NCBI GenBank assembly: GCA_903882875.1
Contig: CAIRYQ010000015.1
Location: 62,001 to 126,000, forward strand
Source of the DNA: an uncultured Spartobacteria bacterium
GTDB lineage: Bacteria; Verrucomicrobiota; Verrucomicrobiia; Chthoniobacterales; Chthoniobacteraceae
Length of the DNA: 64,000 bases
Direction: 5' to 3'
The first letter of the stretch is position 1. Each line of letters begins with the position of its first letter. Made by a program: the position numbers and the translations under genes. Below are positions 1-64,000 of this stretch, in pieces. Below the pieces are notes generated by a model. The model ran no database searches. It saw only the letters and a program-made list of their open reading frames with translations, and was not told the origin of the DNA.

Positions 1-87
1 GATTCTCCCGCGGCTTCTGGCACATGTGCCGCGCCGGGCGGGCGTCCCCTCCGTACCCGTGGACCGGCATGGAAACAACCAACAGCC

Positions 88-390
88 ATGGTCAACAAAC
101 GAACAACAACCGAGGGAGCCAAAAAAAAGGCCGCCACCACTGCGCCCAAGCAGCGCACCACCGCAAAGCCGAAGGTCGCCGCCCGCACCGCGGGTGCCGC
201 GCCGGCGGTCAAGCGCACGAAAAAGAAAACCGCCGAGCCGCCTGCAATCCGAAACGAGGACATCGCTCTTCGCGCCTACTTCATCGCCGAACGGCGCCAG
301 CAGCTCGGGCTGCCGGGCGATTCGCTCGGCGACTGGACCGAGGCCGAGCGGCAGTTGCTCGCCGAGCGTGCCACGCATGGCGTGAACTAG
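88..390 (+). CDS. DUF2934 protein with basic, histone-like N-terminus
   Basis: A 100-residue protein in two parts. Residues 1-50 are almost entirely Lys, Ala, Thr, Arg and Pro, like a histone H1 tail or a DNA-binding linker. Residues 53-92 match the short helical DUF2934 pattern (an 'RAYFIAERRQ' helix followed by 'DWTEAERQLL'). DUF2934 has no assigned biochemical role; the basic tail suggests nucleic-acid binding, which is inference. The start ATG is chosen because it precedes the basic tail and the frame has no better start. An eight-A run at 121-128 lies inside the coding sequence. Confidence 0.75.
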   Translation: MVNKRTTTEGAKKKAATTAPKQRTTAKPKVAARTAGAAPAVKRTKKKTAEPPAIRNEDIALRAYFIAERRQQLGLPGDSLGDWTEAERQLLAERATHGVN

Positions 391-506
391 CTCGCTGCGG
401 TCAAAATTAAGTGCCGCCCGCTGTCCGATCGCCGCGGGCGACCAGGGCATCGTTGCCGTGTCTTCGTTTCGCGAGGACGACGGGTCTCGAATGCGGTGCG
501 CGGATA

Positions 507-923
507 TCAGCTTCGATTCATCGCGTACGACAGCGCGATCCAGAGCGTGAGGAAAATCAGCGGCACGCCAATGACTGCCGACTGCCCGAGCAAGCGGACA
601 AATGAGCCGCTGTGGACGGGCGGATCGTCCGGTGCCGCAAGGCTGTCGGCCAATTTGTGAAGGGTGCGCAGTGCGAACACCGCACCCAGCATTGTGAGCA
701 GCAGCACGGCCACGCTCGCCATGCCGGCCACGGGCAGCATGCGCGTGAGCACGCGATGCACGGGCTCGTAGCGCGGCGAGAAAAATTCCTTCGGCGCATT
801 CAGGCTGATGGCGAAGGCGGTGAGCAGGAAGGATTGCGAACCGACGAGCGCGGAGAGGCGCTGGTTGATGAGATTGTCCTCGTGCTCGATTCGGCTGCGG
901 ATGAAATGGATCTTTTCGTTCAT
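507..923 (-). CDS. Small multi-pass membrane protein, unknown function
   Basis: A 138-residue protein starting at MNEKIHFI; the twelve in-frame codons upstream look non-coding. It has a charged N-terminal segment (residues 1-25), a weak hydrophobic stretch at 29-41 and two clear membrane segments at about 64-85 and 113-134, the last just before the C-terminus. I do not recognise a named family, although small bacterial membrane proteins opening with 'KIxFIRSRIEHEDNLINQRL' recur as uncharacterised proteins. It stands alone on the minus strand, with a strong perfect hairpin 40 bases upstream of its start. Confidence 0.6.
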   Translation of the reverse strand: MNEKIHFIRSRIEHEDNLINQRLSALVGSQSFLLTAFAISLNAPKEFFSPRYEPVHRVLTRMLPVAGMASVAVLLLTMLGAVFALRTLHKLADSLAAPDDPPVHSGSFVRLLGQSAVIGVPLIFLTLWIALSYAMNRS

Positions 924-1242
924 GGAAATCTGCGGACGGGCTTGCGGGCGTTCACGCACATTGGCACCGGCGGAAAGGATTCCGCCGGTGCCTGTGCGTA
1001 ACGTCAGCGTTGCGCAGGTTCGCCGCGTGGCACAAGCCGGATCACACGGAGGAAAAGGGCCGTGACACAGCCATGCAACCTGTGAGTACGGCGGAACTCC
1101 GATGCCGCCATGCTCCGTTCAAAACTCAATCCTGATGCGCCGCTCCAGGTCTCGGCAGCCTTGCTCCCGCTGGGATCGCAGGGCTGGATTTCGCGCCGGG
1201 ATTTGTTTCGCTCCGCCACATTCCTGAAACACCGAGCGCCTC
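924..1242. other. Intergenic region with one strong hairpin
   Basis: About 320 bases between the divergent membrane protein and P450 genes. The only structure I see is the 13-bp perfect inverted repeat at 963-992. Open frames here are short and have no recognisable protein content. The region probably carries both divergent promoters, but I could not pick out convincing -35/-10 boxes. Confidence 0.5.
963..992. repeat. Perfect 13-bp inverted repeat (hairpin)
   Basis: GGCACCGGCGGAA, a four-base AGGA loop, then TTCCGCCGGTGCC. Neither side is followed by a T run, so it is not a classical terminator for either strand. It could be an operator, an RNA processing hairpin or part of a dispersed repeat. 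Confidence 0.7.
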
Positions 1243-2415
1243 ATGAAAGAAAAAATCCGTGAAAATGCCGACCCCTTCCGCGACGTGCGCGAAAAATCCG
1301 GCGTGCTGCCGTGCGAGTTTCAGGGCGAGACGCTGCCGATGATTCTGCGCCACGCCGACGTGCGCGAGGCGGCGAAGGACTGGAAAAAATTCAGCTCGGA
1401 CGCACCGTTCCGCGTGCCGATCCCTTCGGAGGAGGCAGTGCGGACTATGCGCCAGCTCCCCATCGAGACGAACCCGCCGGAGCACACGGAATACCGTGCG
1501 ATCGTCGAGCCGTTCTTCCAGCGCGCGAAGCAGCCTGACACGATTGCGAAAGTCGAGGCGCTCATCGCGGAGATGCTCGGTGGTGCGCTTGCGCGCGACT
1601 CTGTCGAGATCGTGAACGACTTCGCGCTGCCCGTGCAGTCGCGCGCTCTCACATATTTGCTGAACGTGCCCGAGTCCGAGGGGCACAAGTGGATCGGCTG
1701 GGGCATCCACGTCTTCCGTGTGCAGGACGGCGAATTCAAGACGGGCACGGTGCTCGAGGATTACCTGCGCGCGCAGTTTGACCGCGCGGAGGCGATACTT
1801 TCTACGGATGCTCCGTCCGGCGACGATTTTTTCAGCGCGCTCACGCAGGCCGAATACCGTGGGCGGCGGCTCACGCGCGAGGAGATGATGGGCTTTGCAA
1901 ACCTCACTTTCGCGGGCGGGCGCGACACGGTCATCCACAGCATCTCGTCCGTCATCGCCTACGTCGCGCGGAACCCGGATGCGCTCGCGTATCTGCGCGA
2001 GGATCCGAAGCGCATCGTCCACGCGAGCGAGGAATTTTTCCGCGTCTTCATGCCACTCACGCACATCGGTCGCGTGTGCCCGGTGGACACGGACGTGCAC
2101 GGCGTCCCCGTGAATGCAAATGGCCGCGTGTCGCTGTGCTGGTCGTCGGCAAATTTCGACGCGGCGGTCTTCGACTCGCCCGAGGAAATCCGCCTCGACC
2201 GGAAGCCGAACCCACACATCTCATTCGGCTTCGGCACGCACCTCTGCCTCGGCGCGCCGCACGCACGGCTCATCGTGCGCAGCCTCTTGCAGGCGCTGTG
2301 TGATCGCGTGGAAAAAATCGCGATCCTCGAAGCCGCGCCGCATGTGGAGCACGAGGCGGCCTACAAGCGCACGAACGGCTTCGACTCGCTTACGGCGCGG
2401 TTCACGGCGCGCTGA
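1243..2415 (+). CDS. Cytochrome P450
   Basis: A 390-residue soluble bacterial P450, normal length for the class (about 390-410). The haem-binding signature FGFGTHLCLG lies at residues 328-337, with Cys335 as the thiolate ligand. The I-helix oxygen-activation motif AGGRDT is at 224-229, and the K-helix ExxR is Glu264-Arg267. P450s insert one oxygen atom into a substrate using electrons from ferredoxin or flavodoxin partners. No ferredoxin or reductase gene lies nearby, so the partner must be elsewhere, and the substrate cannot be inferred. The ATG at 1243 puts the normal N-terminus in frame; no membrane anchor is seen. Confidence 0.93.
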   Translation: MKEKIRENADPFRDVREKSGVLPCEFQGETLPMILRHADVREAAKDWKKFSSDAPFRVPIPSEEAVRTMRQLPIETNPPEHTEYRAIVEPFFQRAKQPDTIAKVEALIAEMLGGALARDSVEIVNDFALPVQSRALTYLLNVPESEGHKWIGWGIHVFRVQDGEFKTGTVLEDYLRAQFDRAEAILSTDAPSGDDFFSALTQAEYRGRRLTREEMMGFANLTFAGGRDTVIHSISSVIAYVARNPDALAYLREDPKRIVHASEEFFRVFMPLTHIGRVCPVDTDVHGVPVNANGRVSLCWSSANFDAAVFDSPEEIRLDRKPNPHISFGFGTHLCLGAPHARLIVRSLLQALCDRVEKIAILEAAPHVEHEAAYKRTNGFDSLTARFTAR

Positions 2416-2426
2416 ATTTTTTCACG

Positions 2427-3311
2427 CTACGGATGCGGGCCGGGAAACCAGCGCGTCTTGTAAGGATTCGCGTCCTTCAGCGTGAGCGCGCCGACGGGAT
2501 CGAGGAATTCCAGCTTTGCGCTCCACGCGCCGAAGACGGTGCGCTTCGTCGTGGGATGGATGTCCGAGGACTTCAGCTTCGCCTTCTGGCCGAGCACCGG
2601 ATGCCTGCGGAATTCGCCGCGCTCGCGATCGAAGAGGAACACGCCGGTCTCCGTCGTGACGATGAGATCGTTCGACGAGGGCACGGCGCGCAGATCGTGT
2701 CCGTCCTCCGCGGGCAGCGGATGCGTCGCTTTCAACGCGAGCGACGGATGATCCGTGTCCCAATCGGCCAGCGCGTACCGGCGCAGTTCGTCGAAACCGA
2801 GCGCCCACAGCACGGCGCGCGGCGCATCCCACACGACGCCGTGAGCGGAATGCAGCGGTGTCTTCCAGACGGGCTGCGCGCCGCCTTTCAAATCAAAGAG
2901 CACAAGCCGGTCGCCGCTCAGCGAACTCGCGACGACGACGCGGTCTCGCGGGAGGAGTTCGAGCGAGTGTGCGTTGGTCGTCGTCGCCTTCCACGCGATT
3001 CGGCCCGAGGGGTATTCGAGGAGCGCGCATCCGCTGTTCGATGAGGAAATGAGGATTCGTTTTCCACCATCGAGCGGCTTGCATTCATCGAGATGATCGA
3101 AGCGTCGGCGCTCGTCGTCCGCGAGCCCTTCGGCATCCGCGCCGCTCCAGCGCCAGAGCTTCGCGCCGGTGGCTGCATCGCGGACGGAGAGTTCATTGCT
3201 GCCCGCGCAGAGCAGCAGCGTGCCGGGCGATTCGGCGCGCAGCCGCGCGGGCGAAAACGCGGGGAGCGCGAGCGCGAGGAGGAGCAGGCGAAAAAGGGGC
3301 GCACAGTTCAT
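2427..3311 (-). CDS. Secreted beta-propeller-like protein (DUF6528-like)
   Basis: A 294-residue protein starting at MNCAPLFR, with a signal peptide of about 26 residues (hydrophobic LLLLALALPAF core, ending ARLRAE). The mature part consists of short repeated beta-strand units such as 'GTLLLCAGSNELSVRDAATG', 'ISSSNSGCALLEYPSGRIAW' and 'DLIVTTETGVFLFDRERGEF', the pattern of WD/PQQ-like propellers and of the DUF6528 family. The family name is from memory and is the less certain part; secretion and propeller fold are well supported. It is convergent with the P450 gene, only 11 bases apart. Function is unknown; such proteins often act as scaffolds or sugar/ligand-binding modules. Confidence 0.7.
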   Translation of the reverse strand: MNCAPLFRLLLLALALPAFSPARLRAESPGTLLLCAGSNELSVRDAATGAKLWRWSGADAEGLADDERRRFDHLDECKPLDGGKRILISSSNSGCALLEYPSGRIAWKATTTNAHSLELLPRDRVVVASSLSGDRLVLFDLKGGAQPVWKTPLHSAHGVVWDAPRAVLWALGFDELRRYALADWDTDHPSLALKATHPLPAEDGHDLRAVPSSNDLIVTTETGVFLFDRERGEFRRHPVLGQKAKLKSSDIHPTTKRTVFGAWSAKLEFLDPVGALTLKDANPYKTRWFPGPHP

Positions 3312-3727
3312 GGCTTGGGCATGGCGCAATCATTCCCGTGAGCCAAGCCCGCAAGCCGGATGGCGCGGCCCGGGAAAGCGTGGTGTCCAGTTTTGCATTT
3401 GGAATCCAGGAAGCCAGGAAACAGGACGAGGCCCGCGCCGCGGCGACCATGAAGACTCCTTTTTCGCCGAGGCGAAGTGTCGCGTGGGGCCAGGAGACGA
3501 CCATCCGGGGTTGACCCCCAACCGTCCGGTTGCGGTCGGCGAATGTGTTCACGGCCCGCAACCCGAGTTTCTGCGCGGCGACGATCACCTTTTTCAAATT
3601 GGGATTTGCCCGGCGAAGCACGCCTGCGAATGGTGGTGCGATGCGTGATTCGACAACAAACCGGATGAGCCTGAAGCCGCGCGTCGGCAGGTTTTAGGCC
3701 GCCGGTTTTCAGTCACGGGATCGCCCC
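3312..3727. other. Intergenic region, nothing recognised
   Basis: About 415 bases between divergent genes. Short frames exist on both strands, but their translations look like GC-rich noise with no domain, signal peptide or repeat. I see no tRNA, riboswitch or hairpin of note. It presumably holds the promoter of the VWA membrane-protein pair. Confidence 0.5.
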
Positions 3728-5878
3728 ATGTTTCTCTCGCCATTCTTCCTCATCGCAGCGGGCGTCGGCGCGTCGGTGCCGCTCGTGCTGCACCTCATGC
3801 AGAACCGGAAGAAGATGCATCTTCCGTTTCCGACGCTGCGCTTTCTGAAGCTCGCGGAGAAGCATTCGTCGCGGAAGGCGCGGCTGGAAAATTTCCTGCT
3901 GTGGCTGCTGCGCACGCTCATCATGGCGCTGCTCGGGATGGCCTTCGCGATGCCGATGATCCGGCGCAGCGGGCTCGGCTGGCTCGGCGATGCGCCGCGC
4001 GATGTGGCCATCGTGCTCGATGCGTCGTACAGCATGGGCTATCACACGGAGCGCGGGACGGTGTGGGACAAGGGCATCGAGTCCGCCGTGGCGATCATCG
4101 AGGGGCTGAGTGACAAGGACCGGTTCTGCATTTTCCTCGCGCGCGAACAGCCGGAGGCGCTCGTGGCCGAGCCGGTCGCGAACAAGCAGGAGGGCATCGC
4201 ACGGCTGCGCGCGCTCCAGCCGGGCGAGACGAGTTCGCGGCTCGGGCCGGCAGTCACGGCGGCGATGCGCGCGCTGCTGAAGGCCGACGCGCGGCGCGAG
4301 CGCGAAATGCACATCATCACGGACAACCAGGCGCTGCCGTGGCAGAGCATGGCGACGGAGAAAGTGGAACTCGAAGCGAAGACGGCGGTCTTCGTCTCGC
4401 TGCTCGGCGTGCCCGCGCCGGAAAATGCGGGCGTGGCGTCGGTGGAGCTTCAGCCGCCGGTGGTGCGCAAGGGCTCGGATGTGAAAGTGACCGCCAAGCT
4501 GCTGCGCACGGGCACTGCGGCGGACACGACGCTGTCGCTTTTCATCAACGACAAGGAGGCCGGGCGGCGTGTGGTCGGGGTGAATGATCCGGAGGCCGCT
4601 GCGCCGAGCTTTACGCTGCCGGCGCTCGATGTCGGCGTCCACGCGGCGCGCATCCAGACGCCGGACGACAATCTGCCGATTGACAACGCGTTCTATTTTC
4701 TCATCCGCGTGCAGGCGCAGATGCCTTCGCTCGTCGTCGGAAATGAGAGCGAGACGCTGTTCCTGCGCACGGCACTGCGCACCGGATTCGGGCGCACGGA
4801 TGCAGTGGTGTCGGTCACGCCGGAGCAGATCACGGACAAGCCGCTCTCGTCGTACGCGTGCGTGATCCTGTGCAATGCGCTGCCGCTTTCCGGGCAGGCG
4901 ATCGCGGCGGTGGAGGGCTACGTGAAAAGCGGCGGCGTGCTCGTGCTTTTCCCCGGCATGGGCGCGAAGCCAGATGCGTACGCGGCATGGAACTGCCTGC
5001 CCGGCATCCCGTCCGCCATCGAGGATCTGCCGCTCGCGCAGCGGAATCGCACGCTCACGTGGGACCAGCCGCAGCACCTCCTCGTGCGGACTTTGCGCGA
5101 GGGCATCGGCATTCCCGCGCTCGCGATCCGGCGACGGCTCGCGTTTGAGAAATTGCACGAGACCGCGCAGCGCGTCGTCTCGATGGGCGCGAACCAGCCG
5201 TTTCTCATCGAGCGGCAATTCGGCGACGGGCGCGTGCTGGTGTTTGCCGTCTCCGCGGATCGGACTTGGAGTGATTTTCCCCTGTCACCATTTTTCCTCC
5301 CGCTGCTGACGCAATGCGCGGACTACGGCGCGGGCGTCGGGGCGAAGGCGCCGTTCGAGTGGGCGACGGATTCGCTGTCGCTCAGCGAGCGTTTTCCCGA
5401 GTTGAAAAATGCGCCGAGCCTGAGCGCGCCGGACGGCCAGCCGGTGTCCGTGCGCAGCTCGGTCGTGGATGGCCGCACAGTGCTGAATGCGGAGAACCTC
5501 ACCATGCCCGGCTTCTATTCGATGGCGACCGCGGAGCAGCCGGAGGGCAGGCCGGCGTTCGCGGTGAATCTGCCGCGCGGCGAGTCGGATCTCACGCCGG
5601 TCGCGGACAAGGAAATCCCGAAACAGCTCGGCGTGGATCGCGCGGTCGTCGCAAACGATCTCGCGACGCTGCGCAAGCTGATCGAGGAGCATCGCATTGG
5701 GCGCACGTACGGAGAGCATCTGCTGTGGCTCGCGTTCGTGCTCACGGCGATCGAATTCATGTACGCAAACATGCTCGCACGCGGAGGCAAGGGCGGCGGA
5801 GGCAAAGTGAGCGTGGACGCTGCGGGACATGTCGAAACGCACGCCAAAACTCCCGCTGAAACGCACGCCGACGCATGA
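3728..5878 (+). CDS. BatA-like membrane protein with VWA domain
   Basis: A 716-residue inner-membrane protein. Residues 1-80 are the BatA/aerotolerance N-terminal domain: a first membrane segment at 5-22, a short cytoplasmic stretch with Pro-Thr-Leu-Arg-Phe, and a second segment at 57-78. A von Willebrand A domain follows, with the metal-binding DASYS motif at residues 98-102. The middle and C-terminal parts resemble a glutamine-amidotransferase-like fold, and a last membrane segment lies at about 665-685. Relatives sit in MoxR-DUF58-Bat operons linked to envelope stress or chaperone-like functions. The next gene starts inside this stop codon (ATGA), so the two are translationally coupled. 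No MoxR ATPase is adjacent. Confidence 0.82.
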   Translation: MFLSPFFLIAAGVGASVPLVLHLMQNRKKMHLPFPTLRFLKLAEKHSSRKARLENFLLWLLRTLIMALLGMAFAMPMIRRSGLGWLGDAPRDVAIVLDASYSMGYHTERGTVWDKGIESAVAIIEGLSDKDRFCIFLAREQPEALVAEPVANKQEGIARLRALQPGETSSRLGPAVTAAMRALLKADARREREMHIITDNQALPWQSMATEKVELEAKTAVFVSLLGVPAPENAGVASVELQPPVVRKGSDVKVTAKLLRTGTAADTTLSLFINDKEAGRRVVGVNDPEAAAPSFTLPALDVGVHAARIQTPDDNLPIDNAFYFLIRVQAQMPSLVVGNESETLFLRTALRTGFGRTDAVVSVTPEQITDKPLSSYACVILCNALPLSGQAIAAVEGYVKSGGVLVLFPGMGAKPDAYAAWNCLPGIPSAIEDLPLAQRNRTLTWDQPQHLLVRTLREGIGIPALAIRRRLAFEKLHETAQRVVSMGANQPFLIERQFGDGRVLVFAVSADRTWSDFPLSPFFLPLLTQCADYGAGVGAKAPFEWATDSLSLSERFPELKNAPSLSAPDGQPVSVRSSVVDGRTVLNAENLTMPGFYSMATAEQPEGRPAFAVNLPRGESDLTPVADKEIPKQLGVDRAVVANDLATLRKLIEEHRIGRTYGEHLLWLAFVLTAIEFMYANMLARGGKGGGGKVSVDAAGHVETHAKTPAETHADA

Positions 5879-8079
5879 TCGTTTACGAGCACACCTTTCC
5901 CATCCCGGCGATCGTCGCGACACTCTCGACGGCGCTCGTGCTCGGTGCATTTACGGCGTGGAAATTTCTGCCGCGCCGATGGCTGAACGCCATCATTTTT
6001 CTGCTCTACGCACTGGTGCTGTCCGGCATGGGCTGGTGCCTGCTGATGCCGGGGCTCAAGAACTCGCTCACCCAACTGCGCAAGCCGCGCTTCATCATCG
6101 CGCTCGACACTTCGCAGAGCATGACGCTCACGCCGTCGCCCGACGTACCGAGCCGCTGGACGACCGCGCAGGAGGCGCTGAAACGCCCGTGGCTCGCGGC
6201 GCTCGCGAGCGAGTGCGAGATCGAATTCTTCCCGTTCGCCTCGGAGCTGGGCGAAAATATTCCCGTCGCGAATGCCGCATCGCTCAAGCCCGACGGCGCG
6301 GCCACGCGGCTGCGCGACACTTTGAAAAAAATCTCCGACCGCTCGGCGGGGCTGAACGTCGCGGGAATGCTGCTGCTCAGCGACGGCGCGGACACCAGCG
6401 AGGCGCTGGACGACTGGGCCGGCACTGCGCGCAATTTTCCCATCCATACGCTGCGCCCCGAGCCGCCCGGCGGCTGGAAACAGGACCCCGATCTGCGCAT
6501 TGACGCGGTGACGACTTCGCGGCGCGTGACGGTCGGGTGGAAATCGGAGTTCAAGGTGAAGGTCTCCGGGCAAGGCACGCGCGGCGCGCCGGTCACGGTG
6601 CAGGTCTTCGAGGACGGCACGCTGCGCACCGAGGTGCCGACGCAAATTCCCGACGAAGGCGGCGAGCGCGAGGTCGTGTTGGAGCTGGACCACGCGAAGA
6701 TGGGCGTCTTCAGCTACCGCGTCTTCGTGCCGCCGCTGCCGGGCGAAAAGCACACCGAGGACAACGAGTATGTGCTGAACATCGAGGTCGTGGACGCGCG
6801 CAACCGCCTGCTCTACCTCGAGGGCATCCCGCGCTGGGAATACAAATACCTCCGCCGCGCGCTGCTCTCCGAGCGGCAGATTTCGCCGGTCATCTTTTTC
6901 ACCGGGCCGGACGGCGCCCCGCACGGCGGCACGCCCGTGGGCAACGTCACCGCCGACATGACGCCGCAGCAGCTCGCGTATTTCAAAATCATCATGCTCG
7001 GGAACATTGATGCGAAGGAACTCGGCGCGGCGCGTGCGAAGAACCTCGTGAAGTTTGTCGAGGACGGCGGCAGCCTCATCCTGCTCGGCGGCACGAAGGG
7101 CTGGACCGCCGGCGGCCTCGTGGAGACCGACCTCGGCAAGATGCTCCCCGTGCGCAGCACCGACGTAAAAACGATCGAGGGCGAGAAGCCGTATCCGGTG
7201 AAACTCAGCGACGCCGCGCGCGGGCATCCGGCTTTCGCGGGCGACGCCGCGCTGTGGCAGAACATCCCGCCGGTGCTCTCGCTTTTCACCGGCTTCACGC
7301 TCTCACCCGCGGCAGAGACACTCGTGACCGCGGACACGCCGGGCGGCCCGGTGCCCGTCGTCGTCACGCAGCGTTTCGGGCAGGGAAAAGTGACGGCCAT
7401 CCTCACCGATTCGCTCTGGCGCTGGCAGCTCGGCCCCGAGTCCGGCAAAGCGAAACCGTACGACCGTTTCTGGACGCAGATGATCTCCTGGCTGCTCCCG
7501 CGCGAGGAGGCGCTCGACGGACTGCGCCTCGAACTCTTCGCCGACCGCGACCAGCTTTTCCTCGGCGAATCCCTCGATCTCCACGCGCGCATCGGCACCG
7601 AGAACGTGCCGAAGGCCGACAGCGTGGAGGCGAAGATCACGCTGCCGGACAAGCGCGAAGTCCCCTACCGTATGGCCCCGCAGCTCGTCACGCTGCCCTC
7701 GGGGAAAAGCTTCCCCGGCTACGGCCTTCCATTTTCCGCGACACAGCCGGGGCTCTACAAAGTCACCGGCGTCGCGAAGGTGAAGGGCCAGACGATCACG
7801 AGCGAGCCGTTCGGATTCTTCGTGAAGCCCTACTCGCCCGAGACCGTTCCGCGTCCCGCAAAGGTCGAGGTCCTGCAGGCGATCTCAGCCGCAAGCGGCG
7901 GCAAATTTTTTGAAAACCTCGACGCGCTGAATGACGGCCTCTCGAAACTCCAGCTCCATGCCACCGAGGAAAAGCTGGCCGAATACCGCACGCTCTGGCG
8001 CGAGTGGCCCGTCGTGACCGGCCTGATGATCCTGCTCGCCGCCTCGTGGATGATGCGGAAATTCCGCAACATGCCCTGA
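5875..8079 (+). CDS. Membrane VWA/glutamine amidotransferase-like protein
   Basis: A 734-residue partner of the preceding BatA-like protein, overlapping it by four bases. Two N-terminal membrane segments (about 10-28 and 37-60) are followed by a VWA domain with the MIDAS motif DTSQS at 78-82. A glutamine-amidotransferase-like region occupies the middle (for example 'VEDGGSLILLGGTKGWTAGG'), and a single C-terminal membrane segment lies near residue 715. This architecture is common in PVC-group genomes beside BatA-like and DUF58 genes. It likely forms a membrane complex with its neighbour, with large periplasmic domains; function is unknown. The start is fixed by the coupling and by the immediate membrane segment. 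Confidence 0.8.
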   Translation: MIVYEHTFPIPAIVATLSTALVLGAFTAWKFLPRRWLNAIIFLLYALVLSGMGWCLLMPGLKNSLTQLRKPRFIIALDTSQSMTLTPSPDVPSRWTTAQEALKRPWLAALASECEIEFFPFASELGENIPVANAASLKPDGAATRLRDTLKKISDRSAGLNVAGMLLLSDGADTSEALDDWAGTARNFPIHTLRPEPPGGWKQDPDLRIDAVTTSRRVTVGWKSEFKVKVSGQGTRGAPVTVQVFEDGTLRTEVPTQIPDEGGEREVVLELDHAKMGVFSYRVFVPPLPGEKHTEDNEYVLNIEVVDARNRLLYLEGIPRWEYKYLRRALLSERQISPVIFFTGPDGAPHGGTPVGNVTADMTPQQLAYFKIIMLGNIDAKELGAARAKNLVKFVEDGGSLILLGGTKGWTAGGLVETDLGKMLPVRSTDVKTIEGEKPYPVKLSDAARGHPAFAGDAALWQNIPPVLSLFTGFTLSPAAETLVTADTPGGPVPVVVTQRFGQGKVTAILTDSLWRWQLGPESGKAKPYDRFWTQMISWLLPREEALDGLRLELFADRDQLFLGESLDLHARIGTENVPKADSVEAKITLPDKREVPYRMAPQLVTLPSGKSFPGYGLPFSATQPGLYKVTGVAKVKGQTITSEPFGFFVKPYSPETVPRPAKVEVLQAISAASGGKFFENLDALNDGLSKLQLHATEEKLAEYRTLWREWPVVTGLMILLAASWMMRKFRNMP

Positions 8080-8130
8080 GCCGCGGCCGCGCCTTCATCC
8101 AAGAACGGCCACTCTTTCACTGAATCCGCT

Positions 8131-9258
8131 CTAGCTCGCAGCTGTGCCTGCGTCAGCGGCCGGGTCGAATGGGTGCAAGGGAACTCCATGCGCCTCGGCG
8201 ACGCCGCGGCAGGTGACTTTGCCGTCGAGGAGATTCAGGCCGCCGAGGAGGTTGGGATCCTTTTTGAATGCGCCGGGGATGCCGTGGTCGGCGATGAGTT
8301 CGATGTAGCGGTAGGTCACGTTCGTGAGTGCCTGTGTGGCGGTGCGGGCGAATGCGGCGGGCATGTTCGCCACACAGTAGTGGGTCACGTCCTCCTCGAC
8401 GAAAACCGGGTCGTGGTGCGTGGTGGCGCGCGATGTCTCGGCGCAGCCGCCCTGGTCAATCGCGATGTCCACGAAGACGCTGCCTTTCTTCATCACGCGC
8501 ATCATTTCGCGATCGATCAGCTTCGGTGCGCGTGCGCCGGGGACGAGCACGGCGCCGATGAGGAGGTCCACCTCGGGGAGCATTTCGAGGATGTGGGCGC
8601 GGTTCGAGTAGAGCGTGTGGGCGGTGTGGAGTGTGATGTCGAGGAACCTCATGCGCTCCACGTCCACGTCGAGGATCGTCACGTCCGCACCGAGGCCCTG
8701 CGCCATGCGCGCGGCGTTCACGCCCGCGGTGCCGCCGCCGATGACGACCACTTTTCCCGGCAGCACGCCCGGCACGCCGCCGAGGAGGACACCGCAGCCG
8801 CCGAGGTGCTTCTGCAAGAAATTGCCGCCCATGAGGACGGACATGCGCCCGGCGATTTCGCTCATCGGCTCGAGCAGCGGGAGGCGGCGGTTCACCTCGA
8901 CGGTCTCGTAGGCGATGCCGGTGACCTTCGATGCGAGCAGCGCGTCGGTGAGCGGCTTGCTCGCGGCGAGGTGGAGGTAGGTGAAGAGAATCTGCCCGGC
9001 ACGCAGCAGAGGCCATTCGGATTCGAGCGGCTCCTTCACTTTCACGATCAGCTCCGCGCGCGCGAAGACCTCGCTGTGCTGCGCGACGATTTCCGCGCCG
9101 GCGGCGGCGTACTGTTCGTCCGGGAAGCCGGAGCCCGCGCCTGCATTCGTCTCGACGAAGACCTTGTGCCCGCGCCGGACGAGCTGGTAGGCCGCGCTCG
9201 GGAGAAGGGCGACGCGATTTTCCTGTGCTTTGATTTCTTTGGGGACGCCGATGTTCAT
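8131..9258 (-). CDS. ald: Alanine dehydrogenase
   Basis: A 375-residue protein matching the family length (about 370). It catalyses reversible NAD-dependent deamination of L-alanine to pyruvate and ammonium in the cytoplasm. The N-terminus [18 protein letters not shown] is characteristic. The known catalytic Lys75 (in IVKVKEP) and His96 (in FTYLHLAAS) fall at exactly the numbers reported for characterised alanine dehydrogenases. The Rossmann motif [13 protein letters not shown] lies at about 171-183. It is convergent with the VWA membrane pair and divergent from the U32 peptidase gene. Confidence 0.96.
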
Positions 9259-9346
9259 GCGCGGAGGCTAGCACGGGCGCGGCCCGGTTGCGAAGCGCCG
9301 AGTGCGCGGCGCTGGCAAAGTGCGCGGAACGCGCGATGATGGATGC

Positions 9347-11899
9347 GTGTCCGCAAAATCCGATCATCCCGAACTCCTCGCGCCCGCCGGCGGCTGGGAC
9401 TGCCTGCGTGCCGCCGTCGCGAATGGCGCGGACGCGGTGTACTTCGGCCTGCCGCGTTTCAATGCGCGGCTGCGTGCGGACAATTTCCGCGACGACGAGC
9501 TGATCGAGGTCGTGACCTTCTGCCACCGCCACGGCGTGAAGGCTTACGTCGCGTTCAACACGCTCGTCTTCACTGGCGAACTCGACGCGGCGGAGGCGAT
9601 GCTGCGCGATTGCAGCCGCGCGGGCGTGGATGCGCTCATCGTACAGGACGTGGGCCTCGTGCGGCTCGCGCGGAAAATCACGCCCGATTTGCCGATTCAC
9701 GCGAGCACGCAGATGACGATCACTTCGCCCGAAGGCGCGGAGTTCGCCCGCGACATCGGAGTCGAGCGCGTGGTGCTCGCGCGCGAGCTGTCGCTGCGTG
9801 AACTCGAAAAATTCCAAAAGCACAGCGAGGGCGACGGATCGGAAAAATCCGCAATCCGCAATCCGCAATCCGCAATGCCCCTCGAGGTCTTCGTCCACGG
9901 CGCGCTCTGCGTGGCTTACAGCGGCCAGTGCCTCACGAGCGAATCGCTCGGCCAGCGCAGCGCGAACCGCGGCGAGTGTGCGCAGGCGTGCCGGATGCCG
10001 TATGAACTGATCGTGGACGGCGAGGTGCGCGAACTCGGCGACAGGCGATACCTTCTCTCACCGCAGGATCTCGCCGCAGCGGAGCAGATTCCCGCGTTGC
10101 TTGAATGCGGCGTGACGAGTTTCAAAATCGAGGGCCGCCTGAAGTCGCCCGAGTATGTGGCCGCCGTCTGCCAGGTGTATCGCCGCGCGCTCGATGCCGC
10201 TGTCGAAGGACGAAAGCCAAGGGCCGAGGGCCATGCGCCTTCGACTCCCGAGTTCCGGCTTTCGACATCAGACAGCTACCAGCTCGAGATGACTTTTTCG
10301 CGCGGCCTTTTCACGGGCTGGGTGAACGGCGTGGATCACCAGCGGCTCGTGCCCGCGCGCTCGGGGAAAAAGCGCGGGCCGTTCGCGGGGACGATCATGA
10401 GGGTGAGGACGGCGGACGAGAGCGTGGAGTTCGACGCCACGATCCCGCTGAAGCCCGGCGACGGCATCGTCTTTGACACGGGCGGCGACACGAATGCCGA
10501 GCAGGGCGGGCGCATCTATCAGATCAAGGGAAACCGCCATTTCTTCGAGCACGGACGGCTGGACTTCTCGCGCATCAAGCCCGGCGACCGCGTGTGGAAG
10601 ACGGACGATCCCGCGCTGAACAAACGGCTCCAGCAAAGTTACGCCGGACGCATCGAGCCGAGGAACCGCATCGCATTCACGCTCACCGTGCGCGGCGCTG
10701 CGGATGAGCCGATGATGGCCGAGGCGGCGTGCGGTGATGACGTGAAGGTCGTCGTGCAGTCGGCGATCCCGCTCCAGGCCGCGCGTACCGCGCCGCTCGG
10801 GGACGACAAGCTGCGCGAGCATCTCGGGCGTTTCGGAGAGCATCCGTATGCAGTGGGCGAGCTGCGCAACGAACTCACCGGCGCGGTCATTTTGCCCATC
10901 GGCGAAATGAACCGCATGAGACGTCAGCTCGCATCTGCGCTCGACGAGGCGCTCCAACGCAAGCGCACCGAATCGGAGCAGACATGGCGCGAGATTTTCG
11001 CGGCGAGCGACCAGCCGCCAGTCACCAGTCACCAGTCACTTCCCGCGCTAGCCGTCCTCTGCCGCACGACGGAACAGATCGAGGCTGCGCTCGGCTGCGG
11101 CGTCTCCACGCTGTATCTGGATTTCGAGGACATCCGCCGCTACCGCGATGCCGTCGCACTCGTGCGCGAACGCTGCGCTGCGCAGGTGATGCTCGCGACG
11201 CCGCGCATCCAGAAGGCGGGCGAGCAGGGCTTCTTCAAGCTCATCGAAGCCGCCGCGCCCGACGGCGTGCTCATCCGCAACCTCGGCGCGATTGATTATT
11301 TCAAAGCGACCCCGCTACGCCGCATCGGCGACTTCTCGCTGAATGTCGCGAATCCGCTCACGGCGCAGCATTTTCTCTCGCGCGGGCTGGAGCGCGTGAC
11401 GCTGAGCTACGATCTGAACATCGAGCAGGTGCTCGCGCTGCTCGCGGAATGCGGCTCCGCACCCGGCACCCCGCGCTCCGCATTCGAGATCACGCTGCAC
11501 CAGCACATGCCGATGTTTCACATGGAGCACTGCGTCTTCGCGGCGTTCATGTCGAAGGGCACGTCGTTTCTCGACTGCGGGCGGCCTTGCGAAAAGCACC
11601 GCGTGCATCTGCGCGACCGCGTGGGCATCCAGCACCCGCTGCGCGCCGACGTGGGCTGCCGCAACACGCTCTTCAACGCCGTGCCGCAGACGGGCGCGGG
11701 ATTCTTCGACGTGCTGCGCGACGCGGGCCTGTGCAATTTCCGGGTCGAACTGCTGGAGGAGGATGCGGCGGAAAGTGCGCGCGTGATCCGAGCCTACCAG
11801 TCTCTCCTCGCAGGCGATCGCGATGGCGAAGGTCTGTGGCGGGAGCTGAGGGCGCAGAGCCAGCTCGGGGTGACCAAGGGGACGCTGGACGTGCGGTGA
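9347..11899 (+). CDS. U32 family peptidase-like protein (with C-terminal extension)
   Basis: About 850 residues from the GTG at 9347 (VSAKSDHPELLAPAGGWDCL); an in-frame ATG at 9302 would add 15 residues of poor quality. The LLAPAGGWDCLRAAVANGAD opening and the Cys-containing signature SLGQRSANRGECAQACRMPY identify the U32 (YegQ/RlhA-like) family, whose members include proteins needed for tRNA or rRNA hydroxylation. The C-terminal half, with several Cys/His ('HMEHCVFAAFM', 'DCGRPCEKHRVHL'), matches the long U32 form. Unusually, the frame carries tandem heptamers at 9847-9874 and 11018-11038 plus other low-complexity inserts near 10205-10275 and 11457-11485. All are in frame, so the gene still reads through. 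Confidence 0.88.
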   Translation: MSAKSDHPELLAPAGGWDCLRAAVANGADAVYFGLPRFNARLRADNFRDDELIEVVTFCHRHGVKAYVAFNTLVFTGELDAAEAMLRDCSRAGVDALIVQDVGLVRLARKITPDLPIHASTQMTITSPEGAEFARDIGVERVVLARELSLRELEKFQKHSEGDGSEKSAIRNPQSAMPLEVFVHGALCVAYSGQCLTSESLGQRSANRGECAQACRMPYELIVDGEVRELGDRRYLLSPQDLAAAEQIPALLECGVTSFKIEGRLKSPEYVAAVCQVYRRALDAAVEGRKPRAEGHAPSTPEFRLSTSDSYQLEMTFSRGLFTGWVNGVDHQRLVPARSGKKRGPFAGTIMRVRTADESVEFDATIPLKPGDGIVFDTGGDTNAEQGGRIYQIKGNRHFFEHGRLDFSRIKPGDRVWKTDDPALNKRLQQSYAGRIEPRNRIAFTLTVRGAADEPMMAEAACGDDVKVVVQSAIPLQAARTAPLGDDKLREHLGRFGEHPYAVGELRNELTGAVILPIGEMNRMRRQLASALDEALQRKRTESEQTWREIFAASDQPPVTSHQSLPALAVLCRTTEQIEAALGCGVSTLYLDFEDIRRYRDAVALVRERCAAQVMLATPRIQKAGEQGFFKLIEAAAPDGVLIRNLGAIDYFKATPLRRIGDFSLNVANPLTAQHFLSRGLERVTLSYDLNIEQVLALLAECGSAPGTPRSAFEITLHQHMPMFHMEHCVFAAFMSKGTSFLDCGRPCEKHRVHLRDRVGIQHPLRADVGCRNTLFNAVPQTGAGFFDVLRDAGLCNFRVELLEEDAAESARVIRAYQSLLAGDRDGEGLWRELRAQSQLGVTKGTLDVR
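9847..9874 (+). repeat. Four tandem ATCCGCA heptamers inside the U32 gene
   Basis: Four perfect copies of ATCCGCA, encoding the IRNPQSA-type peptide within the U32 protein between 'KHSEGDGSEKSA' and 'MPLEVFVHG'. Seven is not a multiple of three, but the insert as a whole keeps the frame. Confidence 0.9.
11018..11038 (+). repeat. Three tandem CCAGTCA heptamers inside the U32 gene
   Basis: Three perfect copies of CCAGTCA, encoding 'PPVTSHQS' in the same U32 protein, just before 'LPALAVLCRTTEQIEAAL'. This is a second, unrelated heptamer in the same coding sequence. Confidence 0.9.
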
Positions 11900-11997
11900 A
11901 AAGTGCGACGCGAAACTCGGAGTGCGGAAAGACTCCGAGGGCTGCGTTGTTCATGTTCCGTTCCACGTTTGATCGGCCCGCCTTCTGCCGTCGGCGG

Positions 11998-12261
11998 CTA
12001 CGGAATGAGCAGCCTCGCGCGTGCTTCCGTGGCATCGAGACTTGCGATCTCGATGAGCTTGTCGCGTGATTTTTCTCCGGCGATGAGCGTGATTTCCCGC
12101 CGGTGGACGCCGAGCTTTTCAGCGATAAATTCCAGCACGGCCTCGTTCGCTTTTCCCTCGATCGCAGGCGCGGCGATTTTAATTTTCACGGCCCCGCCGT
12201 GCTCTCCGAGCACCTCGTCGCGCTTCGCATTCGGGACGATGCGGAGCTTCAGGTGGCCCAC
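11998..12261 (-). CDS. DUF167 (YggU-like) family protein
   Basis: About 87 residues from the GTG at 12261. The DUF167 core is plain: LKLRIVPNAKRDEVLGEHG, then KIKIAAPAIEGKANEAVLEF and ITLIAGEKSRDKLIEI. Members are small single-domain cytoplasmic proteins of unknown function. A start at an upstream in-frame ATG-like codon at 12303 would overlap the previous gene by 40 bases and add residues outside the family. The GTG lies two bases after the stop of the upstream gene, pointing to translational coupling with the secreted Cys/His protein. Confidence 0.85.
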   Translation of the reverse strand: MGHLKLRIVPNAKRDEVLGEHGGAVKIKIAAPAIEGKANEAVLEFIAEKLGVHRREITLIAGEKSRDKLIEIASLDATEARARLLIP

Positions 12262-12263
12262 GA

Positions 12264-12938
12264 TCAGGGCTTCACGTAAACGCCGATGAGCGGGTACTTG
12301 CACGGATTCGGCGTGAAGAAGTCGCTCACGAATCCGGACTTCGTGCGGATCTCGACATGGCCGGCGCCTCTTCCGCCATAGACGATCACGCTGCCGACGG
12401 GCGCCTTGAGCGGATCAGTGCAGGCGATTTGCTTGAAACCAAAGTTGTTCGTGAGTTCCCAGCCGGCCTCCTTCGCATAGCCGGTCGTGGGGCGCGAATC
12501 CACGACGCCCGCGTCGAGCAGCGCGTTCTTCACGTAGCGCCAGCAGGTGCCGTGGGAGTGGGCGTAGGCGCGGGCCGCGGCGATTTCCGCGGCGCGCATC
12601 ATGCGGCTGTCGTAGTGGTAGGTGGATGCGCGCGAGCCGAAAATGGAGAGTGTGCGCGACGCGGGCTTTGCGGCCTCCGGTTTGCGGTAGAGTGATTCGG
12701 CAGGCTCTATTTGCGTGATGTCGATTTTCCGAGGGGGCGTCTTGGCGTAGACTTTCTTCGCCGTCCGGGTGACGGGCATCCGTTTGACCAACTTGGTGCC
12801 TGCCGTCCGCTTGCCGAGTTTCTTCGTCGTCGCGCCTTTTTTGTGCGGTTTGGTCGCCGCTTCCGCCGGGGCGGAGTGGAGCACCAAGGCTGTGGCGATT
12901 GCGGCGGCGAGGATTCGGATGTGGCGGAATGATTGCAT
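12264..12938 (-). CDS. Secreted Cys/His protein, CHAP- or NlpC-like peptidase candidate
   Basis: A 224-residue protein with a signal peptide (about 1-28, ending PAEAA), then a Lys/Thr-rich stretch to residue 70. The C-terminal domain (about 105-224) has Cys132 at the start of a helix (GTCWRYVKNALLDAG) and His194 in a beta strand (RGAGHVEIRTKSGF), preceded by 'APVGSVIVYGG'. That order and spacing resemble CHAP/NlpC-P60 cysteine peptidases, which cleave peptidoglycan cross-links. The basic linker could hold it at the wall. The family assignment is inference from pattern; no close named homologue is recalled. It is coupled to the DUF167 gene downstream. Confidence 0.55.
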   Translation of the reverse strand: MQSFRHIRILAAAIATALVLHSAPAEAATKPHKKGATTKKLGKRTAGTKLVKRMPVTRTAKKVYAKTPPRKIDITQIEPAESLYRKPEAAKPASRTLSIFGSRASTYHYDSRMMRAAEIAAARAYAHSHGTCWRYVKNALLDAGVVDSRPTTGYAKEAGWELTNNFGFKQIACTDPLKAPVGSVIVYGGRGAGHVEIRTKSGFVSDFFTPNPCKYPLIGVYVKP

Positions 12939-13127
12939 GAGGCCGGGAATTTGAAGGCGGCAGGGTAGGGTGGTGGTTCACGTCGTCAAAGGATTTATCC
13001 TGAAAAAACGGGCCGTCCCGGATCACTGGCAAGTGACAGAGCTTGCGTGGGAGCGGCTTCGGATCGCCGTGCAGTCGGAGCCGGAGCGCCTCCGACCGGA
13101 TTTTTGAGGGCGGGTTCTTTCTTCGTC

Positions 13128-14636
13128 CTACTCTCCGTCGAGTGCGCGGATGGGGAAGAGGTCGGACTTCACGTGCTGCTCCTTCATGAGCTTGCCCAGC
13201 TTTTCCACGATGTCCGGGTGCTGATCGGCCACGTCATTTTGTTCGCCGATGTCGTTCGCGATGTCGAAGAGCTGCGGGTCGCGCGGCTTCAGCTTTGCCT
13301 TCGGACCGGGGTTCAGCTTCTCGCGGATGAGCTTCCATTCGCCGACACGGATGCACGCCTGGCCGCCGTAGCCGGGCGACTCGCGGTAAAGAAATGGCCG
13401 CTCGTCCTGCCGCTCGCCGAGCAGTGTGGGAGCCATGCTGATGCCGTCAATGCCCGCGGGCGTCGCGGCCTTTTCGCCGATGAGATCGAGCAGCGTGGGC
13501 AGCCAGTCCTCGAAGCCGCTCACGCGATCACTCGTGCTGCCCGCGGTGATGTGGCCTTTCCAGCGGACGATCGTGGGTTCGCGGATTCCACCCTCGAACA
13601 TCGAGCCCTTGCGCCCGTTCAGCGGGCCGGCGCTCTCAAAGAATTCCGCGTCGGTGCCGCCGAGTTTGTCGTAGAGCGGGCCGTTGTCGCTGGAGAAGAC
13701 GAAGATCGTGTTTTCATCGAGACCGAGTTCCTTCACGAGATCGACGATGCGGCCGATCTCGCGATCCATGCGCGTGACCATCGCGGCGTACGCGGCGCGC
13801 GGCGCACGGTGCGGCAGGTAGCCGCGCGAGCCGTCGTAGGGATCCTCGGGAAATTTCCCCGCGTACTCCGTGAGCGAGTCCTCCGGCACCTGCAAGGCGA
13901 GGTGCGGCACGGTCGTGGGGAAGTAGAGGAAGAACGGATGATCCTTGTTTTCATGGATGAACTCGATCGCCTCGGCGCCGATGAGATCGGGTGCATATTC
14001 GTTGCCGGAAAACTTCGAGTAGACCTCGGCCGAATTCACATCCGCGCCTTCGGCGAGCTTCTGGTGCGCGGAGAATTTCGGATTGTCGAGCGTGCGCTTC
14101 TTGTCGTTGTCCCAGAGGTATGCCGGGTAGTAATTGTGCGCGACGGACTGGCAGTTGTAGCCGAAGAAGCGGTCAAAGCCCTGCTTCAGCGGATCGCCCG
14201 TCGAGCCGACGGGACCGAGGCCCCACTTTCCAAATCCGCCGAGCGTGTAGCCGAGTTTTTTCAACGTGAGCGGGAAGGTGAGTTCGCCCGCGGGCACGGG
14301 CGTCTGGCCCTCGTCCCACTTCGGATCGAATGCCTTCGCCTGCCGGTTGTCGCGGATGAATGCGTGGCCGGGATGCTTGCCCGTCATGAGCACGCAGCGC
14401 GATGGCGCGCAGACGTTATTGCCCGCGTAGTGCTGCGTGAGCTTCATCCCCTCCGCGGCGAGGCGGTCAATGTTCGGGGTCCTGATTTTTTTCTGCCCGA
14501 ATGCACCGACATCGCCGTAGCCGAGATCATCGGCGAGGAGGAAAATGATGTTCGGCTTGCGGCCTGCGGTTTGCGCGATGGCGCCGTGTGCGGCGGCGGC
14601 GAGACAGAATGCGATGAGGAGGCGGAGGAGTTTCAT
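13128..14636 (-). CDS. Secreted type I sulfatase (arylsulfatase family)
   Basis: A 502-residue sulfatase starting at MKLLRLLIAFCLAAAAHG, with a signal peptide to about residue 22. Calcium-ligand Asp36-Asp37 lie in IIFLLADDLGYGD. The maturation motif CAPSR starts at Cys76, which must be converted to formylglycine, followed by the conserved LMTGKHPG. Later motifs FSSDNGP and GGIREP are also sulfatase hallmarks. The enzyme cleaves sulfate esters, probably from a sulfated polysaccharide, in the periplasm or outside. No formylglycine-generating enzyme lies in the window. An open extension upstream to 15113 overlaps the DedA gene on the other strand and is not coding. Confidence 0.93.
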   Translation of the reverse strand: MKLLRLLIAFCLAAAAHGAIAQTAGRKPNIIFLLADDLGYGDVGAFGQKKIRTPNIDRLAAEGMKLTQHYAGNNVCAPSRCVLMTGKHPGHAFIRDNRQAKAFDPKWDEGQTPVPAGELTFPLTLKKLGYTLGGFGKWGLGPVGSTGDPLKQGFDRFFGYNCQSVAHNYYPAYLWDNDKKRTLDNPKFSAHQKLAEGADVNSAEVYSKFSGNEYAPDLIGAEAIEFIHENKDHPFFLYFPTTVPHLALQVPEDSLTEYAGKFPEDPYDGSRGYLPHRAPRAAYAAMVTRMDREIGRIVDLVKELGLDENTIFVFSSDNGPLYDKLGGTDAEFFESAGPLNGRKGSMFEGGIREPTIVRWKGHITAGSTSDRVSGFEDWLPTLLDLIGEKAATPAGIDGISMAPTLLGERQDERPFLYRESPGYGGQACIRVGEWKLIREKLNPGPKAKLKPRDPQLFDIANDIGEQNDVADQHPDIVEKLGKLMKEQHVKSDLFPIRALDGE

Positions 14637-14729
14637 GCGGAAGCGCGGAGCAAAGGCGCGCGGCGCGGGAAAGTCGAGCGCGGCGCGTTGCTGCTTGCCG
14701 CGATCCGCACGCCTGCTAGACCGCGCGCG

Positions 14730-15416
14730 ATGTTGCAGCATTTGATCGAAGTCTGGTTTCACTGGGTCCACGACTGGGGCTATGTCGGCGTGATCATTTT
14801 GATGGCGATGGAGAGCTCCATTTTCCCCGTGCCGAGCGAAATCGTGATCCCGCCCGCTGCGATCCTCGCGGCGTACGGCGGGCAGGATGCGCACATGACG
14901 CTCACGGGCGTGGTGCTCGCGGGGACATTCGGATCGTGGCTCGGATCGGCGATCACGTATCTCGTCGCGCGTCTCGTCGGGCGGCCGTTCATCGCGCGCT
15001 ACGGGGATTATGTTTTCCTCCCGCCGAAGAAAGTCGTGCGCGCCGAGCGGTTCATGCACCGCTACGAGTCCGGCGGGATTTTCTTTGCGCGCCTGCTGCC
15101 GGTGATCCGGCATCTCATCTCAATTCCTGCGGGGATCATCCGGATGAATTTCGCACGCTTCAGTGCGCTGACTGTTTTCGGATCGGCGATCTGGTGTGGC
15201 GTGCTCGCGTGGCTCGGCGGACGCGTGGGCGCGAAGCTCGACGCGGTGGAACTCCGTGCGTTGCAGACGGGCATCGGCGTGGATCTCGGCGGGCTGATCC
15301 GCGCGGTGAAGCACGAGGCGCTCTGGATCGTCATCGCGATCGTGGCCGTGTGCGTGCTCTACTTCGTCGCGATGCGGATCACGGCGCACCGGCACGAAGA
15401 AGAAGCGGGCCGCTGA
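14730..15416 (+). CDS. DedA family membrane protein
   Basis: A 228-residue inner-membrane protein. The DedA/SNARE-associated region is recognisable from 'LMAMESSIFPVPSEIVIPPA' near residues 24-43, a 'GTFGSWLGSAITYLVARLVG' segment, and 'FFARLLPVIRHLISIPAGI' about residues 117-135. DedA proteins are membrane transporters or scramblases linked to undecaprenyl-phosphate and phospholipid recycling. The C-terminus ends in a membrane helix and a His/Glu-rich tail. It is divergent from the sulfatase gene, with 93 bases between them. Confidence 0.92.
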   Translation: MLQHLIEVWFHWVHDWGYVGVIILMAMESSIFPVPSEIVIPPAAILAAYGGQDAHMTLTGVVLAGTFGSWLGSAITYLVARLVGRPFIARYGDYVFLPPKKVVRAERFMHRYESGGIFFARLLPVIRHLISIPAGIIRMNFARFSALTVFGSAIWCGVLAWLGGRVGAKLDAVELRALQTGIGVDLGGLIRAVKHEALWIVIAIVAVCVLYFVAMRITAHRHEEEAGR

Positions 15417-15486
15417 AGCGGGCCGCGATCAGGCTGCCCTGGTATCCACGGAGACATGACGGCTTCCCGCTTCCCGTGAAGCGCGG

Positions 15487-15573
15487 CGGATGGGGAGGGA
15501 TTCGAACCCTCGTAGACGGTTAAGCCTAACACGCTTTCCAAGCGTGCGCATTCGACCACTCTGCCACCCATCC
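15487..15573 (-). tRNA. tRNA-Ser(GGA)
   Basis: On the minus strand the acceptor stem is GGATGGG paired with CCCATCC, and the discriminator base is G as expected for serine. The anticodon arm is CACGC-TTGGAAA-GCGTG with anticodon GGA, a long variable arm follows, and the T arm has GGTTCGAATCC. CCA is not encoded. Confidence 0.96.
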
Positions 15574-15702
15574 GGGAACGCTCGGTCATCGTGCGCAGAA
15601 ACGGCGCGCGTGCAAGGATGTTGTTCGCACCGCGCGGAAAATTTGCATTTTCCCGAAGCCGCGCTCGACACGCCGCGGGATGCGCGGAAAAACTCCGCGC
15701 CA

Positions 15703-16554
15703 ATGTTTCACGTCACCATCCTCGGCAGCGGCAGCGCGGGAAATTGCGCGCTCGTCGAATCGGCGACCGCGCGCGTGCTGCTCGACGGCGGACTGAGCGC
15801 AAAGCAGATGCGCGAGCGGCTCGCGCTGTGTGGTGTGAACCCGATCGAGATTGATGCGATCCTGCTCACGCACGAGCACAGCGACCACGCGGGCGGGGTG
15901 GAGGTGTGGTGCAAACAATTCGGCACGCCGGTGTACGCAAACGGACTCACCGCCGAGGCGTTGCGCCGTGCATCGGGCGAGGCAAAGATCGACTGGCGCG
16001 TGTTCACGACTGGCGCGGATTTTGAAATCAAGGACATCGCCGTGCAGACCTTCAGCGTGCCGCACGACGCGATGGATCCCGTCGGCTTCATGCTGCATCA
16101 CGGCGGTGAATCACTCGGCTTTCTCACGGATCTCGGCTTCGCGACGAAGCTCGCGTGCGAACGTGTGAGGCAGGCGCACACGCTTTTCATCGAGGCAAAT
16201 CACGACGAGAAAATGCTCCAGCTCGACACGCGCCGCCCGTGGTCCACGAAACAGCGCATCATGTCGCGTCACGGCCATCTCTCGAACGCCGCCGCTGCCG
16301 CCGTGCTCGCGGAGATGCTCGGCGGAAATCTCCGCCGCGCCGTGCTCGGCCACCTCAGCCGCGACTGCAATTCGCCGGAACTCGCGGCACGCACGGTGCG
16401 GGAAAAATTCACAGCGACCGGTGCGACATCGGAGTGTGTGGAGGTGTTCGTCGCGGCGCAGCGCGAGGTGAGCCCGAGGTTTGCAGTCGGCGCCTACGCC
16501 ACGATCGCGGCGACCTGCGAAGGATCCGTGAGCAACGCCTCGGCACCGGGGTGA
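15703..16554 (+). CDS. MBL-fold metallohydrolase, WalJ/YycJ-like
   Basis: A 283-residue protein starting MFHVTILGSGSAGNCALVES, the classic opening of the YycJ/WalJ branch of metallo-beta-lactamase-fold exonuclease-like hydrolases. The metal site HEHSDH is at residues 57-62 (LLTHEHSDHAGG). Further metal-ligand regions are SVPHDAMDPVGF, FIEANHDEKML and VLGHLSRDCNS. YycJ proteins are linked to DNA processing and cell-wall signalling in Firmicutes; here the substrate is unknown. The 3' end overlaps the convergent deacetylase gene by 61 bases. Confidence 0.88.
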   Translation: MFHVTILGSGSAGNCALVESATARVLLDGGLSAKQMRERLALCGVNPIEIDAILLTHEHSDHAGGVEVWCKQFGTPVYANGLTAEALRRASGEAKIDWRVFTTGADFEIKDIAVQTFSVPHDAMDPVGFMLHHGGESLGFLTDLGFATKLACERVRQAHTLFIEANHDEKMLQLDTRRPWSTKQRIMSRHGHLSNAAAAAVLAEMLGGNLRRAVLGHLSRDCNSPELAARTVREKFTATGATSECVEVFVAAQREVSPRFAVGAYATIAATCEGSVSNASAPG

Positions 16555-17213
16555 AAGTAGATCTCCGTCAGCCGAGTGCGCGCGCATTCGGCGGCCTGGC
16601 GCACTTCGTCGAGATCCATGCGCCCGCTCTTGCTCAATCCGAAAACGGCATCCGCGAATCCGATCCCCGCCGCGCGCAATTTCGGCGCGGCGCGTGCGCT
16701 CAGAATTGAAAAGACGCGTGGCAAAAATCCCCGCGCGGATTTTGCGTCGCACGGCTCGCGCACGAGGCGCGTGAAGGCAAAGCCGTGCTCCATTGCGACC
16801 GGGATCGTGAGCGCGAGCGCGAGCGGATGCAGGTGCAGATGGGTGTGCCCGTCCCAGTATGTCGGAGCGAAACCGAGCGCGCGAAATTTTCCAAACTGCG
16901 CGGCGATCTCCCTGCGCAGCCACGCACGCGCGCCGGGGAAGAACGCGAATTTCAGCCCGCTCAGCGCCGGCGAACGCGGCATCATCCGGCCATCCGACGC
17001 GCGCCCGTCGCACAGCGTGAGGTGCAGGCCCACGCGCAGGTTCGGGTTGCGGCGCGCAATCTCCGCCGCCTGCTCCACGCCCGCTTCATTCACCATCAGC
17101 CCCGCCTGAGTGAGCGCACCTGCGCGATGCCATCGCTCGATCTCCGTGTTCACCTCCGGGCTCCGGCCAAAGTCGTCGCCCGTGAGCAGCAGGCGGCGCG
17201 TGTTGTCTTTCAT
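16494..17213 (-). CDS. ChbG/HpnK-type carbohydrate (hopanoid) deacetylase
   Basis: A 239-residue YdjC-fold deacetylase. Metal and catalytic residues are visible: Asp13-Asp14 (LLLTGDDFGRS), His64 (RVGLHLTLCDG), and Asp121/His123/His125 (WDGHTHLHLHP). Family members remove the N-acetyl group from chitooligosaccharides (ChbG) or from the GlcNAc of hopanoid headgroups (HpnK). The divergent neighbour 47 bases away resembles HpnI, which attaches GlcNAc to bacteriohopanetetrol, so the HpnK role is favoured by context. HpnJ and squalene-hopene cyclase are not in the window. Confidence 0.82.
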   Translation of the reverse strand: MKDNTRRLLLTGDDFGRSPEVNTEIERWHRAGALTQAGLMVNEAGVEQAAEIARRNPNLRVGLHLTLCDGRASDGRMMPRSPALSGLKFAFFPGARAWLRREIAAQFGKFRALGFAPTYWDGHTHLHLHPLALALTIPVAMEHGFAFTRLVREPCDAKSARGFLPRVFSILSARAAPKLRAAGIGFADAVFGLSKSGRMDLDEVRQAAECARTRLTEIYFHPGAEALLTDPSQVAAIVA

Positions 17214-17260
17214 GCGTGCTTGTCAGCATGATGCCGTCGCAGCCGCAACGCCAAACCACC

Positions 17261-18382
17261 ATGTCTGATTTACTGCGCACGATTTTTTCCACCGCCGCGC
17301 TCGGCGTCGGGGCGTGCGGTGTCGTGCTGCACGCCGTCGCCGCCCTCCGGCTGCGCAGGCATCTGCGCGCACCTTCCGCCGCGGAAAACGCGGACACGCC
17401 GCCGCTCACGCTCTGGCGTGCGCTGAAAGGCGGCGTGCCGGATCTCGATGGGAAACTTGAGGCGCTCGTGCGCGGCAGCCGAGAAGAGGATCAGATTCTC
17501 CTCGGTGCAGACGCGGATTCGGTGGAATTTGCGGCGTGCGAGATTTTGCGCGCGCGCCACAGCGAACGGCTCGTCACCGTCGTCGCGTGCGAGCGCGAGC
17601 GAGTGCCGAATCCGAAAATCTCCAAGTTCATCCAGATGGCCCCGCACGCGCGGCACGTGCACTGGCTGTTCACCGACAGCGAGGCGATGCCGGATGCGGA
17701 CTTCATTGAAAATTTCCGCCGCGAGTGGACTGCCAGTGGCGCAGACGTGCAGACCGCGGGCTACCGCTTTGCCAATCTCCGCAATTTCCCGCAGGCGCTC
17801 GACACCGCGCCTGCGCTGCTGACGCTCTGGCCTGGCCTCATGCTCACCGGGAAAATCACCTTCACACTCGGCGCATGCACCGGTGTGAAGGTCGGGGACA
17901 TCGCCGCGCTCGGCGGCTGGGAAACACTCGGCGACGATCTCGCAGAAGATCACCAGCTCGGCGCGCAGCTCTCGGCGAAAGGCCGGACGATCCGCCTGAG
18001 CCGCGGCGTCCTCACGCTCGACAGCGATCCGATGACTTGGTGCGAATATCTCCGGCACCAGCACCGCGTCGCCGTCACGTACCGCTGCGCGACGCCCGCG
18101 GGCGCGCTCGGGCTGCCGGTGCTGCACACGCTCGGGTTTGTGTTCATCGCGGTTGCGCTGCATCCGCCGTTTTGGAAATGGGCCGCGTTCATCGCAATCG
18201 CCCGCATCGCCACCGCCGCGGCATTTTCGCGGATGCTCAAGTTTCCGGTTCCCGTGCTGCCGCTCGCGGTGATCCTCAGCGCATTTTCCGAGACCGTGAT
18301 GTGGATTGCCGCATGGCTCCCGTCGCGCGTGTGGTGGGCGGGAAAATGGCGGGGGGTCGGCTGGCGCGGGCGTCTGGCATAG
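17261..18382 (+). CDS. GT21/HpnI-like membrane glycosyltransferase
   Basis: A 373-residue protein with an N-terminal membrane anchor (about 8-30) and two or three C-terminal membrane segments (about 293-312, 318-335 and 340-360). The catalytic domain carries NPKISKFIQM (118-127), TDSE (138-141) and LAEDHQLGAQL, the signature order of GT21 ceramide-glucosyltransferase-like enzymes, including hopanoid HpnI. These use UDP-sugars on a lipid acceptor at the cytoplasmic face. The start at MSDLLRTIF puts the first helix at the N-terminus; an in-frame start 45 bases upstream adds an unlikely leader. It pairs divergently with the HpnK-like deacetylase. Confidence 0.8.
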   Translation: MSDLLRTIFSTAALGVGACGVVLHAVAALRLRRHLRAPSAAENADTPPLTLWRALKGGVPDLDGKLEALVRGSREEDQILLGADADSVEFAACEILRARHSERLVTVVACERERVPNPKISKFIQMAPHARHVHWLFTDSEAMPDADFIENFRREWTASGADVQTAGYRFANLRNFPQALDTAPALLTLWPGLMLTGKITFTLGACTGVKVGDIAALGGWETLGDDLAEDHQLGAQLSAKGRTIRLSRGVLTLDSDPMTWCEYLRHQHRVAVTYRCATPAGALGLPVLHTLGFVFIAVALHPPFWKWAAFIAIARIATAAAFSRMLKFPVPVLPLAVILSAFSETVMWIAAWLPSRVWWAGKWRGVGWRGRLA

Positions 18383-18455
18383 CTGGCCGCCCCTCACTAA
18401 AGGCCCGGAATTTTTCCACTCGGAAAAATCGTGCGCCGCTGCGATCTTCTGCGCG

Positions 18456-19370
18456 ATGTCCGGCACGCCCCAGCAATCCTCCCTCTCGCCGCTGCTCGAT
18501 CCCGAGGCGATCCAGAAGACCGAATATCTCGGCCTGCAGGCGCGCACGATTGTCGAGGGCTACATGGCCGGCGCGCACAAGTCGCCGTTCCGCGGATTCG
18601 CGATCGAGTTTGCGCAGCACCGCGAGTACGTCCCCGGCGACGACACGCGCCACCTCGACTGGAAGGTGCTCGGACGCAGCGACCGCTACTACATCAAGCA
18701 ATACGAGCAGGAGACGAACTTCATCGCGCACCTGCTCCTCGATGGCAGCGAGTCCATGCGTTACGGATCGGGCACGGTGACGAAGCTCGACTACGCAAAG
18801 GTGATGGCCGCGTGTCTCGCATATCTCATCCTGCTCCAGCGCGACGCCGCGGCGGTCACGGTCTTCGACGACAAGCCGCGCGAGCACCTGCCGCGCACGG
18901 ACAGCCTCGCGAAGATTCACACGATCTGCTCCGTGCTCGCCGCGTTCAATCCTACGCAGCCCACGGCGATCTCCGAGACACTCGACGACCTCGCGCGCAA
19001 GACGCGTCGCCGGGGAATCGTGATCCTCATGAGCGATCTTCTCGACGACGAGGAGAAGCTCCTCCGTGGCATCCAGCACCTGCGCTTCGTCGGGCACGAG
19101 GTGATCGTCTTCCAGGTGCTCGACCCGCACGAGGTGTCGTTTCCGTTTCAGGGAAATGTCGAATTCGTCGGTCTCGAAGCGCAAGGCCGCCTGCTCACGC
19201 GGCCCTCGGAAATCCGCAAAAGCTACCTCGCGGAATTCGGCGCATTCCTCGACCGTATCCGGCTCGGATGCGAGCGCTGCGGCGCGACGCACATCCGCGT
19301 GACGACCGACCAGCCCTGGGCCGAAGTCCTCACCGCCTACCTCGCCACGCGGCAGCACCGCTACGGGTGA
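18456..19370 (+). CDS. DUF58 domain-containing protein
   Basis: A 304-residue protein. The DUF58 signature is clear: 'SPFRGFAIEFAQHREYVPGD', then DTRHLDWKVLGRSD and YYIKQYEQETN. A VWA-like half follows with LLLDGSESMRYG (metal-binding DGSES) and VILMSDLLDDEE. DUF58 proteins usually sit in operons with a MoxR AAA+ ATPase and BatA-like membrane VWA proteins and are thought to act in a chaperone-like complex. In this window the BatA-like pair is 10 kb away and MoxR is missing. The start MSGTPQQSS is chosen over longer in-frame starts that run into the preceding gene. Confidence 0.9.
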   Translation: MSGTPQQSSLSPLLDPEAIQKTEYLGLQARTIVEGYMAGAHKSPFRGFAIEFAQHREYVPGDDTRHLDWKVLGRSDRYYIKQYEQETNFIAHLLLDGSESMRYGSGTVTKLDYAKVMAACLAYLILLQRDAAAVTVFDDKPREHLPRTDSLAKIHTICSVLAAFNPTQPTAISETLDDLARKTRRRGIVILMSDLLDDEEKLLRGIQHLRFVGHEVIVFQVLDPHEVSFPFQGNVEFVGLEAQGRLLTRPSEIRKSYLAEFGAFLDRIRLGCERCGATHIRVTTDQPWAEVLTAYLATRQHRYG

Positions 19371-19444
19371 AATGTTTTCCATCAACCATTCGCTGCCGTC
19401 TTCAAACGGCCGAATGAAGGCAATGGAGTTTCTTTTTCCGCCGG

Positions 19445-19471
19445 CTCCCTCTCTCGGTTTTTGAGAGGGAG
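19445..19471. terminator. Perfect hairpin next to tRNA-Tyr, possible terminator
   Basis: CTCCCTCTC, a nine-base loop TCGGTTTTT, then GAGAGGGAG. It lies directly after the 3' end of the minus-strand tRNA-Tyr and downstream of the DUF58 gene on the plus strand. The stem is perfect, but neither side has a proper T run, so terminator function is uncertain; it may serve in tRNA 3' processing. Confidence 0.4.
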
Positions 19472-19554
19472 TGGGCAGAGATGGATTCGAACCATCGAAG
19501 GCGTAAGCCAGCGGATTTACAGTCCGCCCCGTTTGGCCACTTCGGTATCTACCC
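19472..19554 (-). tRNA. tRNA-Tyr(GTA)
   Basis: Minus-strand acceptor stem GGGTAGA pairs with TCTGCCC (one T-G pair), and the discriminator is A. The anticodon loop contains CTGTAAA with anticodon GTA, followed by a long variable arm and the T arm GGTTCGAATCC. CCA is not encoded. Confidence 0.95.
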
Positions 19555-19649
19555 TTTTCGGTGGGGGCCGTGGTTATACGCACGAGGCTCCGCCGTGCAA
19601 GGGTTTCGAGGGAGAAAAACGGGAGGCAGGAAAATCGCGGCTTGCATGA

Positions 19650-22049
<2,400 letters not shown>

Positions 22050-22133
22050 CGCGCAATCGCTGACAGTGTTACTTACGCTCTGCACCGTCCTGCCACCTTT
22101 GCCCATCCTTCCGCGCGAGGATAACCCCCCCGC

Positions 22134-22973
22134 CTACTTTTCCTGCGGCGCTTCTGAGGGCGCCTTCGACGGCTGCCCGAGCTTCAGCGCATCGTCGGGC
22201 TTGCCCATGAGGCTGGGGAGGGCGAGTTGCAGTGCGGGTTTCTCGCCGGGCTGCGCGACATCCGCGCCGTCGAGCAGGTGCGGCGCGGAGTCGTGCCGTG
22301 CGATCAGCCGGAGCTGGAGCGCCGGGATGTCCGCCTGCGGGGTGCCTTTCAAAATGCGGGATGATTCGAGTTCGCTAAACCGTTTCGCAGCGTCGTCCCA
22401 TTTGCCGAGCCGCCGCTCGATCTCGCCGCAGAGCAGCGCGAGTTCGCCGTGCTGCGGATCGTCCGGGCCCGCCTGCGCGAGCGCCGCCATGTAGTGCTCG
22501 CACGCCTTTTCCAAAAGCCGTCGGCGCGGAATCTCGCGATCCTCGACCTGCCACGAGGCGCGCAGGTAGCTGAGCGCGATGTGGCGGTGCGGCGCATTGA
22601 GGACTTGCTGCACTTGTGCGAGCGCGAAGTAGGACGGGTTTTTTGCCGCAAGCATCTGGAAATCCGCGCCGAGCACAAATGAGGCGAGCCGTTTGAAGGC
22701 GCGCGCTTTTGCGGGATCCTTTGCCTGCTCGGTGAGCCGGTCGCTGAAAAGCGGGAAGCGGCATTTTGTACACTGCGGGAGCGTGGGCGGGTCCACCACG
22801 TCGCCGACCTGGCGCAGGTCCAGCCGCAAGCCCTTCGCGCGGGACGAGGTCTCGATGCGCTGCCGCCAGTGCGTGCCGCAGATCGGGCAGAGGAATTCCT
22901 GCTCCAGCGAATTCACCGCGCACGCGATGCACGCGAGGAGCAGCGCGGACAGCAGTGAAAATAGGAACTTCAT
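22134..22973 (-). CDS. Exported zinc-ribbon protein (DUF2225-like)
   Basis: A 279-residue protein with an N-terminal hydrophobic leader or anchor (about 1-20). A treble-clef-like zinc site follows at once: Cys29/Cys32 (FLCPICGTHW) and Cys68/Cys71 (LPQCTKCRFPLF). The rest is helical, with spacing that resembles TPR-type repeats ('ALAQVQQVLNAPHRHIALSY', 'EHYMAALAQAGPDDPQHGEL'). This layout resembles the DUF2225 family. If the leader directs export, the zinc site would be periplasmic, which is less common. Function is unknown. It is convergent with katG. Confidence 0.65.
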   Translation of the reverse strand: MKFLFSLLSALLLACIACAVNSLEQEFLCPICGTHWRQRIETSSRAKGLRLDLRQVGDVVDPPTLPQCTKCRFPLFSDRLTEQAKDPAKARAFKRLASFVLGADFQMLAAKNPSYFALAQVQQVLNAPHRHIALSYLRASWQVEDREIPRRRLLEKACEHYMAALAQAGPDDPQHGELALLCGEIERRLGKWDDAAKRFSELESSRILKGTPQADIPALQLRLIARHDSAPHLLDGADVAQPGEKPALQLALPSLMGKPDDALKLGQPSKAPSEAPQEK

Positions 22974-23088
22974 CGCCGGAGAGTGGCGCGCGCTGCGGCG
23001 GAGGTAAAGCGCGGGGCGGGTGCTGCCGGATGCGCCGCCAGCCAGGCTGCCACGATGATGGCGACCATGTCGGCGGCTTCTTTCCGAC

Positions 23089-24153
23089 TCAGAGCGGCGG
23101 GAGAATCAGGAACGCTGGCGGCACGTAGGTTTGCTCCGAGGGCTCCGGCCCCGGCAGGCTTGGCGTCGAGGACACGGCTTCATCCGCGCCGCCCTCGCCG
23201 GCGTGGTGCTCCTCGCCGGTGTGGAAGTCGTCGTGCGAATGGCCGTGCTCGTCGTAATAGTTCCCGTGTTCGTCGTGCCCGTCATGATGCTCGTCGTGAT
23301 AGCCGTGATTCGGGTCTTCGTGCGGATACGAAATGGGCTGCTCTTTGCGTGCCTCCGCCTCCTCACGTTTCGCGCGTCGCTTTTCCAGGAAATACACGAG
23401 CCAGATGCAAACCTCGAAGAGCGCCATGATCGGCACGGCAAAGATGAAGAGCATGAAAAGATCCGGCGTCGGCGAGATGACGCCCGCGAGCACCAGCGCG
23501 ATCGCGTAGCCGTAGATGCGCATGCCCTTGAGCCACGCGTAGCTGATGAGCCCGATGCCGCTGAGTGTGAGCATGACCACCGGCAGCTCGAAGATGAGCC
23601 CCACGGCGATGCACATGTGCGTCACGAATCCGTAGAATTCCTTCATGGTCCAGCTCGGCTTCACTCCGAAGCCGGATGCATCCGTGTGGAGCCATTTGAG
23701 CGTCGGCGGCAGCACGTAAAGAAAGCAGAGCAACACGCCGATGATGAACAGCCCGAAGCCGACGCAGACGGCGGGCAGCACGTATTTCTTTTCCTTCCGC
23801 GTCAGTGCGGGCAACAGGAATTCCGCGAGAAAATAAAACAGGAACGGAAACGACACGACGATGCCCGCGTAGAAAGAGAGCGTGAAGGACATCGTCACCG
23901 ACTCGATCGGATTGATGCTGATGAGCGTGCTCTCGCTTCCTCCTCCGAGCGCCTTTGTGAGCGGATACGCGAGGGTCGTGGCGAGCTGCTTGCGGAAACA
24001 GAACGCGCCCACCATCGCCGTCGTGAGCACCGCGGCCATCTTGATGAGCGTCCACCGCAGATCCTCAAGATGATCGAGGAACGGCTTCACGATGTCGCCG
24101 TCACTGACGAACTGCTCGTCGCGTTTCTTAAAAAGCTTTTTTAGGATCCACAT
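23089..24153 (-). CDS. tatC: Twin-arginine translocase subunit TatC with His-rich tail
   Basis: A 354-residue protein; TatC is normally about 240-260. Residues 1-255 carry the six-helix core, including 'FLDHLEDLRWTLIKMAAV' at the N-terminus and FYGFVTHMCIAVGLIFELPV in the fourth-fifth helix region. It forms the Tat receptor complex that exports folded proteins. Residues from about 257 to the end form a hydrophilic tail with 13 His in about 42 residues (about 278-319), many paired with Asp, Glu and Gly. Such a tail could bind metal; that is inference. No tatA or tatB lies beside it, but several genes in the window encode twin-arginine leaders. Confidence 0.93.
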   Translation of the reverse strand: MWILKKLFKKRDEQFVSDGDIVKPFLDHLEDLRWTLIKMAAVLTTAMVGAFCFRKQLATTLAYPLTKALGGGSESTLISINPIESVTMSFTLSFYAGIVVSFPFLFYFLAEFLLPALTRKEKKYVLPAVCVGFGLFIIGVLLCFLYVLPPTLKWLHTDASGFGVKPSWTMKEFYGFVTHMCIAVGLIFELPVVMLTLSGIGLISYAWLKGMRIYGYAIALVLAGVISPTPDLFMLFIFAVPIMALFEVCIWLVYFLEKRRAKREEAEARKEQPISYPHEDPNHGYHDEHHDGHDEHGNYYDEHGHSHDDFHTGEEHHAGEGGADEAVSSTPSLPGPEPSEQTYVPPAFLILPPL

Positions 24154-24333
24154 GGGCGGCGGAAGATGCTGGGTCGGGCGGCGTGTGGGAAGCGGAATTC
24201 CATCGGGAAGTGAACCGCGTGCGGCACTGCGTCTTCGTGCATTTTTCCCGCGGGAAGATCAGCGGAAGCAGGAGCGCGCCCTCATTCCTTCACGGAAAAT
24301 GGACGCGCCCGCGGGACATGCTTTTTTCCCGGA

Positions 24334-25209
24334 TCAGAACCCCAGCTTCATTCCCATCTGCCCGTAGAATGCGCCGCTCTTCGTCTGAAAGTCGTCGCCG
24401 ACCTTGTGGTAATCGAAGTCGCGGTAGGCCTCGTAGCCGAGTTCCACGTCGAGCGTGCTCTTGCCGAATTTCCAAGAGGCGCCGGCACCGGTGCGGACTT
24501 CGGTGTATTCCACGACGGAGCCCGCATACGAGCGTGTGCGGCGGGTGCCGCCGAAGCTGTTGTTCACGCGGAAGGTGGAGGTGACGAGGTGTGCGCCGGC
24601 GTAGAGCGTGAGGGCATCCGTGGCCTTGTATTCGAGGCGCGGATCGGGGGGGATGAAGTTGAGCGTCCAGCGGTCGTTCATTTTCCAGCGGACTCCGAGG
24701 CCGCCCAAGAGCGGGTAGCTGCGGTTGCCGTCGTAGCTGATACCGATGATCCACTGGAGATCCTTGCTGGCGAGATATGAGACGCCGAGGAGGACGGGCG
24801 CGTTGAAGTCGCCGGCATTGAAGCCCCGGTCGTCGCCGTAAAAACCGGGCTGAGTCTCGATGCGGATGAGAAAATCGCCGATCTTCAGATCGAGCCCCGC
24901 GACGACGCTCAGCGACTGGAGCGCGCCGGGCACGAGGCCGGGCCCCGTGAAGCCGAAGTCGTAGCGGTCGTAGCCGATGCCGAGGCGGACGATGGGCCGC
25001 TCGGGAACCGCGTAGCCGAAGACGTATTGAAAGTGCGTGCTCTGCTCGGAGACGTCGGCATCGCGCACGGCGCTCACATTCATGCGCGTGGCCGAGCTGG
25101 CACCGTAGCTGAACTCGACCTCGTGGCTGATCTCGGCTGCGGCGAAGAGTGATCCCGCCGTCGCGAGCGAGGCGAGAACCACCGGTGTGAGGATGGGCAG
25201 ATTTTTCAT
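24334..25209 (-). CDS. Outer-membrane beta-barrel protein (DUF6268-like)
   Basis: A 291-residue protein starting MKNLPILTPVVLASLA, with a signal peptide of about 24 residues. The mature protein is a run of amphipathic beta strands ('VRLGIGYDRYDFGFTG', 'VLLGVSYLASKDLQWIIGI', 'LDVELGYEAYRDFDY') and ends in Phe, the usual outer-membrane barrel signature. It resembles the DUF6268 group; that name is from memory. It lies 27 bases after the preceding secreted protein on the minus strand, so the two are probably co-transcribed. Confidence 0.72.
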   Translation of the reverse strand: MKNLPILTPVVLASLATAGSLFAAAEISHEVEFSYGASSATRMNVSAVRDADVSEQSTHFQYVFGYAVPERPIVRLGIGYDRYDFGFTGPGLVPGALQSLSVVAGLDLKIGDFLIRIETQPGFYGDDRGFNAGDFNAPVLLGVSYLASKDLQWIIGISYDGNRSYPLLGGLGVRWKMNDRWTLNFIPPDPRLEYKATDALTLYAGAHLVTSTFRVNNSFGGTRRTRSYAGSVVEYTEVRTGAGASWKFGKSTLDVELGYEAYRDFDYHKVGDDFQTKSGAFYGQMGMKLGF

Positions 25210-25236
25210 GGCTTGCGGATGCGGAGAGTGAACCAA

Positions 25237-26247
25237 TCAGCGCTGAGAGGAAATATCCTTCACCATCGCGGCGACATTTTTCTGGATCTCCTTGCGCATC
25301 GCCACGGACGAGCCGGAGCGTTCGATGCCGTGCAGATCGCCGAGCTGGCTTGATGAGAGCATGTCGCTGCGCCACACGAGCGTCGCGGCCTTGCCGTCAA
25401 TCTGCACGGGCCACATCTGCATGAAGCTGAGCATCACGAGGTATCCGTCGCTCGAATAAAACTGCACCGTCCCGCTCTGGATGCTCTCGCCCGCCGTGCG
25501 GGAAAATGTCGCGCCGAGCGAGACGGCTGCGCGTCCTTCCACATCGAACAGCTCGTATGAAAGCGCGCCTCCTCCTCCGCCCGTCATCGCCGAGGCAAGC
25601 GCGGAGAACTGCTTCTGGATCGCCCCGCGTTCCCGGAGCAGCGCCGCGGCCTCGTCCGCCGGGCGCACCGGCCCGCCGCGCGTGAGGTATGCCGGCTGAG
25701 CGCCCAGCCCGCCGGATGCAAATGCGCCCGCACGGCCTTGCAGGAGCCCGCTCCAAAACGCGGCGACTCCCGGCGAAATCCCTTTTCCGTCCGCCCCCAA
25801 TCTCCCCGCGCCCTTCGTCTCCGCAGCGCTCATCTGCAGCTCCGGACGCTCGGGATTCAGCTTCTCCGTTGCGGCGGCAAATTTCTCGACCGAGCGGTTG
25901 TGCGGTGCGGACGCGATGCGCTGGAAATCCTGCGCGGACGGGCGGCGCGGCAGATCCACATGCTGGTAGATTTTCAGCTCCGAGTGGCGCGTGCCGTCCC
26001 ACTTCTGCTGCGCGTCGTTCGCCTTGGCCACCGGCAGCGGCAGAATGAAGAGCGTCTCCACTTCGAGCCCGCGGGGCATTTTCATCGTCGAGCCGCTCGC
26101 TGCGATCACCTCGCCCTTTGCGAGCTTCTTCATGTCCACCTCCTTGAACGTCGAGAACGAGGTGATTTCTGCAGCGGGATCGGCCAGCAGCCGCGACGCT
26201 GCGGCGAGCGTGGCGACGACAATCGGAAGAATCGGGAAGGTGCGCAT
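25237..26247 (-). CDS. Secreted protein of unknown function
   Basis: A 336-residue protein starting MRTFPILPIVVATLAAASRL, with a signal peptide ending near residue 22. Frames open further upstream, but that stretch lacks a signal peptide and reads as noise. No known domain is recognised. The mature part contains a charged segment, a Gly-rich stretch (SAMTGGGGGALSYELF) and a beta-rich C-terminal region ('GTVQFYSSDGYLVMLSFM'). It precedes the beta-barrel gene by 27 bases and may be its periplasmic partner. Confidence 0.6.
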   Translation of the reverse strand: MRTFPILPIVVATLAAASRLLADPAAEITSFSTFKEVDMKKLAKGEVIAASGSTMKMPRGLEVETLFILPLPVAKANDAQQKWDGTRHSELKIYQHVDLPRRPSAQDFQRIASAPHNRSVEKFAAATEKLNPERPELQMSAAETKGAGRLGADGKGISPGVAAFWSGLLQGRAGAFASGGLGAQPAYLTRGGPVRPADEAAALLRERGAIQKQFSALASAMTGGGGGALSYELFDVEGRAAVSLGATFSRTAGESIQSGTVQFYSSDGYLVMLSFMQMWPVQIDGKAATLVWRSDMLSSSQLGDLHGIERSGSSVAMRKEIQKNVAAMVKDISSQR

Positions 26248-26675
26248 GGTTGGAATCGCCGGAGAAAAATTCTGCGGCTGCGTCGAGGTAAGTACGGAAG
26301 CCGCGGTTGTCAACGGTCGCGGCGCGGCGCCGCAGGGCTGGCGCATCAAACTCGCGCGGGCGAATGGCGGGCACGGTGCAAAAATAGTGGGCGCAGATGG
26401 ACGGTCTGCCATGCGGGTCCAAGGATCCAAGTCCGTCACGAAAAGCCTTCGCGAAGCGTTTGCTGGAACTGGTGTGCCGCACCTTCCCGCAGCCGTGCTT
26501 GCATCCGGCACGCCGCCACCAACTTCGCCACCTCGCCTTCAATCTCCTCCGTGCGGACAAACCCTCCCCAAAAAGCCCCGGACGAAAATTTGATGCGTCA
26601 GCCCTGAAACCTTCGTCGCATAGAATCGGGAACAGCGTCCGGCGCACCGCTTCGCCTGCTTTGCCGCGCTCCGAA
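26248..26675. other. Intergenic region, nothing recognised
   Basis: About 430 bases between the secreted-protein gene start and the epimerase-like gene end. I find no tRNA, repeat, terminator or conserved short protein. It must contain the promoter of the secreted-protein/beta-barrel pair. Confidence 0.45.
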
Positions 26676-27599
26676 TCACGCCGTTTCCGCGAGGCATTTC
26701 TCCACGTATGTGCGCGACTTGTTGATCGCCGCGGTGATCTCCGCGACGGTCGGCAGAATCGGAATGCCCCGCGGCGTCGGGTGCATGAAGATTTCCACGA
26801 ACCCCGTGTAGCCGATGTCCCGCAGCGCCTTCACGACGAGCCGGTAGTCGAGCGAACCGCCGAAGCCGGGGAGCTGCTGCATTTCGATCTCCTTGCTCGT
26901 CTTCTTCATCATGCCCTCGGAGTGCTCCTGGAAATACATGAACGGGATCTGCTTTGCGCCGAGGTCGCGGATGAGCTTCGGAATGTCGCCCGCCCAGCGG
27001 AAAAGGTGATGCGGCGCGAAGGCGATTCCGAGATTTGCCGAGCGGTTGAACTCCGCGAAGTAGCGCAGCGAGTCCGGGTGGTAGATCGCCTGGCCGACGT
27101 GATTCTCGATGGCGATCGTGATGCCGAGTTCCTCCGCCTTCGCGACGTGCGGCTTCATCTCTTCGAGGAATTTCTTCACGGCTTCCTTCGCCGCGTCGCC
27201 CTCGGGATCCTTCGGCCCCTTGCTGCCGGTCACGATCACTTTGCCCTCGAAACTTTTCATCCAAGCCATCTCCTCCTGTAGCCCGAACGGCCCGAGCGGG
27301 TATCGCGTGCTCACGCCCAACTGCACATGGTGATTCGCAAGTTTTACAGCGAAGGCAGCGTCGCCCATCTCGGTGATCTGCTCGCGCTGATTGCCGTGGA
27401 CCTTGCACCAGATGTCGATCGCCTCGCAGCCAGCCTTCGCGACTTCTGGGAGAATCGTGTCGAGCGGCATCTCGCCATACATCGCGGAAGAAAGGATGTA
27501 GCGGAGCCTGAATGGCTCAGGTGCATTGAGGGCGAGGGAGGGAGACGCCACCGCCGCCGCTGCTGCTGCGGTCGTTTGGAGGAACTGTCGGCGGTTCAT
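26676..27599 (-). CDS. Tat-exported sugar phosphate isomerase/epimerase (AP-endonuclease-2 TIM barrel)
   Basis: A 307-residue protein starting MNRRQFLQTTAAAAAAVASP, a twin-arginine leader (RRQFLQ). The rest is a xylose-isomerase-like TIM barrel: 'AGCEAIDIWCKVHGNQREQI', an ITIAIENHVGQAIYHP strand with the usual Glu, 'NLGIAFAPHHLFRWAGDIPK', and 'YTGFVEIFMHPTPRG'. These bind a divalent metal and isomerise or epimerise sugars or cyclitols. It is the third gene of a minus-strand run with xylA and the DJ-1-like gene, 44 bases after the latter. TatC, encoded in this window, is the likely route of export. Confidence 0.85.
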   Translation of the reverse strand: MNRRQFLQTTAAAAAAVASPSLALNAPEPFRLRYILSSAMYGEMPLDTILPEVAKAGCEAIDIWCKVHGNQREQITEMGDAAFAVKLANHHVQLGVSTRYPLGPFGLQEEMAWMKSFEGKVIVTGSKGPKDPEGDAAKEAVKKFLEEMKPHVAKAEELGITIAIENHVGQAIYHPDSLRYFAEFNRSANLGIAFAPHHLFRWAGDIPKLIRDLGAKQIPFMYFQEHSEGMMKKTSKEIEMQQLPGFGGSLDYRLVVKALRDIGYTGFVEIFMHPTPRGIPILPTVAEITAAINKSRTYVEKCLAETA

Positions 27600-27643
27600 T
27601 GGGGTGCGGAGTGTCGTTTGGAAAATCGCTTCAAAAATCGCGG

Positions 27644-28216
27644 TCATTTCCCACACGCGGCTTCGAGCATCTTGATCCACGGGCCGACGTAGTGGCCGTT
27701 GTCGTGGAAGGTGCGTCCGCTGACCATGTGCCGATCGATCACGCACGGCTCGTTCACGTAGATGCCGCCGCACACTTCGAGGTCGAATTTGCACTTCGCC
27801 ACCGTCGCCATGCGCAGCCCCTTCACGATGCCCGCGCGCGCGGGAATCTCGACGCCGTGGCACACGCTCGCCATCGGCTTTTTGTTCTCCCAAAACCAAC
27901 GAGTGATGCACAGCAGCACCTCGTCTTCGCGGATGTATTCCGGCGCGCGCCCGCCGCTGAAAAAGATGCCCGCATATTCCTCGGGCTGGATGTCCTTGAA
28001 CGCGATGTCCGCATCAATCGTGTAGCCCTCCCACTCCTTCGTGATCGTCCAGCCGGGTTTCACCTCGTGCAGCACCATCTGGTATTTGCGCTTCTCCGGC
28101 GCGGCGACGACGGGCTGATAGCCGCCCTCGATGAGACGGTAATAGGGATACAGCGTGTCCACGGTCTCCGTGGCGTCGCCGACGATGACGAGGACTTTGG
28201 GTTTCTGTGTGCTCAT
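27644..28216 (-). CDS. DJ-1/PfpI family protein
   Basis: A 190-residue class-I glutamine-amidotransferase-like protein. The reactive Cys119 is followed by His120 in PMASVCHGVEIPARAG, and the conserved acidic residue is Glu17 (GDATETVDTLYP). The family covers deglycase/glyoxalase-like and chaperone activities and some peptidases; the exact role cannot be told. It lies between xylA and the Tat-exported isomerase (gaps of 34 and 44 bases), consistent with a sugar-related operon in which it might repair or remove reactive carbonyls. That role is inference. Confidence 0.85.
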   Translation of the reverse strand: MSTQKPKVLVIVGDATETVDTLYPYYRLIEGGYQPVVAAPEKRKYQMVLHEVKPGWTITKEWEGYTIDADIAFKDIQPEEYAGIFFSGGRAPEYIREDEVLLCITRWFWENKKPMASVCHGVEIPARAGIVKGLRMATVAKCKFDLEVCGGIYVNEPCVIDRHMVSGRTFHDNGHYVGPWIKMLEAACGK

Positions 28217-28250
28217 GCGTGTATGATTTCAGCGGAACACCGCGCGGCGC

Positions 28251-29300
28251 TCACTTCAAGCCCATGAGGTGCTTGAGCACATAGAGTTCGAGCGCCTCGT
28301 AGTCGCGTGCGTCGCGGAACTGCTGCACGAGCTTCGCGTCGAGCGTGCGCGACTTTTCCACCAGATGCAGGAAAAGCTCGCGGCTGTTTTTGAGATGGTC
28401 GGTCACCGGGCTGCCGCGCTGCGTGCGCATGGCTTTCACATCGAGTCCGATGAATTCGCCGCGTTTCCCGTAGCCGGCTTCCTCGAGCACGCGGACTTGG
28501 TTGAACGCGACGCGCAGATTCGCGCCGCCGAAATTTTTGTCCTGATCGTATTTGAGGCCGTTCTGGTCGTTGAGATGGACGCTGCCGAGTTTGTCGTGCG
28601 CGAGCGCGAAGGCCATCTCGTCGCTCGGGTCGAGCCCCGCGAGCAGCGCGTGCGCGCTCTCGATGAGTCCCTTCACGCGCTTGTGATCCTTCGAAGCGTA
28701 GGAAAGTGCGAGCGCGTGGCCGATGGTCGGGACGTAGGCTTGGTCGGTCGGCTCGTTCGGCTTCGGTTCGATCCAGATTTCGATTTTCGAATCGTAGTCG
28801 AGAATCGCGTTCACCGTGTCGAGCAGGCGCTGATATGCGAGGCGCGCGTCCTTTGCCTCGCGGATGTAGCTGCCTTCGCGCGCGAGCCAGAGCACGATGG
28901 CGTTGCAGTCAATCGCCCGCGCGATGTCCACGGACTTCTTCGTGCGATCCCACGCGTAGGCGCGATCCTTCGCGCTGTTCGAGGTGTAGCAGCCGTCGGT
29001 CGTCTGCTCGGCGAACCACAGCCGCGGCGCGACGAACTCTGGCGTGAGGCCGTGGTTGCCGAGCATCTTTTTCACGGCTGCGGATTTTTTCATGACCTGC
29101 GCGTGCGTGAGCGCGTCGAGGCCGGGCACCACGTCGTCGTCGTGGAACTGCACGCCCTCGAAGCCGAGCGGGCTATAGAGCGCGAATTTTTTCTCGTGAG
29201 GAAACGCCTTGCGCGTCTCGCCGCCGAACGGGTCGGCGCCTTCGCTGATGTTCCAGGGGCCGAATGAAAAACGATACTGTGTGGGTTTGGTCTTGCTCAT
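28251..29300 (-). CDS. xylA: Xylose isomerase (class I, Streptomyces-like)
   Basis: A 349-residue TIM-barrel enzyme that interconverts xylose and xylulose (and glucose/fructose). Catalytic and metal residues are in place: His and Asp in VQFHDDDVVPG, Glu and Lys in WIEPKPNEPTDQ, Glu/His in LIESAHALLAGLD, and the second metal set in LNDQNGLKYDQDKNFG. The opening 'YRFSFGPWNISEGADPFGGE' aligns with the class I enzymes of actinomycetes. It is somewhat shorter than those (about 388). The start at MSKTKPTQYRF is chosen; an in-frame extension to 29783 runs under the opposite-strand gene. It is the first gene of the minus-strand xylA/DJ-1/isomerase run. Confidence 0.9.
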   Translation of the reverse strand: MSKTKPTQYRFSFGPWNISEGADPFGGETRKAFPHEKKFALYSPLGFEGVQFHDDDVVPGLDALTHAQVMKKSAAVKKMLGNHGLTPEFVAPRLWFAEQTTDGCYTSNSAKDRAYAWDRTKKSVDIARAIDCNAIVLWLAREGSYIREAKDARLAYQRLLDTVNAILDYDSKIEIWIEPKPNEPTDQAYVPTIGHALALSYASKDHKRVKGLIESAHALLAGLDPSDEMAFALAHDKLGSVHLNDQNGLKYDQDKNFGGANLRVAFNQVRVLEEAGYGKRGEFIGLDVKAMRTQRGSPVTDHLKNSRELFLHLVEKSRTLDAKLVQQFRDARDYEALELYVLKHLMGLK

Positions 29301-29406
29301 GTGAAAAGGTGGTTTTGCAAAGCGCGTGTGGCGCGGGTTTCTTAGCGGGCGCGAAAATGCTTCGCGACGGAATTCCTTTCGACGACAAATTTGTCCTCCC
29401 AAAAAA

Positions 29407-30642
29407 ATGAACCGCCGCACATTCCTCGCACAGTCCGCCGCCGCACTCGCCGCAGCCACGCTGGCCCCGAGACCTTCCGCCGCGGAAAAACGCGCCCCGC
29501 GCATCCTGCTCCGCAACTCATGGCAGACTGTGAACATCGGCGACATCGGCCACACGCCGGGAATCCTGCACCTGCTCGAACAGCACCTCCCTGAGGCCGA
29601 GGTGCGGCTGTGGCCCGGCACGGTGGGCGAAGGAGTCGCGGAGCTTTTGAAGCGCCGCTTCCCGAAGCTCGTCATCCTCAGCGGCGATGCCGAGATCCGC
29701 ACCGCGTTCGCAGAGTGCGATTTCTTCCTGCATGGATCGGGCTCGGGTTTTCCGGGACGGAGGCAGGTCGCACAGTGGCGCAAGGAAACGGGGAAGCCTT
29801 ACGGGATTTTCGGCATCAGCCTCACCGAAGCCGACGACGAGATGCGCGACCTCATCGCGGGCGCGCGCTTCACGTATTTCCGCGACGGGCATTCCGTCGA
29901 GTGGGCGAAGGGCGCGGGCCTGAAATCTCCGGTGATGGAATTTGGGCCGGACGGCGCGTTTGCGGTGGATTTGAGGAATGATGAGGCCGCGGTGAAATTC
30001 ATGAAGACGAACGGGCTCGAGGAAGGGAAATTCCTCTGCTGCATCCCGCGCCTGCGCCACACGCCTTATTGGAAAATCAAAAAGGGCGTGCCTTTTGACG
30101 AAAAGAAAAACGCGCGCAACGAGGCGATGAAGGAGCACGACCACGCGCCGCTGCGCGCGGCGATCACCGCCGTCGTGCGAGAGACGCAGATGAAGGTGCT
30201 CGTGTGCCCCGAGGACAAGAGCCAGATGGAAGTCGGCAGGACGATGCTCGTCGAACCGCTGCCCGAAGAGGTGAAGGCGCGCATCGTGTGGCGCGAAAAC
30301 TTCTGGCTCACCGACGAGGCGCTGAGCACGTATGTCCGTTCCGCGGGGCTCTTCGGCCTGGAGATGCACAGCCCCATCATGTGCATCGGCAACGGCATCC
30401 CGGCCATCGTGTGCCGCTTCGTGGATCAGACTTTCAAGGGCCTCATGTGGCGCGACATCGGACTTGGCGAATGGCTCTTCGACATGGACGTGGAGGCCGA
30501 GGTCGCGCGCATCGTGCCCGCCGTGCTGGCAATGGCAAAGGATCCCGCCGGCGCGAAAGCGAGGGCCGCGAAGGCGAGAGACTTCGTGCAGCAGCGCCAG
30601 CGCGGAATGGTGGAGACGCTCCGGAAAAATCTCACCGCCTGA
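29407..30642 (+). CDS. Polysaccharide pyruvyl transferase family protein with Tat leader
   Basis: A 411-residue protein. It begins MNRRTFLAQSAAALAAATLA, a clear twin-arginine leader. The mature part fits the pyruvyl transferase fold: an N-terminal 'QTVNIGDIGHTPGILHLLEQ' Rossmann-like start, a GSGSGFPGR loop, and a C-terminal 'GLEMHSPIMCIGNGIPAIVC' region like the conserved HxxI...G.P segment. Family enzymes move pyruvate from PEP to sugars of exopolysaccharides, normally in the cytoplasm, so export is unexpected. It is divergent from xylA (106 bases) and is followed 5 bases later by the DUF5069 gene. Confidence 0.78.
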   Translation: MNRRTFLAQSAAALAAATLAPRPSAAEKRAPRILLRNSWQTVNIGDIGHTPGILHLLEQHLPEAEVRLWPGTVGEGVAELLKRRFPKLVILSGDAEIRTAFAECDFFLHGSGSGFPGRRQVAQWRKETGKPYGIFGISLTEADDEMRDLIAGARFTYFRDGHSVEWAKGAGLKSPVMEFGPDGAFAVDLRNDEAAVKFMKTNGLEEGKFLCCIPRLRHTPYWKIKKGVPFDEKKNARNEAMKEHDHAPLRAAITAVVRETQMKVLVCPEDKSQMEVGRTMLVEPLPEEVKARIVWRENFWLTDEALSTYVRSAGLFGLEMHSPIMCIGNGIPAIVCRFVDQTFKGLMWRDIGLGEWLFDMDVEAEVARIVPAVLAMAKDPAGAKARAAKARDFVQQRQRGMVETLRKNLTA

Positions 30643-30647
30643 AATCC

Positions 30648-31082
30648 ATGCTCCCAAATTCGGCTCCCCACAGCGCGTTCGACCGCACCGGCGGCATCGT
30701 CTATTTTGCGCGGATGCTCGACAAAATCCGCCTGCTCACGGCGGGAAAACTGCGCGCGGACTTTCACGCGAATCTCGGCGACGGATTCGACGGCCGCTGC
30801 TGCCGTTTCCTCGGTGTGACCTACGGGGCGCTGCGTGCGCGTGTGCTTGAGGGCGGTGGCGACGACGAAATTCTTGCGTGGTGTTTTGCGAACGGTTGCG
30901 AACCGAACGACGAGCAGATTCTCGTCTGGAACAAATTTATGCTGAAGCGCGGCTGGCGCGATGAGGACGACGGCTCGACGCAGGAACTCGATGCCTACAA
31001 GGTTGCCAGCGGCCTTGCGCACCGCACGGATCTCGCGACTTTCTTCGACTATTACGAGGTGGATGAAGGGAGGAAACCGTGA
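30648..31082 (+). CDS. DUF5069 family protein
   Basis: A 144-residue protein starting MLPNSAPHSAFDRTGGIVYF. DUF5069 hallmarks are present: GGIVYFARMLDKIRL near the N-terminus, GFDGRCCRFLGVTYGAL in the middle, and an 'EILAWCFANGCEPNDEQILV' helix. Two adjacent Cys (in GRCCRF) are notable. The role is unknown. It starts 5 bases after the pyruvyl transferase stop and so is probably in its transcript. Confidence 0.85.
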   Translation: MLPNSAPHSAFDRTGGIVYFARMLDKIRLLTAGKLRADFHANLGDGFDGRCCRFLGVTYGALRARVLEGGGDDEILAWCFANGCEPNDEQILVWNKFMLKRGWRDEDDGSTQELDAYKVASGLAHRTDLATFFDYYEVDEGRKP

Positions 31083-31121
31083 TGCATCCGATGCAGTCTG
31101 CGTGACTGCCCACCCCGGCCA

Positions 31122-31895
31122 ATGACTCCGCACCATCCTCCTTCAGATTCCAGGCAACGATTCTCCAGCCGCGTGGCGAATTACGTCCGCTACCGGCCGG
31201 ACTATCCGCGCGAGATGCTCGACGTGCTGCGCGAGCACGCGGGCCTGCGCGCGGGCATCCGTGTTGCCGACATCGGCTCAGGCACGGGTATCGCGTCGCG
31301 GCTGCTGCTTGATGCGGGCTGCGAGGTTTTCGCCGTGGAGCCAAATGCTCCGATGCGCGAAGCGGCTGAGAGGATTCTCGGTGGCAATCTGTATTTTCAC
31401 AGCGTAGCTGCCCCCGCCGAAGCCACCACGCTCCCGGATCAAAGTGCGGACATGATTCTCTCGGCGCAGGCGTTTCACTGGTTTGATCGCGAACGCGCTC
31501 GCTCAGAATTTTGGCGCATTCTGAAATCATCCGGCTTCATCGTGCTCGTGTGGAATGTGCGGAAGACCGACGCCACGCCCTTCCTGCGCGACTACGAGAT
31601 GCTGTTGCAAAAGTTTGCCACCGACTACATGCAGGTGCGCCACGAAAATGTGGACGACTCCGCGCTGCGCTGCTTCTTCGCCGATGGGCGCTTTGTAAAA
31701 CACACGCTGCCCAACGCGCAGCACTTCGACTTCGAGGAATTGCGCGGGCGGCTGCTTTCGTCTTCCTACGCGCCTGCGGAAGGGCATCCGCAGCACGAGC
31801 CGATTCTGGCGGAACTGGGGCGCATCTTCGACGCGCATCAGCGCGATGGGAAAGTCAGCTTTCTCTACGACACTGAGATCGTGATTGGAAAATGA
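31122..31895 (+). CDS. Class I SAM-dependent methyltransferase
   Basis: A 257-residue protein. Motif I is RVADIGSGTGIASRL (about 47-61), motif II is EVFAVEPNAPM, and the post-motif 'MILSAQAFHWFDRERARSEF' resembles the UbiE/Methyltransf_11 group. 'SRVANYVRYRPDYPREML' before motif I is the usual lead-in for this subgroup. The substrate is unknown. It has its own start 39 bases after the DUF5069 stop and is closely followed by the GNAT gene. Confidence 0.88.
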   Translation: MTPHHPPSDSRQRFSSRVANYVRYRPDYPREMLDVLREHAGLRAGIRVADIGSGTGIASRLLLDAGCEVFAVEPNAPMREAAERILGGNLYFHSVAAPAEATTLPDQSADMILSAQAFHWFDRERARSEFWRILKSSGFIVLVWNVRKTDATPFLRDYEMLLQKFATDYMQVRHENVDDSALRCFFADGRFVKHTLPNAQHFDFEELRGRLLSSSYAPAEGHPQHEPILAELGRIFDAHQRDGKVSFLYDTEIVIGK

Positions 31896-31920
31896 GGACG
31901 AACGCACCGGCGGTGATTCT

Positions 31921-32478
31921 GTGAACACGACTCCTCCGATCCACTGGAACCTCCGCCTCGCGCGCATGGATGACGTTCCTGCGCTGGAGGAACTCATCCT
32001 ACTCTCGGTGCGCGCGCTTCAATCGCAGCACTATTCGCCCGCGCAGATGGAGGCGGCGCTCGGGCCGGTGTTCGGTGTGGACCGGCAGCTCATCGCGGAT
32101 GGCACTTACTTTGTCGTAGAGGATGCTGGGCGCATTGTTGGCTGCGGCGGGTGGAGCATGCGCAAGGCGGTGTTCGGCGGCGACCGCGCGAGGACGGGCG
32201 CAGATGAGCTGATCGATCCGTCGTCCGTCCCCGCGCGCATCCGTGCGTTCTTCGTGCATCCCGACTTCGCGCGCCGCGGCATCGGGCGCGCGATCCTTTC
32301 CGCGTGCGAGTCCGCGATTATTGCTGCGAAATTTTCAAATGCCGAACTCGTCGCCACGCTTGCGGGCGAGCCGCTCTATGCCGCCTTTGCCTACGAAGTC
32401 GTCGAGCGTTACGAGGTGCCGATGAGCGGCGGATTGAAATTGCCGGTCGTGCGGATGAAGAAGCGCCTGCTGCCATGA
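31921..32478 (+). CDS. GNAT family N-acetyltransferase
   Basis: A 185-residue protein from the GTG at 31921 (VNTTPPIHWNLRLARMDDVP). The acetyl-CoA loop is FVHPDFARRGIGRAILSACE, the standard GNAT motif A. Strand beta-4 is 'YFVVEDAGRIVGCGGW'. An in-frame TTG at 31885 would overlap the methyltransferase gene and adds unlikely residues. The thioesterase gene overlaps its stop (ATGA), so the two are coupled. The acetyl acceptor is unknown. Confidence 0.88.
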   Translation: MNTTPPIHWNLRLARMDDVPALEELILLSVRALQSQHYSPAQMEAALGPVFGVDRQLIADGTYFVVEDAGRIVGCGGWSMRKAVFGGDRARTGADELIDPSSVPARIRAFFVHPDFARRGIGRAILSACESAIIAAKFSNAELVATLAGEPLYAAFAYEVVERYEVPMSGGLKLPVVRMKKRLLP

Positions 32479-32900
32479 ACACCGTCACCGAACTCCCATT
32501 CAACCGATTGCTGAATCTCCAATCCGCAGGCGATCCCGTGAATCTGCTGCGTCTCCCGGCAGGCGGGCAATATCTCAACCATCTCGGCACCGTCCACGCG
32601 GGCGCGCTGCTGGCGCTGGCGGAGGCGGGCAGCGGGGAATTCCTGCTGCGCGCGCTCGGCGATGTGACTGGTGTCGTGCCGGTCGTGCGGCGGCTGGAGG
32701 CAAAGTTCCGCAAGCCTGCGAATGGCGCAGTCACCTCTGCTGCGACTGTTGCCGAAGGCGCGCTCGACGAACTCCGTGACGGGCTGGCGGGCAAGGGTCG
32801 CGCGCTCATTTCCGTGAATGTCGAGCTGCACGACGAATCCGGCGCGCATGTGCTCTCCGCATCGGTGGATTGGTTCATCTCCAGCGCGGTCGTGACCTGA
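32475..32900 (+). CDS. Hotdog-fold thioesterase-like protein (DUF4442/PaaI-like)
   Basis: A 141-residue protein. The hotdog helix region 'HLGTVHAGALLALAEAGSGE' and the central strands 'VVRRLEAKFRKPANGAV' and 'ALISVNVELHDESGAHVLSA' are typical of PaaI/DUF4442 proteins, which cleave or bind acyl-CoA thioesters. It starts within the GNAT stop codon, so it is translationally coupled to that gene. The substrate is unknown. Confidence 0.82.
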   Translation: MNTVTELPFNRLLNLQSAGDPVNLLRLPAGGQYLNHLGTVHAGALLALAEAGSGEFLLRALGDVTGVVPVVRRLEAKFRKPANGAVTSAATVAEGALDELRDGLAGKGRALISVNVELHDESGAHVLSASVDWFISSAVVT

Positions 32901-33010
32901 CCAAATCTTGCGAAAGGGCAGCTTGGATTTGGCGGCCCGCAGAGCGGCGCTAGGTTTTCGCCTAATAACCGCTTGCAACGGGCGGTTGCCCCGGCGTGTT
33001 TGAAACGAGA

Positions 33011-35398
33011 ATGAACGCGATGTTTGAAAAGTCCCGACGAGTGCTGCTGGTGCTGACCGGCGTGCAGATTTTTTCCAGCGCTGCGTGCGCCGAAGGCAAG
33101 CCAGCAGCGAATCATCCCGGCGCGGTGATTTACCAGAAGGAATGCGCGAGCTGCCACGGCAAGAAAGGCGAGGGCGTGGCGGGCAAGCACGACGAGCCGC
33201 TCATTGGTCGTCGTAATGTGCCGGCTCTTTCCAAATACATCGCGAAGACCATGCCGGAGGACAAGGAGGGCACGATTGTTGGCAAGGATGCGGACGATGT
33301 GGCGGCTTACATTTTCGATGCGTTTTATTCGCCGGCGGCGCAGTTGCGGAACAGTCCGGTGCGCGAGGATCTGTCGAGGCTCACAGTGGAGCAGTATCAG
33401 AATTCGGTCGCGGATTTGATCGGGCGTTTTCAGGGCGGGTTCGATCGGCCTTTTGGAAAAACGCACGGGCTGAAGGGGCGATACAGCGGGCGGTTCCCGG
33501 TGCTTGTCGGGCCGATTTTGAAACCGCGTGGCGATGCGGAGCGCGCGGAGCGGAACAAGAAGGAAAAGACGAGCTACGAGCAGACGGACAAGGGGATCTC
33601 ATTTCACTGGGGCGCGGAAAGCCCCGACCCGCTGCGGCTGCGGCCGGATGATTTCACGACGCGCTGGGAGGGATCGATCTTCGCGCCGGAGACGGGCATG
33701 TATGAGTTCATCGTGAAGACGGAGAACGGCATCCGTCTTTTCGTGAACAATCCGCGCGAGCCGCTGATTGATGCGTGGGTGACGCCGGGGCCGAATGTGC
33801 GCGAGGAAAAGAAGAGCATCTTCCTGCTCGGCGGGCGCGCGTATCCGATCTCGCTGGAGCATCTGAAGTTTCAGGAAAAGAGCGCATCGGTGGAGTTACA
33901 CTGGAAACCGCCGCACGGAAGGCAGGAACTCATCCCGGAAGCCATGCTGGAGCCGCAGGGTCGCGCGACGACGATGGTCGTGAAGACGCAGTTCCCCGCG
34001 GATGATCGCAGCGACGGCTACGAGCGCGGGACGACGATCTCGAAGGAATGGGATCAGGCGACGACGGGCGCGGCAGTCGAGGTGATGCTGTATGTCGAAG
34101 CGAACCTCGACAGCTTTTCGGGGAGCAAATCCGGCGCGAAGGATCGCGCGGAGAAGCTGAAGGCTTTTGCGAAGCGGTTTGTCGAGGCGACCTTCCGGCG
34201 TCCGCTTGACGAGGAGCAGCAGAGGGTTTTCGTGGATCAGCATTTTGAAAAGGCGCGCACGCCCGACATCGCGGTGAAGCGTGTGGTGCTGCTCGCGCTG
34301 AATTCGCCACGCTTCCTCTATCCCGAGCTGTCGAACGGCGAGAAGACGGACGACTTCGCCGCCGCGTCGCAGCTCGCGCTCACGCTGTGGGATTCGATTC
34401 CCGATGCGCAGCTCGCGCGCGATGCCGCGTCGGGCAAGCTGAAGACGCGCGACCAGATCGCCGCCGCATCGCGCCGCATGGTCGCCGACCCGCGCGCGAA
34501 AGCGAAGCTGCGCGGATTTTTCCAGCACTGGCTGGAGCTGGAGCGCGCGGACAATTCGCAGAAGGATCCGAAGGCGTTCCCCGGCTTCGATGAGACGATG
34601 TTTGCGGACCTGCGCGAATCGCTGTGGCGTTTCCTCGAAGAGACCGTGTGGAGCGACACGTCGGACTACCGCCAGCTCATCACCGTCGATTATTTGTGGC
34701 TGAATGACCGCCTCGGAAAATACTACGGCAAGGACGTGAAGGGCTCGGAATTCCAGCGCGTGAGCTTCGGCCCCGGCGAGCGCGTGGGCATCATCACGCA
34801 TCCGTATCTGCTCGCGTCGCACAGCTACAGCCGCAGCACGTCGCCGGTTCACCGCGGCGTTTTCCTGAGCCGCAATGTCGTCGGGCTCTCCCTGAAAAAT
34901 CCGTCGGTCGCCGCGTCGTTCGACAATCAGAAGTTCGATCCGTCGCTGACGATGCGCGAGAAAGTCGCGCAGCTTACGAAGACCGGCGCGTGCGCGGTGT
35001 GCCACTCGACGATCAATCCTTTCGGCTTCAGCCTCGAGCACTACGACGCCGTGGGCCGCTGGCAGACGATGGACAACAAGAAGCCGGTGAACACGGTCGC
35101 GGAGTTCGACACCGACGACGGACGCACCGTGAAGCTCACCGGCCCGAAGGACATCGCCGATTACACCGTTGGCAGCCCGATGGCGCACCGCGCATTTGTG
35201 CGGCAGCTCTTCTTCCACGTCGTGAAACAGAACCCGCTCACGTTCGGCGAGCGCACGCTCGACGATCTGCGCGAGCAGTTTGAAAAGAACGGCTACAACA
35301 TCCAGAAGCTGCTCGGCGACATCGCGACCGTCGCCGCGATGCACGCGCTCACCACGTCGCCGCAGAAAGTCGCGGAAAATTCTCCAGCCTCGCGCTAA
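33011..35398 (+). CDS. DUF1592/DUF1588-type exported cytochrome c protein with PA14 domain
   Basis: About 795 residues. A signal peptide (about 7-27) is followed by a cytochrome c domain with CASCH at residues 45-49. A PA14-like beta domain lies at about 195-310 ('[20 protein letters not shown]'). The planctomycete-type DUF1592/1588/1585/1595 series follows, including '[20 protein letters not shown]', [17 protein letters not shown], and a second haem-like motif CAVCH in '[20 protein letters not shown]'. These proteins are abundant in PVC-group genomes; their reaction is not known. The DUF1552 gene follows, its usual partner. The ATG at 33011 is chosen; a GTG at 32996 and an ATG at 33020 are alternatives. 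Confidence 0.9.
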
Positions 35399-35430
35399 GC
35401 TGCGCCAGCGCCTACGATTCACACACTGCC

Positions 35431-36747
35431 ATGATGCACCTCAACCGCCGCCAATTCCTCCGCAACCTCGGAGTCTCCGCCGCCGCGCTGCCATTTCTCG
35501 CGGGCCTGCCGTCGCTCACCGGCGCACCGCTTCCGCAGCGCAGGCAGCGGCTCATCATCATGTTCTCGCCGAACGGCACGCTGCCCGACGAGTTCTGGCC
35601 CGAGGGCAAGGACGAGACGCTCAATTTGAAATCCATCCTCGAGCCGCTCACGCCGTTCAAGGATCGCACGCTGATGCTGAAGGGCGTCTTCAACAAGGTC
35701 CGCGGCGACGGCGACAACCACATGCGCGGCATGAGTTGCCTGCTCACGGGTTCCGAGCTGATGCCGGGCAACATCATGGGCGGCGGCGGCAATCCTGCCG
35801 GCTGGGCAGGCAGCATCTCGATCGATCAGGAGATCAAAAAATTCCTCCAGAGCAAACCGGAGACAAAGACACGCTTCGGTTCCGTCGAGTTCGGCGTTGC
35901 GGTGCCGAATCGCGCGGATCCGTGGACGCGCATGAGCTACCTCGGTGCGAACCAGCCGGTCGCGCCGATTGATGATCCGTATCGGATGTTCGAAAAGCTC
36001 TACGGCCAGATGAAGGACAAGGACAGCCTCGTGAGCATCCTCGACGACGTGAACGCCGATCTGAAACGTGTCTCCGCAAGACTCAGCGCGCGCGACAAGC
36101 TGATGCTCGAACAGCACATGACGCTCGTCCGCAGCCTCGAACAGGAACTCAAGACTCCGCACGACGCGCACCTAGTACACAAGATGCCGCCGCTCGACCC
36201 CGGCATCGAACTCGTGAACGACAACACGCCGCAGCTTTCGCGGATGCAGATTGATCTGCTCGTGAATTCGTTGAGCAACGACATGACGCGCGTTGCCACG
36301 CTGCAATACATGCGGAGCGTCGGCCAGGCGCAGATGCGCTGGCTCGGCGTCGAGGAAGGCCACCATTCGCTCTCGCACGAGCCCGACACGAACAAGGACG
36401 CGCACGACAAGCTGCAGAAAATCAACCGCTGGTTCTGCGGCGAACTCGCGTATCTCGCGAAGCGCCTCTCCGAAACGCCCGAGCCTGCCGGCGAAGGCTC
36501 GATGCTCGACCACACGCTCATCATCTGGACGAACGAACTCGGCAAAGGCAACTCGCACACGCTCGACAACATCCCGCTCGTGTTCGTCGGTGGCGCGCCG
36601 GGCTTCAAGATGGGCCGCGGACTCGCGCTCGACAAAGTCGCGCACAATCGCCTCTGGATGACCGTCGCGCACGCGATGGGCCACACCGAGCTGAAGACAT
36701 TCGGCAAAGCAGATATGTGCGAGGGTGGCGTTCTAAACCTCAGCTAA
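35431..36747 (+). CDS. DUF1552 Tat-exported protein
   Basis: A 438-residue protein that begins with a twin-arginine leader ([20 protein letters not shown]). The DUF1552 pattern is plain: '[20 protein letters not shown]', '[17 protein letters not shown]', '[10 protein letters not shown]' and '[20 protein letters not shown]'. The fold is related to alkaline-phosphatase-like DUF1501 proteins. It is nearly always next to DUF1592 genes and exported by Tat, suggesting a two-part periplasmic system of unknown chemistry. It starts 32 bases after its partner's stop. Confidence 0.92.
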
Positions 36748-36767
36748 CCGCGCGGCTTTCAAAATCC

Positions 36768-37226
36768 ATGCGTTCCCTCCTGCTCACGCTCGTTGCGTTC
36801 TGTCTCGCGTTCTCCCCGTGCGTCCGTGCGGAAGATGCGCGCACCGCCGCGCTCACGACCGCAGACGACGCGCGCGTCGCTGCGACAAAATCCGCCGACC
36901 GCGAAAAGCTCGCGGCGATTTTGTCCGATGATCTCCGCTACGCGCACTCCAGCGGCACGGTGGACACGAAGCAGTCGTTCATCGAGTCGCTCACCACAGG
37001 CCGCACGAAATATGTCGCGCTCGACTACGAGGAGCGTGCGTTCACCTTCCCCGCGCCCGGTATCGCGCTGATGACCGGCCGCGCGCACGTGAAGGTCGCG
37101 AATGCGACGGGCGAAGTGGACATGCTGCTCAGCTTCCTCAGCGTTTGGCGCGAGGAAAACGGCCACTGGCGTTTCCTCGCATGGCAGTCGTGCAAGCTTC
37201 CCGTGCCCGCCGCTCCGCAGCGCTGA
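36768..37226 (+). CDS. Exported SnoaL/DUF4440-like protein
   Basis: A 152-residue protein with a signal peptide (1-21, MRSLLLTLVAFCLAFSPCVRA). The mature part is an NTF2-like cone fold: a helical 'TTADDARVAATKSADREKLA' start, 'LSDDLRYAHSSGTVDTKQSF', and C-terminal strands 'LLSFLSVWREENGHWRFLAW'. DUF4440 proteins bind small ligands or act as isomerases or hydrolases; here nothing fixes the role. It begins 20 bases after the DUF1552 stop, so it may share its transcript. Confidence 0.8.
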   Translation: MRSLLLTLVAFCLAFSPCVRAEDARTAALTTADDARVAATKSADREKLAAILSDDLRYAHSSGTVDTKQSFIESLTTGRTKYVALDYEERAFTFPAPGIALMTGRAHVKVANATGEVDMLLSFLSVWREENGHWRFLAWQSCKLPVPAAPQR

Positions 37227-37379
37227 AGCAAAGATTCTCCGATGTCGCCGAAAGGTGGGGGCGGGTTGCAGCCATCGGATCGAAGCTTGGCAAATTGTGA
37301 AACTGGCTGTCCTCTCCAGGCAGTCTCGTTCGCCGTGAATTCGCACGCCTTCGTCGCAACCCATGAAACCTCCTAAATC

Positions 37380-37787
37380 GTGAAACACCTCCCCACCGTC
37401 GCCGGCGTCGCGCTCGGTCTTCTCTTCATCATGTCGGCCGTCGTCGTCCTGTTTCATCTCATGCCGCCGGACAAGATGCCCCCGCCTCCGACTGCGGAGG
37501 CCAGGATGTTCATGGGTGCGCTCGGGCCGACGGGCTACCTCACGATGGTGAAAATCTTCGAACTGCTCGGAGGCATCCTCGTCGCCGTGCCGAGGACGCG
37601 GAATTTCGGCCTGCTCATCCTTGGACCGATCCTCGTGAACATCCTCGCCTACCACGCCTTCCTTGCGAAAGGCAAAGACCTCTTCAGCCCGATGCTCATC
37701 ATCATCACCGTGCTCGCGCTTTACCTTGTGTGGGCGGGACGGAAGGGCTTTCTCGGACTGCTGAATTGCGGCTCGCGGGAAAAATAA
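37380..37787 (+). CDS. DoxX-like small membrane protein
   Basis: A 135-residue protein with four membrane segments (about 6-28, 52-70, 77-93, 100-118). The 'GVALGLLFIMSAVVVLFH' start and the short loops are typical of DoxX-like or SURF4-like proteins. The start is the GTG at 37380; the ATG 17 bases upstream is in another frame and meets a stop at once. The function is unknown; relatives can be linked to quinone-related redox. Confidence 0.65.
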   Translation: MKHLPTVAGVALGLLFIMSAVVVLFHLMPPDKMPPPPTAEARMFMGALGPTGYLTMVKIFELLGGILVAVPRTRNFGLLILGPILVNILAYHAFLAKGKDLFSPMLIIITVLALYLVWAGRKGFLGLLNCGSREK

Positions 37788-37853
37788 TCCGCGATCAAAT
37801 GTCCTGACTGGCAGCCTTCGTTCGTCGTTCCACTGAAAACCAACAATCACCAC

Positions 37854-38291
37854 ATGGCACAGACCCTCATCCAACCCTATCTCTTCTTCGGCGGCCGTTG
37901 CGAGGAAGCCATCAAGTTCTACCGCGCGGCAATCGGCGCTGAATTGCAGATGATCATGCGCTACAAGGAAAGCCCCGAGCCGCCACCGCCGGGCATGGTG
38001 CTGCCTGAAGGCTGGGGCGAAAAGGTGATGCACGCATCATTCAAGGTGGCCGACAATCTCATCATGGCTTCCGACGGATGCGGCGCGGAAGACGGCGGCT
38101 TCAATGGCTTCTCCCTTTCGCTGGCGCTGCCGGATGAGGCGGCGGCACAGAAGGTGTTCACCGCGCTTTCCGCGGGCGGAAAAGTCGGCCTGCCGCTCAC
38201 CAAGACATTCTGGTCGCCATGCTTCGGCATGCTCACTGACAAGTTCGGCCTCGGCTGGATGGTCACCGTCGTCAGCGAATATCACGCCTGA
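37854..38291 (+). CDS. VOC/PhnB-like protein
   Basis: A 145-residue vicinal-oxygen-chelate fold protein. The opening 'IQPYLFFGGRCEEAIKFYRA' and the closing 'FGMLTDKFGLGWMVTV' match PhnB/YjdN-type 3-demethylubiquinone-like proteins. The segment HASFKVADNLIMASDG corresponds to the middle strand pair. The metal ligands of true glyoxalases are not obvious, and PhnB-type proteins have no firmly known reaction. Confidence 0.88.
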   Translation: MAQTLIQPYLFFGGRCEEAIKFYRAAIGAELQMIMRYKESPEPPPPGMVLPEGWGEKVMHASFKVADNLIMASDGCGAEDGGFNGFSLSLALPDEAAAQKVFTALSAGGKVGLPLTKTFWSPCFGMLTDKFGLGWMVTVVSEYHA

Positions 38292-38303
38292 GCCACCTCA
38301 CCC

Positions 38304-39464
38304 ATGAGCAGCGTCCGAGTCCTCGTCGGCACCGCGAAAGGTGCATTCATCCTCACCGCCGCCGGTGCGCGGAAAAACTGGACGATCAGCGAGCCGCATT
38401 TCGCCGGCTGGGAGCTGTATCATTTGAAAGGCTCGCCGGTGGAGCCAAACCGCATTTTTGCGTCGCAGACGAGTGCGTGGTTCGGGCAGGTCATCCAGCG
38501 TTCGGATGATGGCGGCAAGACGTGGACCACACCCGATGGCGCGACCTTGCCGGTGCCCGGCGAATTTCCGCAAGGGCGCAGCAACCGCTTCCTCTACAAA
38601 GGCGAAGTGGGCACGCACAAATGGTACGACGGCACGCAACACCCTTGGGAATTCAAGCGTGTGTGGCATCTCGAACCATCGCTCACCGATCCCGAGACGG
38701 TCTTCGCCGGAGTCGAGGACGCGGGCCTTTTCAAAAGCACCGACGGCGGCGCGTCCTGGACGGAACTGCCCGCGCTGCGCGCCACGAAAGGCGCACTCTG
38801 GCAGCCGGGCGCGGGCGGCATGTGCCTGCACACGATCATCCTCGATCCGAAAAACCCGCAGCGCATTTTCGTCGCCATCTCGGCGGCGGGCGCGTTCCGC
38901 AGCGATGACGGCGGTGTGTCGTGGAAGCCAATCAACCGCGGGCTGAAGTCGCTTTACGAATTGCCCGATCCGGATGCGGAAGTCGGTCACTGCGTGCATC
39001 GCATCGCGCTGCATCCGTCGCGGCCCGAAACGCTCTTCATGCAGAAGCACTGGGACGTGATGCGCAGCGACAATGCGGGCGACGAATGGCGCGAGGTGAG
39101 CGGAAACCTGCCGACGGATTTCGGCTTCCCGATTGATGTCCACGCGCACGAGCCGGAGACGATCTACGTGGTGCCGATCAAGAGCGATTCCGAGCACTTC
39201 CCGCCGGATGGAAAATTGCGCGTGTATCGCAGCCGCAGCGGCGGCGGCGAATGGGAGCCACTCACGCGCGGCCTGCCGCAGCAGGATTGCTATGTGAACG
39301 TGCTGCGCGACGCGATGGCCGTGGATTCGCTCGACGACTGCGGCATCTACTTCGGCACGACCGGCGGCCAAGTGTATTGCTCGCCCGACGGCGGCGACAC
39401 GTGGCAGTGCATCGCAGCGAATCTGCCGAAGGTGCTCTCGGTCGAAGTGCAGACGCTGCCGTGA
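38304..39464 (+). CDS. BNR/Asp-box beta-propeller protein (sialidase-like)
   Basis: A 386-residue protein without a signal peptide. At least five Asp-box turns are visible: [32 protein letters not shown] and SPDGGDTW, the mark of a BNR/sialidase/VPS10-type propeller. No sialidase catalytic Arg triad is evident, so enzymatic activity is doubtful. The next gene, a ThiS/MoaD-like protein, begins within its stop codon (GTGA), a tight coupling that suggests the two products work together. It follows the VOC gene by 12 bases. Confidence 0.87.
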
Positions 39465-39757
39465 TCCGCGTTGTGCTGCCGTTTCACCTGCGCACGCTCG
39501 CGCGTGTGAGCGGCGAAGTGCAACTGCAAGTTGCGCCGCCGATCACTATCGGCTCCTTGCTTGATGCGCTGGAGGCAAAATTTCCCGTGCTGTGCGGCAC
39601 CATCCGCGATCATGGCACGCTGAGGAGACGGCCATTCATCCGCTTCTTTGCGTGTCGCGAAGACCTGTCACTTGAGCCGTCCGATGCTTTGCTGCCAGCA
39701 GCAGTGATTGATCGCACCGAGCCGTTCTGCATCGTCGGCGCGATGGCGGGTGGGTGA
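39461..39757 (+). CDS. ThiS/MoaD-like ubiquitin-fold sulfur-carrier protein
   Basis: A 98-residue protein from a GTG that overlaps the previous stop by four bases. The beta-grasp pattern is visible: '[20 protein letters not shown]', then a '[19 protein letters not shown]' helix, then C-terminal '[15 protein letters not shown]'. It ends in Gly97-Gly98, the terminal di-glycine that E1-like enzymes adenylate before sulfur transfer. MoaD works in molybdopterin synthesis and ThiS in thiamine synthesis, but no such genes are nearby. The partner is the BNR propeller gene, so a dedicated sulfur-transfer or protein-tagging role is possible, as inference. Confidence 0.8.
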
Positions 39758-39839
39758 GCAGACGCACCGCAGACGGAATATTTGCGCATCGTGGGCGCGA
39801 GATCTTTTCATTCGGCCAGTCGCGGACAGAATCGCGGTG

Positions 39840-41819
39840 ATGCGAACGTTGCCCCGAACCATTTTCCCCGTGCTTCTGACACTTGTGGCGGTGTTCTGCT
39901 GCGCGCTGTCCGTCCGCGCTGCGACACTCGATACCGACCTGCTCATCGTCGGTGGAAACGAGTCCGCATGTGCAGCAGCGGTGCAGGCGGCACGGCTCGG
40001 CGTGAAGCGCATCGTGCTGGTGAATGACATCGAGTGGCTCGGCGGGCAGTTCAGCGCAGAGGGCGTGGGATGTCTCGATGAGTGGACGACGGTGAACGGC
40101 AAGCGCGAGGGCTTTCCGCACAGCGGGCTTTTCCTGGAAATGATCGAGCGCATCCATGCGCACAATGTTGCGAAGTATGGGAAGGCGTCCCCGGGCAATG
40201 CGTATTGCGGCACCGAGACGATCGAGCCCGCAGCGGCGGCGCGCATTTTCGAGGAAATGCTGAAGCCGCACGTTGCGAGTGGCGCGCTGCGGATCGAGCG
40301 TGGATGGGAGCCGGTGAAAGTGAGCGTCGAGGGCAAGCGCGTGGCGGCGGTGGAATTCGTGAGGCGCGACGAGACGCTCACGGTGAAGGCGCAGCTCACG
40401 ATGGATGCGAGCGATTGGGGCGATGTCATCCGGCTCAGCGGTGCGAAGTATGGCGCGGGGCCGGACTTGCGCTCGCGGTTCGGCGAGCCGAGCGCGCTGG
40501 AGAAATTTGACGACGCGGGCGTGCAGGAGATGAACCCGCTCTCGTGGTGCATCGTGCTGCGCGAGACGGGCGGGAAGGATGCGACGATTCCGAAGCCGGC
40601 GACTTACGATCCACGCAGCTTCGCCGCGCTCGACAAGACTCCGCCGTGGGTGGACAGCGACATGAGCACCGGCATCTATTCGCAGAAAGGCTGGAGCATC
40701 TACACGCATCGCCGGCTCGTGGATCGATGGAACAATGGCTTCGCGCCCGGCACCGAGGCGACATTTCTTAATTGGCCCGTGCAGGACTACCCGGTCTGCC
40801 AGCTCCCGCAGCGCGTCGTGGACGCGCTGGAAAAATCGGAGCCCGGCGCTTCACGTCGGAACATCGCGACGCTCTCGGCCGCGCAGAAGCGTATCATTTT
40901 CGAAGACGTGAAACAGCACGCGCTCGGGATGCTCTACCACTTGCAGACGAAGGTGCATGACCGCGTGGGCGACTTCCCGCAGTCGTTCCGTTACATGGCG
41001 CTCACGGACGAATTCGGCACCGCGGACAAACTGCCGCCGAAGCCCTACATCCGCGAAGGCCTGCGGCTCGAAGCGCTCACGATGCTCACCGAAGGAGACA
41101 TCCGCGCCGCCACGCGCGAGCCGAAATGGGCGAAGCGCATGCCGGGCGACACGGTGTTCGGATTCCAATTCAACATAGATTTCCACCCGACACGCCGGAA
41201 ATTCCTCACCGAGGATCGCAATGGCCCGTGGCAATACATCCACACCGAGTCACGCGGCTGGCACACGGACACGGATCGCGCGATGTTCCCGCTGCGCGGA
41301 CTCGTGCCGGTGGAAATGGACGGCCTGCTCGGCGCGGGGAAAAACGTCGGCGTGAGCAGCGTGGTGCAATCGGCACTGCGGCTGCACGGGCAGATGATGC
41401 TCTGCGGCCAGGCGAGCGCAACGGTCGCCGCGATGTGCCTGCGTGATTCCGTCGAGCCGCGCGCCATCGCTGCGGACGCCGCGCGTGTGCGTGCGATCCA
41501 GCGCACACTCGCGCAGGGAAAAGATGGCCCCGGCGTGCTGCTGTGGCCGTATCACGACTTGCCGCCGGATCATCCCGCATTCGTCGCGGCGAATCTTTTT
41601 TCCGTTGCGGGAATCTGGCGCGCGGATGCGGACAGCGTCTTCTTTCAGCCGGAGAAAATGCTAGCGGATGGCGAGTGGGCCGCAGTCATCGAACGTGCGC
41701 CCGCCGACTCGCGCTCCGTGCTCCGCAAACGAAAGCCGGCGACACGTGCGGATGCGGTGAAGGCGCTGAACGAGTTCGTGCGTTTTGAAAAAATCCCGCT
41801 CTCACCTGCTGCGGAATGA
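39840..41819 (+). CDS. Exported FAD-dependent oxidoreductase
   Basis: A 659-residue protein with a signal peptide (about 1-27). The dinucleotide-binding motif is LLIVGGNESACAAAVQAARLG-like (G-G-N-E-S-A, a variant of GxGxxG), followed by 'IVLVNDIEWLGGQFSAEGVG', typical of the FAD_oxidored (PF12831) family. The C-terminal FAD contact 'GLLGAGKNVGVSSVVQSALR' is also visible. These are large PVC-group enzymes with unknown substrate, often beside other exported proteins. It starts 82 bases after the MoaD-like gene and leads to the esterase gene. Confidence 0.85.
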   Translation: MRTLPRTIFPVLLTLVAVFCCALSVRAATLDTDLLIVGGNESACAAAVQAARLGVKRIVLVNDIEWLGGQFSAEGVGCLDEWTTVNGKREGFPHSGLFLEMIERIHAHNVAKYGKASPGNAYCGTETIEPAAAARIFEEMLKPHVASGALRIERGWEPVKVSVEGKRVAAVEFVRRDETLTVKAQLTMDASDWGDVIRLSGAKYGAGPDLRSRFGEPSALEKFDDAGVQEMNPLSWCIVLRETGGKDATIPKPATYDPRSFAALDKTPPWVDSDMSTGIYSQKGWSIYTHRRLVDRWNNGFAPGTEATFLNWPVQDYPVCQLPQRVVDALEKSEPGASRRNIATLSAAQKRIIFEDVKQHALGMLYHLQTKVHDRVGDFPQSFRYMALTDEFGTADKLPPKPYIREGLRLEALTMLTEGDIRAATREPKWAKRMPGDTVFGFQFNIDFHPTRRKFLTEDRNGPWQYIHTESRGWHTDTDRAMFPLRGLVPVEMDGLLGAGKNVGVSSVVQSALRLHGQMMLCGQASATVAAMCLRDSVEPRAIAADAARVRAIQRTLAQGKDGPGVLLWPYHDLPPDHPAFVAANLFSVAGIWRADADSVFFQPEKMLADGEWAAVIERAPADSRSVLRKRKPATRADAVKALNEFVRFEKIPLSPAAE

Positions 41820-41915
41820 AGCGCGATGCGCGAAGAAATCTCATCGTGCTCCCTTGATGTCTCGCGCAGACTGCCCGTGCCGCCGGGCGCACTATTCAAT
41901 ACACTCCATCCTCCA

Positions 41916-42821
41916 ATGAACCGCCGCATTTTTTTCCATACCGCATTTGCAGTCACCGTTGCCGCCGCCTTTCTCCCGCACTTCAGCTTCGCCGCCGATG
42001 CGCCGGGCACGCGTGTGGAAACCAAGCGGGTGTTCAAGGACGTCGCGTATGTCGAGGGCGGGCGCGAGGATCAGCGGCTCGACATTTACCTGCCGCGCGA
42101 TTCGGGGCCGCATCCGCTCATCGTGTGGGTCCACGGTGGCGCTTGGCGCGCGGGGTCGAAGAAGGACATGCCGCTCGGTGGCCTCATCGCGCGCGGCTTC
42201 GCGGTGGCGAGTGTGGACTACCGGCTCTCGACCGTCGCACCGATGCTCGCGATGATGCACGACATCAAGGCAGCGATCCGCTTTCTCCGCGCACACGCTG
42301 CGGAATATGGATTCGATGCAAAGGGATTTGCCGTCACCGGAAGTTCGGCGGGCGGGCATCTCGCGGCGCTCACGGGCACGTCGAATGGCAACGCGGAACT
42401 CGAGGGAAAACTCGGCGCGCACTGCGATCAAAGTTCGGACGTGCAGGCGATCGTGAGTTTCTTCGGCGCGTCGAATCTGCGGACGATCCTCGGCCAATCC
42501 ACGGAGCACGGCCTGAGCGTGCGCGTGCCCGCGCTGCAACTCCTGCTTGGCGGACAGCCGGACGAAAAGCCCGCGCTCGCAAAACTCGCCAGCCCCATCG
42601 CGCATGTGAACGCGCACGTCCCGCCGCTGCTGCTCATCCACGGCGACGCCGATCCGCAGATGCCCTTCGAGCAGTCGCGCGAACTGGACGCCGCGTATCG
42701 GAATGCGGGCCGTCCGGTGGAGTTCGTCGCGATGCCGGGCAGCGTGCATGGCGGGAAGGAATTCTTCGATGCGGAGCGGCTCGCGATTGTGGAGAAATTT
42801 CTCCGCGCGCATCTCAAGTGA
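41916..42821 (+). CDS. Exported alpha/beta-hydrolase (esterase/BD-FAE-like)
   Basis: A 301-residue protein. It begins MNRRIFFHTAFAVTVAAAFL, a leader with twin arginine but a weak Tat consensus. The oxyanion hole is HGGAW (IVWVHGGAWRAGSKK), and the nucleophile is the Ser of FAVTGSSAGGHLA. The acid Asp lies in LIHGDADPQMP and the base His in MPGSVHGGKEF. This set matches carbohydrate-esterase or acetylhydrolase-like enzymes that act on polysaccharide ester groups. The start at MNRR is chosen; the frame upstream lacks a leader. Confidence 0.85.
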   Translation: MNRRIFFHTAFAVTVAAAFLPHFSFAADAPGTRVETKRVFKDVAYVEGGREDQRLDIYLPRDSGPHPLIVWVHGGAWRAGSKKDMPLGGLIARGFAVASVDYRLSTVAPMLAMMHDIKAAIRFLRAHAAEYGFDAKGFAVTGSSAGGHLAALTGTSNGNAELEGKLGAHCDQSSDVQAIVSFFGASNLRTILGQSTEHGLSVRVPALQLLLGGQPDEKPALAKLASPIAHVNAHVPPLLLIHGDADPQMPFEQSRELDAAYRNAGRPVEFVAMPGSVHGGKEFFDAERLAIVEKFLRAHLK

Positions 42822-42837
42822 GACCGCCGGTCCACCA

Positions 42838-43053
42838 ATGAAGCACCGCACTTTCCTCCGCACGATGATCGCAGCGGGCGTTGACTCCGCATTTTCGTTA
42901 TGCACCGATTTTGCCACCGATTCGGTCGCCGCCGCGGTCGGGATGGCCGTGGGACGCCCCGCAGCAGGAATATGCGGAGCGGGTGTCAGTGCCCTATGCC
43001 GCTCTCAATTCATGATCCGCAGCCTGGCAAGGGATTTAGTCAGATATAGGTGA
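42838..43053 (+). pseudogene. Truncated gene start with secretion leader
   Basis: A 71-codon open frame that begins MKHRTFLRTMIAAGVDSA, a leader of the kind seen on neighbouring exported proteins (basic pair, TFL, hydrophobic run). After about 20 residues the sequence loses resemblance to any protein, and the frame ends near the start of the more AT-rich gene at 43065. The simplest reading is a gene whose body was replaced by the insertion of that gene; this is inference. Confidence 0.35.
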
Positions 43054-43064
43054 GCTGGTCTTTT

Positions 43065-45224
43065 ATGAATATTCGTGCTCACATTAGTCGGCTTCTTGTC
43101 GAGCACCCTTTTGGATGGGGTTTAGTTGGCCTATTGTTTTTTTGGATTTGGGGTGGACTGATTCCTAAGATCGAATGGAACATCATGGAAATGATGATCG
43201 GCCGTAACCTTATTCTCGGGAATGGCCTCGTCGCGGCGCCTTACGAGCCTCCCGCACTCTGGAGGCCACCATTGGGATCCGGGCTTTGTGCATTTGTGGA
43301 ATTGTTCACCTCAGACCCGTTTTTGATTTTCCGGATCATCTATACTGCCTCGCTGACGATTTTCCTCGTCTGCATGTTTTATTCGGCCCGGGGATTGTGG
43401 GGAATGACTGCAGCTCACGTGGCCTGCATGTTTGTCTTGACAAGCGGTGCGCTAACGGCACGTCTTATTAGTCATAACCATAGCATTTCACATGTCGCGT
43501 TTCTGCTGGTGGCCGGGCCTGCCTTTCTTTGCACTATCATGACTATGCGGAAACCAACGGGCTTTCGGTTGTTCTCGATGGGCGCGTGTTGGGGGCTGGC
43601 CTTTCTCACACGTTGGGAGACGTTGCCATTTTTTGTGCTCACGCTTGGCATATTGGCTTGGGGTATATGGGCTGCCAGCAGGAGCCTCCGTAGATTTGGA
43701 AAGTGCGTCCTTGCTGTTTTGGGATTCGGGCTTTGCTTTGTCCCAAACGTCATCTATCAGAAACATGTGAGGAATCGCTATGGGATTAGCGGGCCGTCGG
43801 CTATTTCCACATTCTATGCTTCGGAAGCCTGGGTGAGCGGGAGGGGCGATGAAGATGAGGGGTTTCAGCGTGCGGTGCGGATCTATGGTTCGATGGAGGC
43901 CAATGGCTTCAGCATGTTCCGGGCGATTGCGCGCAATCCCGGAGCGGTCTTTGAGAGGCTTCAGGTTAATGTGCCGATCTTCCTCGGTCTCTTTGCCGAA
44001 CGGGAGTTCTTTGATCCGCTCTGGCTGATCTTGCTGGCGGGTCTGGCCATCGTACGGGGATGGTTTGAAAGACATCGCCTTGCGGTGATTTGGCTGTGCC
44101 TTCTGTTTTTATCCTCGGCGACCGTCTGTCTGTTCCAGATAGATTCGAGGTATCTCATCATCAGTCTTCCGGGGCTCCTGTTGCTGCTTTGCGGCGGAGC
44201 GCAGGGTTTCGTGCAGCAAATGAATGCGTGGACTATGCGGCGGAAAACAGGAATACTCGTCGCCTGTCTATTTGTTTTCGGATTGCGAATGGGCTATGCC
44301 AGCATCCGTCAAATGACCGCTGCCGAGAGGGCTCCGACACGATTGGCGGGATCTGCGGCGATCGCAGTTGCGCGCGAACTCGCCGGGTTCTTCCACGAGA
44401 CAATCCGGACAGCCCGCCCGGCGGTGCTGACGCTTGATGCGAAAGCCGACGCCGCCCGCGTTCCTGTGATTGATGAGCTATTGTTATCTTATTTCGCAGG
44501 CACGGGAATTAGCTGGAGACAATCGGGGACTTATCCGCGGGACATGATTTTTTCATGGAAACCCAAGCGATCGGACTATCTCATAGTTCCCGAAGATTCG
44601 CTGGATGCGACGGACCTTCTTCTCAGTGGAGGCCCGATCGCGAGCCGCATGGTAGCGGATGGAACCGTTTATCATTTGTTCCGGGCTCCAGAGGGGAAAT
44701 TGAATGCTCCAGTGGGGGCTGCGAGTGATTTATTGCTGGCCATCTTGGAGCGCGATTACCCGGCGCTCGCCCCCCGGCTTCTGGAAAAGGTCATGGCAGG
44801 GAGGCTGAGGCCGGTGCTTTCTTACATGGGGAAGCGGGCTCATTTGGGCATTGCTGGAAGCAATGGCATGTCAGATGCCCCCGCTGGTCATCGCGATTTG
44901 CTGTTCAAACTGACTCTCCATTCCGACGGTGCTATCACGCAGGCGGTGGATTTGGGGATAGGTTACATCGAGCTACGAAGGAAAAATGCGATACGCACTT
45001 TTTCGACGAATGGTAAGGGAGCCCTATTGCGCGTGGCACTGGAGGAATCCGGCGTGCCTTTGAATGGGGCTGATGGCGGCGTGAAGATTCCGCTTTCGGA
45101 CAGCATGGAGATCTGGCTGCGGGTTTGCGACGACGGAGGCAATGCGCCGGATGTGAGCTACCGATGCCGAGTCAGGATTGGTGGGCAGGGCTGGATTGTG
45201 AGTGAGGCGGTTCCTTCGCATTAA
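43065..45224 (+). CDS. Multi-pass membrane protein, GT-C/ArnT-like glycosyltransferase candidate
   Basis: A 719-residue protein starting MNIRAHISRLLVEHPF. The first 400 residues hold about ten membrane helices, with an early loop 'PKIEWNIMEMMIGRNLILGN' that could carry the acidic catalytic residue of GT-C enzymes. The C-terminal 300 residues are soluble, with 'HSDGAITQAVDLGIGYIELR' and beta-rich sections. GT-C enzymes use polyprenyl-phosphate sugars at the outer face. The family is not certain. The gene is noticeably richer in A and T than its neighbours, which suggests horizontal transfer. A GTG five codons upstream is a less likely start. Confidence 0.62.
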   Translation: MNIRAHISRLLVEHPFGWGLVGLLFFWIWGGLIPKIEWNIMEMMIGRNLILGNGLVAAPYEPPALWRPPLGSGLCAFVELFTSDPFLIFRIIYTASLTIFLVCMFYSARGLWGMTAAHVACMFVLTSGALTARLISHNHSISHVAFLLVAGPAFLCTIMTMRKPTGFRLFSMGACWGLAFLTRWETLPFFVLTLGILAWGIWAASRSLRRFGKCVLAVLGFGLCFVPNVIYQKHVRNRYGISGPSAISTFYASEAWVSGRGDEDEGFQRAVRIYGSMEANGFSMFRAIARNPGAVFERLQVNVPIFLGLFAEREFFDPLWLILLAGLAIVRGWFERHRLAVIWLCLLFLSSATVCLFQIDSRYLIISLPGLLLLLCGGAQGFVQQMNAWTMRRKTGILVACLFVFGLRMGYASIRQMTAAERAPTRLAGSAAIAVARELAGFFHETIRTARPAVLTLDAKADAARVPVIDELLLSYFAGTGISWRQSGTYPRDMIFSWKPKRSDYLIVPEDSLDATDLLLSGGPIASRMVADGTVYHLFRAPEGKLNAPVGAASDLLLAILERDYPALAPRLLEKVMAGRLRPVLSYMGKRAHLGIAGSNGMSDAPAGHRDLLFKLTLHSDGAITQAVDLGIGYIELRRKNAIRTFSTNGKGALLRVALEESGVPLNGADGGVKIPLSDSMEIWLRVCDDGGNAPDVSYRCRVRIGGQGWIVSEAVPSH

Positions 45225-45265
45225 GATGATGGTTGGGGTTGAGAGCAGAAGTGTGACGCTACTCA

Positions 45266-45619
45266 TCACTCGAAATATGTGTCCTCGTGGCTGTAGGGAG
45301 GGGCACAGCAGCAGAGGAAGCGAAGTGTTTCGCTCGCGGTGATGGTGTGCCATGAGCCGGGCGGGATGAGGATGGCGTCGCCGGGCGCGACTTCACGTTG
45401 CTCGCCGTCAATCTCCATTGAGCCGCGACCTTCGAGGATGAAGTAGAATTCCTCGCTGAGCTTGTGGTGGTGGCGTTGTGTGGCGGTGCCGATGGGGACG
45501 GTGGCTTCGGCGAGCGACTGGTTTTGCACGGAGGCGTTTGTGCGGTCGAGGATGCTGCGGATGGTTGAGCCGTCCTTGGTGGTGAAGGGGGCTTGGGCGG
45601 CAAGTTTGAGGACTGTCAT
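45266..45619 (-). CDS. Cupin domain protein
   Basis: A 117-residue single-cupin protein. Cupin motif 1 is RHHHKLSEEFYFILEGRG, with His and Glu metal ligands, and motif 2 is PGDAILIPPGSWHTI, with a further His. Small cupins of this kind bind sugars or metals or act as isomerases or dioxygenases. It is convergent with the membrane glycosyltransferase gene. The start at MTVLKLAAQ is the first ATG before the fold. Confidence 0.88.
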   Translation of the reverse strand: MTVLKLAAQAPFTTKDGSTIRSILDRTNASVQNQSLAEATVPIGTATQRHHHKLSEEFYFILEGRGSMEIDGEQREVAPGDAILIPPGSWHTITASETLRFLCCCAPPYSHEDTYFE

Positions 45620-45767
45620 GCGGGAAAGCGTCCATCGTCCAAGGCTCAACGTCCAACTTTCAATGGGACTGCGAACGGCGTAGGGCACGGCGTTGCCGGA
45701 CATCGGAGGATCGTGTCGCACTCGTCACTCGACATGCAGGACGTGAAGCGGAATAAAATCCGCGCAC

Positions 45768-46574
45768 ATGAACTCACTCCACGGCTGCACTGCCTTGATC
45801 ACGGGGGCCTCGTCGGGCATCGGTGCGGAATTTGCGCGGCAGCTTGCGCCCCATGCGAGCGGGCTGGTGCTCGTGGCGCGGCGGGCGGACCGGCTGGAGG
45901 CGCTGAAGGCGGAACTCTCGCGGAGCGGGCTGGAGATCCGGTGCCACGCGGCGGATCTCGCGGACGGCGCGCAGGTGGGTCGGCTGCTCGCCGCGCTGGA
46001 GGAAAACGGGCCGCGCGTGGATTTTCTGATCAACAACGCGGGCCTGGGCGATCACGGGCTTTTCGAGGAGAGCGAATGGTCGCGCGTGCAGGCGATGCTG
46101 GATGTGAACGTCGCGGCGCTCACGCGGCTGACGCACGCGCTGCTGCCGGGGATTCTGCGCTCGGGACGCGGGGCGATTTTGAATGTGAGCTCGATCACCG
46201 CCTACTTGCCGATGCCGACGATGGCGGTGTATGCGGCGAGCAAGGCGTATGTGAACAGTTTCACCGAGGCGCTGCGTGGCGAACTGCGCGGGACGGGCGT
46301 GCTCGTGTCGGCGCTGTGTCCGGGACCGGTGGACACGGAGTTTGGCGGGATCGCGAAGCGCGCAGACGAGGAGGATGCGGCGCCTGCGCCGGAATTCCTG
46401 AAGCAGCCGGTGGAGCGGATCGTGCGCGATGGATTGCGTGGACTGGATCGCGGTCGTGCGCGGACGATTCCGGGGCTGCCGCTTGCGGTGATGATGTTTC
46501 TCACGGCGCTGGTGCCGATTTTTTTCCTGCGTCCCTTCCTCGGAATCGGAGCCCGTAATGCGCGCAAAAAGTAG
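45768..46574 (+). CDS. Short-chain dehydrogenase/reductase
   Basis: A 268-residue SDR. The cofactor motif is TALITGASSGIGAEFARQLA (TGxxxGIG), the structural NNAG is in FLINNAGLGDHG, and the catalytic Ser-Tyr-Lys is NVSSITAYLPMPTMAVYAAS followed by Lys. The Ala/Arg-rich 'LVARRADRLEALKAEL' favours NADP. A hydrophobic C-terminal segment (about 240-258) suggests membrane association. The GH75 lipoprotein gene begins 17 bases before its stop, so the two overlap. Confidence 0.9.
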   Translation: MNSLHGCTALITGASSGIGAEFARQLAPHASGLVLVARRADRLEALKAELSRSGLEIRCHAADLADGAQVGRLLAALEENGPRVDFLINNAGLGDHGLFEESEWSRVQAMLDVNVAALTRLTHALLPGILRSGRGAILNVSSITAYLPMPTMAVYAASKAYVNSFTEALRGELRGTGVLVSALCPGPVDTEFGGIAKRADEEDAAPAPEFLKQPVERIVRDGLRGLDRGRARTIPGLPLAVMMFLTALVPIFFLRPFLGIGARNARKK

Positions 46575-47952
46575 CCGCAATTTTTCCGCGAAAAAACTGA
46601 ATGCGCTCGTTCACGGTGCGGCATTGTGCGGGGTGTCAATCGTGCTGTGCGTGTGCGGCTGCGAACGGAAGCCGCAGCCGCAGCCGCAGACTCCGACGCC
46701 TGCTCCGACCTCCACGCCTTCACCCACGCCGATTCCAAAACCAATGCCCGAGCCGACGCCTGCTCCGACTCCCGAGCCGACGCCGACGCCGACTCCGACT
46801 CCGTACGTGCCGCAGAAGACGCTGAATGTCGGGAGCATTTTCAACGGGATCCATTTCAAGGCGAAACTCGAAACGGTGGACGGCACGACGGCGACTGCGG
46901 ATCGCAATGCGTCGGAGAGCTACGCCGTCGAGGTGAGTGTGAAGGTGGCGGTGCCGAAGCCGCACCGGAGCCTCGCGGAGCTGTCGAAGCTGAACGAGCA
47001 GATCGGGAAGGTGATGCCGGAGCTTGAGGCGATGCTGGCGACGGCAAAGGTGTCGCCGGAGTTCGACGATTTCTACCGGCGGAAGGTGACTTCGATCCGC
47101 TCAAATCTGGACCGGCTCGATCAGCTGATCTCGCGTCACAATTTTTACGACTGCGAGACGATGCTGGAACTCACGAACCCGCAGACGAAGCGGAAGGCGC
47201 TGCTGATTCAGGCGGACATGGATGTGGACACGGATGGCGCGGACGGCGACCGGATGCCGACGTTTGACACGACGTCGCGGACGTATCAGCCGATGACGAC
47301 GTACCGCTGGAAGAAGCGGACTGCGACGCCGAACCCGTGCGTGGCCATCTGGGAGAAGCACATCGCGGACAATGATGCGAAGATCAAGGATCCGAAGAAC
47401 GCGGGCGAGGTGCCGCGGCTGAAGGCGGACAGTTCGCGGTTGCGTGCGGAAATCGCGGACATGAAGGGGCACAGTTTTCTGATCGGCTCGATGGATCCGT
47501 TTGTCGTGCTGCCGGGGTTCATGTTCAGCGGGAGGAAGAACGGGTTCACGCCACACATGGGGGATTACTGCGTGGTGCTGGCGGGCGACGTTTTTTACCC
47601 GGCGATCATCGGTGACTCGGGGCCTTCGACGAAGATTGGCGAGGCTTCGATGCGGATCTGCCGTGAGATCAATCCGGCATCCAATGGCGCTGTGCGCGCG
47701 GTGAATGATCTCAAGGTGACCTACATCGTGTTCCCCGGCTCGGGGGAGAAGGAATCTGCGCCGCCGGATTTGCTGCTGTGGCAGACGCGCTGCGAGGCGC
47801 TGCTCAAGGAGCTGGGCGAATATCGCGGGAAATTTTTCCTGTGGCAGCAACCGCCGCCACCGCCGCCGACTCCAACACCGGCGCCTGCGCCTGCGACGCC
47901 GGGAACTCCTCCGCCGATCATCGGTGCGGAGCCGCCCAGTAATCCGAAATGA
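46558..47952 (+). CDS. GH75 chitosanase-like lipoprotein with Pro/Thr linker
   Basis: A 464-residue protein. The leader ends at CVCGCE (lipobox-like, Cys35 the probable lipidated residue). A long Pro/Thr/Pro repeat linker covers about 40-82. A C-terminal domain of about 170-440 matches GH75 chitosanases: '[20 protein letters not shown]', '[11 protein letters not shown]', '[20 protein letters not shown]' and '[12 protein letters not shown]'. The pair Asp353 and Glu362 are nine residues apart, as are the essential Asp160/Glu169 of a studied fungal enzyme. The enzyme would cleave chitosan-like glycans at the cell surface. It overlaps the SDR gene by 17 bases. Confidence 0.78.
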
Positions 47953-47973
47953 TGAGGCTGATGCCGGAGCGGT

Positions 47974-49365
47974 TCACTTTGCACCCCAGCCGAAGAGGAC
48001 GACGGGGACCGTTTTCAGCAGGATTCGGAGATCGAGGAGCGGGGACCAGTTGTCTATGTATTCGAGGTCGAGGGCGACCCAGCGGTCGAAGCTGGTGACG
48101 TTGTTGCGGCCGCTGATCTGCCATAGGCAGGTGATGCCGGGCTTCATGCTGAGTCGGCGGCGGTGGGCGGTGGCCTCGATGCGCTCGACCTCGTACATCG
48201 GGAGCGGGCGCGGGCCGACGAGGCTCATGTCGCCCATGAGGACATTGAAGAACTGCGGAAGCTCGTCGAGCGAGGTCTTGCGGAGGAAGCGGCCGATGCC
48301 GGTGATGCGCGGGTCATTTTCAATTTTGAAGACGGGGCCGGACATGACGTTGAATTTCTGAAGCTCGTCGCGCTGCATCTCGGCGTCCGTGCGCATGGTG
48401 CGGAATTTGAACATCGAAAACGGGCGGCCATTTTTTCCCCCGCGCGCCTGGCGGAAGATGACGGGGCCTTTCGATGTGAGCTTGATCGCGAGGGCGATGA
48501 TCACGAAGAGCCATGAAAGTGCCGCGATGATCGCGAGGGCGATGACGCGGTCGAAGAGGTGCTTGAGAAAGAGCGCCCACGAGACGCTCGGTGCGGTGCG
48601 GAAGACGAGCATGGGGCGTCCGCCGAAATGATCAAAGTCCGGGCGCGCGAGGGCGGTCTGCATGAACTCGGCGCTGAGCCAGGATTCGACGCCTTCGGTC
48701 TCGCACGCGCCGATGTATTCCTGCAGGCGGCCCAGTTCGCCGTGGTTGCCGACGAAGATGACGCGTTCGGGCGTGTGTCGGTGCAGCGATTCGACGAATT
48801 CGGCGACGTTCCGGGTGGAGATGTCCACGTCGTCGGCCACTTCGATCTCCATGATTTCGGAGGGGGTGAGCGTATTGCGGAATGCGAGCATGTCCCCCGC
48901 GGTGCCGACGAAGAGCACGCGCTCGCGGATTTTTCCGCTGCGCACGCTGCGCCGGTAATTGCTGAGAGTGACCCACTCGCGCGAGAGGAGGAGCGCCGTG
49001 GCGAGGGCGGCGAAAATGGGCATGACGGCGCGGCTGTCCACGCTGAGTTTGAAAAAGTAGGCGCACAGCGCGATGATGAGGCCGAGGAAAATGGCCGCGC
49101 GGCCGAGCTGTCCGAGGCTTCTACCGACGGTCTTGCGCTCGGGGTGCTCGTAGAAGCCCTGTGCGTGCAGGCAGATCGGGCCGAAGGGGATGAGGACGAA
49201 AAGCAGCCACTGGAATTCCGTGAACGGCAGGATGTGGAGTTCAAAGATGCCAAAGTTCGGGCCGTTGTACCGGAACCAGTGGGCGCACCAGAACGATGCG
49301 ACGAGGAGAAACGCGTCCACGATCTGGAGGAATTGCAAATTGAGTTTTTGACGGCGGCCTAGCAT
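47974..49365 (-). CDS. Exopolysaccharide polyprenyl glycosylphosphotransferase (WcaJ/PssA-like)
   Basis: A 463-residue membrane enzyme starting MLGRRQKLNLQFLQIVDAFL. Four N-terminal membrane helices (about 12-30, 45-68, 86-106, 112-130) are followed by a cytoplasmic Rossmann-like CoA-binding-like region and a fifth helix near 270-290. The bacterial sugar-transferase domain has LTSKGPVIFRQARGGKNGRP, SMFKFRTMRTDA, TSLDELPQFFNVLMGDMSLV and GITCLWQISGRN. These enzymes start exopolysaccharide repeat units by moving a sugar phosphate to undecaprenyl phosphate. It is convergent with the GH75 gene. Confidence 0.93.
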   Translation of the reverse strand: MLGRRQKLNLQFLQIVDAFLLVASFWCAHWFRYNGPNFGIFELHILPFTEFQWLLFVLIPFGPICLHAQGFYEHPERKTVGRSLGQLGRAAIFLGLIIALCAYFFKLSVDSRAVMPIFAALATALLLSREWVTLSNYRRSVRSGKIRERVLFVGTAGDMLAFRNTLTPSEIMEIEVADDVDISTRNVAEFVESLHRHTPERVIFVGNHGELGRLQEYIGACETEGVESWLSAEFMQTALARPDFDHFGGRPMLVFRTAPSVSWALFLKHLFDRVIALAIIAALSWLFVIIALAIKLTSKGPVIFRQARGGKNGRPFSMFKFRTMRTDAEMQRDELQKFNVMSGPVFKIENDPRITGIGRFLRKTSLDELPQFFNVLMGDMSLVGPRPLPMYEVERIEATAHRRRLSMKPGITCLWQISGRNNVTSFDRWVALDLEYIDNWSPLLDLRILLKTVPVVLFGWGAK

Positions 49366-49426
49366 GGTCGTGGCGCGTGGGGACGCCGTGACTCCTACGC
49401 GAAAAATTAGAACAAACCGAGTGAAA

Positions 49427-50113
49427 ATGTTATCAGAATCGAAATTGCACGGGCCGCGGGTCGTGGCGACGGTGCATTCGCAGGCGGGCCTGCGGCTTGC
49501 CGAACAGCTCGGGCCGGCTGATGTGGACCTGCTGGAAATCCGCGTGGATGCGCTCGCGAACAAACTTGCGGGCGTGCGGCGGCTGGCCGCAAACGCAAAC
49601 GTGCCGATCCTGCTGACGGTGCGGCATCCGGCGGAGGGCGGGATCGGGAATCTTTCCGCGGCCACACGCAGGAAGCTGCTTGCGGAATTTCTGCCGGCGG
49701 CGGCGTTCGTGGATTTGGAACTGCGATCCGCGGCGGCGATGCGCGATCTGATCGCGGCGGCGAAGGAACGCGGAACCCGTGTGGTGATTTCCGATCACCA
49801 TTTTCACAGGACGCCGACGCTGGTGCAGATGCGCGAACGTCGGGCGCGCGCCTTTGCACTGGGTGCGGATGTCTTCAAGCTTGCATGCCTTGCGTGCGAG
49901 GCGGGTGCGGTGGCGCGGCTGCTGGATTTCGTCGCGGAAGGGAAAGCCGGGCCGGTGGCCGTGATGGGGATGGGGAAATTCGGGCAGGTCTCGCGGCTCG
50001 TGCTCGCGTGCGCCGGTTCGACTTTGAACTACGGCTACCTGCACCGGCCGAATGCGCCGGGCCAGTGGGAGGCGCGGGAATTGAAGGCGCTCCTGCGGCG
50101 GCTGGGAAAGTGA
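49427..50113 (+). CDS. aroD: 3-dehydroquinate dehydratase, type I
   Basis: A 228-residue enzyme of the shikimate pathway, converting 3-dehydroquinate to 3-dehydroshikimate. The Schiff-base Lys151 lies in LGADVFKLACLA, the catalytic His region is DHHFHRTP (His124-127), and Glu37 and Arg190 (GKFGQVSRLVLA) are also conserved. It is somewhat shorter than the E. coli enzyme (252). The ATG at 49427 is chosen; a GTG two codons upstream is possible. The gene is divergent from the sugar transferase with about 60 bases between. Confidence 0.9.
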   Translation: MLSESKLHGPRVVATVHSQAGLRLAEQLGPADVDLLEIRVDALANKLAGVRRLAANANVPILLTVRHPAEGGIGNLSAATRRKLLAEFLPAAAFVDLELRSAAAMRDLIAAAKERGTRVVISDHHFHRTPTLVQMRERRARAFALGADVFKLACLACEAGAVARLLDFVAEGKAGPVAVMGMGKFGQVSRLVLACAGSTLNYGYLHRPNAPGQWEARELKALLRRLGK

Positions 50114-50151
50114 TCGCTTGAGAGCACAGGAGCCGTGCCTTTTCCGCAAAA

Positions 50152-50553
50152 CTACGCGACCTGCGCCTGCGGGGCCGATGCTGCCGGTGTGCCGGACTGG
50201 CTGAGGACGCGCATGAGGGCCGAGTAGATTTCCGAGGGACCGAGGCCCTTGCTCACGTATCCGTTTGCGCCGGCATTGCGCGCGGACTGCATGGCTTCCT
50301 CGTCGTAGCCGAGGCCGGTGAACATGACGATGGGGAGCAGGGGAAGCTTGGCGCGGATTTGCGCGGTGAGGGAGATGCCGTCAATCTTCGGCATGCCGAT
50401 GTCGAGGATGATGGCGTCGCAGGGATTGAGGTCGAGCCAACTGATGACTTTCGAGCTGTCCGAGAGCGACGAGCAACCGTGGCCCTTGCCGCGCAGGTAG
50501 GTAGTGAGGAAGCGGTTCAGGAGGCGATTGTCGTCAACAACTAGGAAGTTCAT
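50152..50553 (-). CDS. Receiver-only response regulator
   Basis: A 133-residue CheY-like receiver domain with a short tail. The phosphoacceptor is Asp51 (IILDIGMPKIDG), the acidic pair is Asp7-Asp8 (LVVDDNR), and Thr79 (FTGLGYDEEA) and Lys102 (YVSKGLGP) are the conserved switch residues. It has no output domain, so it probably acts by protein contact or as a relay. No histidine kinase is nearby. Confidence 0.9.
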   Translation of the reverse strand: MNFLVVDDNRLLNRFLTTYLRGKGHGCSSLSDSSKVISWLDLNPCDAIILDIGMPKIDGISLTAQIRAKLPLLPIVMFTGLGYDEEAMQSARNAGANGYVSKGLGPSEIYSALMRVLSQSGTPAASAPQAQVA

Positions 50554-50820
50554 GCGTGTTTGGGCCTTTTGGTTGCGAATGAAATAGCACCGAGTGTGCC
50601 ACGGGAGGCGGGTGTCGGGGAAAATGTCGGCTCCGGTGTGGATGAGATGCGGAGGATTTCCACTGCCGGTCTCATGACGTATTTTCGCATTTGAGGTACA
50701 GAACAGCGGTGCAGTGCGAATGTCCCTTCAGACTGCGAACATCCTGCCATGCACCTCGCCTGACTTTCCGTCCGTCATGGCAGGCGGCTCCACACGGCTT
50801 CAATGATGATTGAAATTGTC

Positions 50821-52233
50821 CTACCCGCCCGCCGCGCCTTCGCCGCCGGGCTTGGTCATCTCGACGGGATCGAGCGCGGCGGCGAGTTGATCCTCGGGCA
50901 GCACTTTCTTTTCGCGGCAGAGCTGGCGGACGGTTTTGCCGGTCTTCGCGCTTTCCTTCGCGATCTCGGCGGACTTGTCGTAGCCGATCACGGGGACGAG
51001 GCTGGTGACCATCGCCATCGAGTATTCGATGAGTTCGGCGCAGCGTTCCTTTTTCGCGACGATGCCCTCGACGCAGCGCTTGCGGAAAATCTCCACGACA
51101 TTCGTGAGCAGGCGGATGCTCTCCAGCATCGCGTGCGCGATGACGGGCATGCCGACGTTCAGCTCGAAGTTGCTGAGTTGCGCGGCGGCCCACGTGACGG
51201 TGGCGTCATTGCCGATGACGCGCGCGCAGACTTGCAGCACGGCCTCGCTCATCACCGGGTTCACTTTTCCCGGCATGATGCTGCTGCCGGGCTGCGTCTC
51301 GGGCAGCGAAATTTCGCCGATGCCGCAACGCGGGCCGCTGCCGATCCATCGAATATCGTTTGCGATTTTCGTAAGGCTCGTCGCGACGGTCTTCAGCGTG
51401 CCGCTCGCGGAGACGAGCGCGTCCTTCGCGCTCTGCGCCTCGAAGTGATCCTTTGCTTCGCGGAAAGTGTTGCCCGTCGCGCTGCTGAGGATTTTCGCGA
51501 CGATGCCGGGAAAGTCGGGATGGCAGTTCAGCCCAGTGCCGACGGCGGTGCCGCCGATGGGCAGTTCCTCGACTTCGCGGATGGCGGCGTGAATGCGCTC
51601 GACGCCGAGTTCGCACTGCCGCGCGTAGCCGCCGAATTCCTGGCCGAGCCGCACGGGCGTGGCGTCCATGAGATGCGTGCGACCGATTTTGATTGTGTCC
51701 CAAAATTCCTTCGACTTGGCATCGAGCGCGACGCGCAGCGCGTCGAGTGCTGGGACGAGTGTGGTGCGGAGCTGCTCGGCGACGGCGACGTGAATCGCGG
51801 TCGGAATCACGTCGTTCGACGATTGGCCCATGTTCACGTGGTCGTTCGGGTGGACGGGATCGCGCGAGCCGATGGGCTTGCCCGCGAGCTGCGAGCAGCG
51901 GTTCGCGATGACCTCGTTCGCGTTCATGTTCGTCGAGGTACCGCTGCCGGTCTGGAAAATATCGATCGGGAAGTGCGCATCGAGCGCGCCCTGCATGACT
52001 TCGTCCGCGGCCTTTTCAATGAGCGCGGCACGCTCGGGGCTGATGCGCTGGAGTTCGAGATTTGCCTTCGCGGCAGCGCCCTTGATGAGACCGAGTGCGC
52101 GGATGAATTCGCGGCTGAAGCGGTAGCCGCTCACGGGAAAATTGAGGACGGCGCGCTGTGTGGATGCGGCGTAGAGTGCGTCGGCGGGCACCTCCATCGG
52201 GCCCATGGAATCTTTTTCGGTACGGGTGGTCAT
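50821..52233 (-). CDS. fumC: Fumarate hydratase, class II
   Basis: A 470-residue TCA-cycle enzyme, iron-sulfur independent, interconverting fumarate and malate. The family signature GSSIMPGKVNP is present, with SGSGTSTNMNANEV and HPNDHVNMGQSSND at substrate-binding sites. Length is normal. The start MTTRTEKDSMG is the first ATG of the frame. A long open frame on the opposite strand is a GC-rich shadow. Confidence 0.97.
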   Translation of the reverse strand: MTTRTEKDSMGPMEVPADALYAASTQRAVLNFPVSGYRFSREFIRALGLIKGAAAKANLELQRISPERAALIEKAADEVMQGALDAHFPIDIFQTGSGTSTNMNANEVIANRCSQLAGKPIGSRDPVHPNDHVNMGQSSNDVIPTAIHVAVAEQLRTTLVPALDALRVALDAKSKEFWDTIKIGRTHLMDATPVRLGQEFGGYARQCELGVERIHAAIREVEELPIGGTAVGTGLNCHPDFPGIVAKILSSATGNTFREAKDHFEAQSAKDALVSASGTLKTVATSLTKIANDIRWIGSGPRCGIGEISLPETQPGSSIMPGKVNPVMSEAVLQVCARVIGNDATVTWAAAQLSNFELNVGMPVIAHAMLESIRLLTNVVEIFRKRCVEGIVAKKERCAELIEYSMAMVTSLVPVIGYDKSAEIAKESAKTGKTVRQLCREKKVLPEDQLAAALDPVEMTKPGGEGAAGG

Positions 52234-52326
52234 GTGTGGACGCCCATTCTGTCCGGCGCACGCGCTTGCGTGTCGAGGGGAAATGAGCGGCGCTGCGCGC
52301 GTGATGGCGCGGCGCTCCGGGCCCGC

Positions 52327-52971
52327 TCAGTGTGCGCCGTTGCGCGTGATGCCGCTGCCGATTGCGTTCCCGTTCGCGTGATGTCCGTTCAGCGGCTTCG
52401 GCGCGTGCGTCTTGAAAAATTTCGTGACAAACATCGGCGGCACATTGCGCAGGCAGTACTCGCTCTCGGCGCGCGCGAAATGATTGCAGTGGCCGCGCGT
52501 GCGCAGCTCATTCGTGACCTGGTAAATGATGAAAGCCGAGTGCGCCTCGGGCGCGAGCACCGCGTGGGTGTGGCCGAGGATCTCCCGCTTCTTGGACTTT
52601 TCCAAAATGCTGAACGGGATGCCCGACACGACATAGTCGCAGTGCGCGAGGCCGCGCTTCGAGAGCACCTCGGGGAGCTTCACGCAGTCCTCGTGGTGGA
52701 CGCTGATGCGCGCATCAGCCGCGAACTGCTTGCGCAGGTGGTCGCAGAGTTCGGTGTCAATCTCGAAGAGCAGCAGGTGCGAATCCGGGCGCATCCGCCG
52801 GGCGATCTCGCGGGTGTGGCAGCCCTCGCCGGGGCCGAACTCCGCGATGACGCGCGGGCCGCTGTGATCCATCTTGTCAGACACCTTTCGGATGAGCGTC
52901 TTGGAACTCGGCATGATCGAGGCCACACGCCAGGGGCTTCGGAGAAATCGTTTCAGAAAAAGTGCGCTCAT
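52327..52971 (-). CDS. SAM methyltransferase, phospholipid N-methyltransferase (PmtA)-like
   Basis: A 214-residue protein. The N-terminal 'FLRSPWRVASIMPSSKTLIR' resembles the substrate-facing region of PmtA and rRNA dimethylase-like enzymes; motif I is IAEFGPGEGCHTREIA and motif II is HLLLFEIDTELC. The segment DYVVSGIPFSILE corresponds to motif IV. PmtA methylates phosphatidylethanolamine to make phosphatidylcholine; an rRNA methyltransferase role cannot be excluded. It is upstream of fumC on the same strand, with 93 bases between. Confidence 0.7.
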   Translation of the reverse strand: MSALFLKRFLRSPWRVASIMPSSKTLIRKVSDKMDHSGPRVIAEFGPGEGCHTREIARRMRPDSHLLLFEIDTELCDHLRKQFAADARISVHHEDCVKLPEVLSKRGLAHCDYVVSGIPFSILEKSKKREILGHTHAVLAPEAHSAFIIYQVTNELRTRGHCNHFARAESEYCLRNVPPMFVTKFFKTHAPKPLNGHHANGNAIGSGITRNGAH

Positions 52972-53317
52972 TGAGGACGGTGACCGGGGAAAAACTGGCG
53001 CGGACTCTCAACGATGGATCCCTGCATGGCAAGCGTTCTGACACGATTGCGGGACGATTTCCGTGGCAGCGGGACAAGGGCGTTGAATTTTTTCAAAGTG
53101 CGGCAACGAACGCGTGCGGTGCGGCCGTGCCGCCGCCGCCGGTCTTGGTCGCGATGGACCTGCGCGGAAGTTGCGCGCGGCTTGCGGCGAGAGGGATTAC
53201 TTGAGTTCCGCCTGCCGGGAAAATGCGGGCGGTCTCCAGTCTGCGCCACCGCGCATGTTCAGGCTTGCAAAAGGCGCGGCTGTCGCCTAGCCACGTGGCG
53301 CGCGTAATTCGCAGGCG
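52972..53317. other. Intergenic region, nothing recognised
   Basis: About 345 bases upstream of the methyltransferase gene and of the sigma-factor region. The open frames are short and overlap on both strands without protein character. I did not find a copy of the 34-bp direct repeat here. Confidence 0.45.
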
Positions 53318-53458
53318 ATGCACGACGAACATCCGAGTTCCAAAACCATGCACGCGGCTTCCAGCCCGGCAGAACCGCAGCCGCACGGCATCCTCTGTGC
53401 CGACGCCGCTGCGATGCCCGGCAACGGCGAACGGCACGGCCCGCCCACCGTGAAATAG
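53318..53458 (+). CDS. Small open frame overlapping into the sigma factor
   Basis: A 46-codon frame starting MHDEHPSSKTMHAASSPA and ending PPTVK-stop just before the sigma homology. A minus-one shift at its last AAA codon would join it to the sigma frame. It may be the true N-terminus of the sigma factor (by frameshift), a leader peptide, or chance. No domain is recognised. Confidence 0.3.
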   Translation: MHDEHPSSKTMHAASSPAEPQPHGILCADAAAMPGNGERHGPPTVK

Positions 53459-53460
53459 CG

Positions 53461-54213
53461 TCGCACCAACACCCCCTGAGCGCCGTCCAAAACCAGGGCC
53501 AGTTCCCCTCCACCCGCTGGTCGCTCGTCCGCCGCGTCCAGTCGCCCGACGGCGCCGTCGCCGCGACTGCGCTCAATGAACTCTGCGCCGCCTACCACTA
53601 CCCACTCTACTGCTACCTGCGCAGGCGCGGCTGCTCGCACCACGATGCGCAGGATGTCCTCCACGATTTCCTCGCCTCCCTCCTCCGCACGAAGGCGCTC
53701 GAACGCATCGAGCAGGAGCGCGGCCGGCTGCGCGGCTTCCTCTCCACCGGCATCGGGCGGCACCTGAACGTCTGGCGGCGGGGCGAGACGAAACGCGAGC
53801 AGCCTGTCGCCGGATTTGATCACCTGCTCGACTTTGACGCCGACGAAAACCGCTACTGCCGCGAACGCTTCACGGATGGCGATACACCCGAGCGCATCTT
53901 CGAGAAAAGATGGGCCTCCGAGATCATCCGGCAGGCCATGGCGAAGCTCGCCGCACGCTACGAGAGGAAGGGCCTCGCCGATGTCTATGCCGCGCTTCAG
54001 CCCGTGGTGCAGCAGGGCGGCACCTTGCGCGGGGAGGATCTCCCGGCGCTCATCGCGCAGCTCGGCGTGGGCGAAGAGGCCGTCCGCAAGACCCTCAGCC
54101 GCATGATGGTGAGATTCCGCCAGGAGATGGAATACGCCGTCCGCCTCACCGTGGAGGACTCCGCCGCAGTGGGGGAGGAACTGGCCTACCTGCGCGGGCT
54201 CTTCGCGCAGTAG
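53461..54213 (+). CDS. ECF-like RNA polymerase sigma factor, 5' end unclear
   Basis: The reading frame encodes a recognisable PVC-type sigma-70-like protein: 'GQFPSTRWSLVRRVQS', then 'YHYPLYCYLRRRGCSHHDAQ', DVLHDFLASLL (region 2), and a C-terminal region 4-like segment 'IAQLGVGEEAVRKTLSRMMV'. These factors direct RNA polymerase to specific promoters. The frame is open from 53308, but the first ATG/GTG/TTG in it is at 53938, inside the conserved domain, so the protein cannot start normally. The start given here is only a lower bound of homology. Initiation at a CTG (53476), a frameshift from the 46-codon frame upstream, or an assembly or sequence error are all possible. Confidence 0.75.
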   Translation, partial: SHQHPLSAVQNQGQFPSTRWSLVRRVQSPDGAVAATALNELCAAYHYPLYCYLRRRGCSHHDAQDVLHDFLASLLRTKALERIEQERGRLRGFLSTGIGRHLNVWRRGETKREQPVAGFDHLLDFDADENRYCRERFTDGDTPERIFEKRWASEIIRQAMAKLAARYERKGLADVYAALQPVVQQGGTLRGEDLPALIAQLGVGEEAVRKTLSRMMVRFRQEMEYAVRLTVEDSAAVGEELAYLRGLFAQ

Positions 54214-54262
54214 CCGCAAAGCCGGCCCGGCACCCGGCGGCATGACCCTCGGCCGGGCGGGC

Positions 54263-54325
54263 CCGCTGCTTGGCCTGGCGGGAGTGCTGCTTGGCCCGGC
54301 GGGCGTGCTACTTGGCCCGTTGGGC
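54263..54325 (+). repeat. Three tandem 21-bp units
   Basis: Three imperfect copies of a 21-base unit of the form GTGCTGCTTGGCCCGGCGGG plus one base, at 54263, 54284 and 54305. They encode a leucine/glycine/proline heptapeptide (LLGPAGV-like) in one frame, but the surrounding open frame lacks protein character. They abut the palindromic element. Confidence 0.8.
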
Positions 54326-54537
54326 CAAAGGCCCGCAGACAAGCCAGCCCAGGGCAAGTCCGCGCCTGCGCGGACGCCGCCCTGGGTCAAGGCGTTCATA
54401 GAGGACAAAGCCCTGAAAGGGCGGGGCAATTTTGTGCCGCCCCTTCAGGGCTTTGTTCCTGTTCTGCAAGGAGACCCAGGGCGGCGCTCGTTGCACTTCG
54501 CTTGCCCTGGGCTGGCTTGTTTGCGTGCCTTTGGCCC
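54322..54537. repeat. Long palindromic element (~216 bp)
   Basis: The left arm (54322-54389) and right arm (54472-54537) are inverted copies: GGGCCAAAGGC...AAGCCAGCCCAGGGCAAG...CGCCGCCCTGGGTC on the left and its complement on the right, apart from about 20 divergent bases in each arm. The centre has its own smaller hairpin (54407-54428 with 54435-54454, AAAGCCCTGAA...TTCAGGGCTTT). I recall similar palindromic repeats with an AGCCCTGAAAGGGC core from planctomycete and verrucomicrobial genomes. No transposase is present, so it is a non-autonomous element or an RNA-fold repeat. Confidence 0.85.
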
Positions 54538-54595
54538 GCGGGCTCGTCGTTTTTGCCACGCAACCGGACCGGTGCGGAAAATAGTCGCTTATTAT

Positions 54596-54629
54596 CGGTC
54601 ACAAAAGTCGGCGGGATGCCTAACCGCGT
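54596..54629 (+). promoter_or_regulatory. 34-bp direct repeat, copy 1 (candidate ECF promoter)
   Basis: Begins CGGTCACAAAAGTCGGCGGG and ends CCTAACCGCGT. It matches copy 2 at 31 of 34 positions. A GTCACA box, 16 bases, then CTAAC resembles -35/-10 spacing for an ECF-type sigma factor. The upstream sequence is AT-rich. The GTG at 54628 lies at its 3' end, so a transcript would be nearly leaderless. The promoter role is inference. Confidence 0.55.
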
Positions 54630-54924
54630 GTGGAAAACCACCTCACCTTTGCGAATCCGCTGCCCAAATTGCTCGACCCGCTTCACCTGGACACGCGCCG
54701 CGTGCCCCCGCTGCTGGCGCGAGAACGGCCTCCGGCCCGCCATGCTCGCCCTGAAGCTGCTCATCGTGCTCGTTTTCTCCGCGATCGTCGCGGGTGCCAT
54801 CTGGGCGGTCCGCGCAATCTCGGATGATGCGGACATGCACGGCAACATCCAGCGGGATTTGAGGCCGTGGTCGGCGACACCGGCACCCCAGCAGCCGGGC
54901 CCGCAGTTCCGCGACCAGCTATGA
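54616..54924 (+). CDS. Zinc-ribbon membrane protein
   Basis: A 102-residue protein. The N-terminal zinc ribbon has Cys pairs CPNC and CPRC (residues about 16-19 and 30-33), followed by a single membrane segment near 43-65 (LALKLLIVLVFSAIVAGAIW) and a Pro/Gln-rich C-terminal tail. The ATG at 54616 lies inside the 34-bp repeat, where the other copy does not keep it; the GTG at 54628 is at the conserved repeat edge and may be the true start. Its place after a sigma gene suggests a regulatory or anti-sigma-like role, without direct evidence. Confidence 0.6.
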   Translation: MPNRVWKTTSPLRIRCPNCSTRFTWTRAACPRCWRENGLRPAMLALKLLIVLVFSAIVAGAIWAVRAISDDADMHGNIQRDLRPWSATPAPQQPGPQFRDQL

Positions 54925-55111
54925 AGGGCGAATGCCGTTTGCGGAGCGGGGGCAATGTCCCAATTTTGGAGCCAAGAATCCAGGAGAGGAGGAAAAACCG
55001 GGGGAACGAGAGGGAAGGGCCGATTTTTCATGGCTTCGTGGCTTCCAAATTCAGACGGGGGCACTGCCGGAGCGGGCGGCGGAGGCGGCGGGAAAGATTT
55101 TTGAAGATTTC

Positions 55112-55145
55112 CGGTCACAAAAGTCGGCGGGACTCCTAATCGCGT
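55112..55145 (+). promoter_or_regulatory. 34-bp direct repeat, copy 2 (candidate ECF promoter)
   Basis: Begins CGGTCACAAAAGTCGGCGGG and ends CCTAATCGCGT, one base before the ATG at 55147. It differs from copy 1 at three positions. Its place directly before a start codon mirrors copy 1. See copy 1 for the -35/-10 reading. Confidence 0.55.
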
Positions 55146-55229
55146 AATGAAGACCATCATGAACACCCCCGCCTTCACCGTCGTCGCCACGTTGAAAACC
55201 CCGCCCGCCGCTCCCTCCGCGCGCGGTGC

Positions 55230-55481
55230 CTCCGGTCGGACCGGAGGCGTCCGCAGTCGGACTGGGGGTGTCCGCGGTCGGACCGGAGGCGTCCGCGGTC
55301 GGACCGGAGGCGTCCGCGGTCGGACCGGAGGTGCCCGCGGTCGGACCGGAGGTGCCAGCGGTCGGACCGGAGGTGCCAGCGGTCGGACCGGAGGTGCCCG
55401 CGGTCGGACCGGAGGTGCCAGCAGTCGGACCGGAGGTGCCCGCGGTCAGACCGGAGGTATCCCCGGTCGGACCGGAGGTGC
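55230..55481 (+). repeat. Tandem array of twelve 21-bp units
   Basis: Twelve copies of a 21-base unit with core GGTCGGACCGGAGG and a variable 3' part (CGTCCGC, TGCCCGC or TGCCAGC). The unit length is a multiple of three, so several frames stay open through it: one encodes (G-R-T-G-G-V/A-R), another (V-G-P-E-V-P-A). In the first frame, an ATG at 55147 leads in (MKTIMNTPAFTVVATLKTPP) and joins the gene at 55663 without a stop. Confidence 0.9.
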
Positions 55482-55662
55482 CGCCCGTTTGGAAAGACGT
55501 ACCCTTTCGCCACCATGCGCCCCGTTTCCCAAGCCGCGGGGCCAAACCCCATCACCAGCCATGACCCCGTGGGATAGCGGGACGTGGGACTCGGGATTTT
55601 GGGATGCTCCCAACCCGCCGCCGCTGCCGATTTTAACCCAACCCAAAAAGAGAACCAAACAC

Positions 55663-56358
55663 ATGCCAAAGACAGACTATATCGAAAAGAACGACGATCT
55701 GTTTGCAGCGCAACTGCAGAAGTTCAAGATCACCATCGGCAGCTATAGCACGCTGTTCGCGCTCACGGCCCCGCAGATTACCTCGCAGGCGGCGGATGCG
55801 GACTACTTCGCCTACGTGCAGGCGTGCCAGCAGATCATGCTGGATGCGGCGCAGCAGTGGACGGCGTGGAAGACGCTGCTGCGCGCCGGGGGCAGCGCGG
55901 CGGCGGGCAGTGAGCCGGCAGCGCCCGTTTTCCCGGCGGCGGTGCCGGCGGTGCCCGTGGGCATCGAGGTGCGTTTTCGCGCGCTGGTGCAGTTCATCAA
56001 GGCGAACCCGAGCTATAACCCGTCCATCGGCGAGGCGCTGGGCATCGAGGGCGCGGTCCACGTCGCGCCCGCCGCGGTGAGTTTGCAGCCCGTGCTGCAT
56101 CTGGAGCAGCGCGGCGGGCTGGCGTACGCGTATTGGAGCCTGGGAGCGAACCGCGCGTTTGTGGATTCGCTGGAGCTGCAGGTGGACCGGGGCGACGGGA
56201 AGGGCTACGTGCTGCTCGCGCAGACCCCGGGCACGCATTACACGGACCCGACGCCATTCCCTGCCACGCCCGCGAAGTGGAAATACAAGGGCATCTTTTG
56301 CAAGGCCGGGGCGCGCGTGGGCCAGTGGAGCGACGAGGTGGCCATCATTGTAGGATGA
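55663..56358 (+). CDS. Protein of unknown function, helical N-terminus and beta-rich C-terminus
   Basis: A 231-residue protein from MPKTDYIEKNDDLFAAQLQK. Residues 1-75 are predicted helical ('TSQAADADYFAYVQACQQIM', 'AAQQWTAWKTLLRAGG'). A Pro/Ala linker follows, then a mixed region ('IEVRFRALVQFIKANPSYNP') and a C-terminal beta domain like a fibronectin repeat ('LELQVDRGDGKGYVLLAQTP', 'WKYKGIFCKAGARVGQWSDE'). Similar proteins are frequent in PVC-group and Bacteroidetes genomes, with no known role. The frame continues upstream through the 21-bp array to an ATG at 55147, so a longer form with a repeat-rich N-terminus is possible. The start at 55663 is preferred, with AAAAAGAGAA ahead of it. Confidence 0.7.
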   Translation: MPKTDYIEKNDDLFAAQLQKFKITIGSYSTLFALTAPQITSQAADADYFAYVQACQQIMLDAAQQWTAWKTLLRAGGSAAAGSEPAAPVFPAAVPAVPVGIEVRFRALVQFIKANPSYNPSIGEALGIEGAVHVAPAAVSLQPVLHLEQRGGLAYAYWSLGANRAFVDSLELQVDRGDGKGYVLLAQTPGTHYTDPTPFPATPAKWKYKGIFCKAGARVGQWSDEVAIIVG

Positions 56359-56585
56359 AGGTGCAGAGACAGGCCTCCTTCCGGGCCGGTGCTGTCCCAT
56401 GTGCGTGTGCTCTGGGATGCGGTGCGCACGGGGCAGAGCCCCCGCCGGCCTGAGGGAGGCCGATTCAGTGCATGGGGGAGCCCTGCGCGGGAACCTTTGG
56501 GGGGGTGACCGCGCAGGGCAGTCCCGCAAGCGGCGGCGCTGGGGCGGATTGCGGGGGACGGATGCGCCCGCCAGTCATCAGGGCA
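56359..56585. other. Intergenic, G-rich, nothing recognised
   Basis: Between the last gene of the sigma island and the rpoC terminator. G runs are present but I see no gene, repeat copy or clear regulatory site. Confidence 0.4.
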
Positions 56586-56619
56586 GCAAAAAGGGCTGCC
56601 GTCTTTGCGGCAGCCCTTT
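56586..56619 (-). terminator. Intrinsic terminator after rpoC
   Basis: On the minus strand: AAAGGGCTGCCG, loop CAAAGA, CGGCAGCCCTTT, then a run of five T (three in the stem). The 12-bp stem lies about 50 bases past the rpoC stop. On the plus strand the same stem could weakly stop transcription from the sigma island, but the T run there is short. Confidence 0.85.
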
Positions 56620-56666
56620 GCTGAGTGTGATGTGCCTTTACGCCTTGCGCGGGATTCGCTCAGCCC

Positions 56667-60785
<4,119 letters not shown>

Positions 60786-60849
60786 GGTGTGTTTGTCCGT
60801 TGAGGTTTTTGGAATTTGGATGAACCGCTTTTTGAGAATCGCCTTCGAC

Positions 60850-64000
<3,151 letters not shown>

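Follow-up and report, generated by a model that had tools for sequence, protein, structure and literature searches.

Paired 34-bp repeats beside a verrucomicrobial sigma factor gene are probable ECF-type promoters of a local regulon

ECF41 sigma factors read promoters with a TGTCACA –35 box, a spacer of 16 ± 1 bases, and a CGTC –10 box; these sites lie before the target gene, the sigma factor gene, or both, and the adjoining local target is the only one detectable (PMC3426412). At their C-terminus, ECF41 proteins have a large extension with a regulatory role, and the genes under their control encode carboxymuconolactone decarboxylases, oxidoreductases, or epimerases (PMC3426412). In a 64,000-nucleotide stretch of DNA from an uncultured Spartobacteria bacterium (the window), an ECF-type sigma factor gene is followed by two copies of a 34-bp direct repeat whose –35 box, 16-base spacer, and local-target arrangement agree with ECF41. 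The –10 box, however, is CTAAY in the window and (C/G)TAA in the clade rather than CGTC, the sigma factor has no C-terminal extension and no such Pfam domain, and its neighbors are a zinc-ribbon membrane protein and an unnamed family. In these three defining features the system departs from ECF41, so it does not belong to that group, although it operates in the manner of an ECF41-type local regulon. With ECF promoters in general, the repeats share a bipartite structure, a spacer of ~16 bases, an AAC-like –35 core, and a position beside the sigma factor gene. As argued below from sequence comparisons, both copies are likely, at a probability of roughly 0.84, to be promoters read by RNA polymerase carrying this sigma factor, and the pair very probably constitutes an ordinary kind of local switch.

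The repeat copies, CGGTCACAAAAGTCGGCGGGATGCCTAACCGCGT (copy 1) and CGGTCACAAAAGTCGGCGGGACTCCTAATCGCGT (copy 2), are identical at 31 of 34 positions and differ at three, just as the original prediction described them. Also as described there, each copy contains a GTCACA box, a 16-base gap, and a CTAAY box (GTCACA 54598–54603 and CTAAC 54620–54624 in copy 1; GTCACA 55114–55119 and CTAAT 55136–55140 in copy 2), and the associated start codons are GTG 54628 and ATG 55147, respectively. Copy 1 includes a further in-frame ATG at 54616, between the –35 and –10 boxes. The chance expectation for such a 34-bp pair is 0, and a 20-mer core searched at up to three mismatches gave two matches in the window and a maximum of 0 over 100 shuffles. 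Likeness is weak past the 34 bases (73% over 71 bases). The expected lack of a third copy in the window was borne out and extends to the whole genome (5.78 Mb, 129 contigs). At up to three mismatches, the genome holds one match besides the pair (G000:C80:27577, L003), which we rejected as chance: it lies on the opposite strand, in the 5′ part of a reading frame, and lacks a –10 box. Three-mismatch matches in relatives also mostly look like chance and lie inside reading frames. A scan for sigma-70-type promoters yielded just one weak site, at 54553–54582.

Table 1. Features of the sigma factor locus, in window coordinates.
Feature	Position	Strand	Basis or remark
ECF-type sigma factor gene, proposed user of the promoters	53476–54213	+	TIGR02937, Sigma70_r2, and SigE profile match
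Repeat copy 1, predicted ECF promoter P1	54596–54629	+	Boxes, spacing, ortholog comparison
Gene for zinc-ribbon protein with one hydrophobic segment, ~98 aa	54628–54924	+	GTG 54628 at predicted transcript start; alternative ATG 54616
Repeat copy 2, predicted ECF promoter P2	55112–55145	+	Boxes, spacing, ortholog comparison
21-bp tandem array, 12.3 copies, palindromic core GGTCGGACC	55225–55482	+	Gene-3 leader
Gene 3, conserved 231-aa family, no Pfam/NCBIfam name	55561–56358	+	Nearest P2 target

The sigma factor matched TIGR02937 (sigma70-ECF) over residues 29–214 of 242 with E = 4.7e-7 and 29.6 bits, below the 42.9-bit cut-off; a paralogue (L066) scored above that cut-off, at 49.1 bits. The Pfam Sigma70_r2 match had E = 0.0015, and the sigma profile matched SigE chains in the PDB (E = 9e-4). 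The protein is ~245 aa long and ends soon after region 4. NCBIfam TIGR02989, the Rhodopirellula/Verrucomicrobium sigma-70 family, shares its phylum and its sigma-70 ECF type, but the match was just E = 0.076 and 13 bits against a cut-off of 124.55. Judged by such profile scores, the sigma factor belongs to a verrucomicrobial clade outside every named NCBIfam subfamily. No ATG, GTG, or TTG precedes 53938 in its frame, and CTG 53476 aligns with the ATG of the closest ortholog (CTGAGC versus ATGAGC). The gene probably starts at this CTG; alternatively, an assembly error may account for the lack of a standard codon there.

The boxes, their spacing, their strand, and their position relative to the sigma factor gene are conserved at orthologous loci. 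The nearest sigma factor ortholog, at 60% identity, is found in another genus (G014, also L118), where GTCACG-N16-GTAACCGCGTGGTG (also given as GTCACG-N16-GTAACCGCGTGGTGAAGACC) stands at the corresponding place, ~135 bases past the sigma gene, and immediately behind it lies what is left of gene 3, a 3′ remnant. From its sequence, the target gene at this locus (G014:C1, L062, 3940–4140) seems mostly deleted, with the promoter kept and only the 3′ remnant left. In a motif-free comparison of the orthologous intergenic regions, the best 40-mer match was the repeat itself, which aligned in register at each of the two copies in the window (29/40 and 28/40); the best among 106 control comparisons was 27.

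A contig scan with a four-sequence alignment provided 26 related verrucomicrobial sigma loci. When the pattern GTCACA/CTAA, taken from the window before the relatives were examined, was searched with up to two mismatches, downstream matches peaked at 5 for a gap of 16, against 0–3 for other gaps. A degenerate version set after the relatives were seen, GTN(A/G)C(A/G)-N16-(C/G)TA(A/G/T)C, occurred 6 times beside the sigma gene on the sigma strand at gap 16, versus 5 in the other 50 gap/strand/region cells. Sites beside the sigma gene include GTTACA-N16-GTAAGC (L126), GTAACA-N16-GTAACC (L142), GTAACG-N16-GTAACC (L137), GTAACA-N16-GTAATG (L129), and GTTACA-N16-GTAGCA (L122). Upstream of the sigma gene we found GTAGCG-N16-GTAACC (L128) and GTAGCG-N16-GTATCC (L123), and the placement of such sites before the sigma gene at two Verrucomicrobiaceae loci looks as in autoregulation. 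Over the 26 loci, sites of the form GTNACR-N16-(C/G)TA cluster next to the sigma gene, on the sigma strand with exactly 16 bases between the boxes; the –10 box is CTAA in the window and GTAA in most relatives. Conserved boxes at a fixed spacing of ~16, beside the sigma gene and on its strand, are what is expected of an ECF-type promoter, and the retention of this layout beside orthologous sigma genes of other species supports the ECF reading proposed originally. About half of the related sigma loci had no such site. With a weight matrix built without the close ortholog, one of the two copies reached no better than fifth place among window sites; with one including the ortholog and L141, the copies ranked first and second. 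Genome-wide matches to loose patterns did not exceed a reversed-pattern control, and unbiased dyad and expectation-maximization motif searches, swamped by composition, returned nothing specific.

Among 57 relatives, exact matches to a longer pattern that includes part of the spacer occurred only at the two window copies, in a sigma cluster of G003, and in a cluster of G004 that holds homologs of the same zinc-ribbon and target genes; these four places are all in same-genus genomes. Two mismatches added the G014 ortholog, one site on contig C104 of G003, which lies 73 bases before a probable M43-type metalloprotease gene (named from sequence), and one more in G003. In a second sigma cluster of the Spartobacteria genome itself (G000:C28), the zinc-ribbon gene comes first, followed by the site, which has a spacer of 17 bases, and then by the target gene and the sigma gene. 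Behind the sites in G000:C28 (L064), G003:C371 (L065), and G004:C286 (L170) stands an unnamed family of about 200 aa (MKTLNFQQAPVVPAHCLW...), for which an NCBIfam search gave no match. We rejected gene 3 as a general target, as its paralogues elsewhere are without the promoter motif, and we rejected a large regulon in this genome, as none was found; P1 and P2 may be the entire regulon here.

The most likely arrangement is a local regulon in which the sigma factor would direct RNA polymerase to both promoters. In this model, its domain 4 would bind GTCACA as the –35 element and its domain 2 would open CTAAY as the –10 element, across the fixed 16-base spacer. We infer that transcription from P1 would begin at or next to GTG 54628, giving a leaderless mRNA for the zinc-ribbon membrane protein, and that transcription from P2 would begin at or next to ATG 55147 and reach gene 3 through a leader containing the 21-bp array. 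The expectation of nearly leaderless mRNAs fits this locus and its G014 ortholog, but start codons in other relatives lie ~23 to >100 bases past the –10 box, so leaderlessness is no property of the promoter class. For copy 2, the frame is indeed open from ATG 55147, but this codon is probably not where the conserved gene-3 protein starts; a start at 55561 or 55663 is probable, and the P2 transcript probably has a ~415-base leader that includes the array rather than being a leaderless gene-3 mRNA. The first 139 codons from 55147 are mostly tandem array, and the open frame is weak coding evidence because the array unit length is a multiple of three. The conserved part of gene 3 begins at 55663, and the in-frame ATG 55561, the probable start, adds a tryptophan/aspartate-rich N-terminus (MTPWDSG..KPKK) ending in PKK that recurs in L090 and, in part, in L074 and L087.

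Arrays of this kind recur in the gene-3 family members tested. In the 400 bases starting 500 bases upstream, 21 was the strongest repeat period in all nine members tested (the window, L075, L076, L078, L079, L087, L088, L089, and L090). The arrays differ in sequence, and several have a palindromic core (GGTCGGACC, GGTACC, CGACCAcaTGGTCG); each array has its own sequence, and therefore the architecture is kept but the sequence is not. A second, short array of 21-bp period (54251–54319, 3.3 copies, GGCCCGGCGGGCGTGCTGCTT) directly follows the sigma gene. Between the sigma gene and copy 1, at 54322–54537, lies a 216-bp long inverted-repeat element to which the genome has 66 dispersed matches, on both strands; several are full-length at 74–80% identity, and some lie at contig ends. 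In this it resembles palindromic mobile elements or REP-like ones. An Rfam search of the region found no family.

Could the repeats have another role? Operators for a transcription factor, for example one co-regulated with the sigma factor, with incidental resemblance to –35 and –10 boxes, would explain why the spacer is nearly identical in the two copies and partly common to the G003 and G004 sites (AAnnTCGGCGGGA), which exceeds what a plain ECF promoter needs. In other species, however, the boxes and their 16-base separation are retained while the spacer sequence is not, and the 34-bp element is no inverted repeat and follows the orientation of the sigma genes; we regard operators as unlikely. 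Similarity of the spacers, together with a similar start of the sequence downstream (GTGTGGAAAACC, GTAATGAAGACC), could also reflect a recent duplication without function, in which the stretch around one gene's start was copied before the other gene, too recently to have decayed. In G004, a zinc-ribbon homolog outside the sigma clusters (L104) has a similar 5′ flank (GTCGCTTATTCTCG) without the element. But duplication accounts for the likeness of the copies and not for conservation, and the orthologous locus in another genus retains the element, with most of its target gene lost, making a functionless copy very improbable.

Least credible of all is a coding repeat. Both copies, translated in frame with the gene that follows, give VTKVGG(M/T)PNRV(W/M)KT; this frame is open across each of them (ATG 54616 included), and the repeats could in principle encode two related protein N-termini. 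Yet the closest zinc-ribbon homolog begins MHIRCP, without the VTKVGG peptide, the start of the gene-3 family lies hundreds of bases downstream, and relatives retain the DNA boxes at their fixed gap but no peptide.

Under the preferred reading, in which both copies are promoters for the sigma factor, the likeness of the copies, which extends to the spacer, would probably reflect the duplication of one to give the other, an event that would have placed the zinc-ribbon gene under the sigma factor. The promoterless flank of L104 would fit a history in which the zinc-ribbon gene was captured when the promoter was duplicated.

Distant paralogues may extend the comparison. Downstream of their sigma genes, TAACA is the most enriched 5-mer, and GTAACA-N16-TCTGA follows the sigma gene at three loci (L036, L039, and L044); some of these genes, at least at the L036/L066 locus, adjoin Ser/Thr kinases. 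GTAACA-N16-TCTGA is likely the promoter code of another clade, and the whole sigma family may read a GTAACA-like –35 box with a –10 box that differs by clade. A broader proposal is that a verrucomicrobial promoter code of its own (–35 GTNACA, spacer 16, and –10 STAA, or TCTGA in the kinase-linked clade) is combined with a P1-encoded zinc-ribbon protein that acts as the cognate anti-sigma-like regulator. We consider this combination speculative and rather doubtful; the hint of a regulator role comes from zinc-ribbon homologs, which occur both in G000:C28, the second sigma cluster, and in the cluster of G004.

In the literature searched, which did not extend to the current ECF classification paper, we did not find the GTNACA/STAA consensus of the clade described. 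The sigma factor and its signal sequence appear to be undescribed, and the novelty of the group is uncertain. The comparison yields a promoter consensus that can be tested, along with two defined targets, for a Verrucomicrobiota sigma clade without a named NCBIfam subfamily. Some genomes of the order contain many paralogues of this clade, beside kinases, proteases, and unnamed proteins, and the –35 code, once known, would allow the targets of these paralogues to be predicted.
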